Shown one piece after another: positions 1 through 64,000 of a DNA stretch of 64,000 nucleotides. Origin of the DNA: an uncultured Flavobacteriaceae bacterium. GTDB lineage: Bacteria > Bacteroidota > Bacteroidia > Flavobacteriales > Flavobacteriaceae. A model generated the notes under the pieces. That model worked only from the letters and a program-made list of their open reading frames with translations. It did not search any database and had not been told where the DNA came from. The stretch is taken from assembly GCA_938029725.1 (NCBI GenBank), contig CALHGE010000022.1, forward strand, positions 1-64,000. Direction: 5' to 3'. Made by a program: the position numbers and the translations under genes. Positions within the stretch are counted from its first letter, which is position 1. Every line of letters starts with the position of its first letter.

Positions 1-2
1 GA

Positions 3-602
3 TCTCAACCAGAAGCTGGAGACTTGGTTGGTGGCCCCTTTGAATTTACCGTTGATGGCAGCCCTGATATGGTATCAGGACTTTCACTTAGTGGTGAGCG
101 TTCAGGAAGTAATAAGACCTTTGTGATTACTGATGACCAAGGAAAGATTTTAGGATTACCGCCAACAATGGAAGCTGTGGAAAGCGTAAACTTTGATGGC
201 GCTGGCACAGGAACTTGTTTGATTTGGTATTTACGTTATGAAGATGGACTTCAAGGCGCAGAAATGGGTTTGAATGCAAATCAACTTATGGGTTGCTTTG
301 ACTTGTCTAATCCAATTGAGGTTGTGCGTATTGATGAAATTAGCACAAGTGGTAAATCAAGTGCAATAGTATTTCCCCTGCCAGCGATAGCTGTTTTAAA
401 AGTATCATTAAAACATTTTGGAAATAGCGATGTGCAAATCACCATGGTTGACTTAGCTGGAAATTTCGTTAAAAATGATAGGAAGAAAGTGCATAATAGC
501 GGTATATCTCTAGATATTCAATCAGTTCCTTCTGGATTGTATATTCTCAATATAACGAATGGAGAAGGAAAATCAGTCTCCAAAAAAGTTATCATAAGGT
601 AA
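3..602 (+). CDS. C-terminal part of a secreted protein with type IX secretion system (Por) C-terminal sorting domain; 5' end outside window
   Basis: Frame is open to the window edge (SQPEAGDLVGGPF...); C-terminus VQITMVDLAGNFVKND...LDIQSVPSGLYILNITNGEGKSVSKKVIIR is typical of T9SS type A sorting domains. Confidence 0.8.
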   Translation, partial: SQPEAGDLVGGPFEFTVDGSPDMVSGLSLSGERSGSNKTFVITDDQGKILGLPPTMEAVESVNFDGAGTGTCLIWYLRYEDGLQGAEMGLNANQLMGCFDLSNPIEVVRIDEISTSGKSSAIVFPLPAIAVLKVSLKHFGNSDVQITMVDLAGNFVKNDRKKVHNSGISLDIQSVPSGLYILNITNGEGKSVSKKVIIR

Positions 603-620
603 TATTAGAAATACTTAGAA

Positions 621-657
621 CTGAAACCAGCTTCATGTATAGTTAAGCTGGTTTCAG
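621..657. terminator. Perfect 13-bp hairpin CTGAAACCAGCTT / AAGCTGGTTTCAG downstream of the T9SS protein
   Basis: Inverted repeat read directly; no strong T-tract follows. Confidence 0.5.
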
Positions 658-803
658 ACACTAAAATAGGGCTATGGGTAAATTAGTAAGGTTATAAATC
701 GCCTTCATTAGCTATTGAAATTGTATTAGAATACTTGTTTAATTAAAAATGCCTTGTGAATTTCTTCATGAGGCATTTTATTTTTGACTGTAACTAAGCG
801 TGT

Positions 804-1283
804 TTATTCCCAAGAATCGATGTGATTCAAATCATCAAATTTATATGCTCCAACAAGATCTTTTCTATATTTAAATAGTAATAGACTTAAACCAATAAGC
901 AGAAAATATAAAAAAGTTATTAGTATTCCTATCGGTAAAAATGTACCCGGTAAAGCATGGTTGCCATAATCAGAATACGTGCTTAAAACATAGATGCTTT
1001 CAAAAGCTTTATACACATAAACTAAGAAAATTCCATACAGTACATATTCTAAATTCCGCATTTGGGGATCTGTCATTTCGCCTTCCCTTATTTTAAACCG
1101 AAGCACATATAAAAAGATAAAATGGCCAACGCTTAATATTGGAATAATGTAGTTTCCTGGCTTAAAAAAGTAAAATTTACTGGTATAGGCTCCATAAAAG
1201 CTAAATACAATGAGCATTCCTAATACTATTGCAGACAATACTAAGGTTAGCTTTAAAGTAAATATATTTAAAATAAACTTCAT
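804..1283 (-). CDS. Hypothetical multi-pass membrane protein
   Basis: 159-aa ORF with several hydrophobic segments. Confidence 0.6.
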   Translation of the reverse strand: MKFILNIFTLKLTLVLSAIVLGMLIVFSFYGAYTSKFYFFKPGNYIIPILSVGHFIFLYVLRFKIREGEMTDPQMRNLEYVLYGIFLVYVYKAFESIYVLSTYSDYGNHALPGTFLPIGILITFLYFLLIGLSLLLFKYRKDLVGAYKFDDLNHIDSWE

Positions 1284-1439
1284 AGTTGGGAGGCGGTTAT
1301 AGCGTTGGTTAAACGCGTTTAGTTATAAAGAACGAACCTTGCCTTTGTTTTATTTAAAAAATTCGATGAAGTGCAATGAATGTTGACTAGTGCCTAAAAT
1401 ATGTGGTGAAATCTTATATTTCTGGTTTTAAAGTAACAC

Positions 1440-1880
1440 TTAAGACAGCCACTTACGATCGATACCAATTTCGGATAATATTACTAAAAGGCCAGCAATA
1501 GTAAGTACTAGAATGGGTACAATTGTTCCTTGAATCATATCAAATACATCCGTAGCATTAGTCATAAAAAAATAGTAAACCGTTCTTGCTATAATTGCTA
1601 GTAGCGATATCCAAAACAAAGGCTTTGCCCATTTCTTTCTTAGTAAGAGTGCCATACAAGCAATGGCCCCAAAAAAAACGGCTATTGCATAAGCGCCGGT
1701 AATCCAAGTCGGTTGGTTTTCGAAAATACTTTTTTGAGCTTCAGAAAAAGCAGCCCTAGTTTCGTCTTTCATATAGGCATCCATAAGATAAGCAGATACT
1801 CCCATTAAGTTCCAAAGCAGCGCGAGCACGCCTACTATCCAAAACCATAAAGGTGGTTTGATACTACTATTTGCTGTCAT
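1440..1880 (-). CDS. Hypothetical four-helix membrane protein
   Basis: 146-aa ORF with hydrophobic segments (PPLWFWIVGVLALLWNLMGVSAYL...). Confidence 0.65.
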   Translation of the reverse strand: MTANSSIKPPLWFWIVGVLALLWNLMGVSAYLMDAYMKDETRAAFSEAQKSIFENQPTWITGAYAIAVFFGAIACMALLLRKKWAKPLFWISLLAIIARTVYYFFMTNATDVFDMIQGTIVPILVLTIAGLLVILSEIGIDRKWLS

Positions 1881-1990
1881 AACAGTTTGTTGAATTGATT
1901 ATTCTTTCAATGTACAAAAAAATGGTTTGCTTAAGAAGTGTTTTTATATCTAGCTTTGATGCGGACACCAGAAACTTTAGAATTTTAAGC

Positions 1991-2773
1991 ATGCAGAAAA
2001 AACGTTTTTACTATTTAATCAAACTACAATATTTAGGTTTCCGCTATAGTGGATGGCAAAAACAGCCTAATCAGAAGACTATTGAGCAAATGCTTCAGAA
2101 AACTTTAAAATTTGTTGTTCAAGATAGTAGTTTTAAGATTTTAGGAGCAGGGCGTACCGATGCTAAAGTTTCGGCTTTAGATGCTGCATTTGAACTTTTT
2201 ATAGATGAACCCATCTACGATTTAGATCAATTTCAGATACTATTTAATAAAAATCTGCCGCCTGATATAAGAATTACAGCGATTAAAGAAGCTAATGAAC
2301 AATTTAATATTATCAAAAATAGCAAGGAAAAGGAGTATGTGTATCTGTTTTCTTTTGGAGAAAAAAACCATCCGTTTGCCGCGCCATTTATTGCAAATAT
2401 TCATGAAATATTAGATGTCGAGCTCATGAAAAAAGCTGCAAAATTATTTGAAGGAGAGCATGATTTTTCGGTCTATACAGCAAGAATACAAAAAAACACC
2501 CAATCAGTAAGAACAATTGAGCACTGTGAAATTAGGCCAAACACAATTTTAGAAGCTAACTTTTTTCCTAAAACCTCGTATGCATTGCATGTGAAGGGAA
2601 AAGGCTTTATGCGCTACCAAATTAGAATGATGATGGGAGCTTTGATTCAATTGGGTAGCGGAGAGCTCACACTTTCAGATATCCAAGAATCCCTTAGAAT
2701 AGGCAATTCTATTCAATTAAGCTATGTGGCACCAGGTTCAGGGCTTTTATTGAATTCACTTCAATTCGACTGA
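1991..2773 (+). CDS. truA: tRNA pseudouridine synthase A
   Basis: YSGWQKQPNQKTIEQ, GAGRTDAKVSA catalytic motif, FMRYQIRMMMG; start trimmed to the MQKKRFYY Met. Confidence 0.93.
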   Translation: MQKKRFYYLIKLQYLGFRYSGWQKQPNQKTIEQMLQKTLKFVVQDSSFKILGAGRTDAKVSALDAAFELFIDEPIYDLDQFQILFNKNLPPDIRITAIKEANEQFNIIKNSKEKEYVYLFSFGEKNHPFAAPFIANIHEILDVELMKKAAKLFEGEHDFSVYTARIQKNTQSVRTIEHCEIRPNTILEANFFPKTSYALHVKGKGFMRYQIRMMMGALIQLGSGELTLSDIQESLRIGNSIQLSYVAPGSGLLLNSLQFD

Positions 2774-2813
2774 TTAATGCAATACTTTAGTAACTTTATT
2801 AAAAGGATAATTC

Positions 2814-3905
2814 ATGTCAATCAAAAATACCAATGTATCCTCTAGGAAGCCAAAAATTTCACGAGCCAATAAAAAAGTAGGGAAAGCTCCCGGCACCATA
2901 ACGTATCTGGGTTATCGTGAAAAAACGGGTAGTGTTTTGCATGTTATCAATTACAATGAATCTTCTTTAGATGAGAGTTATCCTAAATCAATAGAAGATA
3001 TATTGAAGGCTAAGAAAACGAAACAAACCACTTGGATAGATGTTGTAGGTATCAGTGATGAAAAATTTATTGGAAATTTAGGAGAAAGTCTTGGTTTGAA
3101 TTCACTGGTACTAGAAGACGCTGTAAATACCCAGCAACGCCCAAAGGTTGATGAATATGAAAATCATATTTTTGGTGTTTTTAAGATGTTATACCTTGAT
3201 GAGGATAAGGAATTGGTCAGCGAACATGTAGCACTTGTTTTATTTAAAGATAGCGTTTTGGTCTTTCAAGAATTGGAAGAGGATGTCTTTGATGGCGTAC
3301 GAAGCCGACTAAAATCTAAAGCAAACCGCATACGATCAAAAGGAGCCGATTACTTGTTCTTTGCTCTTATTGACGCTATTATAGATAATTATTTCTTCAT
3401 TCTTGAGAATATTAACGCTAAGATTGAACGTTTAGAAGAAGAAGTATACAACAATCCTTCACCAGAGATAGCTAAAGAAATACAAAAACTTAAGAAAGAG
3501 GTATTGAAAGTCCGCCGTTTTGTTTTTCCTGTTCGTGACCTTTTGGGGCGGCTTCTTGAGTCTGAAAGTACCTTAATTACTAAAGACACCAAACTTTTCT
3601 TAAGAGATGCGCTTGACCATTGTATTGAAATTAATGAGAGTCTGCAGATTTACCGTGAAATGTCTATGAGCCTTATGGAAATGTACATGAGCAATATGAG
3701 CAATAAAATGAATGAAGTAATGAAAGTACTTACCATCATGGCTTCTATTTTTATTCCACTAACTTTTATAGCCGGTATCTACGGAATGAATTTTGACAAC
3801 ATGCCTGAACTACATTCAAAGTATGGTTATTTCATCGTTTTGGGGGTTATGACAGTTCTTTTTCTTGGTATGATGCTATATTTCAAACGTAAAAAGTGGT
3901 TATAG
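2814..3905 (+). CDS. corA: CorA-family Mg2+/Co2+ transporter
   Basis: C-terminal GMNF motif (AGIYGMNFDNMPE) with two TM helices. Confidence 0.95.
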   Translation: MSIKNTNVSSRKPKISRANKKVGKAPGTITYLGYREKTGSVLHVINYNESSLDESYPKSIEDILKAKKTKQTTWIDVVGISDEKFIGNLGESLGLNSLVLEDAVNTQQRPKVDEYENHIFGVFKMLYLDEDKELVSEHVALVLFKDSVLVFQELEEDVFDGVRSRLKSKANRIRSKGADYLFFALIDAIIDNYFFILENINAKIERLEEEVYNNPSPEIAKEIQKLKKEVLKVRRFVFPVRDLLGRLLESESTLITKDTKLFLRDALDHCIEINESLQIYREMSMSLMEMYMSNMSNKMNEVMKVLTIMASIFIPLTFIAGIYGMNFDNMPELHSKYGYFIVLGVMTVLFLGMMLYFKRKKWL

Positions 3906-3959
3906 GCTTTATAAGGGAGTAAAGCCTAACTTTTTGTATCTTGAACAAAACTACTATTG

Positions 3960-4829
3960 ATGTCCTATTGGCTTTATTTATTACTCGTGATTTTGGGCAT
4001 TTATGTGGCCATAAGCGTTTTGCTTTATTTTTTGCAAGATTACCTGATGTTCAAACCTGAAAAACTAGAAAAGAATTTTCAGTTTCACTATGCTAATCAA
4101 GAAACAGAGGAGTATAACGTGGAAACCAGAGATGGAGCAATCATCAACGGGCTTCATTTTAAAGTTAAAGAACCAAAAGGGGTGGTGTTTTATTTAAAAG
4201 GAAATTCTAAAAGCATGAGAGGCTGGGGTAAATTCGCAGTCGATTTTACGAGACATGGGTATGATGTTATCATGGTTGATTACAGAGGTTTTGGAAAAAG
4301 TACGGGCCGACGAACACAAAAAGCCGTTAAGCGTGATCTTCAAGTAGTCTACAACAAAATCAAGGAAAATGTCGACGAGAAGTACGTTATTCTTTACGGT
4401 CGATCGCTAGGTTCTGGTTTTGCTACAAAATTAGCCTCCATGAATAACCCAAGAATGCTAGTTTTAGATGCACCCTATTATAGTTTAAGTAAGGTTGCGA
4501 AGCGTTATGTTCCGTTTATGCCGCTTTCTGTACTTATAAAATTTCCAATGCCTACCTATAAATGGTTGAAGTATGTGCAGTGCCCGGTTCATATTATCCA
4601 TGGAACTGATGATAAGCTAATTCCTTACAAAACCAGTGTAAAACTCTCTAAGATCAAACCAAAATTAACCACGCTACATACCATTATAGGAGGGGGGCAT
4701 AAAAACTTAAATACCTTTGAGTATTACCACAAAGTTTTGGATGAAATTATAACATCAAAACCGAAAAAAATTAATTTAGAAGGATCAAGCATGCGTGTAA
4801 AACACAGTTCTAAATCAGCTAACGCATAG
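3960..4829 (+). CDS. Alpha/beta hydrolase (membrane-anchored, serine aminopeptidase S33-like)
   Basis: N-terminal TM, YGRSLGSG nucleophile elbow, HGTDDKLIPY. Confidence 0.85.
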   Translation: MSYWLYLLLVILGIYVAISVLLYFLQDYLMFKPEKLEKNFQFHYANQETEEYNVETRDGAIINGLHFKVKEPKGVVFYLKGNSKSMRGWGKFAVDFTRHGYDVIMVDYRGFGKSTGRRTQKAVKRDLQVVYNKIKENVDEKYVILYGRSLGSGFATKLASMNNPRMLVLDAPYYSLSKVAKRYVPFMPLSVLIKFPMPTYKWLKYVQCPVHIIHGTDDKLIPYKTSVKLSKIKPKLTTLHTIIGGGHKNLNTFEYYHKVLDEIITSKPKKINLEGSSMRVKHSSKSANA

Positions 4830-4914
4830 CACAAAAAATACGTCACTTATAAACTTATAAACCCTTCATGAGCTTAAAGATTATAAGGTTTATAAAAGGC
4901 TTTTGAATCAAGGT

Positions 4915-5799
4915 TTACCTGCAATCAAACAAACCTGAAGATAAGTAGCGATCACCTCGATCACAAACAATAGATACAATTGTTCCACTATCTAAGGTCT
5001 CAGCTAACTGTAATGCTGCTGTAGCTGCTCCTCCGCTACTCATTCCTGAGAAAATGCCTTCTTCTTTTGCCAATCGTCGCGCCATATTACGGGCATCCTC
5101 CTCACTTACTTCAATTATTTGATCTACTTTATTAGCATTGAAAATCTTAGGTAAATATTCTTGCGGCCACTTCCGAATTCCTGGAATTCTTGAGCCGTCG
5201 GTCGGCTGTACGCCAACAATTTGAATATCCTTATTTTGTTCCTTTAGATAAGTTGAAGTTCCCATAATGGTTCCTGTTGTTCCCATAGAGGAGACAAAAT
5301 GTGTGATGCTTCCTTTTGTATCTTTCCAGATTTCAGGCCCTGTTGATTTATAATGCGCCTTCCAATTATCATTATTAGCGAATTGGTTCATCAGTATAAA
5401 ACCTTCTTCTTTCACCTTGTTTTCTGCATAGTCACGAGCAGCTTCAATACCATCAGGTGTCAAAGTCACCTTAGCTCCATAGGCCCTCATCGTTTGAACT
5501 CTTTCCTTAGTTGAGTTTTTTGGCATTACAAGTTCTATGTTCAATCCATAAATACCTGCAATCATAGCTAAGGCGATACCTGTATTTCCACTAGTGGCTT
5601 CTATGAGTTTTGAGTTTTTATCAAAATCACCGCGTTCTAATCCACTCCTGATCATATTAAAAGCGGCACGGTCTTTTACGCTGCCTCCAGGGTTATGTCC
5701 TTCCAATTTGAAAAATAATTTCACGTTCGGATTAGTGTTTAGAACTTTCGACGCTACCAACGGTGTATTTCCAATTAAATCTAATAAACTATGAGGCAT
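4915..5799 (-). CDS. cysM: Cysteine synthase (O-acetylserine sulfhydrylase, CysM type)
   Basis: [19 protein letters not shown] motif, [12 protein letters not shown]; overlaps the upstream cysE-like gene. Confidence 0.93.
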
Positions 5800-6583
5800 T
5801 TAATTTCGTTTTTATTTTAATTTCAGGCGTATGAAAAACCGTAGAATTTGCTGGAACAGAATCGGTTAGCCAAGCATTACCCCCAATTATAGAATTTTCT
5901 CCAATACTAGTTTCTCCACCCAAAATTGTAGCATTAGCATAAATAGTAACGTTATTTTCAATGCTTGGGTGTCGCTTAGTTTTTTGAAGATTTTTGGCAA
6001 CAAATAAGCCTCCTAAAGTAACCCCTTGATAAATTTTAACATGGTCTTTGATAATGGCAGTTTCTCCGATAACTACGCCAGTACCGTGGTCAATATGGAA
6101 AGAATCACCAATGGTGGCTCCAGGGTTTATATCAACTCCGGTTTGCCTGTGGGCGTATTCAGTCATCAATCTTGGAACCAAGGGAAAACCAATCTTGTAA
6201 AGCTCATGGGCCAATCTGTAGATGGCAATAGCATAAAAACCGGGGTAGGCCATATAGACTTCTTCTATAGACAAAGAGGCAGGGTCACAGTTTACCGTTG
6301 CTTCTGCATCTAGATTCAACCGTTCAAGAATCATTGGTAGTTTTTCGACATAGTTTTGCCAAACTTTTTTACAAGGTTTCTCTGTATCCCAGCAAGAAAG
6401 ATTTACTAAAGTATCGAATTCAATTTCGAGTTTATCTAGACTAGATTCAACCGGAGTCTCAATATCAAATAAAGTATAAAATAACAAATTTGAAAATACC
6501 TCAGTTCTTTCTTTAAGCTGGTATCTAAGATTGGGTTGTTTCTTATGTTCCTTTATCTTTTCAATTATTAATCTTTTATCCAT
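5789..6583 (-). CDS. cysE: Serine O-acetyltransferase
   Basis: Hexapeptide repeats: [43 protein letters not shown]. Confidence 0.92.
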
Positions 6584-6677
6584 AGACTTCCTAGATTAGT
6601 TTTAATAATTACCAATATTACAAGATTGGTTTTTTAAAATCCTTAACTTTAACTCAAATTTACAAGGCTTAAGTCGC

Positions 6678-7361
6678 ATGCAAAACGAAGTAATTACTCC
6701 GGCTATTTTTTCTTTTTTAAAAAAACTGGAGAAAAACAACAATAGAGATTGGTTTACGGAGCATAAAAAAGATTTTGAAGTGCAGAAAACTGATATGAAC
6801 TCTTTTTTTACAGCTCTTTCAGAAGATGTAAAGCAAAATGATGAAATTGAACGGGTAAAGATTTTTAGAATTTACCGAGATGTTCGTTTCTCTAAGAACA
6901 AAACTCCCTACAAGATCAATTTTTCAAGTTCGCTAACTAGAGCAGGAGCGAGGTTAAGAGGGGGATACTATACCCATATTCAGCCAAACAATTCTAGTTT
7001 TATTGCTGCAGGGTTTTGGGCTCCTGAAAAAGAAGATTTACTGCGTATTAGAAAAGAATTCGAATTAGATACCTCTGAATTTAGGGAAGTTATTGGGACT
7101 GAAAAATTTAAAAATACCTGGGGTGAATTGGAAGGCGATGAATTAAAAACTTCTCCAAAAGGTTTTGACAAAGAACACCCCAATATAGACCTGATAAAAA
7201 AGAAGCAGTTTATTTTCACAAGAAGCTTTAGCGATAAAGAAGTTCTCGACAGTGACTTCAAGAAGGAAATAGGTACAGCATTTAGAGCGATTCGACCATA
7301 TTTTGATTTGATGAGTGAGATACTTACAACAGACCTCAATGGAACGTCGCTGTTAGATTAA
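6678..7361 (+). CDS. DUF2461 domain-containing protein
   Basis: FLKKLEKNNNRDWFTEHK...RDVRFSKNKTPYK pattern. Confidence 0.88.
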   Translation: MQNEVITPAIFSFLKKLEKNNNRDWFTEHKKDFEVQKTDMNSFFTALSEDVKQNDEIERVKIFRIYRDVRFSKNKTPYKINFSSSLTRAGARLRGGYYTHIQPNNSSFIAAGFWAPEKEDLLRIRKEFELDTSEFREVIGTEKFKNTWGELEGDELKTSPKGFDKEHPNIDLIKKKQFIFTRSFSDKEVLDSDFKKEIGTAFRAIRPYFDLMSEILTTDLNGTSLLD

Positions 7362-7763
7362 AACTGTTTTGTCAAAAAATTGAATCTGATCTTGAAGCCG
7401 TTTGATAATCATACTCATCATTCGCTTATTTAAAGCTGACGAATTTAATAGGTAGTGTTTATATTCTTCAACGGTGAATTGACCGATGACCATGCCCTTA
7501 AGAGAATTTCGAAATTTAAGGTCTTTTTGAATTGCGTGAACAATATAATCAAGACGCTTTTGAATGGTCAACTCATAAAATACATTCTTCCGCCTAACGA
7601 TGTAGTTCTCAAAAACAACTAAAAATAAATCATTCTGTAGCTTGATAATAGGGCGAAGGCTTACATTCTGAAAACGCTCGTCATCACTCATGTTATCGGT
7701 AATCTGGGCCGATGATATTTGGGGGCGGATCTTTTCAAGATTATGCGATCTTTCACTCATCAT
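7353..7763 (-). CDS. Conserved hypothetical protein
   Basis: ORF 7353..7844; start trimmed to the MMSERSHNL Met; convergent with and overlapping the previous CDS. Confidence 0.6.
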   Translation of the reverse strand: MMSERSHNLEKIRPQISSAQITDNMSDDERFQNVSLRPIIKLQNDLFLVVFENYIVRRKNVFYELTIQKRLDYIVHAIQKDLKFRNSLKGMVIGQFTVEEYKHYLLNSSALNKRMMSMIIKRLQDQIQFFDKTVLI

Positions 7764-7846
7764 ATTGGGTTTTATATAAAGATAAGGATTAACTAAGGAG
7801 TGATTTATAATCCATATTTTATTTTTTAAAAGGCTTATGAACAAAA

Positions 7847-7870
7847 AAAGCCATCTTTGAAGATGGCTTT
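7847..7870. terminator. Hairpin AAAGCCATCTT / AAGATGGCTTT
   Basis: Perfect 11-bp inverted repeat just downstream of the 7890-10919 minus gene. Confidence 0.7.
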
Positions 7871-7889
7871 GAATTCATGTATTAAAATA

Positions 7890-10800
7890 CTATTTACCTC
7901 CAACAAATTGTTCAAAAGACTTCATTTTTATAGGCTCTAGGGCTTTAAATTTCTTCTTTAGTTTCTCGAAACTACTCTGAGCAGTACTAAATTTTTCAGA
8001 AATAATTTCTAAATTTTCCAAATCAGTACTAGATGGCTTGTCATAGGTATTTGCAATCTTACTGTACAAAGAAGCCATTTTACCTCGAAGTTCAGGAGGT
8101 GCTGCTCCTACGTAGCCATCGCCTGTGGTAACCACAAGTGTTTTCTTTAGCTCCGTAAGTTTAGCTATCATTTTCTTATTTTTATCTGATGTGGCTTTCG
8201 TAGTTAACTCATCAACTTCATAAACTAAAAATGCTAACCTTTGAGTCATATCATGTAATTCTTCAGCAGTATTAATTTTAAGCTTTCGGTCTTCTTCGGA
8301 AAGTGTAGAATTTTCATCATATACCAATTCAAATGGGTGTTCATAGGTTTTTTTCCCTTTTGTAATAACCACTTTATAGCTTCCTGAAGCTACGGTGTGT
8401 GTGGCGAAGCCACTTCTCGTAAATGTTTTTCCTTTAGCAATTTTCGGAGCCTTTTTTGAAAAATTCCAATTGACAATATTAATCCCCTTTGATTTACCAG
8501 GGCCTAAATCTGTTATGACATTCCCAGACATATCATGAATTTCCATAGTCATTTTTCCAAAGGTGTGCCTTTTCTTTAAATGATATTTGAACTGTAAATC
8601 TTTGGTTTTACTAGCTCCTACAAACTGAGTCTCTGAACCAAAATTTCCAGAAAAGCTGCTTTTTTCATTAATCACTGCTGGCGCATTACTGAAAAAGTGC
8701 AGGTCTTTTGAGAGAACATCTTCGCTAATTTCTCGCAGTGGCGAAATATCATCTAAAATAATTACTCCACGACCATGCGTACCCATTACAATATCATTAG
8801 TAGCTTTTTGCATATCAATGAAATGGACAGCAACTGAAGGCATATTGTTAGTAAACTTATTCCAGTTTTTACCACCGTTAGTAGTGACGTAAAGACCAAA
8901 CTCTGTTCCTAAAAACAATAAATCAGGGTTCACATAATCCTCCTGTATATTGCGAACAAATCCTACTACTTCATCAGTAATAATACTTTTCCATGATTTT
9001 CCGAAATCAGTAGTTTTGTAGGTATAAGGGGTCATGTCTCCACTGCTATGTCCTTCGAATACCGCGTATGCTGTTCCTTTATCAAAACTGCTTGCCTCAA
9101 TATGGTAGCACCACGTATTCTTTGGTAAGCCTGATATATTAGCTACTGTATTCGTCCATGTTTTACCACCATCTTGCGTAATTTGAACATTACCATCATC
9201 TGTACCTACCCAAATAACTTTCTCATCGATTGGAGATTCAGCTATCGTAAATATTGTGGTGTAGTTTTCAGCACCTGAATTGTCAGTACTTAAACCACCA
9301 GAATCTTTCTGACCTTGCTTGGTTGCATCATTTGTAGTTAAATCAGGAGAGATGATTTTCCAATTATCACCCATGTCTTCTGATTTGTGAAGGTATTGGC
9401 TCCCCATATAAAAGCGGTCTGGTTGATGCTCACTAAGTGCCATAGGAGGATTCCAGTTAAAACGCAGCTTATCCACATCTTTGCTTTGTAAAGGTTGAAC
9501 GGTTTTCAATAATTCATTGTCAATATCATAGCGCCAAACCATTTCCGCATTATACACTTCTGAATACACAAAGTTTTTAGTAGGATGTTTTAGTACACGA
9601 AACCCATCACCACCGCCTACAGAATTCCAATCACCAGCATTTACCCCGCCTGATGATGAAGATGGTCCATACCAAGAGCCATTATCTTGTAATCCTCCAT
9701 AAACATTATAGGGTGTGTCATTATCAACGCTAATGTGATAGAACTGTGATAAGGGTAGGTTTTCTACAATTTCCATAGTCGTGCCACCATCCCAAGAGCG
9801 ATATATACCCCCATCTGTACCAAAATACATAATGTCAGAGTCGGTAATACTAAATGAAATATCATGAATATCACTATGCATGAATCCCAAATTTTTAAAG
9901 GTTTTACCGCCATCGCGAGATATTGATCCGCTAAGTCCTCCTTTAACAATAACATTTTCATCTTTGGGATCAACCACGATCCTTGAAAAATAGAATGGAC
10001 GTACTGTAATTTCAAAATCATTATTCATTTGCTTCCAACTCTCACCCGCGTTATCACTTCTATACAAACCCTTTTTTGCTTCTTCTTCGGCTTCTATCAC
10101 CGTATAAAGTACATTTGAGTTAGAAGGAGCAACTGCGATGGCTAATCGGCCCAATTTGCCTACAGGAAAACCGGTATGGATTTTGTTCCAAGTCTTACCA
10201 GCATCAACTGACTTATAAAGGGCACTTTTAGTACCTCCAGAATTGAAGCCCCAGGCGGTGCGACGAAATTCCCACATAGAAGCATATAGAATATTTGGAT
10301 TCTTAGGGTCTATAGTTAAATCGGCAGCACCCGTCGTTTGATCAACATATAATATGTTGTTCCAAGTGGCACCCCCATCCATAGATTTATAAACGCCACG
10401 TTCTTCGCTATCGCTCCAAAGAGCACCTAGAACCGCAACATAAACTTCATTTGAGTTTTCTGGGTTTACAATAATATTGGCAATACGTTCTGATTTGTCA
10501 AAACCTAACTTTTTCCAGTTTGAACCGCCATCTACCGATTTATACAATCCGTCTCCTACGGAAACACTATTTCTTGTCCAAGTTTCTCCAGTACCCACAT
10601 AAATAGTATTGTCAGGGTCATTTGGGTCTAGGGTAACAGCACCTATAGATTGACAGTATTCATCAAAAATAGGGCTAAAGGTAGCCCCTCCATTTCTTGA
10701 GCGCCAAACACCACCACCGGCAGTACCCGTATATATAATTCTATTATTGGTAGGGTGTACTTCGAGATCATTGATCCTACCGCTCATGCCGGCAGGACCA

Positions 10801-10919
10801 ATATGACGTGCCGTCATATCTCCAAAAAGCTGTTTGCCGTTTGTGTTTTTATTTTGCGAAAAGCTTGAAGAAAAGCTCAGCAGCCCGCTTATTAATATTA
10901 AAATATAGAACTGTTTCAT
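7890..10919 (-). CDS. Secreted VPS10/sortilin-type beta-propeller (BNR/Asp-box) protein, about 1009 aa
   Basis: Signal peptide and repeated S.DGG.TW / S.D.GKTW Asp-box motifs. Confidence 0.88.
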   Translation of the reverse strand: MKQFYILILISGLLSFSSSFSQNKNTNGKQLFGDMTARHIGPAGMSGRINDLEVHPTNNRIIYTGTAGGGVWRSRNGGATFSPIFDEYCQSIGAVTLDPNDPDNTIYVGTGETWTRNSVSVGDGLYKSVDGGSNWKKLGFDKSERIANIIVNPENSNEVYVAVLGALWSDSEERGVYKSMDGGATWNNILYVDQTTGAADLTIDPKNPNILYASMWEFRRTAWGFNSGGTKSALYKSVDAGKTWNKIHTGFPVGKLGRLAIAVAPSNSNVLYTVIEAEEEAKKGLYRSDNAGESWKQMNNDFEITVRPFYFSRIVVDPKDENVIVKGGLSGSISRDGGKTFKNLGFMHSDIHDISFSITDSDIMYFGTDGGIYRSWDGGTTMEIVENLPLSQFYHISVDNDTPYNVYGGLQDNGSWYGPSSSSGGVNAGDWNSVGGGDGFRVLKHPTKNFVYSEVYNAEMVWRYDIDNELLKTVQPLQSKDVDKLRFNWNPPMALSEHQPDRFYMGSQYLHKSEDMGDNWKIISPDLTTNDATKQGQKDSGGLSTDNSGAENYTTIFTIAESPIDEKVIWVGTDDGNVQITQDGGKTWTNTVANISGLPKNTWCYHIEASSFDKGTAYAVFEGHSSGDMTPYTYKTTDFGKSWKSIITDEVVGFVRNIQEDYVNPDLLFLGTEFGLYVTTNGGKNWNKFTNNMPSVAVHFIDMQKATNDIVMGTHGRGVIILDDISPLREISEDVLSKDLHFFSNAPAVINEKSSFSGNFGSETQFVGASKTKDLQFKYHLKKRHTFGKMTMEIHDMSGNVITDLGPGKSKGINIVNWNFSKKAPKIAKGKTFTRSGFATHTVASGSYKVVITKGKKTYEHPFELVYDENSTLSEEDRKLKINTAEELHDMTQRLAFLVYEVDELTTKATSDKNKKMIAKLTELKKTLVVTTGDGYVGAAPPELRGKMASLYSKIANTYDKPSSTDLENLEIISEKFSTAQSSFEKLKKKFKALEPIKMKSFEQFVGGK

Positions 10920-10946
10920 AGTAAAATAGAGTTTAATGTAAATAAA

Positions 10947-10970
10947 AAAGACTCTTAAAAAAGAGTCTTT
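10947..10970. terminator. Hairpin AAAGACTCTT / AAGAGTCTTT between two minus-strand genes
   Basis: Perfect 10-bp inverted repeat with AT-rich flank. Confidence 0.6.
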
Positions 10971-10984
10971 AATTTTGTTCTGAA

Positions 10985-11752
10985 TTAATTTTTATCACCT
11001 TCTATTTCATCTGGAAAAGCAAAGGCGTCCTCTGCTACTTCAGGATTGAGTTGAATACTTTCAATACTCATTGGAGCACCCGGTTGCCCCTTTACACCTT
11101 GCGTCATAGAAAACGGAAAGTATAAACCTTCTACTTCTTGATAATCACTCATGGTAGTAAAAGAAACCATTCCTTTTCCAGGGCCAGATTTAAGTTCGGA
11201 CTCCACAGCAATAGGAACGAAGTTTTCAGTGTCAAAATAATAGAAAGATACATCTTCTTCAGTTTTTCCATCAACCATAATAGGCTCCTTGACTAATTTA
11301 ACTTTAAAAGTTTCCGCTCCATCAATGGTTTCCTTACCTAATAATTCTACAGTATATCCTTTTTCTTTATAATCAATAAAAGGCCCAGGAAAATCATTTG
11401 CATTTAATTTAAGGTTTGCGGTAGCTTCAGCATCGCTCTTTTCTGCTTTCATCGTCATAAAATTACTTGCCCAAAGCGTTTCTCCATCAAAAACACCCTG
11501 TTTGTATTCATTTCCTTGAATACTAACAGTCGTCATTTGTCTACCATCGCTTAATTGCACAACCTCCACAGGAAATTCCATGCCTTGTTGGCTCATTTTA
11601 ATATTCATTTTCATACCCTTTAGGGCTTTCAATTTTTCAAGACCGCCGACATTCTCATAATAGTTGCTAAGTATTTCATCAACTGTCTGCGCCTGGGTTG
11701 GTAATGCGAATACCAAGGTCAATACTACAATGCAAAGTTTTACTGTTTTCAT
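10985..11752 (-). CDS. Secreted outer-membrane lipoprotein-sorting-like protein (LolA-like fold)
   Basis: Signal peptide; VDEILSNYYENVGGLEKLKALKGMKMNIKM... Confidence 0.75.
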   Translation of the reverse strand: MKTVKLCIVVLTLVFALPTQAQTVDEILSNYYENVGGLEKLKALKGMKMNIKMSQQGMEFPVEVVQLSDGRQMTTVSIQGNEYKQGVFDGETLWASNFMTMKAEKSDAEATANLKLNANDFPGPFIDYKEKGYTVELLGKETIDGAETFKVKLVKEPIMVDGKTEEDVSFYYFDTENFVPIAVESELKSGPGKGMVSFTTMSDYQEVEGLYFPFSMTQGVKGQPGAPMSIESIQLNPEVAEDAFAFPDEIEGDKN

Positions 11753-12064
11753 TTTCTAGTTTTAAAGTGTTCTACTCTTTAGTATTAAATAGGTTTGAAT
11801 TGTTACATAATTAGTAATTTTTTTTAACTTTTTTATTTTTTTAGAGAAATACAACTTCAAATGTGAAATACTAACTCAGAAGTAGATGTAAATTAACTTC
11901 GAATCTAAAAATTAGTATCCCGTTGGTTTTTCCATACGATTATTGAGAAATCGAATACAAAAATGAGAAGCAATCTTTAAATTCCTAAAAAGCATCATGA
12001 TTATGGTCTAAGGTTATTTTAGGTCACTTTTGTTCTATAATTTTGTTGATTAAATCAAAATATT

Positions 12065-12460
12065 ATGAGATTCCATACAAGAAAACTGGTAAAGCCCGAA
12101 GACTTAAATGCCAACGAAACTCTATTTGGAGGAAAGTTATTAGCTTGGATTGACGAAGAAGCCGCGCTTTATAGTGTGATCCAATTAGAAAATAAAAGAA
12201 TCGTCACCAAATATATGTCTGAAATTAATTTTATGAGCACTGCTCAAAAAGGAGACGTCATAGAAATCGGAATTGAAGTTGTTAAATTTGGAAAAACCTC
12301 GCTTAATCTAAACTGTGAAGTGCGGAATAAGATAACAAGAGAGCCCATTATTACAGTTGACAATATTATAATGGTCAATCTTGGGGAAGACGGAAAACCG
12401 ACTCCCCATGGTAAAACCAAAATTGAATATGTTAGAGATCGTTTAGAAAAGAAAGCCTAA
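12065..12460 (+). CDS. Acyl-CoA thioesterase (hotdog fold)
   Basis: NANETLFGGKLLAWIDEEAAL... Confidence 0.85.
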   Translation: MRFHTRKLVKPEDLNANETLFGGKLLAWIDEEAALYSVIQLENKRIVTKYMSEINFMSTAQKGDVIEIGIEVVKFGKTSLNLNCEVRNKITREPIITVDNIIMVNLGEDGKPTPHGKTKIEYVRDRLEKKA

Positions 12461-13746
12461 CTTTTTTGAATACCTTTCGCTACAGCCTGAACCTCGTCTA
12501 AAACACGCATCAAGTTACCCCCCCAAAGTTTTTCTATTTCATCTTCGGTATACCCTCTTTTTACAAGTTCTAAGGTAACATTGAATGTTTCTGAGGCATT
12601 TGACCAACCTTCTATACCGCCACCGCCATCGAAATCAGAACTAATCCCTACATGTGCAACACCTATCAATTTTACCATATAATCAATATGATCAACAAAA
12701 TCACCCACATCAACCGCTGGTGGTAAATTCGACATTGTCTTCGTTTTTGTGTCTACAATAGCCCTTACTTTCATATATTTTGAGATATAGGCATCACGTT
12801 CATCACTAGCTAAGGCCATTACCTCTTGACGAGATATTGATGCCATTCCAATAGAATCCATTACTGCTTTTTCTATTTCTTTAATCTTCTCAGCGCGGGC
12901 TTCGTGCTTTTCTGTATTTAAATAAGAACTAAACGCAACCGTTTGGATAACGCCTCCGTTTTCTTTCATCAAAAGTAACTGCTCATCATCTAAATTTCTA
13001 CTATGATCGCACAATGCTCTTGCTGAAGAATGTGAAGCTATTATAGGTGCTTTTGATAAATTAATCATCTGCTTCATTGCTTCTTTAGATGGATGAGACA
13101 CATCAATCATCACGCCCAATCTATTCAACTCTTTTACTGCATCTTTACCTAATTGACTTAAACCGTTATGTAGCCAAACACTATCTGCTTCTCCTGTATT
13201 AGAATCTGAAAACTGGCTATGTCCGTTATGTGATAATGAGATGTATCGCGCGCCTAGTTCATAGTACTTTTCAAAGTTTGACATATCTATTCCAATTGGG
13301 TAGGCATTTTCGACACCAATCATAGCGACTTTCTTACCAGAAGCGTCGATACGTCTTATATCATCCGAGCTTAGAGCGAGTTCAATTTTTTCAGGAGCGA
13401 TTTCCTCACATAGCTTATGAATAGCTTCAAACTTAGAAATGGCATTGGCTTCTGCCTTTGCATATCCCTCATCAGTTAAAGAATCTTGACCAGTATAAAC
13501 AATCAACCACGAAACATCTAAACCGCCTTCTTCCATATTTGGAAGGTTTACCTGAGTATCTAATTTTTGAGTGTAGTTAATACTATCTGTAAAATTCTTT
13601 ACATTAATGTCGTCGTGAGTATCAATTGTAATCACTTTTTCGTGAATAATTTTTGCGCGTTCTTCTATGCTCATCTCTGCTTTTTGCTGTGTTTCACCAC
13701 AAGAATAAACAGCTAAAAAAGTCAATACTAGGAGGTAGTTTTTCAT
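12457..13746 (-). CDS. Membrane dipeptidase family M19 lipoprotein
   Basis: TIDTHDDIN, LSHNGHSQFSDS, DVSHPSKEAM, ASHSSARALCDHSRN; lipobox YSCGE; start trimmed. Confidence 0.92.
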   Translation of the reverse strand: MKNYLLVLTFLAVYSCGETQQKAEMSIEERAKIIHEKVITIDTHDDINVKNFTDSINYTQKLDTQVNLPNMEEGGLDVSWLIVYTGQDSLTDEGYAKAEANAISKFEAIHKLCEEIAPEKIELALSSDDIRRIDASGKKVAMIGVENAYPIGIDMSNFEKYYELGARYISLSHNGHSQFSDSNTGEADSVWLHNGLSQLGKDAVKELNRLGVMIDVSHPSKEAMKQMINLSKAPIIASHSSARALCDHSRNLDDEQLLLMKENGGVIQTVAFSSYLNTEKHEARAEKIKEIEKAVMDSIGMASISRQEVMALASDERDAYISKYMKVRAIVDTKTKTMSNLPPAVDVGDFVDHIDYMVKLIGVAHVGISSDFDGGGGIEGWSNASETFNVTLELVKRGYTEDEIEKLWGGNLMRVLDEVQAVAKGIQKS

Positions 13747-13941
13747 GTTATCATAGTTTATACATACAAATAAAGCCATTTGACAACAATAAAGGAAACC
13801 TATGGAACATTTAATTGCCTAACCTACTTTAATTCAAGACTTTTAGTGTCAACGCGTACTAGTTTTTTTTGTAAAAAACATCACAAATAGATGTAAGAAA
13901 ATTAGCCAACGATTTAATTTAACCAATCGCCCCCAATAAAA

Positions 13942-15729
13942 TTGAATACAAAAGACCTACTTTCTCAATTAATTAGATTAGAGCGCTCGCTAAATGATTT
14001 TTCATTTGAAGAACTAACAACTGCAGAAGCATCTCACTTAAAAAAATCTTTCCAAGCCTTTCGAGTAAGTTTAGAAAATAAAATATTCACACCTTCTAGC
14101 TCCTTTTTAAACGATACTGAAATTGATACTCCGGCTGATGTAATACTACCTGAAGATCCAAAGAAAAAAGAAATAAAACCACCAAGTGCTGACATGCTAG
14201 TAGCTAAAGTTAGCCACGAAATTAGAACACCACTTAATGGAATTATAGGATTTACCGACCTTCTTAAGGAGGATGAACTTACCAGCATGCAGTTAGAAAG
14301 GGTTAACGCCATTCAAACGGCCTCCTATTCTTTAATGGACATTATCAATGAGTTACTAGAATATTCAAAACTCTCTGCAGGTTTAGAACAATTTGAGTCT
14401 ATTGATTTTAATCTAAATAGTGTTGTTGATAATGTCATGTATTTGTGTGATACGCTTATCATCGGTAAGAATATTGAACTTATAACTACTATTGATAAAG
14501 ATATCCCAATGGGCTTAGTTGGCGACCCGTCTAAATTATCACAAGTGCTGTTGAATTTAGTAGGAAATGCAGTGAAATTTGTAGAAGAGGGAAGCATAAT
14601 CCTTTCTATTGAACTGATAAAACAACGTGGAAATAAATTATTCCTAGCGTTTTCAATTGCCGACACAGGTATCGGAATCTCAGAAAATAGTTTAGCGCAT
14701 ATTTTTGATGCCTACAAGCAAGCTGAATATGATACACAAGCCAAATATGGAGGTTCTGGACTTGGCCTTAGTATTGTTAAACAAATCATCGATACTCTTG
14801 GAGGAGAGATATCTGTATTTAGTAAGCTTGGAGAAGGAACAACTTTTCGTTTCATGCTTCCATTTCAAAAAGGAAGTATCGAAAATATCGTAAAAGTAGC
14901 TGCTGCTTCGGGTATCACTAGTGATGTGCTTGAAGAAGTGGCAGGAATGCATATTCTTGTCTTTGAGGATAATGTAATAAACCAAAAGTTAATTGCTCAA
15001 CGTCTCAAATCTTGGAAATGTAAAACCTATGTTACGGATAATGCACTATATGGCTTGAATCTTCTTGAGACCAACCCAATTGATATGGTCCTTATGGATT
15101 TGAAAATGCCTGGCATGAACGGGTTTGAAGTAACTCAGCTTATTCGTAATAGCAAAATAAAGTCTGTTCTTGAGATACCTATAATCGCTGTCTCCGCAGA
15201 CTTTTCATACCAAGATCGTGAAAATTGTCAACAAAATAAAATCAACGACTTCATTTTAAAGCCTTACAGCCCCGATGAACTCTTAACCAAATTGGTGAAA
15301 AATAAAAATCGAATGAAAACAACGCTCACCATCGAATCGAAAACAATTAACCCGGCGGTTGAGCTCTATACAGATGCAACAAAAATCAACCTTTCAGTGA
15401 TTCTAGAAGATTGTCTCGGACAGATGGATTTACTTGAAGAACTGATCCTACTTTATAAGCAGAATGCGCTAGAATTTATTGGGATAGTGAAACTAAATCT
15501 TGACAAAGACGATTTAGATGAAATAGCTTTCGCAGCACATAAAATCAAATCAGGTCTAGCGATGCTGCAATCGAAGAGTTTGCACATAATTGTGGAGCAA
15601 ATACAGGCTATTTGCAAAGCGAATGGAGACCGTAAGCACTTGATGTTTTTACATAATTGTTTCATTGATGAGTATCCATTAGTAGAAAACGCTATTGATG
15701 AACAAATCAAAGCCCTAAAGAATAATTAG
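13942..15729 (+). CDS. Soluble hybrid histidine kinase (HisKA-HATPase-REC-Hpt)
   Basis: VSHEIRTPLNGIIGF H-box; GGSGLGLSIVKQ; REC VLMDLKMPGMNGFE; C-terminal Hpt FAAHKIKSGLAML; no TM helix; TTG start. Confidence 0.92.
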   Translation: MNTKDLLSQLIRLERSLNDFSFEELTTAEASHLKKSFQAFRVSLENKIFTPSSSFLNDTEIDTPADVILPEDPKKKEIKPPSADMLVAKVSHEIRTPLNGIIGFTDLLKEDELTSMQLERVNAIQTASYSLMDIINELLEYSKLSAGLEQFESIDFNLNSVVDNVMYLCDTLIIGKNIELITTIDKDIPMGLVGDPSKLSQVLLNLVGNAVKFVEEGSIILSIELIKQRGNKLFLAFSIADTGIGISENSLAHIFDAYKQAEYDTQAKYGGSGLGLSIVKQIIDTLGGEISVFSKLGEGTTFRFMLPFQKGSIENIVKVAAASGITSDVLEEVAGMHILVFEDNVINQKLIAQRLKSWKCKTYVTDNALYGLNLLETNPIDMVLMDLKMPGMNGFEVTQLIRNSKIKSVLEIPIIAVSADFSYQDRENCQQNKINDFILKPYSPDELLTKLVKNKNRMKTTLTIESKTINPAVELYTDATKINLSVILEDCLGQMDLLEELILLYKQNALEFIGIVKLNLDKDDLDEIAFAAHKIKSGLAMLQSKSLHIIVEQIQAICKANGDRKHLMFLHNCFIDEYPLVENAIDEQIKALKNN

Positions 15730-16101
15730 ATGGAAAAGAAGAAGCTTTTACTTGCTGAAGATGATGAATTACTGGCATCGCTACTGAACTTTCGACTTGT
15801 AAAAGGAGGGTACGAAGTTAAAGTAAGCTCTGATGGTAGAGCGGTAAAAGAACACCTCGCTGAGCATACACCTGATTTAATAATTAGTGATATCATGATG
15901 CCTTATTTCTCTGGAATAGAACTTATTGATTATGTGAGAAAAGAATTAAATCTCAACACTCCAATAATTATCATATCATCGGCAGGAAATGAAGAGAATG
16001 TTTTAACAGCCTTTGAATTAGGCGCGAATGATTTTATATCAAAACCGATTAGTCCTTCTGAATTGATAGTTCGTATAAAAAGAGAGTTACTAAAAGTATA
16101 A
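15730..16101 (+). CDS. Stand-alone receiver-domain response regulator
   Basis: LLAEDDE, LIISDIMMPYFSGIE, ANDFISKPIS; no output domain. Confidence 0.93.
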   Translation: MEKKKLLLAEDDELLASLLNFRLVKGGYEVKVSSDGRAVKEHLAEHTPDLIISDIMMPYFSGIELIDYVRKELNLNTPIIIISSAGNEENVLTAFELGANDFISKPISPSELIVRIKRELLKV

Positions 16102-16102
16102 T

Positions 16103-19012
16103 TTGATTTTAAATAGCCAAACATATAACCAATTAGCCTTGATTACTGCCCCGAAAATCCACACGGATTTATTATGGGACTTATCATTCTTGTTTATTGG
16201 TTTGGCATCTCTATATTTCATTTTCATCTTTTACTTCAGAAACCGTATATCTAAAAATTTAGAAAGAGTTAAACAAAGCAAAAGAGAGTTTTCGCCAATG
16301 ATAAGTGAATTTCTCTTTCATGAAGAAGAAGCTTCCAAAGATGAAAAAAGCAATTACGTACATCTTAAAATTGAAATCCGTGAATTGTTAAAAGATGATT
16401 TTAACCGAAAGGTTATTTCAGAAGTATTATTAGACTTAAGAAAAGATGTCTCTGGCGATACTCAAAAACGACTTTTTAAATTATACCAAGACCTAGGCCT
16501 GCATACTGATGATTTTGGAAGGTTAAAGAGTTGGCGTTGGCAAATTGTGTCAAAAGCAATTCTGAACCTTACCCAAATGCAAGTTGCAGAAGCCTATAGC
16601 TTTACCACTAAATTTATTAACGATAAAAGAGATACCATACGTAAACAGGCAGAAATAGCTATTGTTACCCTTAAACCAGAGGGTGTTAACTATTTTCTAG
16701 ATACAACCAAATTTAAAATATCTGAGTGGCAACAACTGAAGCTAATGGATGTTCTTCGGATGGATGATGATTATCAACCACCACGATTCAAAGCGTGGTT
16801 GACTTCAACAAATCGCCATGTTGTTCTATTTGCATTGCGCTTAATCAAATTTTACAATCAAAATGATGCAGATGCTTCACTTATAGAATTAGTAAAGCAT
16901 AAGAACAACCAAATTAAAGAGGCGGCGATAAGTTGCATCAAAGAATTTTACATTGTGGAAGCAATCCCAACAATAAAATTAGTTTTCTGGAAGAGTTCTA
17001 CAGATGTCAAGATTTCTATTCTAAATGCCATAGGAGCACTAGGAAGTGAATCCGATATTGAATTTCTTCGGCTTATTGAAAAGAAGGAGCGTAATTTTTC
17101 AGTACGCAGTAAGGCTCATAGCAGTATCAATGAGATAGCGCCAAATAGTATTATGCCATCAAAAGGGGTAGTCAATACAGCGAAATATACAATTCCTTCC
17201 GATATTAAAATAGAAGTAACAGAAGAAGAAATTGATACCGAAGGATTTGTTCAAATAGCAAATTCTAATAGTATAGAGGATATTGAAATTGATACGGAAA
17301 CTGAATCAGAAGAGGAAATAACGATAGAACAGTATTTGCCAACTACTATATCAGAAGAATCTGTTGACAAACCAGAAGAAATAATTGATGATGAAGCTAA
17401 GATCAATATAACGAAGGAAAATCAAGAATCTAAAGAATCAGAAACATTAAGGTCTAATTCGGGTATTATACATTCTGAAGAAAACGATGACTTGAGTTTT
17501 GACTTTTTACCATTTGTGGTAGAAGAATTTATAGCGGTTAAACCTACTGATCTTGATCAAACCGATTACCGTATTGAATTAAACGAGTTGGTAATTAATT
17601 TTGAGGAAGTCTTTCCTAACCAAGAAGTGATCTCTCTAAAGAAAAAGACTTCATCCTTAGAAATTAGAGAAGAGGAACTTGCCTTTTTACCCCTTGTGAC
17701 TGATGCTAAAGAAGAGTCAGACATAGAAAATTTAAATGAAGAGCAATCAAATACGATAGTCGCAATTGAAGAGATAGAAGCTCAATTTGAAGGAGTACAA
17801 CTTGCCTCTTCAGCGAACGAGCCAAAACTTCCTTTGGATTATTCCGAATACAAAACACTTGAGATATTTGACACTCCTGTTGTATATGATGAAATTGATG
17901 TGCCAGTTATAGCTGTTTTTAAAAGCGAAAATAATAGCCAATCAGATCCGTATGCTCTGCCATTACAAAATGAGATTCCCCTAGAAGATACTATGGATTT
18001 AAAATCCAATGCAAACCAACAAACTTCGAAATCTTATGACCTGGAACCTGAAGGCGAACAAAAATTTAAGAAAATCCTTAAAACCTTAATTGACTTTAAG
18101 GAACAAAAGCAATCTAAAGAAACAAAAACAGAACTTGAAGACGCACCTTTATTGGACTTTGTAGATGAATTTAGTGATACCAATAAGATATCTGAAACGG
18201 ATAAAGAAATTGAAAGTAAAATTGACAATGACTTAGCACAGGAGCTTGAAGAAAAAGTTCAAGATAAACCGGAAATTTTCAAAGTAACCATTCCTGAAGC
18301 AATACTTACAGATGACATTTACGATGAAATCATAATCCATAAAGAGAATACCGAAGAATCACGTATGCAATTACTTGACGATATCGCTGCGATGGGAGAT
18401 CAACGTGAGGTTCCACTGTTAATCGAATTATTAGTAAATGAAAAATATCAGGCGGTAACAGATCGTGTAAAAGCGCTGATAGAAAAATTTTCTGAAACTG
18501 AAGAAAAACGAGAACCTGCTATCTTCCTTAAACCTTTCAATGTTTTTGAAGACTTATTTAGAACATGTGATACAGAAGCAAAACTAATTCTAATGGATGA
18601 GATAGTTGCCGTTGGAGATGAAGGTGAAATAGGCTTTTTAGAAGGTTTGTTAGAAGATGCAGATAATGAAATTAGCCATAAAGCTGCACATATAATCGAA
18701 GCACTAAAGGTGAAGATTTTGGCCAATGATAAGACTAAAAATCATTCAAAAAATATAGATACAAACCTTGTTAAAAAAATAGAGGTTGTACTAGAAGAAA
18801 AAACACTTATAAATTATGACTCCTTACTGGAGGAGTTGCAAATTGCGCCACCGAAAACCTCAGAAATTTTTGATCTGACTTTTGAGTTGACTGAGCCTTT
18901 AGATAAAATAGTTGACGAAGAAAGTATTGATGTTGATACCAAACGTCACGATTCTATATTTGGTCAAATATGTTGTTTTTCATCTAAAATCATCGATAAA
19001 CTGAATGGGTAA
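16103..19012 (+). CDS. N-terminally membrane-anchored HEAT-repeat protein with long acidic linker
   Basis: N-terminal TM (DLSFLFIGLASLYFIFIFYF), HEAT-like helices in N- and C-terminal blocks separated by an E/D-rich segment; TTG start 2 bp after the preceding stop. Confidence 0.8.
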   Translation: MILNSQTYNQLALITAPKIHTDLLWDLSFLFIGLASLYFIFIFYFRNRISKNLERVKQSKREFSPMISEFLFHEEEASKDEKSNYVHLKIEIRELLKDDFNRKVISEVLLDLRKDVSGDTQKRLFKLYQDLGLHTDDFGRLKSWRWQIVSKAILNLTQMQVAEAYSFTTKFINDKRDTIRKQAEIAIVTLKPEGVNYFLDTTKFKISEWQQLKLMDVLRMDDDYQPPRFKAWLTSTNRHVVLFALRLIKFYNQNDADASLIELVKHKNNQIKEAAISCIKEFYIVEAIPTIKLVFWKSSTDVKISILNAIGALGSESDIEFLRLIEKKERNFSVRSKAHSSINEIAPNSIMPSKGVVNTAKYTIPSDIKIEVTEEEIDTEGFVQIANSNSIEDIEIDTETESEEEITIEQYLPTTISEESVDKPEEIIDDEAKINITKENQESKESETLRSNSGIIHSEENDDLSFDFLPFVVEEFIAVKPTDLDQTDYRIELNELVINFEEVFPNQEVISLKKKTSSLEIREEELAFLPLVTDAKEESDIENLNEEQSNTIVAIEEIEAQFEGVQLASSANEPKLPLDYSEYKTLEIFDTPVVYDEIDVPVIAVFKSENNSQSDPYALPLQNEIPLEDTMDLKSNANQQTSKSYDLEPEGEQKFKKILKTLIDFKEQKQSKETKTELEDAPLLDFVDEFSDTNKISETDKEIESKIDNDLAQELEEKVQDKPEIFKVTIPEAILTDDIYDEIIIHKENTEESRMQLLDDIAAMGDQREVPLLIELLVNEKYQAVTDRVKALIEKFSETEEKREPAIFLKPFNVFEDLFRTCDTEAKLILMDEIVAVGDEGEIGFLEGLLEDADNEISHKAAHIIEALKVKILANDKTKNHSKNIDTNLVKKIEVVLEEKTLINYDSLLEELQIAPPKTSEIFDLTFELTEPLDKIVDEESIDVDTKRHDSIFGQICCFSSKIIDKLNG

Positions 19013-20435
19013 TGGCATTTCAAATATCGTCCTTGATTATATAAACATTGTTTTTTTCTTGTTTACACTGGTGCTATTTAGCATGTTCTCGTTGATGGCT
19101 TATTTTTCTACAAGAAATTCTATCCATTATAAAAATAAAAACAGTTTTAACGACCTTTCAAAAGTAATGGCATCTCCGCTTGCCCCAAGTATTACAATTA
19201 TAGCTCCTGCCTACAATGAAGGAATGACAATTGTTGAGAATATTAGGTCATTAATGTCACTGCGTTATGTGAACTACGAGGTAATGGTAGTCAATGACGG
19301 TAGCAAAGATGACACCTTGCAAAAAATGATTGCTGCCTATGATTTAGTCAAAATAGAACAAAAAATCGACCCAAACTGGAAGAACAAACCCATTCGAGGC
19401 ATTTATAAATCTCCTCACAAAGCTTTTTCAAAACTTACGGTAATTGATAAAGAAAATGGAGGAAAGTCAGATGCCTTGAATACAGGTATGGCACTATCAT
19501 CAAATAAGTACGTTGGCTGTATTGATGTCGATTGCTTATTACTGCCTGACGCATTGTTGCATGTAGTAAAATCATTTTACCAAAGGTCTGAAAAGAAAGT
19601 AATAGCAGTAGGTGGAGTAATTCGCGTGGCGAATTCTTGTGTTATTAATGGAGGAAGATTAGAGGAAATACGTTTGCCAAAAAACTGGCTAGCAAAATTC
19701 CAACTATTAGAATATACGCGTTCATTTATTCTTGGTAGAATGGCTTGGGCGAGAATTGATAGTCTATTAATTATTTCTGGTGCTTTCGGGTTCTTCGATC
19801 GCGAAATTGCCCTTGAAGTTGGAGGTTATGATACAGGCACAGTAGGAGAGGATATGGAAATTGTCTTCAAGATGCGACGCCATATGCACGACCAAAAAAT
19901 ACCATACACCATAGAATACATTCCAGATCCATTATGTTGGACAGAAGTACCTGAAGACTTAAAAATATTGGTCAATCAAAGAGATCGATGGGCTAGGGGT
20001 AATCTTGAAACACTCTTTAAACATAAAGACATGTTCTTTAACTCCAAATATGGTAGGCTAGGCTTACTTAGTTACCCATATTGGTTTTTCTATGAATGGC
20101 TTGCTCCTCTGTTGGAATTTTTTGGATTGATTACCATTATTTTATTCTGGTACTTAGGCATATTGAATTGGGACTTTTTTTTAGCCATTACAGCTATGGT
20201 GTATATGTACTCTATAATGTTCTCGTTCTATGCAATTTTGTGGGATACGTATTCGTACAACGAATACAAGAAAACCAAAGACATTTTAACCCTCATGTTT
20301 TGCGCTATCATTGAACCCATAGTTTTTCATCCGGTTGTAGTGTGGGCTGCCGTGCGAGGTAATTATAAAAAATTGTTCCGGGTGAAATCAGGTTGGGGAT
20401 CACAGGTGCGTAAAGGGTTTGCAAAAGCAACTTAA
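19005..20435 (+). CDS. Processive membrane GT2 glycosyltransferase (PgaC/BcsA/HAS-like)
   Basis: APAYNEGMTIVENI, VNDGSKDDT, DVDCLL, EDMEIVFKMR, QRDRWARG (QxxRW-type motif), TM helices. Confidence 0.92.
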   Translation: MGNGISNIVLDYINIVFFLFTLVLFSMFSLMAYFSTRNSIHYKNKNSFNDLSKVMASPLAPSITIIAPAYNEGMTIVENIRSLMSLRYVNYEVMVVNDGSKDDTLQKMIAAYDLVKIEQKIDPNWKNKPIRGIYKSPHKAFSKLTVIDKENGGKSDALNTGMALSSNKYVGCIDVDCLLLPDALLHVVKSFYQRSEKKVIAVGGVIRVANSCVINGGRLEEIRLPKNWLAKFQLLEYTRSFILGRMAWARIDSLLIISGAFGFFDREIALEVGGYDTGTVGEDMEIVFKMRRHMHDQKIPYTIEYIPDPLCWTEVPEDLKILVNQRDRWARGNLETLFKHKDMFFNSKYGRLGLLSYPYWFFYEWLAPLLEFFGLITIILFWYLGILNWDFFLAITAMVYMYSIMFSFYAILWDTYSYNEYKKTKDILTLMFCAIIEPIVFHPVVVWAAVRGNYKKLFRVKSGWGSQVRKGFAKAT

Positions 20436-20443
20436 CATATATA

Positions 20444-22828
20444 ATGAATACTAGCAAAAGAGACAGGTATAGCTTAAAGCAATACACAAGAATGATCATC
20501 TCATTCTTTGTGGTTTTGTTGGTGCTCTCTATATACCAATACGCAACTTTGTATTTTAAAGGAGTTGTGGATACCATTTTTGGTACTAGTTTTTTCATTG
20601 CTGCTTTTCATCAACTTGGTTACGCTTCTTTAGTAGGTGTTCTGTTGGCCTTCCCTTTTAATTTTTGGGAAAACCTAAGACCTCGATATGGTTTTAACCT
20701 TGTTTTCGTTTTACTTATCTGTTTACTTATTATCGAAGCAATGCTGATTAGCTATTACTGTACAGCCCTTGTTCCATTAGGTTCTGATTTAATGGGCTAT
20801 AGTTTTAAGGATATTAAAATGACGATTTCTAATTCAGGCGGCATGTCCATTTCGGTAGTGGTAGGGGTCTTGGTTATTGTAGGTATGTTCTTCGGATTGT
20901 ATAAGTTCACCTCGAAGTACTACCACTACATCAGTAAGATGTATCCGTTTACGATTATTCTATTCAGCTTGTTTATCATGACGCTTTTCCTTGATGGGAA
21001 GCCAATTAACCAAAACAAGACGCAGTATTTAGCTTTAAATCTATATGATACTTCTACAGAAGATACATCGTATAAGGCTGAGGTTGAGTATCCTTTGATA
21101 AAATCGCAGCAAATCGAAAACGTACTGGGTGAATACTTTGAACTTAAGACAGAAAAACCCAATATTGTGTTTATCATGGTGGAAGGCCTTGGTAGAGATT
21201 TTGTAGGTGAAGGAGCAGAGTATGGCGGTTTCACTCCTTTTTTAGATGAACTAACTACAAAATCATTGTATTGGGAAAATTGCTTGAGTAATACTGGTAG
21301 AACATTCGGCGTATTACCCTCTTTAATGGGTTCCCTTCCTTTTGGAAAAAGCGGATTTATGGAACTCCAAAAATATCCTAATAAATTAACCCTGTATAGT
21401 ATATTAAAGAACAACGGGTACCATACCTCTTTCTATCAAGGCACCAATAGTTCTTTTGATAATGTAGATAGATTTCTGCTTAGCGAGAATGTTGATTTTG
21501 TTTTGGATAAATCTGGTTTCGGAAATCAATATGAATTGCAAGAAGAAGATGCAGCGGGTTCTACCTGGGGGTATCCAGACAAAGAACTTTTCAAAAAAAG
21601 CATGTCCATTTCAAGAGATGAGAAACAACCTCGAATGGAAGTATATATGACTATTAGTACCCATGAACCTTTCATTCCACCAAAACAAGACTACTATGAG
21701 AGCGAAGTCGAAAAGATAGTAGAAAAGGGTGACTACCAAGGTAAAATCAAAAAAGTAATAGAGAAAAATGATAATGTTTTTGCAACCTTGCTTTATACTG
21801 ATAATGCATTAAAATATCTTTTAGAGGAGTACAAGAAACAACCCAACTATGACAATACTATTTTTATTGTTACCGGCGACCACAGATTGATTCCAATTCC
21901 ACAGCGAAACAACCTAAGCCGTTTTCATGTGCCCTTGATTGTGTTTAGTCCGATGTTAAAGAAAACTAGAAAGATGAGTGCGCTTAACTCGCACTTTGAT
22001 GTTACACCAACACTATTGGCATTGCTTGAAGCTAAGTACGAATTAAAAACACCTAAAAAGGTAGCTTGGATGGGCGCTGCGCTTGATATGAACGAAGGCT
22101 TTAGATCAATTAAAGATATTCCACTAATGCGAAACAAAAACGAATTGAAGGAGTTCGTTGATGGAGAGAAGCTATTTTCTGATGGAGAGGTGTACGATAT
22201 TGATGAGAATATGGATTTAAGTTCTTCTTTCGGAGGCTCAAAAGGCGAATCGAAGCTAAGATCATTCAAGGCGATGAATGCCTATGTAACTACAAATAAT
22301 AAAATAATACCAGATAATATGGCCGTCTTTGCCATAAAGGAAGAGAAATTTACAGATAGTGAAGTTGTTTGGATCAATAGTGTGTATAACGGGCAAGATT
22401 CAGATAAGGGGTATTTCATTGCGAGAGCACTTGCTTTTGATAAGAAATTTTCTAAATCGTTATTATTATGCAAATCTATTTTAGCTGACGCTCCTAGTCA
22501 TATAGATACCAAAATACTAACAGGAAGAATCAATGTTTGGCAGGGTAACTATAAAACATCGATAGCTATCTTGAAGGAATGTATTAAAATGAACCCGAAC
22601 TATATCGATTCGTATGCTGCTCTTTTTGATGTGTATTTCTGGTCTGATAGATATAAAGAAGGATTAGAACTAGCAGCGCTTGCCAAACAAAATAGCTCGA
22701 GTGTAAATGAGATTGCTGATAAAATTGCAAGAGCAAAAAGAGAAGCTCGGAAAAGAGGGATTGTGTTGACAAAAAAAATGCCTCAAAAACAAGCAAAAGA
22801 AATTGCTATGATACGCTTTGAACAATAA
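20444..22828 (+). CDS. LTA-synthase/sulfatase-superfamily phosphotransferase with C-terminal TPR region
   Basis: N-terminal TM helices; PNIVFIMVEGLGRDF, SNTGRTFGVLPSL, STHEPFIPP, VTGDHR; TPR-like C-terminus. Confidence 0.87.
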   Translation: MNTSKRDRYSLKQYTRMIISFFVVLLVLSIYQYATLYFKGVVDTIFGTSFFIAAFHQLGYASLVGVLLAFPFNFWENLRPRYGFNLVFVLLICLLIIEAMLISYYCTALVPLGSDLMGYSFKDIKMTISNSGGMSISVVVGVLVIVGMFFGLYKFTSKYYHYISKMYPFTIILFSLFIMTLFLDGKPINQNKTQYLALNLYDTSTEDTSYKAEVEYPLIKSQQIENVLGEYFELKTEKPNIVFIMVEGLGRDFVGEGAEYGGFTPFLDELTTKSLYWENCLSNTGRTFGVLPSLMGSLPFGKSGFMELQKYPNKLTLYSILKNNGYHTSFYQGTNSSFDNVDRFLLSENVDFVLDKSGFGNQYELQEEDAAGSTWGYPDKELFKKSMSISRDEKQPRMEVYMTISTHEPFIPPKQDYYESEVEKIVEKGDYQGKIKKVIEKNDNVFATLLYTDNALKYLLEEYKKQPNYDNTIFIVTGDHRLIPIPQRNNLSRFHVPLIVFSPMLKKTRKMSALNSHFDVTPTLLALLEAKYELKTPKKVAWMGAALDMNEGFRSIKDIPLMRNKNELKEFVDGEKLFSDGEVYDIDENMDLSSSFGGSKGESKLRSFKAMNAYVTTNNKIIPDNMAVFAIKEEKFTDSEVVWINSVYNGQDSDKGYFIARALAFDKKFSKSLLLCKSILADAPSHIDTKILTGRINVWQGNYKTSIAILKECIKMNPNYIDSYAALFDVYFWSDRYKEGLELAALAKQNSSSVNEIADKIARAKREARKRGIVLTKKMPQKQAKEIAMIRFEQ

Positions 22829-24159
22829 TGCTATCTAAAAATACACATACTGTTTTGTTCTTCGGATTCCTCTGTTTCTTTGGCAGAGGCCAAGATCTGG
22901 CCTACAATGAGGCAAGCGAAACAGCATATACTACAGCACATAATCTCGCGTATGAAGGAAATCATAGACCCGCAAAGGATATACTCCGTGAAATACTTTC
23001 TAAGAATCCAGAGAATTTAGAAGCACGAGTCTTGCTGGCCAGTACGTATAGCTGGAGTGGTCAATATGATAAAGCAAGAGATGAATTCAATGCCGTAACA
23101 TCTCAAGAAAGAACCAACAGCGCTGTATGGATTTCAGCCATTAAAAATGAGCTTTACGCAAAACAAAACGCTACAGCATTAGGGCTAGCAAATAAGGCTT
23201 TGATGTACCTCAAAAATAATACAGAGGTTGAAAGACTACTTCAGATTAGTATGGTGAAAATTCAGAATAAAACACACACTGAATTGGCTTGGTACAATAC
23301 AAAGTCTCCGCTAAATAGCCTCATTTCATCTAAAAAAAAATCAAAGGGCAAAGCTACTCCAAACGCGAAAAAAGAGGTGGCTTTAGAAGAATCAAATCAA
23401 GCGAAAACCCCAGTAGCTAAGGAAGAACAAAAGAACAGGTTAGCTATCAGAAACGCTTTTACCGTATTTGACCAGCGATATGATCCTGTTGTTTATTCTA
23501 GTATTTCTTTTAGAAGACAAACCCAAGCGGGAAGCATTATACCAAGAATCAATTATAGTAACCGCAACAATCAAAATGGCATTCAGTACGATATTGATTT
23601 CTATCCTAAATTCTCGAAGCGGTTTTATGCTTATTTAAACTATGGCTATTCAAAGGCTACTATTTACCCAAATCATAAGATGGGTGGAGATTTATATGTT
23701 AATCTGCCAGGAGCGTTTGAATTCTCAGCAGGTGGTCGTCATATTCGTTTTCCTACCAGAAATATTTCTGTAATCACAAATTCTTTAGGGCATTATCGCG
23801 GAAACTATTATTTTTCTCTTCGCTCATATATTACACCAAAACCAAGTAACTTAACAAGTATATCTGGAAACTTACTAATTCGAAAGTACTTAAAAGATGC
23901 TGAAAACTTTTTTGGCATCAATGTCGGTATGGGGTATTCTCCAGAATTGCGACAGTTAATATCAGGAGATGAGTTGTTAGCAGAAACACTTCTCTTCGTA
24001 GAATCGCAACGCTTGAGTCTAGAGTACCAGTTCACTGGTAAAAAAAATCCGAATGCATATCGCGCTAATATGAGTGTTGCACGTCAAGAGCTCGCATTCG
24101 ATTCTGGAAGTTTCTTCTGGGGAATATCTGCAGGGTTGACCTATCAGGTGAATTTCTAA
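22828..24159 (+). CDS. YaiO-family outer-membrane beta-barrel protein with N-terminal TPRs
   Basis: TPR (SKNPENLEARVLLASTYSWSGQYDKARDEF) then amphipathic barrel strands ending in aromatic-rich GLTYQVNF. Confidence 0.85.
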   Translation: MLSKNTHTVLFFGFLCFFGRGQDLAYNEASETAYTTAHNLAYEGNHRPAKDILREILSKNPENLEARVLLASTYSWSGQYDKARDEFNAVTSQERTNSAVWISAIKNELYAKQNATALGLANKALMYLKNNTEVERLLQISMVKIQNKTHTELAWYNTKSPLNSLISSKKKSKGKATPNAKKEVALEESNQAKTPVAKEEQKNRLAIRNAFTVFDQRYDPVVYSSISFRRQTQAGSIIPRINYSNRNNQNGIQYDIDFYPKFSKRFYAYLNYGYSKATIYPNHKMGGDLYVNLPGAFEFSAGGRHIRFPTRNISVITNSLGHYRGNYYFSLRSYITPKPSNLTSISGNLLIRKYLKDAENFFGINVGMGYSPELRQLISGDELLAETLLFVESQRLSLEYQFTGKKNPNAYRANMSVARQELAFDSGSFFWGISAGLTYQVNF

Positions 24160-24181
24160 AACCTTGTACGAGTTGATGCTA

Positions 24182-25480
24182 CTACTTTGTCATCTTCTCT
24201 TTAGGAAGATCAAAAGCCCATTTATCAGCATACATACCATATACAAGTCCGATTTCATTTTCCTGAACATACTTTTCATCCTTGCCTGGATCAAAGTTCA
24301 CATTGTACACATAAACCTTTATGCCTTGCTCTTTTAGTTTTAAAAGTAATTTGGTTTCGTTGTTCAGTATTCTTCTTGACAAGGCTACATACTTTACATT
24401 ATTGACCTTCAAATAATTGATTTTATCACCAATAATTCTCATTAAAGGCGTTTGGGAAATCATAGCCTGAATACCATGTCTAGAAGCTTCCTCAACAGCC
24501 ATTTGGCTAAAGAGTTCCATAACAAGCCTATCTTTATCTACAAATTGATCAGCAAAAGCTATCGGATCGTTTACTTTATCGGTCACTAGAGTTGCATCAG
24601 TATGAGCAGCAAACCAAGCATTGATTCCTTTTAAATCAAGCGTGGTGTAGTCACCATATATTTTATGCTTCATGAATTCATCGTGACTGGGAGGCAGAGC
24701 TCCTGAGTAATCAGTAAAGCGTGACCACATCTTCCAATCATGGGCAGCCACCATTTTTTTATCTGATGTTTCTATAATATCCAATTCAAAAAGCCGAAAC
24801 CCTTTTTTATAATTCTGATCTAGAGCTTCTTTTGAATTAGTTGATTTAATACCGTTAACGGCACCGCCAGCATGAGCTATATATCTATTGTTATTTGGTT
24901 CAAATGCATAGCTTATTTTTGGAAAATAAACTTCCGTATCAGAAATACTTTTAGGTATGTTTACTATAACCGTGGTAGAAGAATCATCTATACTTTCAAA
25001 GGTTTTTCCTTTAAAATTATGCATAATATAGGCCTGTCTGCTTTTTAATGTACTCAACTGAAGTAGTCCTAATTGGGCTAACTTCTCAGCTTGTTTCTTT
25101 AAACTCTGAGCTGCAGAATCATGAGCTAATATGGCGAACTTCGCCTTATTTTTTAGCATTTTTTCTAGAATCAGTACCATCTTTTCGGCTGCTTCCTCGT
25201 TAGAATGGGTGTCGAAAGTTCTAAATTCAATTATGTTCGAAGTATTAAAATGTATAATTGTCAAGCCACGCCCGGGTTGTTCGGTTTGGTTTGCTATGGT
25301 AAACCCACTTCGTTTCTTTGCATTAAAACTATTGCTATTAAGTTCAATTGTTGGTGATTCAATATTTGTAGTCGAACTTAGAATTGATTTCGTTTCGGCA
25401 ATTACAGCCTGTGTAAAACACATCCCTAATAAAAAAGAGAAGAAAGTTTTTGTAAGAATAGATATAGAAGGTGTATTCAC
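24182..25480 (-). CDS. Secreted ILEI/FAM3-like domain plus glycerophosphodiester phosphodiesterase-like domain protein
   Basis: ILEI-like GRGLTIIHFN...EFRTFDTHSNEEAAEKMVLILEKML..KFAILAHDSAAQSL; GDPD-like HAGG...NSKEALDQNYKKGFRLFELDIIETSDKKMVAAHDW. Confidence 0.75.
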   Translation of the reverse strand: MNTPSISILTKTFFSFLLGMCFTQAVIAETKSILSSTTNIESPTIELNSNSFNAKKRSGFTIANQTEQPGRGLTIIHFNTSNIIEFRTFDTHSNEEAAEKMVLILEKMLKNKAKFAILAHDSAAQSLKKQAEKLAQLGLLQLSTLKSRQAYIMHNFKGKTFESIDDSSTTVIVNIPKSISDTEVYFPKISYAFEPNNNRYIAHAGGAVNGIKSTNSKEALDQNYKKGFRLFELDIIETSDKKMVAAHDWKMWSRFTDYSGALPPSHDEFMKHKIYGDYTTLDLKGINAWFAAHTDATLVTDKVNDPIAFADQFVDKDRLVMELFSQMAVEEASRHGIQAMISQTPLMRIIGDKINYLKVNNVKYVALSRRILNNETKLLLKLKEQGIKVYVYNVNFDPGKDEKYVQENEIGLVYGMYADKWAFDLPKEKMTK

Positions 25481-26051
25481 TATTTTAATTTTAGGAATTC
25501 AATTTGGTTGAAAAGCATAGTTTCTTACTTTTCTGCTACCTTGTAAGTAATCAACGTTTTTTGGTGATTCTTATTGCTAGTGAATTCATTGAAGTAGTGG
25601 TTTGATTTTCTAGATCAAGCGCGCATTTAGTGGCAAGCTCAGCAACTACAAACCAGTAGTTACCCTAAGGCACAAAGAAAAAATTTATCGTCGAGCTCCA
25701 TACATTTTCAATCCTTTAGTCTTTGCTCCTATAAAAGCAGGAGATACGTAATAGAAACAATGAATGCTGCAAGTAGGCAAGGAGTTGATACGTCGGTATT
25801 GTAAAATGTATACAAAAAAGAGCACATGGGTTGAAATCATCTAAGACCTACAACAAATTAAATAGGTCAAAAATACCGGTGAACTGCAGGCCATAATTGC
25901 GCCTTTTAATATCTTCTCTATTTAATTCCTATGTTTCGCAACAAAAATCAAGACGTTCACCACAATTAATTGTTTTACCAGAACGTTATAAAGATATTTA
26001 GAGTGTATTATTGAATACCCAAGCAATAAACTTAACCAAAACTAAATTATT

Positions 26052-26150
26052 ATGCTTTATGATACCTACGGCGAGGAATACCTAACCTTCCTTCAAGAAT
26101 TAAATGAAATCTTAAGCGTAAACGAATTAGCGGAGTTAGACTATATGTAG
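26052..26150 (+). CDS. Micro-ORF 1 of tandem pair, 32 aa: MLYDTYGEEYLTFLQELNEILSVNELAELDYM
   Basis: Read directly; paralogous to the next ORF (12/32 identities, no gaps); shared AAATTATT-ATG leader. Confidence 0.75.
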   Translation: MLYDTYGEEYLTFLQELNEILSVNELAELDYM

Positions 26151-26185
26151 GCTTTCTTTATTAAATTTAAAAACCCCAAATTATT

Positions 26186-26284
26186 ATGGCACACAATTCA
26201 GACAATGCAGCGTATTTAAACTTTATTGAAAGTTTAAATGAAATCTTAACGGATTACGAAATCAATAAACTAAACTATTCTTAG
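26186..26284 (+). CDS. Micro-ORF 2 of tandem pair, 32 aa: MAHNSDNAAYLNFIESLNEILTDYEINKLNYS
   Basis: Read directly; same length and pattern as micro-ORF 1. Confidence 0.75.
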   Translation: MAHNSDNAAYLNFIESLNEILTDYEINKLNYS

Positions 26285-26466
26285 AAACTATTTTAAAGGT
26301 TTGATACGTTTTTTAGTTAGTGTTTTTAAGGTCCTTTGAATAAAAAATTTCTAGCATCGCTATTGGCTATGCATGAAAATTTTTTAAAAAAGCACTAAAA
26401 TTAAAATCTAGAAAAATTTAAAGCCTCAAAATAAGGCTTTAAAAATGAACATACTTTGGTATAAAA

Positions 26467-26500
26467 AAAAGGGACCCAACACTTGTGTTAGGTCCCTTTT
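26467..26500. terminator. Rho-independent terminator AAAAGGGACC...GGTCCCTTTTTTTT, bidirectional
   Basis: 10-bp stem with inner ACAC/GTGT pairing and T-tract. Confidence 0.88.
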
Positions 26501-26517
26501 TTTTAATTAGTATCCAA

Positions 26518-27381
26518 TTAACCTAAGTAGGTCTTCAATAATTTACTTCTTGAGTTGTGCCGCAACTTACGAATTGCCTTTTCACGAATCTGACGAACAC
26601 GCTCGCGTGTTAAATCAAATGTCTGTCCAATTTCAGCTAAAGTCATCGACTGTTGGTCACCAATTCCGTAGTATAATTTTACTACATCGGCTTCCCTCGG
26701 AGATAAAGTTTCCAGCGCACGAACTATCTCAATGTTTAATGATTGTTGCATTAATCCACTATCAGGTCGTGGTGACTCTCCTGAACGCAATACATCGTAC
26801 AAGTTTGAATCTTCGCCTTCACGAAGTGGCGCATCCATTGATACGTGTCTTCCTGAATTCTTCATGGACTGTTTTACTTCGGTAACCGTCATTTCTAATT
26901 CCTTGGCGATTTCCTCGGCAGAAGGCGGGCGCTCATTTGCCTGCTCTAAGTATGAAAAAGTCTTCTTGATCTTATTGATAGAACCAATCTTGTTCAATGG
27001 TAATCGAACAACTCTTGACTGTTCTGCTAAAGCCTGAAGAATAGATTGACGAATCCACCAAACGGCGTAAGAGATAAATTTAAAGCCTCTTGTTTCATCA
27101 AAACGCTTGGCAGCTTTTACCAAACCTAAGTTTCCTTCGTTAATTAAATCAGGAAGCTTTAAACCCTGATTCTGATATTGTTTTGCTACCGAAACTACAA
27201 ATCGTAGGTTGGCAGTGGTTAGTTTTTCAAGTGCCCATTGGTCACCTTTACGAATGCGCTGCGCCAATTCAACTTCTTCTGCAGCATTTATTAAATCGAT
27301 TTTGCTGATATCTTGGAGGTACTTGTCTAATGATTTTGATTCTCTATTAGTTACCTGCTTGATAATCTTTAGTTGCCTCAT
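26518..27381 (-). CDS. rpoD: Primary sigma factor of RNA polymerase (Bacteroidota RpoD/SigA)
   Basis: [69 protein letters not shown]; start trimmed. Confidence 0.97.
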
Positions 27382-27605
27382 ATATTTTATGGTGTTTCGG
27401 TGTTCTACAAGAGAACATAATACATTTTTATCGCCTCTTTTCCAAAGAGATGCAGATAATCTTATACATAATTTATGAGAAGTAGCCGCTCGCACTAGCC
27501 TTTAGGCTATTCCATAAAGAAAGAATTTAAAGTGAGGCCTAAACGTTTTCCTGTATTGCTGATAATTGAAAAGCAAATCCTATTTTTGAAATACAAATCC
27601 ATATT

Positions 27606-28115
27606 ATGAGTAAGAGAGCGCTTCAAAAATACTTGACGGACTTAAAGAAAAAAGAAGTTGAAGAACAAATATTGGATTTATATCAGCGCTTTCCATTAGT
27701 AAAAGAATACTATGATTTTGTATTTAATCCGAAGGAAGATAAATTGATTCAAGAAGCGAAGACCAAAATTTCTAATGAGTATTTTCCCTTAAAACGAAAA
27801 CGACCGAAAGCAAGACGTTCTGTGGCTCAGAAATTCATTAAGCATTTTAATAAATTAGGTGTAGCGCCTCATTTAGTTGCAGATGTAATGCTTTTTAATC
27901 TAGAAATCGCTCAATCCTTTTCCATCGATAGAAATGTGCCAGATTCTTTCTTTAAAAGCATGGCAAACAGTTTTACAGAAGCCGTACATTATGTGTCTGT
28001 GAATGGATTGCTTTCTGATTTTAAGGAGAGAATAGTGAAAGTCTACACCATAACCCAAGACCACGATTGGTTGTTTGAAGAGGAATTTTCTAGAGCCTTG
28101 GACATCATTGATTGA
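27606..28115 (+). CDS. DUF6155-like protein
   Basis: MSKRALQKYLTDLKKKEVEEQILDLYQRFP. Confidence 0.75.
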   Translation: MSKRALQKYLTDLKKKEVEEQILDLYQRFPLVKEYYDFVFNPKEDKLIQEAKTKISNEYFPLKRKRPKARRSVAQKFIKHFNKLGVAPHLVADVMLFNLEIAQSFSIDRNVPDSFFKSMANSFTEAVHYVSVNGLLSDFKERIVKVYTITQDHDWLFEEEFSRALDIID

Positions 28116-28173
28116 GTTAGCGAACTGACCTTGGGTTGTTACCGGTTAGCACAAAACTAAATTTAAATTTTCT

Positions 28174-29103
28174 ATGAGTATAGTTATCATTAGACAAGAC
28201 GATAAAATTGAACTTTGGAAAAAGAGCTTACAAGACGCTGCTCCAGATATCAAAGTGTATAGCTTCTTAGAAACGCATCCGGCTGATGAAATTGATATGG
28301 TTTTGGTTTGGAAGCATCCAAAGGGTGCCTTAGCCAAATACCCAAATTTGAAATATATCGCATCATGTGGGGCAGGGGTAGATTTTATTTTTGAAGATGA
28401 TACAACCCCCTTGAATATACCTATCACTAGAGTTGTTGATACCTTACTGGCCAGCGACATGTCGGAGTATGTGATCGCTGCGATTTTTAGCCATATAAAA
28501 GGGTTTTATCAGTATAAAGCCAATCAGACCAAATCTCTTTGGAAACCCAAACAATACTATCGAATTGCTGATCTTAGGGTTGGCATACTTGGCTTGGGAG
28601 CTTTAGGAGCGGTCTTAGCAAAAGATTTGGTCCGTTTGGGTTTCAAAACGCAAGGTTGGTCTAATTCAAAAAAAGAAATTCAAGAAGTCAAAGCATTTTC
28701 TGGGCAAGAAGAGTTGTCCGAATTTTTAGCATCAACAGAAATTCTAGTTTGTTTACTTCCCCTAACAAACGAAACTACGGGTATTCTAAATAAGAGCCTT
28801 TTTAGTCAATTACCCAAAGGCGCATTTGTAATTAATGCAGCCAGAGGTGGACATTTGGTAGACTTAGAGCTCATTGAGATGTTGAATAATGAACATTTAT
28901 CGGGTGCTACTCTTGATGTGTTTCACCAAGAACCCTTACCAGCTGAACATCCATTCTGGCAACATGAAAAAATACATATTACACCACACTATGCCAGTGT
29001 TTCCAATGCAGCTTCTGTAGTGCCCCAAGTTATAGAGAACTACCGTAGAATGCAGAAAGGATTGTCGTTATCAAATTTAGTCTCTTCTCACAAAGGGTAT
29101 TAA
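28174..29103 (+). CDS. ghrA: Glyoxylate/hydroxypyruvate reductase A (D-2-hydroxyacid dehydrogenase)
   Basis: VGILGLGALGAVLAKDL NAD motif; INAARGGHLVD; LDVFHQEPLP; ITPHYAS. Confidence 0.87.
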   Translation: MSIVIIRQDDKIELWKKSLQDAAPDIKVYSFLETHPADEIDMVLVWKHPKGALAKYPNLKYIASCGAGVDFIFEDDTTPLNIPITRVVDTLLASDMSEYVIAAIFSHIKGFYQYKANQTKSLWKPKQYYRIADLRVGILGLGALGAVLAKDLVRLGFKTQGWSNSKKEIQEVKAFSGQEELSEFLASTEILVCLLPLTNETTGILNKSLFSQLPKGAFVINAARGGHLVDLELIEMLNNEHLSGATLDVFHQEPLPAEHPFWQHEKIHITPHYASVSNAASVVPQVIENYRRMQKGLSLSNLVSSHKGY

Positions 29104-29258
29104 ATAAGGTCCATAACTATTTAATTATAGCGCTTAGCCAGCAGTCATTTTCGACAATTCCTAAGATTAAATTTCGTCCGAGTGTAAAAATCTATTAGTT
29201 TTGCAAAGTTACCCCCGCATCAAAATCTTAACGAGTATTTAAACGAAACGAGAACTAC

Positions 29259-30770
29259 TTGGAAGTGCAAAAAAATACAAAAGAAAAAACGCTATATGAC
29301 TACCAAAGTGAAGATTTAAACAAAATTTTCAAAGAACTGGATGCGTCCGAAGCAGGTGCCAACATATTATATCAATTACCAACAGGTGGAGGAAAAACCG
29401 TTGTTTTTTCAGAAATCGCCCGTAGATATATAGAGCAGACCGGTAAGAAGGTTGTTGTACTAACGCATCGCATTGAACTTAGTGTTCAGACTTCAAAAAT
29501 GCTTAGTGGCTTTGGTGTTAAAAACAAAATCATCAATAGCGAAGTTAAAGAGCTTCAAGACCAAGATGAATTCACCTGTTTTGTGGCTATGGTTGAAACG
29601 CTAAACAATCGTCTACAGGAGGAGAAAGTTGAGATTAACAACATCGGTTTGGTAATCATTGATGAAGCGCACTATAATTCTTTTCGAAAGCTTTTTAAAT
29701 ACTTTGAAAACTCCTTTATTCTTGGCGTAACAGCAACACCATTGAGCTCAAACATTAAGTTGCCGATGAAAGACAACTACTCTAAGTTGATAGTTGGTGA
29801 ATCGATATCGGCTTTGATTAAAAGGAATTTTCTGTCAAAAGCGAATGTGTATAATTATGATGTGAGTCTTCAAAATCTAAAACTCGGTATCAATGGCGAT
29901 TATACCGTAAAGTCATCAGACGAATTGTATGGTAATCAAAATATGCTAACCAAGCTGATGACTGCCTATAATGAGATTGCCAAAGGCAAGAAAACATTGA
30001 TTTTTAATAACGGAATCAATACTTCTCGCTATGTATATGAAACTTTTAAAAAGGCAAATTTTAATATACGTCATTTAGATAATAAGAACAGTGCTTCAGA
30101 ACGCCGTGAGATATTAGATTGGTTTTCAAATACGCCAGATGCGATTTTGACTTCAGTAAGTATTTTAACTACAGGATTTGATGAGCCAACTGTTGAAACG
30201 ATCATCTTAAACCGAGCTACCCGTTCATTGACTTTGTATTTTCAAATGATTGGCCGTGGTTCACGTGTACTTCCAAATAAAAAGGACTTCACTGTAGTAG
30301 ATATGGGGAACAACGTCGCCCGTTTCGGTATGTGGGATGCTCCAATTGATTGGCAGGAAATTTTTCATTTCCCAGATTTTTTCTTAGAAAACATCAAGAA
30401 TGATGAGGATATTGAACGAGAGTTCATTTACGAAATGCCCCCTGCTTTGCGTGAGAAATTTGCCAAATCAAAGAATATTGATTTTGATGTCAAAAAAGAA
30501 TACAAAAAGATATTCGCTTTGGGTCAAAAATCAAAAACCGTTTTGGAAAATAGTATTGAGCAGCACGCACAAATCTGTCTAGAAAACGCCGAAGATGTTT
30601 TCGATGCCCGTGTTTTGGCAAAACAACTTCAAGAAGAGATAAAATATCGGGTACGCCAATATTCTTATTGTATTATGAATAATACCAAGAACTATAAGGA
30701 GTGGCTCGAAGAAGATTATGAGCGTAAACTGCGTTCGAATATCTCAAAGAAGTATGCGGCTAAAATGTAG
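29259..30770 (+). CDS. DEAD/DEAH-box (SF2) helicase, paralog A
   Basis: LPTGGGKT, DEAH, GVTATP, QMIGRGSR. Confidence 0.93.
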   Translation: MEVQKNTKEKTLYDYQSEDLNKIFKELDASEAGANILYQLPTGGGKTVVFSEIARRYIEQTGKKVVVLTHRIELSVQTSKMLSGFGVKNKIINSEVKELQDQDEFTCFVAMVETLNNRLQEEKVEINNIGLVIIDEAHYNSFRKLFKYFENSFILGVTATPLSSNIKLPMKDNYSKLIVGESISALIKRNFLSKANVYNYDVSLQNLKLGINGDYTVKSSDELYGNQNMLTKLMTAYNEIAKGKKTLIFNNGINTSRYVYETFKKANFNIRHLDNKNSASERREILDWFSNTPDAILTSVSILTTGFDEPTVETIILNRATRSLTLYFQMIGRGSRVLPNKKDFTVVDMGNNVARFGMWDAPIDWQEIFHFPDFFLENIKNDEDIEREFIYEMPPALREKFAKSKNIDFDVKKEYKKIFALGQKSKTVLENSIEQHAQICLENAEDVFDARVLAKQLQEEIKYRVRQYSYCIMNNTKNYKEWLEEDYERKLRSNISKKYAAKM

Positions 30771-30861
30771 CTTACACTTTACTATAAACAGTTTTCGGTA
30801 AATAGTTGGCAATACGTATTAGAGCGTAAGTCTTACCAATAAGGATTAAACGCGAAGCAAA

Positions 30862-32106
30862 ATGAAAAAGCTCCTCATAATAGCCTTCGTCTGGCCAGAA
30901 CCGAATTCCACAGCTGCAGGAGGACGAATGCTACAGCTTATTCATTTTTTTCTAAAACAAGGGTATCAAATAACGGTGGCCAGCACAGCAGCCGAGTCTG
31001 AACTTTCACTAGATCTTGATGCGCTAAGAATCCAAAAAGTATCAATTCAATTAAACCACTCTAGCTTTGATGAGTTTGTTGTTAATTTAAACCCTGAAAT
31101 TGTTCTGTTTGATAGGTTTTTGACCGAAGAACAATTCGGATGGCGAGTAGTTGAATGCACTCCGAATGCTTTACGGATTTTAGATACCGAAGATTTGCAC
31201 TCGCTACGTCAGGCTAGGGAAAAGGCTTTTAAGTCCAATAGTCAGTTTTCTAACAAAAAATGGCTGCAAAATGATACCACCAAACGAGAAATCGCTAGTA
31301 TATATCGCTCAGACCTTTCCTTGATCATATCTAGCTATGAAATGAAATTACTTCGGGAAGTTATTCACATGAATAACAATTTGTTGCTGCATTTACCTTT
31401 TATGCTAGCGAGCATACCTGAAAAACAAATGAAAGTTTGGCCAAGCTTTGAAACCCGAAACGACTTCCTTTGCATTGGAAATGGCAAGCATGCGCCTAAC
31501 ATAGACGCCCTAGTTTGGCTAAAAAAAGTAATATGGCCTTTGATACGTAAAGCATTGCCAGAAGCGCAGCTGAAGGTTTACGGGGCCTATCTACCGCAAC
31601 ATATCAAACAAATGCATAAGCCAAAACAGGGGTTTTTGGTGCAGGGGTGGGCAGTGGATAAAGATGAGGTATTTCAAGAAGCCCGAATCAATTTAGCACC
31701 ACTACGTTTCGGAGCAGGAATAAAAGGAAAACTAATAGATGCAATTCAAAATGGCACTCCTAGTGTTACCACCCCAATAGGGGCAGAGGGCATGCATGAT
31801 GGGTTAGATTGGAGCGGAGCTATCGCAGAAGATGCAGAACGTTTTGCCCAAGCTGCGATTAGTTTATACCAAGATGAGAAGCAATGGAAACAAGCCCAAA
31901 AAAATGGGATTGAAATTGTGAACCAATTGTATGGTAACGAGAAGTTGAGCAAAGAGTTTGCTAATAGAATTGATGTTTTGAAGGCAAACTTAGAAACACA
32001 CCGGACTCAAAATTTTACAGGTCTTATCTTACAGCATCAGTCAATGGCTAGCACAAAATATATGTCTAAATGGATCGCAGAGAAAAGTAATTCAAAAAGT
32101 AGCTAG
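30862..32106 (+). CDS. GT4-like glycosyltransferase
   Basis: FRAG: FVWPEPNSTAAGGRMLQLIHFF; NLAPLRFGAGIKGKLIDAIQNGTPSVTTPIGAEGM. Confidence 0.85.
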   Translation: MKKLLIIAFVWPEPNSTAAGGRMLQLIHFFLKQGYQITVASTAAESELSLDLDALRIQKVSIQLNHSSFDEFVVNLNPEIVLFDRFLTEEQFGWRVVECTPNALRILDTEDLHSLRQAREKAFKSNSQFSNKKWLQNDTTKREIASIYRSDLSLIISSYEMKLLREVIHMNNNLLLHLPFMLASIPEKQMKVWPSFETRNDFLCIGNGKHAPNIDALVWLKKVIWPLIRKALPEAQLKVYGAYLPQHIKQMHKPKQGFLVQGWAVDKDEVFQEARINLAPLRFGAGIKGKLIDAIQNGTPSVTTPIGAEGMHDGLDWSGAIAEDAERFAQAAISLYQDEKQWKQAQKNGIEIVNQLYGNEKLSKEFANRIDVLKANLETHRTQNFTGLILQHQSMASTKYMSKWIAEKSNSKSS

Positions 32107-32318
32107 ACGAATTATTTGTTCACATGACGTAGTGCCCATCTGTGAAGTATCTCGGTATAAGTTACTGCCTTACGGGGTGCTTTTCTCACCGTTAATCACG
32201 CGTTTGGTCTCATTATTTTCAAAAGAATAGGCAAGGGTCTAACTAGCGCTATTGCTATGTAAAAAAACTCTCTAAAGAAATCCTATCTTTAGGTTTCAAT
32301 TTAAAACTGACTTAGAAT

Positions 32319-33143
32319 ATGGCTGTACAGAACCCCACTGGAATTGAAAAGATGATTTCTTATCCGAAGTTTGATACTGTAGAAGCAAAACGGCATTACT
32401 TAAAACAAATTCTGGCAGGAGCCTATCGTATTTTTGGTAAGTTTGGTTTTTCGGAGGGCGTTGCGGGTCATATAACCTGCAGAGATCCAGAACATACTGA
32501 TTGCTTTTGGGTGAATCCGTTTGGGGTTTCTTTTAACCGATTGAAAATGTCTGATCTTATTTTGGTAAATGAAGATGGTGAGATTGTAGCCGGTAAACAC
32601 CAAGTATTAAATAAAGCTGCTTTTGCAATTCACGCGGCCATTCATAAAGCCAGGCCCGATGTGATTGCAGCTGCACATTCTCATACAATTTATGGTAAAA
32701 CGTGGTCTGCAATGGGTAAACTTTTGGACCCCCTAACGCAAGATTCTTGTATTTTTTATGAAGATCACGGCTTATTTGCTGACTATACTGGCGTGGTTGG
32801 AGCGCTAAGCGAAGGAGACCGAATTAGTGCGGCATTAGGAGACAATAAAGCCGCTATTCTCCAAAATCACGGTTTACTAACCGTAGGGCATAGTGTTGAA
32901 GAATGCATCTTTTGGTTTGTTACTATGGAGCGTACCTGTCAATCACAACTAGTAGCGGAAGCTACGGGTAAAGAAGCAATTAAGATTGGCCATGAAGTAG
33001 CCTTAGCAACTAGAAACAATGAAGTTGGTTTTCCTCTAGCTGGTTATTTTAGCTTTCAGCCAATGTGGCAAGATATTGTGCACGAGCAACCCGATTTTAT
33101 GGATATTACTGCTCCTGAACCGGCCATTGTCTTATTGGCATAA
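32319..33143 (+). CDS. Class II aldolase/adducin family protein
   Basis: EGVAGHITCRDP, AAAHSHTIYG, AAILQNHGLLTVG. Confidence 0.9.
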   Translation: MAVQNPTGIEKMISYPKFDTVEAKRHYLKQILAGAYRIFGKFGFSEGVAGHITCRDPEHTDCFWVNPFGVSFNRLKMSDLILVNEDGEIVAGKHQVLNKAAFAIHAAIHKARPDVIAAAHSHTIYGKTWSAMGKLLDPLTQDSCIFYEDHGLFADYTGVVGALSEGDRISAALGDNKAAILQNHGLLTVGHSVEECIFWFVTMERTCQSQLVAEATGKEAIKIGHEVALATRNNEVGFPLAGYFSFQPMWQDIVHEQPDFMDITAPEPAIVLLA

Positions 33144-33203
33144 GCAGTTAGCCTCAGCTTTTAAAAACGGAAAGTGAACAGTTAAATACAGATCACTATT
33201 TAA

Positions 33204-34091
33204 ATGAGCAATATTATGACCCTGACAGATTGGAAGCATAAAGGAGCATATTTCGAATATAAGACACATCAAATATTTAATAGTGACGAAGGAAGTGGTG
33301 AAGTTGTGCTGCTCATTCACGGATTTCCGACCGCTTCATGGGATTGGTGGCAAATATCAGAAGGGCTCACAGCTAAATACCGCGTATTAAGCCTTGATAT
33401 GATAGGGTTTGGGTTTTCTGATAAACCAAAAAAATACAAGTATAGTATCTTCGATCAAGCAGATCTGATTGCACAATTTCTACAGCTAAAACAAATTAAA
33501 AAAATTAAGATTTTGAGTCATGACTATGGAGATACGGTAGCACAAGAGTTATTGGCAAGATTTCATGATCGGTTGGCTAAAAAGGAGGAGGGTTTGGAAA
33601 TAGAATCTATTTGTTTTTTAAACGGCGGGTTATTTTCTGAAACGCATCAACCTTTGTTCATTCAAAAGCTATTGATGAGTGCTGTTGGTAGCATATTTGC
33701 CAAATTTTTTAATCGAAAGACACTAGCGAAGAATTTCAAACGTATTTTTGGGCCAAACACCCAACCAACAGAAAAGGAACTCGACGAGTTTTGGAGTTTA
33801 ATCAATGTGAATGATGGAAAGCATGTTTTTCATCTCTTGATACGCTATATGCAAGAACGAAAAGATAACCGAAACCGTTGGGTAGCGGCAATTCAAATGG
33901 CAAACATTCCTATTCGCTTAATTGATGGCACATACGACCCTATTTCGGGGCAACACATGGTAGATAGGTACAAGGAAATTGTTCCCAATCCTGATGTTAT
34001 TGAACTACATAACATTGGCCACTTTCCACTAATTGAAGCGCCTAATTTGGTTTTAAAACATTACCTATCATTTATTAAGACAGCTAATTAG
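33204..34091 (+). CDS. Alpha/beta fold hydrolase
   Basis: LIHGFPTASWDWWQIS, SHDYGDTVAQ, NIGHFPLIE. Confidence 0.88.
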   Translation: MSNIMTLTDWKHKGAYFEYKTHQIFNSDEGSGEVVLLIHGFPTASWDWWQISEGLTAKYRVLSLDMIGFGFSDKPKKYKYSIFDQADLIAQFLQLKQIKKIKILSHDYGDTVAQELLARFHDRLAKKEEGLEIESICFLNGGLFSETHQPLFIQKLLMSAVGSIFAKFFNRKTLAKNFKRIFGPNTQPTEKELDEFWSLINVNDGKHVFHLLIRYMQERKDNRNRWVAAIQMANIPIRLIDGTYDPISGQHMVDRYKEIVPNPDVIELHNIGHFPLIEAPNLVLKHYLSFIKTAN

Positions 34092-34168
34092 TCTGTAAAA
34101 ACAGCCGGTCTCGCCAAAAAAAATCCAAAGATTAGGTATCTTTATCCCTGTAAAACAAAAAATATAAA

Positions 34169-35011
34169 ATGAAGACTCCCGACTGGAAAATAGCCAAAGA
34201 ATTCGAAGATATCACCTATATGAAAAGCGATGGTGTTGCTCGTATTGCATTTAATCGCCCAAATGTTCGAAATGCATTCCGCCCAAAAACAACTAGCGAA
34301 TTGTATCAGGCTTTTTATGATGCTCAAGAAGATATCTCGATAGGCGTAGTTTTACTTTCTGCTGAAGGTCCGTCGACCAAAGACGGTATTTATTCTTTCT
34401 GCAGCGGTGGTGACCAAAAGGCTAGGGGAGACCAAGGCTATGTTGGTGAAGACGGTATGCATCGTTTGAATATTTTGGAGGTGCAGCGGCAAATTCGTTT
34501 TATGCCTAAAGCTGTTATTGCCGTAGTACCTGGCTGGGCTGTTGGTGGCGGACATAGTTTGCATGTGGTTTGCGATATGACATTGGCAAGCAAAGAACAT
34601 GCGATTTTCAAACAAACCGATGCCGATGTTACCAGTTTTGATGGCGGATACGGTTCAGCCTATTTAGCCAAAATGGTTGGGCAGAAAAAAGCACGTGAAA
34701 TATTTTTCTTAGGAAGAAACTATTCTGCACAAGAAGCATACGAGATGGGAATGGTAAATGCCGTAGTACCTCACGATGAATTGGAAGCAACTGCTTATCA
34801 ATGGGCACAAGAAATATTAGAAAAATCTCCAACGTCTATAAAAATGCTAAAATTTGCCATGAACCTTACCGATGACGGAATGGTTGGGCAACAAGTTTTT
34901 GCTGGTGAAGCCACGCGGTTGGCATACGGTACTGAAGAAGCAAAAGAGGGTAGAAATGCGTTTCTAGAAAAACGAAAACCTGATTTTGGCAAGAATAAAT
35001 GGTTGCCTTAA
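34169..35011 (+). CDS. menB: 1,4-dihydroxy-2-naphthoyl-CoA synthase
   Basis: FNRPNVRNAFRP, CSGGDQKARG, GWAVGGGHSLHVVCDMT, SFDGGYGSAYLA, C-terminal KRKPDFGKNKWLP. Confidence 0.95.
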   Translation: MKTPDWKIAKEFEDITYMKSDGVARIAFNRPNVRNAFRPKTTSELYQAFYDAQEDISIGVVLLSAEGPSTKDGIYSFCSGGDQKARGDQGYVGEDGMHRLNILEVQRQIRFMPKAVIAVVPGWAVGGGHSLHVVCDMTLASKEHAIFKQTDADVTSFDGGYGSAYLAKMVGQKKAREIFFLGRNYSAQEAYEMGMVNAVVPHDELEATAYQWAQEILEKSPTSIKMLKFAMNLTDDGMVGQQVFAGEATRLAYGTEEAKEGRNAFLEKRKPDFGKNKWLP

Positions 35012-35077
35012 ATTCGTTCTTGCTTGTTAAATGAACATTAGCAACTGCTAGCAGAGAAATAAAACTTCTACAAACTA

Positions 35078-35111
35078 AAAAGAGCTCAATCTTTTAGGAC
35101 TGAGCTCTTTT
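35078..35111. terminator. Terminator hairpin AAAAGAGCTCA / TGAGCTCTTTT
   Basis: Perfect 11-bp inverted repeat downstream of menB. Confidence 0.8.
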
Positions 35112-35248
35112 ACGAGAACACTATATGAAAATGAAAAATTTTATATCTTAATTACAAGATAAATTTACTTTCATTCTCTCAGATTTCTAAATTATTGTTG
35201 TGAAGTATACTTATGTTGTGGTGAAAAGCCCAAATAGTGATATTTATC

Positions 35249-36595
35249 TTATTTTATAGCCTTTACAAGCTCCTTGAGAAAAGTCGCGTCGTCAAAATAA
35301 GGAGCCTCTGCAAGTCCCGTTCGAACAATTACCAGGTCTTTGGAAGGTATGATATAAACGCGCTGCCCTTGAAATCCGTTAGCTGAATATAAATCTTTAG
35401 GTACATCAGGGTATTTTCCTTCTGCGTTGAGCCACCAATGGGCTCCGTAGACACCTTTTGAGCCAGGTGTTGGTTTCGTTATATAATCTATCCATTCAGG
35501 ACTAAATAATTGCGCACCGTTCCAATTTCCTTTGTTTAGATGTAGTATTCCGAATTTCGCCCAATCACGCGTAGTAGCCCATCCATAGGAAGAACCTACG
35601 AAGTTTCCTGTCATGTCGGTTTCTAGTAACATGGAGTGCATGCCCATTTTGTCTATTAGTGCTGTATACGGAAAGTCTAAATATTCTTGGTGTGTTTTGA
35701 AGTGTTTTCGAAGTACTCCAGAAAGAAAATTGGAAGTTCCAGAGGAATAGTTCCATACTTTCGGATCACCGCTCGTATACGCCGTGTTTATTTGAGACTT
35801 GGTCATGTCTGCTTCCAAAAAAAGCATTTTGGTAACATCAGATATACCGGTGTAATCTTCATTCCATGCTAAGCCGCTAGACATCCTAAGAAAATCATCT
35901 AAAGAAATAGATGCTCTAGGATCTTTACCTACAAAGCCTGTTAAATCAAGCTCTTTGAAAGGACGATAGTCCATACCAATTTCACCTTGATGTTCAAGAA
36001 TGCCAAATAAAGTAGCTATAATACTTTTTGTCATTGACCATCCGAGAATCGGCGTATCCTGGGTAAACCCTTTCCTGTATTCTTCCGAAACAATATGTCC
36101 TTTATAAGCAACCAATACAGTTCGTGTCTTTTGTACTTCATAATTAGCAAAAGCACCATTCACAGCAGAAGTCAACTTTTCATAGTCAATATTCTTAAAA
36201 ATTGTATCGGTCTTTCCGTTGTTTCCATACGGGAAAGGCAAATGGTTTGCTAATGTGGTACGATTGGGCTTTAGTAATTTCTGGGTCTTATCATAATCTT
36301 CATTAATCAAGACACAACCTAGCCCATCGCGACAAATGCTTTCACGTTCCATCAATCCATATACAGAGGTGATTACACTATTTTCATTGGTGTGTTCAAG
36401 TTCAGCAAGTTTAATTAAAGGAATAGCATTATCATTTTGTATAATATCAGCATACGATCTATCTGATATAAAATTTGTGGAAGCTAGATTTTTAGAAGCG
36501 TAGCCAGAGATAATATTGAGTTTGGGGTAATTCCAAAAAGCTACAATTATGACAACTAGTAAAAGAACGAAAAGGATACGTTTGAATCGTTTCAA
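35249..36595 (-). CDS. Serine hydrolase, beta-lactamase/class C-like family
   Basis: GWSMTKSIIATLFG (SxxK), WNYSSGTSNFLSG (YxS), GAHWWLNA. Confidence 0.9.
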   Translation of the reverse strand: MKRFKRILFVLLLVVIIVAFWNYPKLNIISGYASKNLASTNFISDRSYADIIQNDNAIPLIKLAELEHTNENSVITSVYGLMERESICRDGLGCVLINEDYDKTQKLLKPNRTTLANHLPFPYGNNGKTDTIFKNIDYEKLTSAVNGAFANYEVQKTRTVLVAYKGHIVSEEYRKGFTQDTPILGWSMTKSIIATLFGILEHQGEIGMDYRPFKELDLTGFVGKDPRASISLDDFLRMSSGLAWNEDYTGISDVTKMLFLEADMTKSQINTAYTSGDPKVWNYSSGTSNFLSGVLRKHFKTHQEYLDFPYTALIDKMGMHSMLLETDMTGNFVGSSYGWATTRDWAKFGILHLNKGNWNGAQLFSPEWIDYITKPTPGSKGVYGAHWWLNAEGKYPDVPKDLYSANGFQGQRVYIIPSKDLVIVRTGLAEAPYFDDATFLKELVKAIK

Positions 36596-36646
36596 AATAG
36601 GAAGGAATTTATATGTTGTATATTTAAAAACGAATATAAGAAATCA

Positions 36647-37069
36647 ATGAAGAATAGTTTTAAGTCACTTTTAATTGTTTTCAGTAGTTTACTTTTTTCC
36701 TGTGTAGAAAAGGAGGATCCGTATATTTGGAAGCCCCTTGATGTAAAAGTATCTGCGTACAACTCTGTTCCTGAACAAACTGATGATACCCCGTTTATTG
36801 GTGCTTGGGGCGATACCTTGTCCGATCGCCAAAAGAGTATTGCCGTTTCTCGTGATTTAATTCAACTTGGATTAAAACAGAATACAAAAGTCATGATTGA
36901 GGGGCTTCCGGGGGTATATTTAGTCAAAGATAAAATGGCCGCTCGCTGGAAAAATAAAATCGATATTTATATGGGCGACAAAGTGAAGAAGGCTAAAAAG
37001 TGGGGGCTTAAAGATTTGAGTATTGTCTATGCCCTTAAAAAAGACACGGTTCTCCATGAAACGAAATAA
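36647..37069 (+). CDS. Lipoprotein with 3D (Asp-Asp-Asp)-type domain
   Basis: Lipobox FSCVE; VSAYNSVPEQTDDTP...IAVSRDLIQLGL...VYLVKDKMA...KIDIYMG. Confidence 0.72.
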   Translation: MKNSFKSLLIVFSSLLFSCVEKEDPYIWKPLDVKVSAYNSVPEQTDDTPFIGAWGDTLSDRQKSIAVSRDLIQLGLKQNTKVMIEGLPGVYLVKDKMAARWKNKIDIYMGDKVKKAKKWGLKDLSIVYALKKDTVLHETK

Positions 37070-37757
37070 GATACTTTCGAAATTAACTAGCATATCAAGA
37101 GTGTTTGTTTTTATCTGGTTCATGGTCTCATGTTCTGCAGATAATAGAATTATTGATGCCCCAATACTATTTAACGAAGAACGCAAAGAACTCACCTTAC
37201 AATATCTGTCGGAGAGATATGGTTTAGAGCAAACTGAGCCTACCATTAACCCGAAAATGATTGTTTTACATTGGACGGTCATTCCTACTTTTGAGGAATC
37301 TTTTGAAACCTTTAATTCTGCGTCATTACCCAATAGACCTGATATTAAGGCTGCAAGTGCTTTAAATGTAAGCGCACAATTTATGGTAGATAGAGATGGA
37401 ACTATATATCGTTTGCTTCCGGAAACTACCATGGCCAGACATGTCATCGGATTAAATCATTGTGCCATAGGCATAGAAAACATAGGCGGTACAGAAGATT
37501 TTCCACTGACAGAAGCACAAGTTGGTTCTAATATATGGTTGGTAAATTATCTTTCGAAAAAATATAAAATAGCCTATTTAATTGGCCACTACGAATACAC
37601 ACTTTTTGAAGGTCATGAATTATGGCTAGAAAAGGATGATGGCTATCGCACTGCAAAAGATGACCCGGGAGCGGATTTTATGAAAAAAGTCAGAGACGGT
37701 ACACTAAAAAATGATTTTAAACCTAGTACTAGAATACAGCAAGTAGAGATAGAATAA
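37056..37757 (+). CDS. N-acetylmuramoyl-L-alanine amidase lipoprotein
   Basis: Lipobox VSCSA; IVLHWTV, SAQFMVDRDGTIYRLLPE, GIENIGG, LIGHYE; overlaps the previous CDS by 14 nt; start trimmed. Confidence 0.9.
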   Translation: MKRNKILSKLTSISRVFVFIWFMVSCSADNRIIDAPILFNEERKELTLQYLSERYGLEQTEPTINPKMIVLHWTVIPTFEESFETFNSASLPNRPDIKAASALNVSAQFMVDRDGTIYRLLPETTMARHVIGLNHCAIGIENIGGTEDFPLTEAQVGSNIWLVNYLSKKYKIAYLIGHYEYTLFEGHELWLEKDDGYRTAKDDPGADFMKKVRDGTLKNDFKPSTRIQQVEIE

Positions 37758-37778
37758 AGAGCCCGCAGCCACTGCTAA

Positions 37779-37980
37779 AGAAAAGAGAATAAAGAGTCAA
37801 GACGAACAGCAACTAGAGTGCGTCCAAGGCTTGGTTAAAAGGATATCGAGAGATAAGTACCAAAAAGAAAAGAGGCTAGCATTATGCGTCAAGATTAAAG
37901 AAGAGATAGAAATATAGTTTATCAAATTGGTATTGTTATAGAAAAGCAATCTTTGTTCTCTTATCTTTATTCTCTTTTCT
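37779..37980. repeat. MITE-like intergenic element bounded by a perfect 16-bp inverted repeat (AGAAAAGAGAATAAAG / CTTTATTCTCTTTTCT)
   Basis: Arms at 37779-37794 and 37965-37980; no ORF inside. Confidence 0.5.
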
Positions 37981-38006
37981 GAAAAACTGCACGAATACGA
38001 ACAACT

Positions 38007-39467
38007 ATGAAGATAAAAATTTTCGCTTTTCTGCTTATAATAAGCGCAAACATCTTTTCACAAGAGAGTGATATCACAACACAGCTTTTTGAAACCTACG
38101 AGAAATATAGAGAAGGTAGTTTAGACAAGCGCCGAATAAAGCATCATCAGTTAGAACCCTTATTGGCTGATTACCGAGTTAATCCGCAGTTTACAGTAAA
38201 GGTGGTTGGCAGTTCGATTGAAGGGCGCGATTTGTCTTTGGTGAGTATAGGGCAGGGGAAGACCAATGTTTTTCTTTGGTCTCAAATGCATGGAAACGAA
38301 CCCACGGCTACCCAAGCCATATTTGATATTTTAAATTTTCTGGCAAGCGAGGATTTCAAGGATGAAAAAGAAGAGATACTCAGCAATCTTACGGTACACT
38401 TTCTTCCAATGTTGAATCCTGATGGGGCCGAACGTTTTCAGCGAAGAAATGTACTGGGTGTTGATATCAATCGAGATGCCTTACGTTTACAATCTCCAGA
38501 AAGTCAAACCTTAAAAAGGGTCCGCGATAGCCTAAATGCCGATTTCGGATTTAATCTACATGATCAAAGTACGTACTACAATGCAGAGCGCACTGGAAAA
38601 CCAGCAACAATATCCTATTTGGCTCCTGCTTATAACTATGAAAAAGATATCAATGAGAAACGTGGTAATGCCATGAAAGTTATTGTTTTCATGAACACCA
38701 TTATTCAGAAATATGCTCCAGGCCAAGTAGGGCGCTACAATGATGATTTTGAACCACGCGCCTTTGGTGATAATATACAAAAATGGGGTACAAGTACTAT
38801 TTTGATTGAATCTGGCGGATATGCTAATGATGTTGAAAAACAAGAAATTCGAAAATTGAATTATGTGTCGATTTTATCTGCAATATGTACTATTGCAAAA
38901 GGGAACTATGCTGATATTCCATTAGAGGATTACGAAAAAATACCAGAGAATGATCGTAAACTATTCGATTTAAAAATCACCAATGCGACCTACAAAATTA
39001 ATGGAAAGCCCTATATCCTTGACATCGGAATGAACCGCTTAGAAGTGGCGATAGAAAATAGTACCGAATTTTGGTATAGCAGTCGTATTATCGACCAAGG
39101 CGATTTGTCTACTTATTATGGCTATGAAACTTTTGATGCGACAGGATATACCCTTGTAGCAGGAAAAACGCCTGTTTTACTGTCGGGGCTTAATCAACTC
39201 AATGAGAATAAAATCATTGAAATGCTAAGAAGCGGAAATACCTATGTTCGTGCTCAAAATATTCCTTCAGATTGGCTGGATTTTAAAATGCCAATTCACT
39301 TAATTTCAAAAGATTATCAGATGCCCGAATTTCATCTCGAAGTAGGCATAAATCCTACCTTTTTACTTAAAAAAGATGGCGTTTATAAATATGCGGTCAT
39401 CAACGGGTTTTTAATTGACCTCGAAAAAGGGAATGGCTATTTTAAAAATGCTATGATTTATCGATAA
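38007..39467 (+). CDS. M14-family zinc carboxypeptidase
   Basis: SQMHGNEPTATQA, FLPMLNPDGAERFQRRN, VDINRD, FNLHDQ. Confidence 0.9.
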   Translation: MKIKIFAFLLIISANIFSQESDITTQLFETYEKYREGSLDKRRIKHHQLEPLLADYRVNPQFTVKVVGSSIEGRDLSLVSIGQGKTNVFLWSQMHGNEPTATQAIFDILNFLASEDFKDEKEEILSNLTVHFLPMLNPDGAERFQRRNVLGVDINRDALRLQSPESQTLKRVRDSLNADFGFNLHDQSTYYNAERTGKPATISYLAPAYNYEKDINEKRGNAMKVIVFMNTIIQKYAPGQVGRYNDDFEPRAFGDNIQKWGTSTILIESGGYANDVEKQEIRKLNYVSILSAICTIAKGNYADIPLEDYEKIPENDRKLFDLKITNATYKINGKPYILDIGMNRLEVAIENSTEFWYSSRIIDQGDLSTYYGYETFDATGYTLVAGKTPVLLSGLNQLNENKIIEMLRSGNTYVRAQNIPSDWLDFKMPIHLISKDYQMPEFHLEVGINPTFLLKKDGVYKYAVINGFLIDLEKGNGYFKNAMIYR

Positions 39468-39554
39468 TTTCGAGACAAGTAGTCAGGCGTAAAATTTTAC
39501 TTCTAGACCTTGTTGTTAGTAGAATCTAGCCCTTAAAAACGGCTTGGTGTTACC

Positions 39555-39677
39555 CTAGTATTCGTATCTGATATTCATATAATGGCCATAGATTAGTAAG
39601 ACTACGAGTATAACAACTAGTGACAAAACAATGATTAGAAATAGCAAAAGTGTAGCTATGCTATACCATTTTGGCAT
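39555..39677 (-). CDS. Putative 40-aa single-pass membrane protein: MPKWYSIATLLLFLIIVLSLVVILVVLLIYGHYMNIRYEY
   Basis: Read directly on minus strand; one strongly hydrophobic helix; not in ORF track. Confidence 0.5.
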   Translation of the reverse strand: MPKWYSIATLLLFLIIVLSLVVILVVLLIYGHYMNIRYEY

Positions 39678-39925
39678 TCAGTTTAAAGCGTTATTACGAA
39701 TAATCAAATTGAGTACATACTTGTTTTCTAATGTAATCATTAAACCTATTTTAGCTAGTAAAGATATAGGGGCTTAAAAAACTGCGGTCTGTTCTTTATG
39801 AAACGAGTATGGCGCCAAATACCCAAATACTCAGGTCGAATGGGTATGCTATTTGGTTAAGCTACTTGTTAAAACCTAAAAAACGCCCAAAAGGGCGCTT
39901 TCTACTATATTTTAAGGTCTAGAAA

Positions 39926-41017
39926 TTATTCGCATTCACCTGTAAATCCGGTAGCATCGAACTTTGTTTGTACCGCTCCTTGTTTACTGCCATCTTTGAC
40001 TTGAATTGCAAGATTGTTTTCGCCACTTCCATCGCGTTTCGGGCTACAGTACTCGAAAAGATAAAAGCTATTCGCTCTTTCTGATACACGTTGAGAAATC
40101 TCCGTAAAAGTTGTTTCCAATTCTTCTTTATTTGCAGCAAAAACACTGAAGGTTTTACCAATATCCATTAGTACCTCTGTGTCAATTTCGCTTCCAAGTC
40201 CGATCGTGAAAAAGGAAATGTTCGGGTCGGCTTGATCAACCTTAGTCTGCGCGGCTTCTTTTGTAAAACGAGAGGCCTGGTCTGTACCATCGGTAAAGAT
40301 TACAACAGAAGCCGCTCCAATTTTGTCGCCTTGTGTGCTCGCGACTAACAATTCAGAAGCTTTATCGGTTGACTTTATCACCGCCCCGTATAAATCTGTA
40401 GAAGGATCATTACTTATTTCAGTTGTAATGCCCTCAATAGAAGCTTTAAGCGCGCCTTTCGAAGCAGTTAACTCATTTAAAAGGTGTAACTCATTTTCTC
40501 CGTCGAACCAATAGATAGCCATTTTCACAGATTGTGTTTCAGTAGTAGGCATCACATTGTCAACAAAACTAGAACTCGCTATTTTTAATTCTTCTAAACT
40601 GCTACTTAATACACTGTTACTTAAATCGAGAACAAGTAAGGTGTTTGTAGCAAAAATTTGTGAATTCGAAGAGATTCTTGCGGCCGATTCGGAAGTAGAG
40701 ATGGTATTAAAGCAATCATCATTTCTTCCTTGCTCATAAATGGTGAATTGGTCGGCGATAAGTCCTGAAACAGGATTTCCGTCTAGATCCGAAACTTTGA
40801 ATAATACAGATACTTTTCCTGGCAGCGTGGTAAACTGTTCTTGAATGGACAGCACTAAATCATTCTCTCCTAAATCAAGGCATTCATCAACTTCTATTCC
40901 TTTGCCCAATTCCCCACCAGTATTTAATGTAAAGGTGACATCATCATCGGCATTTCCACAAGAAACAGTGGCAGCTACAATTAGAAATAAGATAATTAAT
41001 TTGTTAAATGGTTTCAT
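39926..41017 (-). CDS. VWA-domain lipoprotein
   Basis: Lipobox VSCGN; LLVLDLSNSVLSSSLEELK; VIFTDGTDQASR; start trimmed. Confidence 0.87.
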   Translation of the reverse strand: MKPFNKLIILFLIVAATVSCGNADDDVTFTLNTGGELGKGIEVDECLDLGENDLVLSIQEQFTTLPGKVSVLFKVSDLDGNPVSGLIADQFTIYEQGRNDDCFNTISTSESAARISSNSQIFATNTLLVLDLSNSVLSSSLEELKIASSSFVDNVMPTTETQSVKMAIYWFDGENELHLLNELTASKGALKASIEGITTEISNDPSTDLYGAVIKSTDKASELLVASTQGDKIGAASVVIFTDGTDQASRFTKEAAQTKVDQADPNISFFTIGLGSEIDTEVLMDIGKTFSVFAANKEELETTFTEISQRVSERANSFYLFEYCSPKRDGSGENNLAIQVKDGSKQGAVQTKFDATGFTGECE

Positions 41018-41156
41018 TTTCAAAATTTTGGGTTCACCTCTCAGAACGTACAAATTTCATTTAAATTATAGTCACCTTACCAAGAATAGTGTTAAACATT
41101 GTTAAAGAGATGCGCTAAACTTTCGATAATTGTCAGATTGAATTAAATTTCCAGAA

Positions 41157-41768
41157 ATGGATAGAAAGCCACAACTCGCTATTTTGATTCTTGCGGCAGG
41201 AGAATCATCTCGAATGGGAGAGCGTATAAAACAAATACTCCCTTGGAAAAATTATAATTTATTAGGAAATGCCCTTACTCAAGCGAAAACAACTATGGCT
41301 GATGCAACCTATGTCGTGCTAGGGGCTTATGAAGAAATCATAAAGGCAGAAGTGAGTTTTGAACCGAACTCAATTATTCAGAATCCAAATTGGAAAAATG
41401 GTTTAGGAAGCTCAATAGCGGCCGGAATGGACTATTTTTCATCGAAAGAATTAGCTTATGATGCGGTATTGATTATGTTAGCTGACCAGCCATTAATGGA
41501 TACCAATTATTTGAATAAGATGCTGGGGAATTGGAAGGCAAATTCCTCTAAAATAATAACGACTCAATACAATGGTCGTTCAGGAGTTCCTGCTATTTTT
41601 GGAAATGAATATTTTATAGAATTACAAAAACTAAATAAAGATTTTGGTGCTAAGGATATTATTGCAACCAATGAGAGTGCTATATTAGCTTTAAATCCAG
41701 AAGGCAAAGAAATCGATATTGACAGTTGGGATACCTACCAAGAATTATGTAATAAAGAATCGAAATAA
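41157..41768 (+). CDS. MocA-like nucleotidyltransferase (molybdenum cofactor cytidylyltransferase family)
   Basis: LILAAGESSRMGERIKQILPW; LADQPLM; GRSGVPAIF. Confidence 0.88.
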   Translation: MDRKPQLAILILAAGESSRMGERIKQILPWKNYNLLGNALTQAKTTMADATYVVLGAYEEIIKAEVSFEPNSIIQNPNWKNGLGSSIAAGMDYFSSKELAYDAVLIMLADQPLMDTNYLNKMLGNWKANSSKIITTQYNGRSGVPAIFGNEYFIELQKLNKDFGAKDIIATNESAILALNPEGKEIDIDSWDTYQELCNKESK

Positions 41769-41781
41769 AACGCATAAAAAC

Positions 41782-42891
41782 ATGAATATCAAAAAGCTAA
41801 GTCTACTTATTTCTTTATTTGTAACAGTAGCAATATCATTTGTTACAGTAGCAATATCAGCTCAAGAGATGGGGTTTGAAGAGTATAATCCGAAATCAAC
41901 CTTGGTCGTTGAAGGAGAAAAATTATCGAAATCTAAATTCCCTTTTATAGACGTGCACAGTCATCAGCGAAATATGGATGGAGCTGCCCTAACTGGACTC
42001 ATTACTGATATGGACAGGCTGAATGAGGGTATAATGGTTAATCTAAGTGGGGGTTCGGGCGAAAGTTTAAATGATAAGATTGAAAGCATTAAAAATAATT
42101 ATCCAAATCGGTTTGTAGTTTTTGCCAATGTTGATTTTGATGGGGTAGGAGAGGAAGGCTGGGGCGAAAAGGCAACAGCGCAATTGGAAAAAGATATCAA
42201 AGCAGGCGCAAAAGGTTTAAAAATTTATAAAAGCTTAGGGCTACGCTATACTGATGCTAGTGGAAATCGATTGGCCATTGACGACCCGCGTTTGGATGCT
42301 ATTTGGGCAAAGTGTGGCGAATTAGGCGTTCCTGTTTTGATTCATGCTGCGGATCCAAAATCTTTTTGGGACCCAATGGATCGTGACAATGAACGTTGGT
42401 TAGAACTCAAAACACATTCCAGAAGAAAACGCTCTGCAACAGACCCTGCACCGTGGGAGCAAATAATTAAGGAGCAACATCTCATGTTTAAAAAGCATCC
42501 GAAAACTAATTTTATTAATGCCCATATGGGTTGGTATGCTAATGATTTAGGGAAGTTAGGAGAATTACTTGATGAAATTCCAAATATGAATGTCGGAATA
42601 GCAGCCGTTATTGCTGAGTTAGGAAGACAGCCAAGAAACGCAAAAGCATTTTTTGAAAAGTACCAAGACCGTATTCTATTTGGAAAAGATAGCTGGAAGC
42701 CTGAAGAATTTCCAACCTATTTTCGAGTTTTAGAATCAAACGATGAATACTTTCCGTATTATAAAAAGTACCATGCTTTCTGGTCAATGTACGGACTTGA
42801 TTTGTCTGATGAAGTTTTGAAAAAGGTGTATTATAAAAATGCTTTAAAACTAATTCCCGGCTTGGATAAGAGCCTGTTTCCTAAGGAATAA
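41782..42891 (+). CDS. Secreted amidohydrolase family protein
   Basis: Signal peptide; FIDVHSHQ; GLKIYKSLG; LIHAADP; FINAHMGW; FGKDSW; start trimmed. Confidence 0.88.
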   Translation: MNIKKLSLLISLFVTVAISFVTVAISAQEMGFEEYNPKSTLVVEGEKLSKSKFPFIDVHSHQRNMDGAALTGLITDMDRLNEGIMVNLSGGSGESLNDKIESIKNNYPNRFVVFANVDFDGVGEEGWGEKATAQLEKDIKAGAKGLKIYKSLGLRYTDASGNRLAIDDPRLDAIWAKCGELGVPVLIHAADPKSFWDPMDRDNERWLELKTHSRRKRSATDPAPWEQIIKEQHLMFKKHPKTNFINAHMGWYANDLGKLGELLDEIPNMNVGIAAVIAELGRQPRNAKAFFEKYQDRILFGKDSWKPEEFPTYFRVLESNDEYFPYYKKYHAFWSMYGLDLSDEVLKKVYYKNALKLIPGLDKSLFPKE

Positions 42892-43011
42892 CGTATTAAA
42901 TTCAATGATCAGACGGCGGCTTAAAAATTGTTGTAGTGAGCTTACACCGCATAGAAACCAAGGTGATTTCACCCTTACTTTAGCAAAAAAATAAGTACTA
43001 CAATTAGGTGC

Positions 43012-43161
43012 TTATTTTTTGTGTTGATCAAGTTTTGAATTGACGGGCTCTACGGTACCATAATCTTGAAAAATACCACAAGAATATTGCTTTTTAATCA
43101 ATGATTTTTCTGATTTATTTTTTTTTGCTAAAGCTTCTATTTCTTTCGATAAATACTGCAT
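43012..43161 (-). CDS. Putative 49-aa protein: MQYLSKEIEALAKKNKSEKSLIKKQYSCGIFQDYGTVEPVNSKLDQHKK
   Basis: Read directly; immediately followed (minus strand) by an AT-rich hairpin with T-tract; not in ORF track. Confidence 0.5.
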   Translation of the reverse strand: MQYLSKEIEALAKKNKSEKSLIKKQYSCGIFQDYGTVEPVNSKLDQHKK

Positions 43162-43341
43162 TCTTTTGAATTTCAATTTTTAGTACAACGATCTGAAAAA
43201 GGGAATGTTGTTCCTCTTCCTCATAATGCTGTTGCTCGAGCTGAATTTAAGATCCAATATGGATCTCATAAATTATTTTTAAAATTTTTTGTGATAATTT
43301 CAGGATACGAGATACTAATACCATAAACCCAGAAACCACGA

Positions 43342-43830
43342 ATGCAAAAAGAGACCGAATTTGTTCGCATTATAAAAGAGAACGAAGGCGTGATCTTCAA
43401 AATCACAACGCTGTATACAGATAATCGTGATGATCAGAAAGATTTGTATCAAGATGTAGTCTATCAATTATGGAAATCTTTTGATTCTTTTCGATCAGAG
43501 TCCAAAATTAGTACTTGGATGTATCGTATTGCATTAAATACTTCCCTTACAAGACTCAAAAAAACTAAGCGAATGGGAAACCCGGTCTCAATAGACAGGG
43601 TTGTAATGCAGCAGACTGAAAATTATGACCCTGAATTTGAGGAAAAGTTAAAGCTATTGTATTCTCATATCAAGCAATTAAGTGTATTAGAAAAAGCGTT
43701 GATGCTACTATTACTGGAAGGTAAAAAATATGAAGAAATAGCCGAAATCACAGGGCTCTCATCAAGTAATGTGGGAACCAAAATATCTCGAATCAAGCAA
43801 AAATTAAAGAATCAAATTGTAAACAAATAG
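43342..43830 (+). CDS. ECF-type RNA polymerase sigma factor
   Basis: DLYQDVVYQLWKSFDSFRSESKISTWMYRIALNTSLT; region 4 LLLEGKKYEEIAEITGLSSSNVGTKISRIKQKLK. Confidence 0.93.
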   Translation: MQKETEFVRIIKENEGVIFKITTLYTDNRDDQKDLYQDVVYQLWKSFDSFRSESKISTWMYRIALNTSLTRLKKTKRMGNPVSIDRVVMQQTENYDPEFEEKLKLLYSHIKQLSVLEKALMLLLLEGKKYEEIAEITGLSSSNVGTKISRIKQKLKNQIVNK

Positions 43831-43833
43831 ACG

Positions 43834-44433
43834 ATGGAAATTGAAGAAATGAAAGCCCTATGGTCTGATATGAGCGACCAATTAGACCAACAAAAAAAAT
43901 TAACAAACGAAATCATACTAAAGATGACACAAGAACGATACACAAATAAGTTTAGAACAATTTCTAGATATGAAACTTTTGGCGCCTTATTTTGTCTAAT
44001 AGCATTTCTGTTTATTTTAGTAAACATCCAAAAGCTAGATACCTGGTATTTGATGGCCTGCGGTGTAATGACGCTTGCTTTTATAGCTATACTGCCTCTG
44101 CTTACACTGAAATTATTAAGCCAGATTAGAAACTTCAATATTTTAGACAAGAGTTATAAAGAAGCACTTATCGGTTTTCAAAAAGCAAAAAAGAATTTGT
44201 TGAAACTACAGCAAACGGCCATCTATATTAGCTTTATAATACTATTTACATCTTCAGCCGTATTTGCCAAAATATTTGGTAATAAAGACTTCTTTTTAAT
44301 CGATAGAGGAATTAAAGAATACTTGGTTTTTGCTTTTGCTTTTGCTTTTGTTTTCTTCTTTTCTCGCTGGGGCTTTAATGCGTATAAGAAGGTAACTACT
44401 TCAGCAGAAAATGTTTTGAATGAACTAGAATAA
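43834..44433 (+). CDS. Membrane protein co-encoded with the ECF sigma factor (possible anti-sigma/regulator)
   Basis: Starts 4 bp after the sigma gene stop; cytoplasmic N-terminus then TM helices. Confidence 0.75.
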   Translation: MEIEEMKALWSDMSDQLDQQKKLTNEIILKMTQERYTNKFRTISRYETFGALFCLIAFLFILVNIQKLDTWYLMACGVMTLAFIAILPLLTLKLLSQIRNFNILDKSYKEALIGFQKAKKNLLKLQQTAIYISFIILFTSSAVFAKIFGNKDFFLIDRGIKEYLVFAFAFAFVFFFSRWGFNAYKKVTTSAENVLNELE

Positions 44434-44731
44434 ACTAGAGAAGCTATACTTAAGTGCTCTAGTAAAAGAAATCAGTACTAGTTGCACTACAGTTTATTCT
44501 GGCCTTTTTTTATCAAAAAAAAATAGAGAGCAAAGAAGGCTATTTTGTTTTCTAATGATACAAAGTAGTCCTATTTGTAGAAAGCTCTAGTAGAGCTAAG
44601 GCTTTATAAAATGGATTAAAATTAGAGTGGTTTAAAACTTTGGAGTTGCATTAAGCTTAAGAAATATACTCTTTTTAACAAGGATATCTTAAAATTCGTA
44701 TTTTTAGATTCCAACTGTTTAACAATCCGGA

Positions 44732-47083
44732 ATGTACATATCAAAACTTTGTAGGCTAGCGTTAATTTTTCTTTTAGTATCCTCTTGTAAACTGGCCAAA
44801 GAAAATAGGAATGAAATAAAAATAGGAGGTCTCACTGAACCTGTAGAAATTTTAAGAGATCAGTGGGGTGTAAACCATATCTATGCTAAAAACCAACATG
44901 ACCTCTTCTTCGCACAAGGATATGCTGCAGCTAAAGACCGTCTTTTTCAGTTTGAAATTTGGCGTAGACAAGCAACCGGAACCGTAGCAGAAATCTTAGG
45001 CCCTGATGAGTTGCAAAGAGATATAGGAACGCGATTATTTCAATTTCGTGGAAATCTCGAGGAGGAGCTAGATCACTACCATGACGATGGTTCTGAAATT
45101 ATAAATGGGTATACAGCTGGCGTTAACGCATACATCGATGAAATATTAAAGACGCCAGAAAATCTTCCTATAGAATTTAAAATTCTGGGTATTTCTCCTG
45201 AAAAATGGACTCCAGATGTGGTGATTTCAAGACATCAAGGGCTTAAAGGAAATGTAAACCGTGAATTACAATATGGAATGGCAGTTGCCAAAATAGGAGC
45301 AGAGAAGGTAAAAGAACTCATGTGGTTTCACCCGAACGAGCCTAATATTACATTAGATACTAAGATTGATGCGCTTTTGTTCTCTGAAGATATTCTGGCA
45401 GTCCATAAAGCCTATGCCAGTGGTGTTAGCTTTGAAGCGCAAGACATAGATAAAGATTATTTAGACGATGGTAGTAACAATTGGGCCGTAGCGGGTAGCA
45501 AATCAGAAAGTGGGTTTCCAATGTTAGCCAATGACCCCCACCGAAGAGTTGCTTTGCCCTCTTTACGATATATGGTTCATTTGGTTGCACCCGGCTGGAA
45601 TGTGATTGGCGGAGGAGAACCTGAAATTCCAGGGATATCTATTGGCCATAATGAATATGGAGCATGGGGCCTCACCATTTTCAGAACTGATGGTGAAGAT
45701 TTGTATGTTTATGATCTAAACCCTGAGAACCTATCAGAGTACAAATACAAAGATGAGTGGGTTGCCATGAAGGAGATACAAGATATCATAGTAGTGAAGG
45801 GGCAAGACCCTGTAAAAACTACCTTGCGCTATTCGTTGCACGGCCCTGTAACCTATATTGATTCTGTAAACTACAAAGCATATGCGGTCAAGGCAGCATG
45901 GTTGGAAAAAGGAGGTGCCCCGTATTTGGCCTCCCTTCGGATGGATCAATCACAAACTTGGGAAGAATTTAAAGAAGCTTGCACGTATAGCAACATTCCT
46001 GCAGAAAACATGGTTTGGGCCGATAAGAGCGGAAACATTGGCTGGCAAGCCGTCGGTATCACGCCTATCAGAAAAAATCATAGTGGTTTGGTTCCTGTAC
46101 CCGGAGATGGTAGTTATGACTGGGACGGGTATTTGCCTATTCAAGAACGTCCGAATAGTTACAATCCTAAAAAAGGCTATTTAGCAACGGCGAATCAAAA
46201 TGTAACTTCACCTGACTATAAGTATCAAGAAACCTTAAACTATGTTTGGTCTGATTCGTATCGTGGAGCGCGTATTGGTGAAGTACTATCCGAAGAAAAA
46301 ACTTTTAGTGTAAAGGATATGGAAAAACTACAGTCTGATTACCTTTCTATTCCAGCTAGGTCGTTAGTTCCGATGCTTAAAGACCTCCCTATGAATTCAG
46401 CGAAAGCTGAGGAGGCGAAAGACAAACTTTTGAAATGGAATTCTGTTTTAGATGAAAATTCGATAGCAGCTGGAATCTATGCAATGTGGGAACGTATAAT
46501 TCGACAAGAAGCAGAAAACGCATTTATTCCTGAGGAGGTAGACGGCTTGATATCCTTACAATTAGAAAAAATTATTTCATGGCTTGAGATAGATGAGAAA
46601 ACCTTTGGACCGAGTTTTAAAAAACTAAATAAAAAAGAATTTTTGCAAAATACTTTAGCGATAAGCATTCAAAAGCTAGACGAAAAATTAGGGACAGATA
46701 TGACAAAGTGGCAATACGGACAAGCCAATTTTAAACATTCTAGTATGAAAAATGCTTTGTCTCCATTTGTAAGTGATAGCTTGAGAAAGAAAATTGACTT
46801 AGGCACTTTACCAAGAGGTGGAAATAGTTTCACTCCAAATTCTACTGGAAACAATGATAATCAAGTAAGCGGCGCCAGCTTTAAGTTTATTAGCGATTTA
46901 AGTGATTGGGATAAAGCTTTAATGATCAACTCGCCAGGACAATCGGCGAATCCGGAAAGTAAATATTATAGCAATCTCTTTGAAATTTGGGCAAAGAACG
47001 AATATTTTCCAGCCTATTACTCCCGCCAAAAAATAGAAAGTGTTACCGATAAAACAACATTACTAGTGCCAGAAAGCAACTAA
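44732..47083 (+). CDS. Penicillin acylase family protein (lipoprotein)
   Basis: Lipobox SSCK; GSNNWAVAGSKSESGFPMLANDPHR (Ntn Ser); EDLYVYDLNPENLSEYKY. Confidence 0.94.
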   Translation: MYISKLCRLALIFLLVSSCKLAKENRNEIKIGGLTEPVEILRDQWGVNHIYAKNQHDLFFAQGYAAAKDRLFQFEIWRRQATGTVAEILGPDELQRDIGTRLFQFRGNLEEELDHYHDDGSEIINGYTAGVNAYIDEILKTPENLPIEFKILGISPEKWTPDVVISRHQGLKGNVNRELQYGMAVAKIGAEKVKELMWFHPNEPNITLDTKIDALLFSEDILAVHKAYASGVSFEAQDIDKDYLDDGSNNWAVAGSKSESGFPMLANDPHRRVALPSLRYMVHLVAPGWNVIGGGEPEIPGISIGHNEYGAWGLTIFRTDGEDLYVYDLNPENLSEYKYKDEWVAMKEIQDIIVVKGQDPVKTTLRYSLHGPVTYIDSVNYKAYAVKAAWLEKGGAPYLASLRMDQSQTWEEFKEACTYSNIPAENMVWADKSGNIGWQAVGITPIRKNHSGLVPVPGDGSYDWDGYLPIQERPNSYNPKKGYLATANQNVTSPDYKYQETLNYVWSDSYRGARIGEVLSEEKTFSVKDMEKLQSDYLSIPARSLVPMLKDLPMNSAKAEEAKDKLLKWNSVLDENSIAAGIYAMWERIIRQEAENAFIPEEVDGLISLQLEKIISWLEIDEKTFGPSFKKLNKKEFLQNTLAISIQKLDEKLGTDMTKWQYGQANFKHSSMKNALSPFVSDSLRKKIDLGTLPRGGNSFTPNSTGNNDNQVSGASFKFISDLSDWDKALMINSPGQSANPESKYYSNLFEIWAKNEYFPAYYSRQKIESVTDKTTLLVPESN

Positions 47084-47287
47084 AAGTGCTTTCTAGAAAC
47101 TAGAAATTCTCTTATTCAAGCCATTGCATGCACCTGCAAATCGCGCTTGTTCGTTGCTCATGTTATGCTAACGGTAGGCGTTAGAATGAAGGAGGGTGAA
47201 ACAGTGAACTAGACCTATAGCCATAGAATACCAAAACTAAATGGTAAGTTTTGGTGCCTTTTGGAGTTTTAAACCTATAAATAAGGA

Positions 47288-47923
47288 TTACAAAACTTCC
47301 CAGAGCTGCCGCTGTATATAATCAAGAATAAGCATCCAGTTCATTTTTAGAACCAATGAGGCTGTGGGCATATTATCATCTTCAATTGCCGAAATAATAG
47401 CATCATGTTGATTATCAGATTTAGAGTATAACAGGTCATCTGCCATAAACTCTCGCTCATAAAAAAATATTCGGATTTTTAAATCATCAAGAATATGCTG
47501 CGCAAGGCTATTTCCGTATTTCTGAGTGAGTAATTTATGAAAACCCAATTTAGCGTTGATACGTGCTACGGTATCCTGCGCGTTTTTGAAAACCAACTGT
47601 TGAATTTTAAGCTGTTCAATTGCTGCTGCATCAAATTCGGAGTTTTCTATGGCTAACACTTCTAAATCAGCTACTAATTCATACAGGTCTTTTGCTTCTT
47701 TTAAACTGAGTTCAGAAATGATGAATCCGCGATTTGGAATTGCAGTTATAATACGTGATTGCTGTAACTGTGTCAAAGCTTCACGAATAGGAGTCACGCT
47801 AACATTTAGTTTACGTGCAAGCGCCGCCAAATTTATGGTTTGTCCCTCTTGCAGATTACCTTGCTTCATCTCATTAATGAGGAATTCACGTACCTGATCT
47901 CGAAAACTTGTTTTAATAACCAT
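47288..47923 (-). CDS. GntR-family transcriptional regulator (FCD type)
   Basis: EGQTINLAALARKLNVSVTPIREALTQLQQSRIITAIPNRGFII. Confidence 0.93.
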   Translation of the reverse strand: MVIKTSFRDQVREFLINEMKQGNLQEGQTINLAALARKLNVSVTPIREALTQLQQSRIITAIPNRGFIISELSLKEAKDLYELVADLEVLAIENSEFDAAAIEQLKIQQLVFKNAQDTVARINAKLGFHKLLTQKYGNSLAQHILDDLKIRIFFYEREFMADDLLYSKSDNQHDAIISAIEDDNMPTASLVLKMNWMLILDYIQRQLWEVL

Positions 47924-48153
47924 AAGCTAAAAGTAATATATCGTATACGATTTTAAAGCAAATATATTGTCATTCTTCAGTTTATTGTGGTTTTTAGCCT
48001 AAAAACTAGCTATAGTTAAGAAGTATTTAGCAAAGTACTTGCTAAGCTCTCAAGACAGCGCTATCTTTGACAAATTCTAGAAAAGACTAGTTTCTTTTCT
48101 TCAGTTGCCACTATTGGCTATTGAAAACTTAATACTACAACAGCATATAAACT

Positions 48154-48606
48154 ATGGCTAGAGCTCAAGAAACCTATGGTAAAAAAGAACGGGAAAAGAA
48201 ACGTTTAAAAAAACGTGAGGAAAAAAAGAAAAAGAAAGCAGAACGACAAGCAAATTCTAATACAGGAGCTACGTTTGAAGAGCAGCTAGTCTACGTTGAC
48301 GAGAACGGACATTTTACAGATACTCCTCCTGACCCTACCAAAAAGGTTAAAATTGATGCTGAAAGTATAGTTTTAGGCATTCCAAAGAAAGAAGACCAAG
48401 AACCCGAAGATCCGGTTAGAAAAGGTAAAGTTTCTTTCTTCGACACCTCAAAAGGTTTTGGTTTTATTATTGACTCTGAGAACAATGAAAAATATTTTGT
48501 TCACGTCAGTGGTCTAGTTGATGAAATAGCTGAGAATGATAAAGTTTCTTTTGAACTTGAGAGAGGTATGAAAGGTATGAATGCTGTTCGCGTAAAGACG
48601 GTATAG
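48154..48606 (+). CDS. Cold-shock-domain protein with basic coiled N-terminus
   Basis: GKVSFFDTSKGFGFIIDSENNEKYFVHVSGL; Lys/Glu-rich N-terminus. Confidence 0.93.
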   Translation: MARAQETYGKKEREKKRLKKREEKKKKKAERQANSNTGATFEEQLVYVDENGHFTDTPPDPTKKVKIDAESIVLGIPKKEDQEPEDPVRKGKVSFFDTSKGFGFIIDSENNEKYFVHVSGLVDEIAENDKVSFELERGMKGMNAVRVKTV

Positions 48607-48846
48607 TCCTCTTTGTTGTTCTAAGCATTTTTTAAAAAAAAATCGCTGTTCCTTGTGCATACATGATATTAATTCCGTTTTAAAAGTACATAAATCTTAA
48701 AATAGTCTTTGATTTAGGGGTATGCATATGTGATACATCTGCAGGCCTTACATAATCGGCTAGAATTACAGCATAAATAGCTTTAAAAGACAAAGGGAAA
48801 AAAAAAGCAAACCTTTACCCATAGGGTAGTGGCATTGCTAAAAATT

Positions 48847-48882
48847 AAAAAGGCCTGTACTTGATTAAGTACAGGCCTTTTT
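48847..48882. terminator. Bidirectional terminator, perfect 16-bp stem AAAAAGGCCTGTACTT / AAGTACAGGCCTTTTT
   Basis: Read directly; GATT loop; T-tract both ways; lies between the cold-shock gene and the minus-strand micro-ORF array. Confidence 0.9.
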
Positions 48883-48914
48883 ATTGATAAGTTCAAATTC
48901 CGTGATGAGCGGAG

Positions 48915-49019
48915 TTAACATTTTAAATCTGTCCAACGAATTCTATTGAGGTGATTAGACTCTGAGAAAAAAATTGATGTTGTTGATATTATCGATGATT
49001 GATTGATGATTGTTTTCAT
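48915..49019 (-). CDS. Micro-ORF D, 34 aa: MKTIINQSSIISTTSIFFSESNHLNRIRWTDLKC
   Basis: Read directly; last ORF of minus-strand array. Confidence 0.4.
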   Translation of the reverse strand: MKTIINQSSIISTTSIFFSESNHLNRIRWTDLKC

Positions 49020-49051
49020 AATTTCTAGTCTTTAAAAGGTTTGATCCTTGA

Positions 49052-49138
49052 CTATCTGTAGCGTCGTTTGCTATTCCAGATGTCGCTTTTTGATATTTTT
49101 AATGAATTTGTTACCGAATGTATATTTGAATTTTTCAT
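49052..49138 (-). CDS. Micro-ORF C, 28 aa: MKNSNIHSVTNSLKISKSDIWNSKRRYR
   Basis: 13/28 identities with micro-ORF B; conserved leader CATCATCAAAAAAACAAGATC-ATG. Confidence 0.7.
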   Translation of the reverse strand: MKNSNIHSVTNSLKISKSDIWNSKRRYR

Positions 49139-49186
49139 GATCTTGTTTTTTTGATGATGTTTGATGAATTTGTTTTTTGATACCGC

Positions 49187-49273
49187 TTAGCTGTATCTTC
49201 TTCTATTGTTCCAGATAGTGCTTTTAGAAACTTCTGAAATTTGTCTTTGGTGATGCTTGTTTAAATTTTCCAT
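49187..49273 (-). CDS. Micro-ORF B, 28 aa: MENLNKHHQRQISEVSKSTIWNNRRRYS
   Basis: Paralog of micro-ORF C; leader CATCATCAAAAAAAAACAACAACATC-ATG. Confidence 0.7.
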   Translation of the reverse strand: MENLNKHHQRQISEVSKSTIWNNRRRYS

Positions 49274-49312
49274 GATGTTGTTGTTTTTTTTTGATGATGA
49301 GTACTTCGTTTA

Positions 49313-49426
49313 CTATTGAATCTTTTTACTTTTAAGCCTTTGATCGTATAACTTGTCAGTATTCCAGCCGAATCCTAATGTGAAATAGAGCCTAGGTTTT
49401 AATTGGTGCGGATATAAAGTTTTCAT
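49313..49426 (-). CDS. Micro-ORF A, 37 aa: MKTLYPHQLKPRLYFTLGFGWNTDKLYDQRLKSKKIQ
   Basis: Leader CACCATCAATAAAAAACAACAGCATT-ATG resembles B/C leaders; shares a WNxxxxY arrangement. Confidence 0.55.
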   Translation of the reverse strand: MKTLYPHQLKPRLYFTLGFGWNTDKLYDQRLKSKKIQ

Positions 49427-49579
49427 AATGCTGTTGTTTTTTATTGATGGTGTAAAATTGTTGTTTTTAAACTGCTTTTGATAATCTATGTTGCTGAACT
49501 GTTGATTTCAAAAGATGAATTGTTTTTGATTGTTTCCAATTGACTTACACTTAATAGACGAGCGATTATTATTATTGTT

Positions 49580-49606
49580 ACAGTACTATGCATAAGATGG
49601 TACTGT
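49580..49606. promoter_or_regulatory. Inverted repeat ACAGTAC-N13-GTACTGT, candidate operator upstream of the micro-ORF array
   Basis: Perfect 7-bp arms read directly. Confidence 0.4.
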
Positions 49607-49886
49607 TTTATGTATAAATTAGCACATAGAAGCCTTAAATTCGTATCAAATTAATTATATATGCCTGATATTAAGTTATTTACTAGTAATTATGATTAAA
49701 TTAAAATTTATTGTTAAAATTTGCACTTCATTAAAATTCAGTAAGATAACAGCAAGAAGCGCTGCCGTGTTTCGTTTAAATAGGAGGTAAGAGTTGAGCG
49801 ATTAACCTTTGTCGAGTTTACCCTCTCGTAGAAAATAAACCCCAAAAAATAGGGTTATATAGGTATCTTATTAAAAACGATGCGCT

Positions 49887-51056
49887 ATGAGAATTTTTCA
49901 ATTAAAGTATATTCCATTCAAACTATCCTATCTCTTTATGAGCGTATTGTATATCGTATTAGCTGCTTGCAGTAAGGATGCGAACCTACTTCCTGAGCAA
50001 GAAGATTCCGTAGCTGATGCGATTGAAGAAACAACAGAAGATAATACTGGGGGTGATAGTGCCAACGATGACACTACGAATGATGATTCATCAGATAATA
50101 CAGATTCAACAACACCTGGGCTAATCGTATTTGAGGAAGGCTTTACCTTAGACGAGACAAGATCTGTTGTCAATTATGTTTTATCACCATCTGATTACAA
50201 TCAATTTCTTGAGGGCGAAGGAAATATTTCTATGGTTACTGAAAAAGCATATCAATACCTAAAGGATGACTTTGATTATGTCATCATACTCTCAGTAGAA
50301 GCAATAAAGCCGCCTGATTTATTTTATGGTATATCAAGATTAGTCCAGAATCAAGTACGAGGCTTAGGGAGTAACACCTATGACAACTCTGCGGCATACG
50401 GTTCTGACGGGCAGCTCAAAAGCATCATTTATATGCCGAGAACCGAATACATTTCTAATGGGCCGTTTTTACATGAAATCGCACATTCATGGGCTAACAA
50501 GGGAATTATACCAAGTACGGTTGGCGGCCATTGGGGCTTTGCTAGTACCGCAGGACAATTAGGTGGTTTTGGAGAAATAGAAGCTTTGGGTAACAATACC
50601 TATCAAGGAAAACTAAATGGCTTAAATAGTTTTGGTACGTTCGCCAACGGTGGAAATTCAATAGTATTTGGAAATCTTGAACTCTATGCGATGGGATTCA
50701 TCGGTGCAGACGCATTAGAAAGTGTTCAAGTAGCCGTAAACCCTGAATGGGGCCAAAACCAAGGTGAATTTACAGCAGATGCGATTGAAACTTATGATGC
50801 ACAAGATATTATCGCCACGCATGGTGAACGTATTCCATCTGTAGAAAATTCTCAAAAATCGTTCAAAGCACTTACTGTAGTTATCTCCACAGTAGCTATA
50901 TCTCAAGAAAAAATAGACGAAGTAAGCCTAAATCTGGAGAATTTTTCAAGGCAAGGAAATCCAGATGCTTCTTGGGGAGGTCTTAAAAATTTTTGGTTAG
51001 CGACCCAACAAAAGGCAACTTTTGATTTTACAGTTACCCAGGAGAGTATTAAATAA
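49887..51056 (+). CDS. Lipoprotein with D/T/N-rich linker and HExxH metallopeptidase-like domain
   Basis: Lipobox AACSK; linker TEDNTGGDSANDDTTNDDSSDNTDSTT; FLHEIAHSWANKG (HEIAH at 50472-50486). Confidence 0.75.
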   Translation: MRIFQLKYIPFKLSYLFMSVLYIVLAACSKDANLLPEQEDSVADAIEETTEDNTGGDSANDDTTNDDSSDNTDSTTPGLIVFEEGFTLDETRSVVNYVLSPSDYNQFLEGEGNISMVTEKAYQYLKDDFDYVIILSVEAIKPPDLFYGISRLVQNQVRGLGSNTYDNSAAYGSDGQLKSIIYMPRTEYISNGPFLHEIAHSWANKGIIPSTVGGHWGFASTAGQLGGFGEIEALGNNTYQGKLNGLNSFGTFANGGNSIVFGNLELYAMGFIGADALESVQVAVNPEWGQNQGEFTADAIETYDAQDIIATHGERIPSVENSQKSFKALTVVISTVAISQEKIDEVSLNLENFSRQGNPDASWGGLKNFWLATQQKATFDFTVTQESIK

Positions 51057-51063
51057 GTTAAGG

Positions 51064-51663
51064 CTATTGTTTATGAAGCTCCTCTAAAAGCGTATCATAA
51101 GTTTCTATTTGAGTAAACAATCGGCCACCTATATTGAGTATGGGTGTTTTAATCGAATCTATAGGAGCAGGCAGGTAGTTTTTTAATTGCTCCTGTATTT
51201 CAGGTTTTTCACTTAGCAGGTGTTTGATGTACTTGTAATTACTCGCATTTAAAGATTTTATAATACGATCACAAGTCAGGCATGCATCAGTAATATATAC
51301 CGTAATCGATTTCTTTGGTTTTATCTTTATACGTTCGAACTCCTTTTTTAAAGCTCTTTTTGAAAGACTATCAGTTACCAACAAATCATATGTGTAATTT
51401 GGTTTTTTATCCCGGGTAAGAACAACTGTTTTTAAATGTACTTTTGACGCTGCAGGAACGCGCACCCATCTCGGGCGGCCTTGGCTTTGTCTAAAATTGG
51501 TCCCTGATATTTTTATTTGGACATCAAAATCTTGCTCGTTCTCGTTAATTGCATAAAAAGCCAAACGATTCGGAATAGCTTTAGTTTCAACACGAAGCGC
51601 TGTTTCTTGTGCATTTATTTTTGCTGCAATAAAAAGAAGCAGCAGAAGAGTGTTTAATTTCAT
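51064..51663 (-). CDS. Secreted protein with C-terminal thioredoxin/glutaredoxin-like CxxC region
   Basis: Signal peptide; SITVYITDACLTCDRIIKSLNA. Confidence 0.6.
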   Translation of the reverse strand: MKLNTLLLLLFIAAKINAQETALRVETKAIPNRLAFYAINENEQDFDVQIKISGTNFRQSQGRPRWVRVPAASKVHLKTVVLTRDKKPNYTYDLLVTDSLSKRALKKEFERIKIKPKKSITVYITDACLTCDRIIKSLNASNYKYIKHLLSEKPEIQEQLKNYLPAPIDSIKTPILNIGGRLFTQIETYDTLLEELHKQ

Positions 51664-51805
51664 AGTATGTTTTCTCGAAAGGTAAGATATGGATTCCCCT
51701 AGCGCTAAGACAAAAAAGTCTATTAATTAATAGCCTTTCACGATAAAGAGCTGTAATCAAAATCTTTACTAGTATATGTCCTTAATATTTCACTATTTTA
51801 CAATT

Positions 51806-52489
51806 ATGAAAAATATAGGACTCTTTGTATTCTTTATAACCCTAATATCTTGTTCATCTGAAGCTTCTAAAAGTCTTTTCAATGGAAAAGATTTGCAGGG
51901 TTGGCATATCGACGTGCCAGAAATGGATAGCATTCCTGATGCTCGAAACCCTTTTATCGTTAGAGATGGAATGCTCGTAAGTTTAGGCACTCCTCAAGGC
52001 CATATTATTACCGATAAGGTTTATCAAGATTTTAGATTAGAGGTAGAATATCGCTTTGCTGGCGAACCCGGTAATTGTGGCGTTTTGGTATTTGCATCGA
52101 CACCAAGGTCTTTATATAAAATGTTTCCAAAATCTATCGAAGTACAAATGATGCATCAAAACGCTGGAGATTTCTGGTGTATTGTAGAAGATATTACCGT
52201 AGATAATATGACAGAACGTCGCGGACCAAAATCTGAATGGGGTATTGTCGAAGGTAAAAAACGTAGAATAATAAATTTAACTGATGATTCTGAAAAGCCT
52301 CTTGGTGAATGGAATAGCATGCATATTGAATGCTTAAAGAATCAAGTAAAAGTATGGGTGAATGGTATTTTAGTGAACCATGGCTACAATGCTACTGCCG
52401 ATAAAGGTCAAATTGCACTTCAGGCTGAGGGCTCTGAGGTTGAATTCCGAAAAATAGTGCTAACGCCTATTTTGGAGCTGACTGAATAA
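51806..52489 (+). CDS. DUF1080 (3-keto-disaccharide hydrolase) family lipoprotein
   Basis: SLFNGKDLQGWHI, GNCGVLVF, EWNSMHIECLKNQVKVWVNGILV; lipobox ISCSS; start trimmed. Confidence 0.92.
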   Translation: MKNIGLFVFFITLISCSSEASKSLFNGKDLQGWHIDVPEMDSIPDARNPFIVRDGMLVSLGTPQGHIITDKVYQDFRLEVEYRFAGEPGNCGVLVFASTPRSLYKMFPKSIEVQMMHQNAGDFWCIVEDITVDNMTERRGPKSEWGIVEGKKRRIINLTDDSEKPLGEWNSMHIECLKNQVKVWVNGILVNHGYNATADKGQIALQAEGSEVEFRKIVLTPILELTE

Positions 52490-52580
52490 ATTTTATTTTT
52501 TTTTAAAAGTGTTGCATGTTTCGCATACCGATTACTTCGATAGTTTCGACGTAATAATTCAGTTAACCCTGATAAAATCG

Positions 52581-52588
52581 TATTTTTG
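52581..52588 (+). promoter_or_regulatory. Candidate Bacteroidota -7 element TATTTTTG upstream of helicase paralog B
   Basis: Exact match to TAnnTTTG, 25 nt before the predicted ATG; no clear -33 element. Confidence 0.35.
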
Positions 52589-52612
52589 CAATCTTCAAAA
52601 AAAAAGGGTTAT

Positions 52613-54166
52613 ATGGCTGATATTGCAATTGCAGTTCAAGAAAAAAAGACAGACAAAGAACTTTACGAATACCAACAAGGTGCCATTAACCAAATTTTCG
52701 ATAAATTCGAAACTGCACCAGAAGATCATCATTTACTATACCAGCTACCTACAGGAGGGGGAAAAACAGTTATTTTCTCAGAAATGGTGCGACAGTATTT
52801 GAAAAAGCATAACAAGAAAGTACTTGTTATGACACACCGTGTTGAACTTTGCCGTCAAACATCTTCAATGCTCACCGGTTTTGGTGTAAAAAACAAAGTC
52901 GTTGATAGTAAGGCTGAGCTAGATGACCAAGCGGAATATAGTTGTTACGTAGCAATGGTAGAGACGCTAAATAATCGTCTGAACGATGATAAATTAGATA
53001 TTTCTGATGTCGGTCTGGTTATTATTGATGAAGCGCACTACAACTCTTTCACCAAACTTTTTAAATTTTTTGAAAAATCCTTTATTCTAGGGGTAACGGC
53101 TACGCCTTTAAGTTCGAATAAAGAGCTACCCATGAAAGGGAACTACGATGAGCTTATCGTTGGTGAAACGATAGAGTCGCTTATTGAAAATGAATTTCTT
53201 GCACGTGCTGAAGTCTTTCAGTACGATATGGGTTTGACCTCATTGGAAATCGGATCTAATGGTGACTATACCGTAAAATCTTCGGAGGACCTATATTCTA
53301 GCCCTGCAATGCTCGAAAAACTACTGAAGGCCTACGAGAAGCATTCTAAAGGAAAGAAAGCCCTGATATTTAACAATGGAATTAATACCTCCATAAACGT
53401 GTATCATACTTTTAATGCAGCCGGACTTCCGGTTATGCATTTAGATAATACGGCGACAAAGAAACAACGTGCTCAGATTCTTAAATGGTTTAAAGAAACT
53501 CCAAATGCAATTTTAACATCAGTAAGTATTCTTACCACAGGTTTTGATGAGCCGACTATTGATACTATAATTTTGAACCGTGCAACAAAATCATTGACCT
53601 TATACTATCAAATGATTGGTCGTGGTTCTCGTATTTTGAACAATAAATCAAAATTTACGGTGGTTGATTTAGGAAATAATATGTATCGTTTTGGTCCATG
53701 GGGTGCTGATCTCGATTGGCAAACTATTTTCAAATCACCTAATTTCTATGCAGATCGCATTCAGGATGATGAAGCTATTGAAGGCAAATTCAAACATGAA
53801 ATGAATGATCAGCTTCGTGAGGAGTTTTCAAAATCAGAAGATGTTTCTTACGATATTAAGCAAGTATATATAGATGCTACAAGTAAAGGAGAGTCCTCAA
53901 AAGTAGTTCTAGAGCGTTCTATCACGCATCATGCAAAGATTTGTATAGAGAACAGTGAAGATGTTTACGATGCGCTTGCCTTGGCAAAATTACTGAAAGA
54001 AGATATTGACCAACGGATACAAACCTATGCTAAATGCATCAGTAGAAGCACCTTTAACTTTGTACACTGGTTGAAAGATGACTACAAGAAGAAGCTAAAT
54101 GCCTATCTCCGTCAGAACTTTGACGAGGTGTTTGAGGAAATTCATGGTCATCCTCCGGTAGACTAG
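52613..54166 (+). CDS. DEAD/DEAH-box (SF2) helicase, paralog B
   Basis: Closely similar to 29259-30770 over its full length; LPTGGGKT, DEAH, GVTATP, QMIGRGSR; start trimmed. Confidence 0.93.
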   Translation: MADIAIAVQEKKTDKELYEYQQGAINQIFDKFETAPEDHHLLYQLPTGGGKTVIFSEMVRQYLKKHNKKVLVMTHRVELCRQTSSMLTGFGVKNKVVDSKAELDDQAEYSCYVAMVETLNNRLNDDKLDISDVGLVIIDEAHYNSFTKLFKFFEKSFILGVTATPLSSNKELPMKGNYDELIVGETIESLIENEFLARAEVFQYDMGLTSLEIGSNGDYTVKSSEDLYSSPAMLEKLLKAYEKHSKGKKALIFNNGINTSINVYHTFNAAGLPVMHLDNTATKKQRAQILKWFKETPNAILTSVSILTTGFDEPTIDTIILNRATKSLTLYYQMIGRGSRILNNKSKFTVVDLGNNMYRFGPWGADLDWQTIFKSPNFYADRIQDDEAIEGKFKHEMNDQLREEFSKSEDVSYDIKQVYIDATSKGESSKVVLERSITHHAKICIENSEDVYDALALAKLLKEDIDQRIQTYAKCISRSTFNFVHWLKDDYKKKLNAYLRQNFDEVFEEIHGHPPVD

Positions 54167-54233
54167 CCCTATTTAACTCATAAAGCGTCGTACCTTTGTT
54201 TTGAAATACTTTTTATTTTCAAAAATTTACGCT

Positions 54234-55589
54234 ATGTCTTCCTTCGACGATTTTAAAATAACCACACCTTTACGCAATGCTATTGCCGATTTAGGCTTTG
54301 ATAGTCCACGACCTATTCAAGCGAAAGCCTTTCCTGTTGTCCTCTCAGGGAGTGACATGGTCGGAATAGCACAAACAGGCACAGGAAAGACCTTTGCTTA
54401 CATGCTTCCAATTCTGCAAATGCTTCCTTTTTCTAAGGAAAAATACCCTAGAGCTCTAGTTTTAGTCCCTACGAGGGAATTGGTAGTGCAGGTAGTTGAT
54501 GAAATCGAAAAATTTGCAAAATATACTACACTAACAGCTGTAGGTGTATATGGCGGAACCAATATGAACCGCCAAAAGGAAGCCTTAGCAGAAGGAGCCG
54601 ATATTGTAGTTGCAACTCCTGGAAGACTTTACGATTTAATGTTAAGTGGCGCAATGCGAACTAAGTCTATTAAAAAGCTGGTAATTGATGAAGTTGACGT
54701 AATGCTAGATTTGGGGTTTCGGTTTCAATTAACCAATATTATGGATCTTTTGCCAGAACGACGTCAAAATATTATGTTCTCAGCTACAATGACCCAAGAG
54801 GTAGACAAGCTTATCAACGACTATTTCAAGGCGCCAAAAAAGGTTACAATAGCCATCAGTGGAACGCCTTTAGATAATATTTCGCAGCACTGTTATGCTA
54901 TTCCAAACTTCTATACTAAAGTTAATTTTTTACTTGAGTTGTTTAAAGATAAAGAACTGTTTAGTAAAGTTTTAGTATTCACGTTAAACAAAAAAACTGC
55001 TGATCGTTTGTTTCAAGAAATTGATGAATTCTTTGGCAGTGAAGCTTGTTTGATACACTCCAACAAAACACAGAATTATCGCCTGCGCTCCATCAAGCAA
55101 TTCGAAGAAGGGGTCAATAGAATTTTAGTCACGACAGACGTAATGGCTAGAGGTTTAGATTTAGATAGTATATCCCATGTAATCAACTTTGACACCCCGA
55201 TATATCCCGAAAACTATATGCACCGCATTGGACGTACAGGGCGATCAGAGGAGGAGGGAGCTTCCTTATTATTCTACACCGAAAAAGAAGAGTCCGCCAA
55301 AGAGGCTATTGAAGCCTTGATGAAGGTTAGGATTGAGAAGCTTGAACTTCCTAAATCTATTGAGATAGCTACCAGGCTCACGCCTGAAGAAACCCCTAGA
55401 ATTAAAGAACGAGACAATCCAGACAAATCCGCAAACGATAAGGATAAAGGCGAAGGTTTTCATGAGAAAAAGGAAAAGAATACCCAAATCAATCAAGGGG
55501 GGTCTTACAAACGCATCATAGAAAAGAAATATAAGAAGGCTAAGACAAAAGGCGACAAGAATTACAATAAAAGAAATAAACGAAAATAG
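54234..55589 (+). CDS. DEAD-box RNA helicase
   Basis: [24 protein letters not shown] box, [11 protein letters not shown]; basic C-terminal tail; start trimmed. Confidence 0.93.
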
Positions 55590-55606
55590 CTTACATACAA
55601 TTGTTT

Positions 55607-57157
55607 ATGAGTAAAATTGAAACAGATGGTTTAAGTAAAATCAGCGAAGCTGAAATTGACAAATGCATCACTATCTTAGAACAATTAGTAGCGAATACGG
55701 ATGTGATTTTTGATATTCCAAAAGAGAAGCGTACTGCTTTGATTAAAGCTTCAGGTCAATTATCAAGACCAAGTCGTGAAGAGTTTTCAAGAAGAAAGAA
55801 GGATGCAAAAAAGGCTCAGAAAAGAAAAAAGGCGGCAAAAGATAAAAACGCAAGAAAGGAAACCGGAATTCGGAGCGCTCGTGAGGCGATTGTGTTTGTA
55901 GCTCCTAAGTTGCTACCAGAGGCAGAAGCGAGAGACAGAGAGCTCGGAGATCTAGAGTCGCCACGGAACTGCTATGTCTGTAAAACTTTGTTTACAAAAC
56001 TTCATCATTTCTACGATACGATGTGCACTGATTGTGGAGATTTCAACTATGCTAAACGTTTTCAAACTACAGATCTAAAAGATCAAGTTGCCATAATAAC
56101 GGGGTCTCGATTAAAAATCGGGTATCACATCACTTTAATGCTACTGCGATCAGGAGCTACGGTTGTTGCCACTACGCGCTTTCCTGCTGATTCTGCGCTA
56201 CGTTTCGCTAAAGAAGAAGATTTCACTCAATGGGGGCATCGTCTAAAAATTCACGGTCTAGATTTGCGTCATATTCCGAGTGTAGAAATTTTCTGCAATT
56301 ATATCGAACAGAAGTATGATCGCCTAGATATCCTAATCAATAATGCAGCCCAAACAGTAAGGCGTCCAGCGGGATTCTATCAACACCTAATGCCAAATGA
56401 AGAACGGGCAATTAGCACACTTCCGAAATATGCTGCGGACTTGCTAAAAGACCATGTATCTTGTCTTGATGAGCTAAAATTACTGACTACTGCAGCCTCG
56501 CCTAATCAGAATATGCCGGTTACTTGGCATGGCCCTGAACCGGGAATTGGGCTTCGCGCCTCCGCCAAACTGTCTCAAATACCGTACAGCTTTGATAATT
56601 CACTGCAAACCAAAGAAGTATTTCCTGAAGGGGAATTAGATGCTGATCTGCAGCAGGTTGACCTGCGCAAGACGAATAGTTGGCGTTTAAAATTAGGTGA
56701 AATTGAAACTACAGAAATGATCGAAGTTCAATTGGTGAATTCCGTAGCACCTTTCGTGCTGTGTAACCGCCTTTCTGAATTGATGAAAAAAGAAAATACG
56801 GGTATGAAACACATTATTAATGTTTCTGCTATGGAAGGTAAATTCCATCGTTTTTTTAAAGAAGATCGTCACCCGCACACGAACATGGCCAAAGCAGCTC
56901 TTAATATGCTCACCCATACAGCTGCAGGAAGCCTAGCGAAAGACGGAATTTACATAAATGCAGTAGATACAGGCTGGGTAACTGATGAGGACCCTGCAGA
57001 GCTGGCAAAGAAAAAGCAAGAGCTACATGATTTTCAGCCCCCTCTAGATATTGTAGATGGCGCCGCAAGAGTTATGGACCCTTTAATTGACGGCATCAAC
57101 ACGGGCAAGCACTGGAGTGGTAAATTCCTAAAAGATTATCGACCAATAGATTGGTAA
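55607..57157 (+). CDS. SDR-family oxidoreductase with N-terminal basic region and CxxC...CxxC element
   Basis: CYVCKTLF...[44 protein letters not shown]. Confidence 0.85.
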
Positions 57158-57229
57158 TTTTATTTTTCAACTGATATTATATCAGTAGTTTAGATATAGA
57201 TATATACTGTTAAGGTTTAATTAAATACA

Positions 57230-58084
57230 TTAAAATTTCCAAGATATAATACGTGTTTTCTTGTTGCCATGAACCATTGATACCGTATGGTATTCTCCTC
57301 CAAGCTTCTTTATCTGTTTCTTGATTTTAGGTAAATGCTCTGACTTAGAAACCAAGCTAGTAAATACACCAACCTGCTTCTTATAGTCCAAACTTTGTTT
57401 AATCATGCGTTTCAAGAATAATGGTTCGCCACCATTACACCAGAGTTCATTGGCTTGACCACCAAAATTGCGCTTAGCATCAGGAGTATAGCTCAGGTTC
57501 TTCTGCTTTTGTCGGGTTTCTCTTTCTGCATTTTCTTTCGAGGCATAAAAAGGAGGATTGCAGATCGTGAAATGAAAATATTCACCTGCCTTTATGATTC
57601 CCTGAAAAATATTTGCCTTGTCTTTTTGAAGTCGTATGTCAATAGAATTAGATAAGTGTGGGTTGCTTTTTACATTTGCCATAGCAGCGATGGTAGCATT
57701 CTCTTCAATATCGCTACCCACCATTTTCCAATCATAAATATGAGCCCCTAAAATCGGATAAATACAATTGGCTCCAACACCAATATCTAATCCTTTTATA
57801 GCTCCAGCTAGGCCTTCCGTTTCTAAAATAGTAGCAATATGGTGTATATAGTCAGCTCTGCCAGGTACAGGAGGACAGAGATAGCCTTCAGGAATGCTCC
57901 AGTCTACGACGCCGTAAAAATGCTTTAAAAGCGCCTTGTTTAGGGCTAATACAGCCTCGGGCTTAGCGAAATCAATTGTTTGCGTATCATGTTCGTTATT
58001 AAAAACAAAAGGTAGTAGCTCAGGGTGGGTTAAGGTGAGTGCCTCAAAATCGTAAGGGCTAGTATGAATATTGTTCGAATGCAT
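57230..58084 (-). CDS. rlmF: 23S rRNA (adenine(1618)-N(6))-methyltransferase
   Basis: CPPVPGRADYIHHIA, LDIGVGANCIYPI, FTICNPPFYAS. Confidence 0.94.
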   Translation of the reverse strand: MHSNNIHTSPYDFEALTLTHPELLPFVFNNEHDTQTIDFAKPEAVLALNKALLKHFYGVVDWSIPEGYLCPPVPGRADYIHHIATILETEGLAGAIKGLDIGVGANCIYPILGAHIYDWKMVGSDIEENATIAAMANVKSNPHLSNSIDIRLQKDKANIFQGIIKAGEYFHFTICNPPFYASKENAERETRQKQKNLSYTPDAKRNFGGQANELWCNGGEPLFLKRMIKQSLDYKKQVGVFTSLVSKSEHLPKIKKQIKKLGGEYHTVSMVHGNKKTRIISWKF

Positions 58085-58158
58085 ATAAAAAAGCTTGGTG
58101 GCAAAGGTAGTTTTAACTTAATAAATTTAGCTACTTTAGTTTCCCTTAAAAATCGCTC

Positions 58159-59382
58159 ATGAAAAAAATAGTACTGCTGCTGTTTGCACTATGCCTTAGC
58201 TGCAAGAGCACATCTCCTTTAACGGCCAGCAAACATGAATATGCTAAACCTGTGGACACTACGAAAAGGCCAATTTCAAATCAAAAGAAGAAAGTGTATC
58301 AGTTTGAATACTTAGGTGTTAGAAATGATTTTCCTGCCGCAAGATTGAATGGCTTTATTAAAAATAATGATTCTACCTATACGGCTAGCATCTGGCCAGA
58401 GAACTTCCCTATAAACCCAAGTCCTTGGTACGCTTTTAAACTATGGTCGAAAACCGAACGTATCATCTATGTCAATTTGGATTATTCCAACGGCGCCAAG
58501 CATCGGTATGCGCCAAAACTCAGTGCAGATGGTGAAAATTGGACACTATTGGATTCTACATCTGTACAAAGAAGTGCTGATAGCACAAGTGCCCAAGTGA
58601 AGCTACAGGTTGGAAAAGACACCTTGTGGTTGGCTGCGCAAGAGATACAAGACCATAGGAGAGTAGGGGAATGGGTACAGAGCATGGCTCAACATAATTT
58701 TGTCAGTCAAAATTCTGCTGGTAAAAGTATGCTTGGTAGAGATTTATATAATTTAAACTTAAGTAAAGGTTTAAATATTAATAAGCCCGTGGTACTCATC
58801 ATAAGCAGACAACATCCACCAGAAGTAACTGGTTTTTTATGCATGAAAGCCTTTGTGGAGACTATTATTGAAGAAGGTTCGACCAATGGTTTTTTAGAAA
58901 AATACCGGATACTAGTATACCCATTAATGAATCCTGATGGTGTTGATTTAGGGCACTACCGTCACAATACCGGCGGCGTAGATTTAAATCGAGATTGGAG
59001 TCAATACCACCAGCCTGAAATTGAACAAGTCACTAGCCATATGGTTCATGAAACAGCAACACACAAAAACGATGTGGTGCTTGGTCTTGACTTTCATTCT
59101 ACCTATCGCGATGTATACTATACACCTCATGAAAGTATTGAAAGAAAGATTCCAAATTTTACGAAAGCTTGGCTTGAAAAAATCAGAGTTGCTGTTGGTC
59201 TAAAGGATATCAATGAAAGCCCAGGCAAAAACTTACAACCAACCTCAAGTGCATGGTTTAATCGACAGTTTGGCGCTACAGGTATTACCTATGAGATTGG
59301 TGATGACACCCCGAGAGGCTTTATCAAGACTAAGGGAGTTGAATCAGCTAGAGCTATGATGCAATTACTCCTTGCCGAATGA
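58159..59382 (+). CDS. M14-family zinc carboxypeptidase (lipoprotein)
   Basis: SRQHPPEVTGF, YPLMNPDGVDLGHYRHNTGGVDLNRDW, DFHSTY. Confidence 0.92.
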   Translation: MKKIVLLLFALCLSCKSTSPLTASKHEYAKPVDTTKRPISNQKKKVYQFEYLGVRNDFPAARLNGFIKNNDSTYTASIWPENFPINPSPWYAFKLWSKTERIIYVNLDYSNGAKHRYAPKLSADGENWTLLDSTSVQRSADSTSAQVKLQVGKDTLWLAAQEIQDHRRVGEWVQSMAQHNFVSQNSAGKSMLGRDLYNLNLSKGLNINKPVVLIISRQHPPEVTGFLCMKAFVETIIEEGSTNGFLEKYRILVYPLMNPDGVDLGHYRHNTGGVDLNRDWSQYHQPEIEQVTSHMVHETATHKNDVVLGLDFHSTYRDVYYTPHESIERKIPNFTKAWLEKIRVAVGLKDINESPGKNLQPTSSAWFNRQFGATGITYEIGDDTPRGFIKTKGVESARAMMQLLLAE

Positions 59383-60320
59383 AAGCACCTAAAAACACCT
59401 TATTTATTGTTTTGGCATTTTTCTCCATCTATGTGATTTGGGGATCCACCTATCTGCTTAACAAAATTGCCGTGATGGAATTACCTCCATTTATGCTTGC
59501 CGCTATCCGTTTTATAACCGCCAGCATTTTGATTTTTGTGATATGTAAGTTCATGGGTATTTCAATCGCAATAACAAAAAAGCAGTTCTTTAATACTGTT
59601 ATTGCTGGATTCTTGTTTCTCACTTTTGGAAATGGAGTGGTGGTATGGGCACTGAAATATGTAGATACAGGCTTGGCAGCACTTGAAATATCTGCGCAGC
59701 CATTGGTAGTATTGATATTGATGTTGATCTTTCAAGGAAAAAAAATACAACCCATGTCAATGGTTGGTGTGTTTTTAGGTATTGCCGGTATCTATCTATT
59801 AGTAAGTCAACAACAGATTCTAACTGCAGAAAACTCTGTTTTAGGAATGGTTATGATTTTTTTCTGTATGATCAGCTGGGGCTATGGCAGTCTTTTTGTT
59901 GGTAAGGCAGATTTGCCAAAGAACTATTTTGTGAATACCGGATATCAAATGCTTACCGGCGGAATTATGCTTATTGGCTTTAGTCTTGTTTTTAATGAAC
60001 CTTGGTCATCGCCAACTGAATGGAGCACAAAAGTGGGCTATACAATGATTCTATTGATTGTGTTCGGAAGCATTGTTGCTTTCACTTCCTTTAATTATTT
60101 ACTGCAAATGGTTTCTCCTGAAAAGGTAGCCACATCAACCTATGTGAACCCGATAATTGCTTTGCTACTAGGCTGGTATTTTTTGAATGAGCAAATTACA
60201 TCACAATCGATTATCGCCGCGGCCGTACTTTTGACAGGGGTATATTTTATAAATACAAAAAAGAAGTTGACGCTGTTCTCAAGGTTCGGTAAAGTGCCCT
60301 CGGAACCTAGCGGCAAATAG
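59379..60320 (+). CDS. EamA/DMT-family transporter
   Basis: Ten-helix hydrophobic pattern; IYVIWGSTYLLNKIAV. Confidence 0.92.
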   Translation: MKAPKNTLFIVLAFFSIYVIWGSTYLLNKIAVMELPPFMLAAIRFITASILIFVICKFMGISIAITKKQFFNTVIAGFLFLTFGNGVVVWALKYVDTGLAALEISAQPLVVLILMLIFQGKKIQPMSMVGVFLGIAGIYLLVSQQQILTAENSVLGMVMIFFCMISWGYGSLFVGKADLPKNYFVNTGYQMLTGGIMLIGFSLVFNEPWSSPTEWSTKVGYTMILLIVFGSIVAFTSFNYLLQMVSPEKVATSTYVNPIIALLLGWYFLNEQITSQSIIAAAVLLTGVYFINTKKKLTLFSRFGKVPSEPSGK

Positions 60321-61262
60321 TTAGTTTACTATTGTAGCAAAATCTGTTACGGTGATTTCTTTTACAAAATCAGCAATTTCTTTTAATCCTAAGAAATGGT
60401 CAGCCATTGCTGGATCTGGATTTACATGGTTAAAATTACGATGTCTCCAAAAAGTCATAGCAGCTGCCGCATAGACTGTAAAAGCTTGCAAGGAAAGCTT
60501 TTCTAATGCATCTAATTCTATTTCTTGTTGATAGCCATTTAAAAGAGCACTCGCTTTATTTAGGTTTAAGGCTTGTCCGTCACAGCAGAGGCCAACCAAG
60601 GTCATGCCGATATCAAAAACACGGTAATAATTAGTTGCTTCTTCAAAATCCATAATAAAGGCAGCAGTACCAAAGTCACTTACTATGATGTTGCTGAAAA
60701 AAATATCACTATGAATTAAAGATTTTGGCAATTCTTCAGTCATGAAAGGTTGAATAAAATTCTTAATTCCATTTAGCCATAGTTCAAAATCAGAATTTGC
60801 AGCATAGTGGCCCACTTCATCAAAATATTCTATTCCATAGTTCAAAATTTTCGGCAAGTAGGCTGGGATTTCTATTTGATGTAATCTGCCCATTTCTTTT
60901 CCAATCACGTTCAAAATATCACTTGAAAGATTGGCTATAATTTCACCCTCAAGAAAGACTTTAAGCATTACAGGCTTTTCCTTCCAGTTTGAAATAAGAG
61001 CATTGTTACTGGTCCGTACCAATTTTGAGCTTTCGAAACCGTTTTTCGCTAGATGCTCGAGTAAATACGCTAGTTCTTCCGCCCTTTGTGCGGTTTTTTG
61101 CTCGCAAATTGTTAGCACAAATTTGCCCTTCTCAGTTGTAATCAGATAATTTGTATTTTCTGAGCCACCACTTAAAACGGAAAATGATTTTACAATTCGG
61201 ATACTATACTGACGGCAGACTTCGCTAATATCTGCAAGATCTAAAATAGAATATTGTGACAT
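60321..61262 (-). CDS. Homoserine kinase-like aminoglycoside phosphotransferase-fold kinase (ThrB type II)
   Basis: LSGGSENTNYLITTEKGKFVLT; LIHSDIFFSNI; IMDFEEA; 2 bp from thrC. Confidence 0.82.
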   Translation of the reverse strand: MSQYSILDLADISEVCRQYSIRIVKSFSVLSGGSENTNYLITTEKGKFVLTICEQKTAQRAEELAYLLEHLAKNGFESSKLVRTSNNALISNWKEKPVMLKVFLEGEIIANLSSDILNVIGKEMGRLHQIEIPAYLPKILNYGIEYFDEVGHYAANSDFELWLNGIKNFIQPFMTEELPKSLIHSDIFFSNIIVSDFGTAAFIMDFEEATNYYRVFDIGMTLVGLCCDGQALNLNKASALLNGYQQEIELDALEKLSLQAFTVYAAAAMTFWRHRNFNHVNPDPAMADHFLGLKEIADFVKEITVTDFATIVN

Positions 61263-61263
61263 T

Positions 61264-62721
61264 TTAAGCTTTGTTATTGTGTTTTAAATCCCAATCCGTT
61301 GTCATAACATTCAAAAGCGCCTCTTCTAAATATGAATGATCACACAAATACACCTTTTCACATTTCGTTTTGGCTTCTTCTATGGAATCGTGTTTGCCTT
61401 CTTCTGGAATATGGCGTGTTTGTAAGGCTTCTTTTATAACCTGTGGAAATTTGGCAGGGTGAGCGGTAGCCAGGCAAATAAGTTTTTTATCACCGAGTTT
61501 ATCTTTTAGAACATCTGCTGCTGCAACGGCAACAGCCCCATGTGGGTCTAGTAAATAATTCTCTTTGGTATACATCTCATGTATCATTTCTAAGGTTCTT
61601 TTATCAGAAATGCTCACAGATAAAAACCCTTGAGAATATGAACTGTAGGTTTCGTTATCAAACTGAACCTTTCCTTTATGCATGAACTCTGTAGACCAAT
61701 CATTAATTTTTTTCGCATCTTGGTCGACGCAGAAATACAAAAACCTCCAAAAGTTATAGGGAATTAAAATATCTATTGCAGAGGATGGTGTTTCGAAAAT
61801 TGCTTGCTTAGAGAACAGTCCTTCAGAAAAAATGCGATGTAAACAGGCATTTGTATTGTTTGCAACAACAAACTTAGTGATGGGTAAACCCATTTTTCGA
61901 GCTAAGCCACCGGCACATAAGTTACCAAAAGCTCCTGAAGGTACTGACATATTAATTTCTTCACCAACGAAGTCAACCACCTGAAGGTATCCATAAAAAT
62001 AATGAACAGTCTGCATCATAATACGCCCCCAATTGATGGAATTTACGCTACTCAAATGAACTTTGTCTTTAAATGGAATATTGGCATACAATTTAGCAAT
62101 AACCAAATCAAGGTCATCACCACCATCAGGACAGTTTGATACGCCTACCGGGTGAACGTTGGCATGAGGCAAAGTAGTCATTTGTCGTTCTTGCTCCTCA
62201 GTAATAAGCCCCTTTGGGTATAATACCCAGGCCGACAAGTTTGATTTTCCTGCCGTAAAAAATGCGGTTGCCGGCCCTGTGTCACCTGTTGTTGCTACAA
62301 TCAATGATTTATACTCGTTTTTTCTTTTTAGGAAAAAATCAACTAAGTTCACTAAAAAGGCCAGACCAACATCTTTAAAAGAAATCGTTGGCCCGTAAAA
62401 CAACTCCATGATATAAGTCTCCTTTTTTGACTTTAATTGATGTAAGGGTATAATAGATGACTTTTCAAAAGGAGCGTAGGCTGTTCGAAGTAAGGCCTTT
62501 AATTCAACTTCAGAAATAACGGAACGATCAATGAATAGAGATAAAATTTCAAATGCCAAATCAATGTAGCCTAGCTGCTTCCATTTTTTTAACTGCTCTA
62601 AGGATATTTTCGGAAGACTAGTAGGCACATATAAGCCTCCATCAACTGCAAAACCGTCAAGTATGGCTGTTTCAAAATCTACGGCTGCGCCTCCTCCTTT
62701 ATTACTTACATACTGTATCAT
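61264..62721 (-). CDS. thrC: Threonine synthase
   Basis: FYGPTISFKDVGLAFL, VATTGDTGPATA, SVNSINWGRIM, VPSGAFGNL. Confidence 0.95.
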   Translation of the reverse strand: MIQYVSNKGGGAAVDFETAILDGFAVDGGLYVPTSLPKISLEQLKKWKQLGYIDLAFEILSLFIDRSVISEVELKALLRTAYAPFEKSSIIPLHQLKSKKETYIMELFYGPTISFKDVGLAFLVNLVDFFLKRKNEYKSLIVATTGDTGPATAFFTAGKSNLSAWVLYPKGLITEEQERQMTTLPHANVHPVGVSNCPDGGDDLDLVIAKLYANIPFKDKVHLSSVNSINWGRIMMQTVHYFYGYLQVVDFVGEEINMSVPSGAFGNLCAGGLARKMGLPITKFVVANNTNACLHRIFSEGLFSKQAIFETPSSAIDILIPYNFWRFLYFCVDQDAKKINDWSTEFMHKGKVQFDNETYSSYSQGFLSVSISDKRTLEMIHEMYTKENYLLDPHGAVAVAAADVLKDKLGDKKLICLATAHPAKFPQVIKEALQTRHIPEEGKHDSIEEAKTKCEKVYLCDHSYLEEALLNVMTTDWDLKHNNKA

Positions 62722-62727
62722 TTACTG

Positions 62728-63681
62728 CTAATTATCTTGTTCATGATTTAGGTAAACTGCAGTAGTTATCATAATGTCTTGAACAGCCACACCTGTAAGG
62801 TCAACTACGCTTATTTGATTGTCATTAATTCTTTGAAAATCAGAGCTTTGAATAGCGCTACCTAGTTCTATTATTTTATTATTAGAAATAGCTCCTTTCG
62901 TAACCGCTTGGTATATTTCACCTCTTGTTTGGCTTTGTGAAATACTGTCTGCGATAACTAAATCAGCCTTTTTAAGAATAGTACTATCTAGCTCTTGCTT
63001 GGCTGATGTATCTGAACCAACTGCAGTAATATGTGTACCTGGTCTAATATCCTTGGCATTAAGAAGCCTTAGCTCAGATGGGGTAGTGGTCACAATCAAA
63101 TTACAGTTTTGAGCGACCTCTGAAGCTGATTCAGCAATATGAATATCGAAATCGTCGCTGAGTTCTTTTTGAAACTTCGTGGCATTTGCTGCTGTTCGGC
63201 CCCAAACCCACACTGTTTTACAAGGCTTGATTTTCTGTAGATATTGCAATTGCATTTTAGCCTGAGTACCAGTTCCAATAATACCAATAGCTTCCACATT
63301 TTTTGGAGCAAAATACTTCGCAGCAACAGCACCTGCAGCTGCAGTTCGTACATCTGTCAAATAACCTTCATCTAATAAGACAGCTACGGTTTCTCCAGTT
63401 TTTTGATTGAATAACAGCATCATACCTTGACTAGATGCTAGGCCTAAATTTTTATTTTCATAAAAACCTGATGCGATTTTGATGACGTAAAAATCATCAT
63501 TTTTAATATATCCATATTTGATATGAACATCTCCTGGCGGATTTTCAAATAAGAGTTCGCCAACCGGAGGCACTACTGTATTTCCATTGCTGTATTGCCG
63601 AAAACCCTCTTCCATGGCCGCGACAACATCCACTTTTTCTAAAAGGGATTTTATTTTTTCTAACGCAATAACTTTTACCAT
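62728..63681 (-). CDS. Ornithine cyclodeaminase/mu-crystallin family protein
   Basis: GIIGTGTQAKMQLQYL, LTDVRTAAAGAVAAKYF; start trimmed to MVKVIALEK. Confidence 0.88.
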   Translation of the reverse strand: MVKVIALEKIKSLLEKVDVVAAMEEGFRQYSNGNTVVPPVGELLFENPPGDVHIKYGYIKNDDFYVIKIASGFYENKNLGLASSQGMMLLFNQKTGETVAVLLDEGYLTDVRTAAAGAVAAKYFAPKNVEAIGIIGTGTQAKMQLQYLQKIKPCKTVWVWGRTAANATKFQKELSDDFDIHIAESASEVAQNCNLIVTTTPSELRLLNAKDIRPGTHITAVGSDTSAKQELDSTILKKADLVIADSISQSQTRGEIYQAVTKGAISNNKIIELGSAIQSSDFQRINDNQISVVDLTGVAVQDIMITTAVYLNHEQDN

Positions 63682-63723
63682 AAAAAATTGTATTTGAGCT
63701 TTTAAAAAAAGTACAAAGAAAAA

Positions 63724-63770
63724 ACCTCCGTACACCAAACTAACTGTTGTTAGCTAAGGTGTACGGAGGT
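63724..63770 (-). terminator. Strong hairpin ACCTCCGTACACC / GGTGTACGGAGGT with inner CTAAC/GTTAG stem; T-tract on minus strand
   Basis: Perfect 13-bp arms read directly; minus-strand continuation TTTTTTCTTTG. Confidence 0.8.
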
Positions 63771-63869
63771 CGCTCCAGAAATAATCAACTTATATTCCCA
63801 ATTTCTTCCTTATGCTAGAATAGAAGCAGGTAGCGACTAGCTACATCGTAAATATATCATTATTTTTTT

Positions 63870-64000
63870 CTATTTTGAAGCGAATCTCATAATTCCATAT
63901 GCCCAGGCAATAAAAAGGAATTGAAATGGCAAACGAATTAACGCGGCCTGATGACTTCCGATAGCCGGAGTATCTGAAAAAACATCCCAAACATGAATAG
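63870..64000 (-). CDS. C-terminal part of a membrane protein (...HVWDVFSDTPAIGSHQAALIRLPFQFLFIAWAYGIMRFASK), 5' end outside window
   Basis: Open frame to window edge; stop at 63870-63872; terminator downstream. Confidence 0.6.
   Translation of the reverse strand, partial: IHVWDVFSDTPAIGSHQAALIRLPFQFLFIAWAYGIMRFASK

Follow-up and report, generated by a model that had tools for sequence, protein, structure and literature searches.

The PSM-alpha and aureocin A70 operons of Staphylococcus each yield one transcript that encodes about four related leaderless short peptides, and in enterobacteria MicA and RybB are short, abundant transcripts of the envelope-stress ECF sigma factor, sigmaE. Small proteins controlled by stress sigma factors are, as a general kind, already known; to our knowledge, tandem arrays of unclassified peptides such as those described here, standing behind a near-unique promoter, are not. 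FbpA, FbpB and FbpC of Bacillus subtilis are small basic proteins (54, 48 and 29 aa) that belong to a stress regulon and are postulated to be RNA chaperones (PMC8464778). The array peptides resemble them in being small (28-44 aa), basic (about +6) and apparently the product of a stress regulon, where "stress" rests on the ECF promoter. However, Pfam and NCBIfam reveal no sequence relation, so that at most the two groups may work alike, and whereas FbpA-C are single genes under Fur, the arrays are tandem and seemingly under an ECF sigma factor. RNA binding is unproven for FbpA-C as well.

We analyzed a stretch of 64,000 nucleotides from an uncultured Flavobacteriaceae bacterium (GCA_938029725.1, contig CALHGE010000022.1; hereafter the window), the minus strand of which carries four consecutive micro-ORFs, cistrons A-D (Table 1). 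All four frames (28-37 aa) that a preliminary description had reported are present as described, each with an ATG start, and the 13 of 28 residues that it had found shared between B and C (46%) are indeed identical. The leader that it had assigned to A, B and C in common can be recognized clearly at A and B, and more loosely at C (CATCATCAAAAAAACAAGATC-ATG); the perfect 16-bp terminator that it had placed at 48847-48882 exists and is slightly longer, with perfect 17-nt arms (48846-48862 and 48867-48883) around a loop of 4, and its pairing is retained through base-pair changes in the sister genomes G008 and G006 (CCTGTAC to CCCGTAC). Read on the minus strand, the TTGATGATG repeats of the plus strand are the A-rich leaders that precede each ATG. 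Because the upstream neighbor (49887-51056) is divergent from the array and the downstream neighbor (48154-48606), a cold-shock-domain protein gene, is convergent with it, the four ORFs form their own transcription unit. A leader peptide or attenuator was rejected, since the array ends at its own terminator and the next gene is convergent. Scans of the window for Rfam families and tRNAs gave no match.

Table 1. Features of the micropeptide array and its promoter, in window coordinates.
Feature	Position	Strand	Basis
Cistron A, MKTLYPHQLKPRLYFTLGFGWNTDKLYDQRLKSKKIQ, 37 aa	49313-49426	minus	ATG start; orthologues in sister genomes
Cistron B, MENLNKHHQRQISEVSKSTIWNNRRRYS, 28 aa	49187-49273	minus	ATG start; member of 28-aa family
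Cistron C, MKNSNIHSVTNSLKISKSDIWNSKRRYR, 28 aa	49052-49138	minus	ATG start; member of 28-aa family
Cistron D, MKTIINQSSIISTTSIFFSESNHLNRIRWTDLKC, 34 aa, last gene of array	48915-49019	minus	ATG start; conserved in G008 and G006
5' untranslated leader with conserved stretch AGTGTAAGTCAATTGGAAACAATCAAAAACAATTCATC, then A-rich start context of cistron A	49427-49555	minus	alignment with G008 and G006
ECF-sigma-type promoter, TAGTACTGTAACA-N15-CGTCT (-35 GTAACA, -10 CGTC)	49556-49588	minus	sole site in window; conserved spacer; linkage to peptides
Inverted repeat ACAGTAC-N13-GTACTGT overlapping -35, possible operator	49580-49606	minus	hairpin-like repeat
Intrinsic terminator closing the array	48846-48883	minus	17-bp perfect inverted repeat, then Ts
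Cistron D plus 24 nt past its stop, nucleotide conservation exceeding coding need	48891-49045	minus	synonymous counts; alignment

A DNA search of 40 relatives recovered homologous arrays in the same genus, with the frames kept in sister species. G008 and G006 have the peptides and order of the window (A, two or three 28-aa copies, D), four further genomes (G007, G004, G002 and G014) have A with two to five 28-aa copies, and G013 has A with one decayed copy; array copy number varies between species. The search for similar arrays in other Flavobacteriaceae that had been proposed at the outset thus finds them both in sister species and across the family. Cistron A differs from its counterpart in G008 at 18 of 20.7 synonymous and 8 of 90 non-synonymous sites (pN/pS 0.10), and from that in G006 at 19 of 20.5 and 5 of 90 (pN/pS 0.06); by these counts its synonymous sites are near saturation while the peptide is retained. 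For cistron C, pN/pS against the same two genomes is 0.38-0.41. At the level of families, dN/dS is 0.22 for the 28-aa peptides (721 pairs, 50% of differences at third positions) and 0.14 for the 37-aa peptides (1263 pairs, 61%), values that do not meet the outcome named beforehand as refuting a coding role, namely that third-position divergence is not elevated. Peptide lengths are sharply fixed, at exactly 28 aa (n = 121) and exactly 37 aa (n = 103), and cistrons B and C match the 28-aa profile at E values of 8e-16 and 1.6e-13, respectively, in a profile built including both. Conserved frames, purifying selection, a single promoter, a single terminator and the orientation of the flanking genes all favor the earlier proposal of a dedicated polycistron of basic micropeptides. 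In the absence of transcript or peptide data, genome comparison supports the view that A-D are real genes in such a stand-alone polycistron, their role being unknown.

The 28-aa type has the consensus MRTLNSNQLTxxLxxTKSxxWNSKRRYR, in which W and both R are invariant and N and K are conserved at 98% and 92%, and the 37-aa type has the consensus TESRRxxFFSxFKxSKRVQWAxxRNxxR/H, in which K, R and W are invariant. Other types are represented by A (GFGWNTDRxYD), by D (INQSP..RIRW) and by a 44-aa type ending in W-KGxKRYAH. At three Gramella-type loci (L060, L144, L164), the same promoter precedes a distinct 44-aa family (MRTLDSIIQDFG...HRRPFLNLK...WYNRR). With a single invariant Trp, the 28-aa and 37-aa peptides carry a mean net charge of +5.8 and +6.4; both are hydrophilic (mean hydrophobicity -0.49 and -0.37), with no amphipathic excess over shuffled sequences (hydrophobic-moment z -0.25 and 0.68). 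A type I toxin array was rejected, as the peptides are hydrophilic and not hydrophobic membrane-spanning. Pfam, NCBIfam and PHROGs contain no family for any peptide type, a match of D to LisH_2 was discarded as far below cutoff, and profile searches of the PDB returned only insignificant matches. AlphaFold2 predicts two helices for the 37-aa type (pLDDT 74, pTM 0.29) and reaches a pLDDT of 62 for the A type, low confidence and too weak for a fold search. No constant partner gene was found around the peptide loci.

What makes the array finding interpretable is a promoter region that the preliminary description had missed (49556-49606). The site satisfies what is expected of an ECF promoter (a -35 element with AAC, a -10 element with CGTC and a fixed spacer, TGTAACA-N15-CGTCT, as seen in the information profile), and the window holds one such site against 0.02 expected by chance. 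The spacer is 15 nt in every site even where 14-16 nt were allowed (21 sites from relatives and a contig scan), and TAGTACCTTTTTATRCATAGTACTGTAACAAAA-N-CGTCTATTAG or close variants are common to all arrays. The pattern GTACTGTAACA-N14..16-CGTCT has 21 matches in 41 genomes, each upstream of a micropeptide gene, and its reversed control has none. Scanning 85,488 species with TAGTACTGTAACA-N14..16-CGTCT returned at least 119 stretches, of which 80 were listed; all of the 80 matches listed, except one in Neobacillus, fall in Flavobacteriaceae (Maribacter, Arenibacter, Aquimarina, Winogradskyella, Algibacter, Aequorivita, Eudoraea, Gramella and others) or in MAGs labelled Flavobacteriia, Flavobacteriales or Bacteroidetes. 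Among these listed matches, then, the promoter is almost confined to Flavobacteriaceae.

The link between promoter and peptides holds in both directions. Where there was room for an array, 105 of 115 promoter sites are followed by a strict micropeptide signature and 109 by a loose one, against 0 of 115 for the strict signature in each control (opposite strand, upstream, shuffled DNA). The six failures of the loose rule comprise an in-frame stop (L058), variant peptides (L121), an exported repeat protein (L074, L119, L160) and the Neobacillus site. Reciprocally, when loci were retrieved by peptide profile, and hence free of promoter bias, 29 of 30 proved to have GTAAC-N16-CGTC upstream, and 27 the extended form. 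Of 201 Flavobacteriaceae genomes, 92 carry this extended (exact) promoter, representing 88 of 187 genera, and it is absent from the genomes sampled from other families of the order and phylum.

Genomes of the genus contain between one and ten copies each of the shorter core, TGTAACA-N15-CGTCT, versus 0-2 of a reversed control. Its recurrent targets include an ECF sigma gene, behind which lie the genes of an anti-sigma-like membrane protein and of two proteins of DUF4252 type. The window genome's copy of this sigma factor, P0001 (G000:C38:20735-21241, with the core motif at C38:20660), belongs to NCBIfam NF058625, the GFO_1088/PG0214 family (238 bits, cutoff 130). An orthologue is found in 265 of 301 family genomes, nearly always as a single copy, and GTAACA-N15-CGTC lies upstream of 25 of the 26 orthologues with a readable start, mostly 70-77 nt before the start codon. 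Because the same core precedes both the sigma gene and the arrays, we infer that the gene is autoregulated and hence that the GFO_1088/PG0214 sigma factor reads the motif; it likely drives the arrays, direct transcription being an inference made without data on sigma-promoter contact. Further, every one of the 83 genomes whose peptide match reaches E<1e-3 also has the sigma factor, and no such match occurs in the 36 genomes that lack it (Fisher p 5e-6, uncorrected for phylogeny, the sigma-less genomes being mostly small). Several genomes have the sigma factor and no detectable peptide, and genus g145, which has the sigma factor (G158), gave no peptide match in 51 genomes, in a search without a within-genus positive control; the peptides are therefore not essential to the regulon. 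Elsewhere in the window, at 43342-44433, a different ECF sigma gene is followed by a gene for a 199-aa membrane protein, and the sole strict core motif of the window is not located there.

The micropeptide promoters carry more than this core. An upstream TAC half and phased A-rich (A/T) boxes are conserved in a profile of 118 such sites, and since the AGTAC...AGTACT element and the A/T boxes are absent from the sigma gene's own promoter, a second regulator of the micropeptide promoters is likely, as judged from motif conservation.

Other targets of the core motif, in eight genera, include genes for DUF456, Pmp3, DUF4870, rhodanese, ABC transporter and exported ankyrin proteins, together with exported YLPEGFN-repeat proteins and the DUF4252 proteins of the sigma operon, company that, going by these domain assignments, gives the regulon an envelope-stress flavor. 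An exported protein with YLPENFNALKGKNDLDW / YLPEGFNPYKMYVDLN repeats and no Pfam or NCBIfam family is encoded at six loci (L074, L119, L160; L226, L234, L239); in some genera its gene follows the extended promoter, in the window's genus the core promoter. A 114-aa exported protein of no known family (MRKISLMLVAALLLSTGSIFAND...; L227, L233, L237, L243) is another recurrent core target in the genus.

Published work on relatives of this sigma factor offers candidate signals, not proof. P. gingivalis PG_0214 is listed beside the DUF4252 gene PG_0216 and regulated alike (PMC10101095), and a DUF4252 neighbor is thus common to it and to the window genome's sigma factor. SigCH (PGN_0319) of the same species is reported to act on hmuYR and cdhR (PMC5607195); that PG_0214 is PGN_0319 is our inference from parallel gene lists. 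In F. psychrophilum, the -10 box of the SM6 motif is CGT; an ECF/anti-sigma pair and a rhodanese are among the genes under SM6, which is induced when nutrients are low (PMC9723704). By inference, SM6 would be the regulon of the GFO_1088/PG0214 sigma factor. We found no micropeptides reported in the literature on the SigCH regulon or SM6, nor, in the open-access literature, any prior report of these peptides. The idea that the F. psychrophilum small RNA Rfp11, which has an SM6 promoter, is a misread peptide array remained unsupported, given the lack of peptide matches in g145, taken as Flavobacterium, in that search without a within-genus positive control.

Within the window's array, the last cistron stands apart. 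For the genome pair that gave 18 of 20.7 in A, D has synonymous differences at 3 of 21.7 sites, and the block made up of D and its 3' flank, which contains TCCG-CTCATCA-CGGA, is far more conserved in nucleotides than the rest of the array. A structure test of the D region gave no significant fold. Because conservation of D and its flank goes past coding need, part of the array transcript may act as RNA.

The window genome has a second array behind the same promoter (L040; G000:C36:2592-2622 and downstream), which encodes three 37-aa peptides (MKASRNRTTTESKTGQYFSAFKNSKRAQWAQSRNFNR and relatives) and then an ATG-less D-like frame (VNSPTASKKFALLKRLIESKRFRSLEQNYCLL). D-like last cistrons (MRTFINQSP...) also end second arrays in sister species, and the leader stretch AGTGTAAGTCAATTGGAAACAATCAAAAACAATTCATC is common to this array family. 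In five second arrays (L035, L038, L040, L041, L043), copies 1 and 2 are separated by a conserved non-coding stretch of 135-136 nt that contains a stem whose arms seem to covary (GGAGCTGAAA/TTTCCGCTCC vs GGAAAGAAAA/TTTTCTTTC).

Our overall explanation, to which we assign a probability of about 0.7 and for which there are no transcript, peptide or sigma-promoter contact data, is that the locus is a stand-alone operon of four micropeptides under an ECF sigma factor. With good support for each of these steps, an envelope, nutrient or iron/haem signal would free the GFO_1088/PG0214 sigma factor from its anti-sigma factor, RNA polymerase bound to it would transcribe the arrays, and the cistrons would be translated individually, each with an A-rich leader of its own in place of a Shine-Dalgarno sequence; multiple copies would raise the output of near-identical peptides. 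The peptides might then stay cytosolic and, during stress, use their C-terminal Trp/Arg/Tyr module to bind RNA or ribonucleoproteins (ribosome, mRNA, sRNA), a tentative suggestion inferred from composition only that we hold to be possible without expecting it. We prefer it to action at the membrane on account of the charge, the hydrophilicity, the conserved Trp/Arg/Tyr tail and the precedent of FbpA-C. No obvious Hfq or ProQ homologue has been reported in Bacteroides, of the same phylum (PMC7366714). That these sigma-controlled, tandemly amplified micropeptides serve family-wide as general RNA- or ribosome-binding factors of Flavobacteriaceae, a mechanism without described counterpart, is unlikely on present evidence.

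The main rival to RNA or ribonucleoprotein binding, given the company in the regulon, is that the peptides lie against the inner surface of the membrane or against an envelope protein, which they adjust in envelope stress. The envelope-flavored targets (DUF456, Pmp3, DUF4870, exported proteins) and the suitability of Trp, Tyr and Arg residues for the lipid head-group interface speak for it, but there is no hydrophobic or amphipathic segment and the two-helix model of the 37-aa type is of low confidence, and we consider this account doubtful while taking it seriously. Feedback, with the peptides binding RNA polymerase or the sigma/anti-sigma pair to tune their own regulon, would agree with the absence, within the sample, of peptide genes without the sigma factor; many genomes, however, have the sigma factor without detectable peptides, and no sequence hint of a polymerase-binding motif was seen, which leaves the idea distinctly unlikely.

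It is also conceivable that the main part is played by the transcript, as a sigma-dependent regulatory RNA comparable to MicA and RybB with ORFs that are secondary or dual-function, as the synonymous-site conservation of D and the 24 nt downstream and the conserved 135-nt intergenic stretch in the sister species' array 2 would allow. Yet cistron A is synonymously saturated with its peptide retained, dN/dS is low in both families, the D region has no significant fold, Rfam gave no match, and, unlike in MicA and RybB, the conserved product of the arrays is peptide; a primary role for the RNA is improbable. Export without a leader, for action outside the cell as antimicrobial or surface-active peptides, is suggested by the shortness, positive charge and lack of a leader of the four peptides, encoded in tandem in one operon, and by the species-variable copy number. 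PSM-alpha and aureocin A70, however, are amphipathic or membrane-active and secreted, whereas the array peptides are hydrophilic, with hydrophobic moments not above those of shuffles; their sequence is strongly conserved across genera, whereas bacteriocins diversify, and they have no constant exporter or immunity neighbor. With amphipathic or hydrophobic peptides and constant exporter or immunity genes nearby both wanting, the array does not fit a leaderless bacteriocin or PSM operon, and leaderless export seems highly improbable. Finally, the TTGATGATG-like appearance of the plus-strand leaders might point to non-functional low-complexity DNA repeats that are open by chance, but frame conservation, dN/dS and promoter linkage refute this and leave next to no room for it.

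If the micropeptide operon under ECF sigma control is real, about half of the sampled Flavobacteriaceae genera (88/187) would carry conserved, unclassified proteins of 28-44 aa as products of one ECF regulon, many of them below the usual length limits of annotation. The near-unique DNA signature would serve to locate the arrays, and a candidate sigma factor has been named. As a caution, flavobacterial transcripts labelled as small RNAs or repeats may be peptide operons. The arrays would allow one to ask whether the stress responses of the abundant marine Flavobacteriaceae act through micropeptides.
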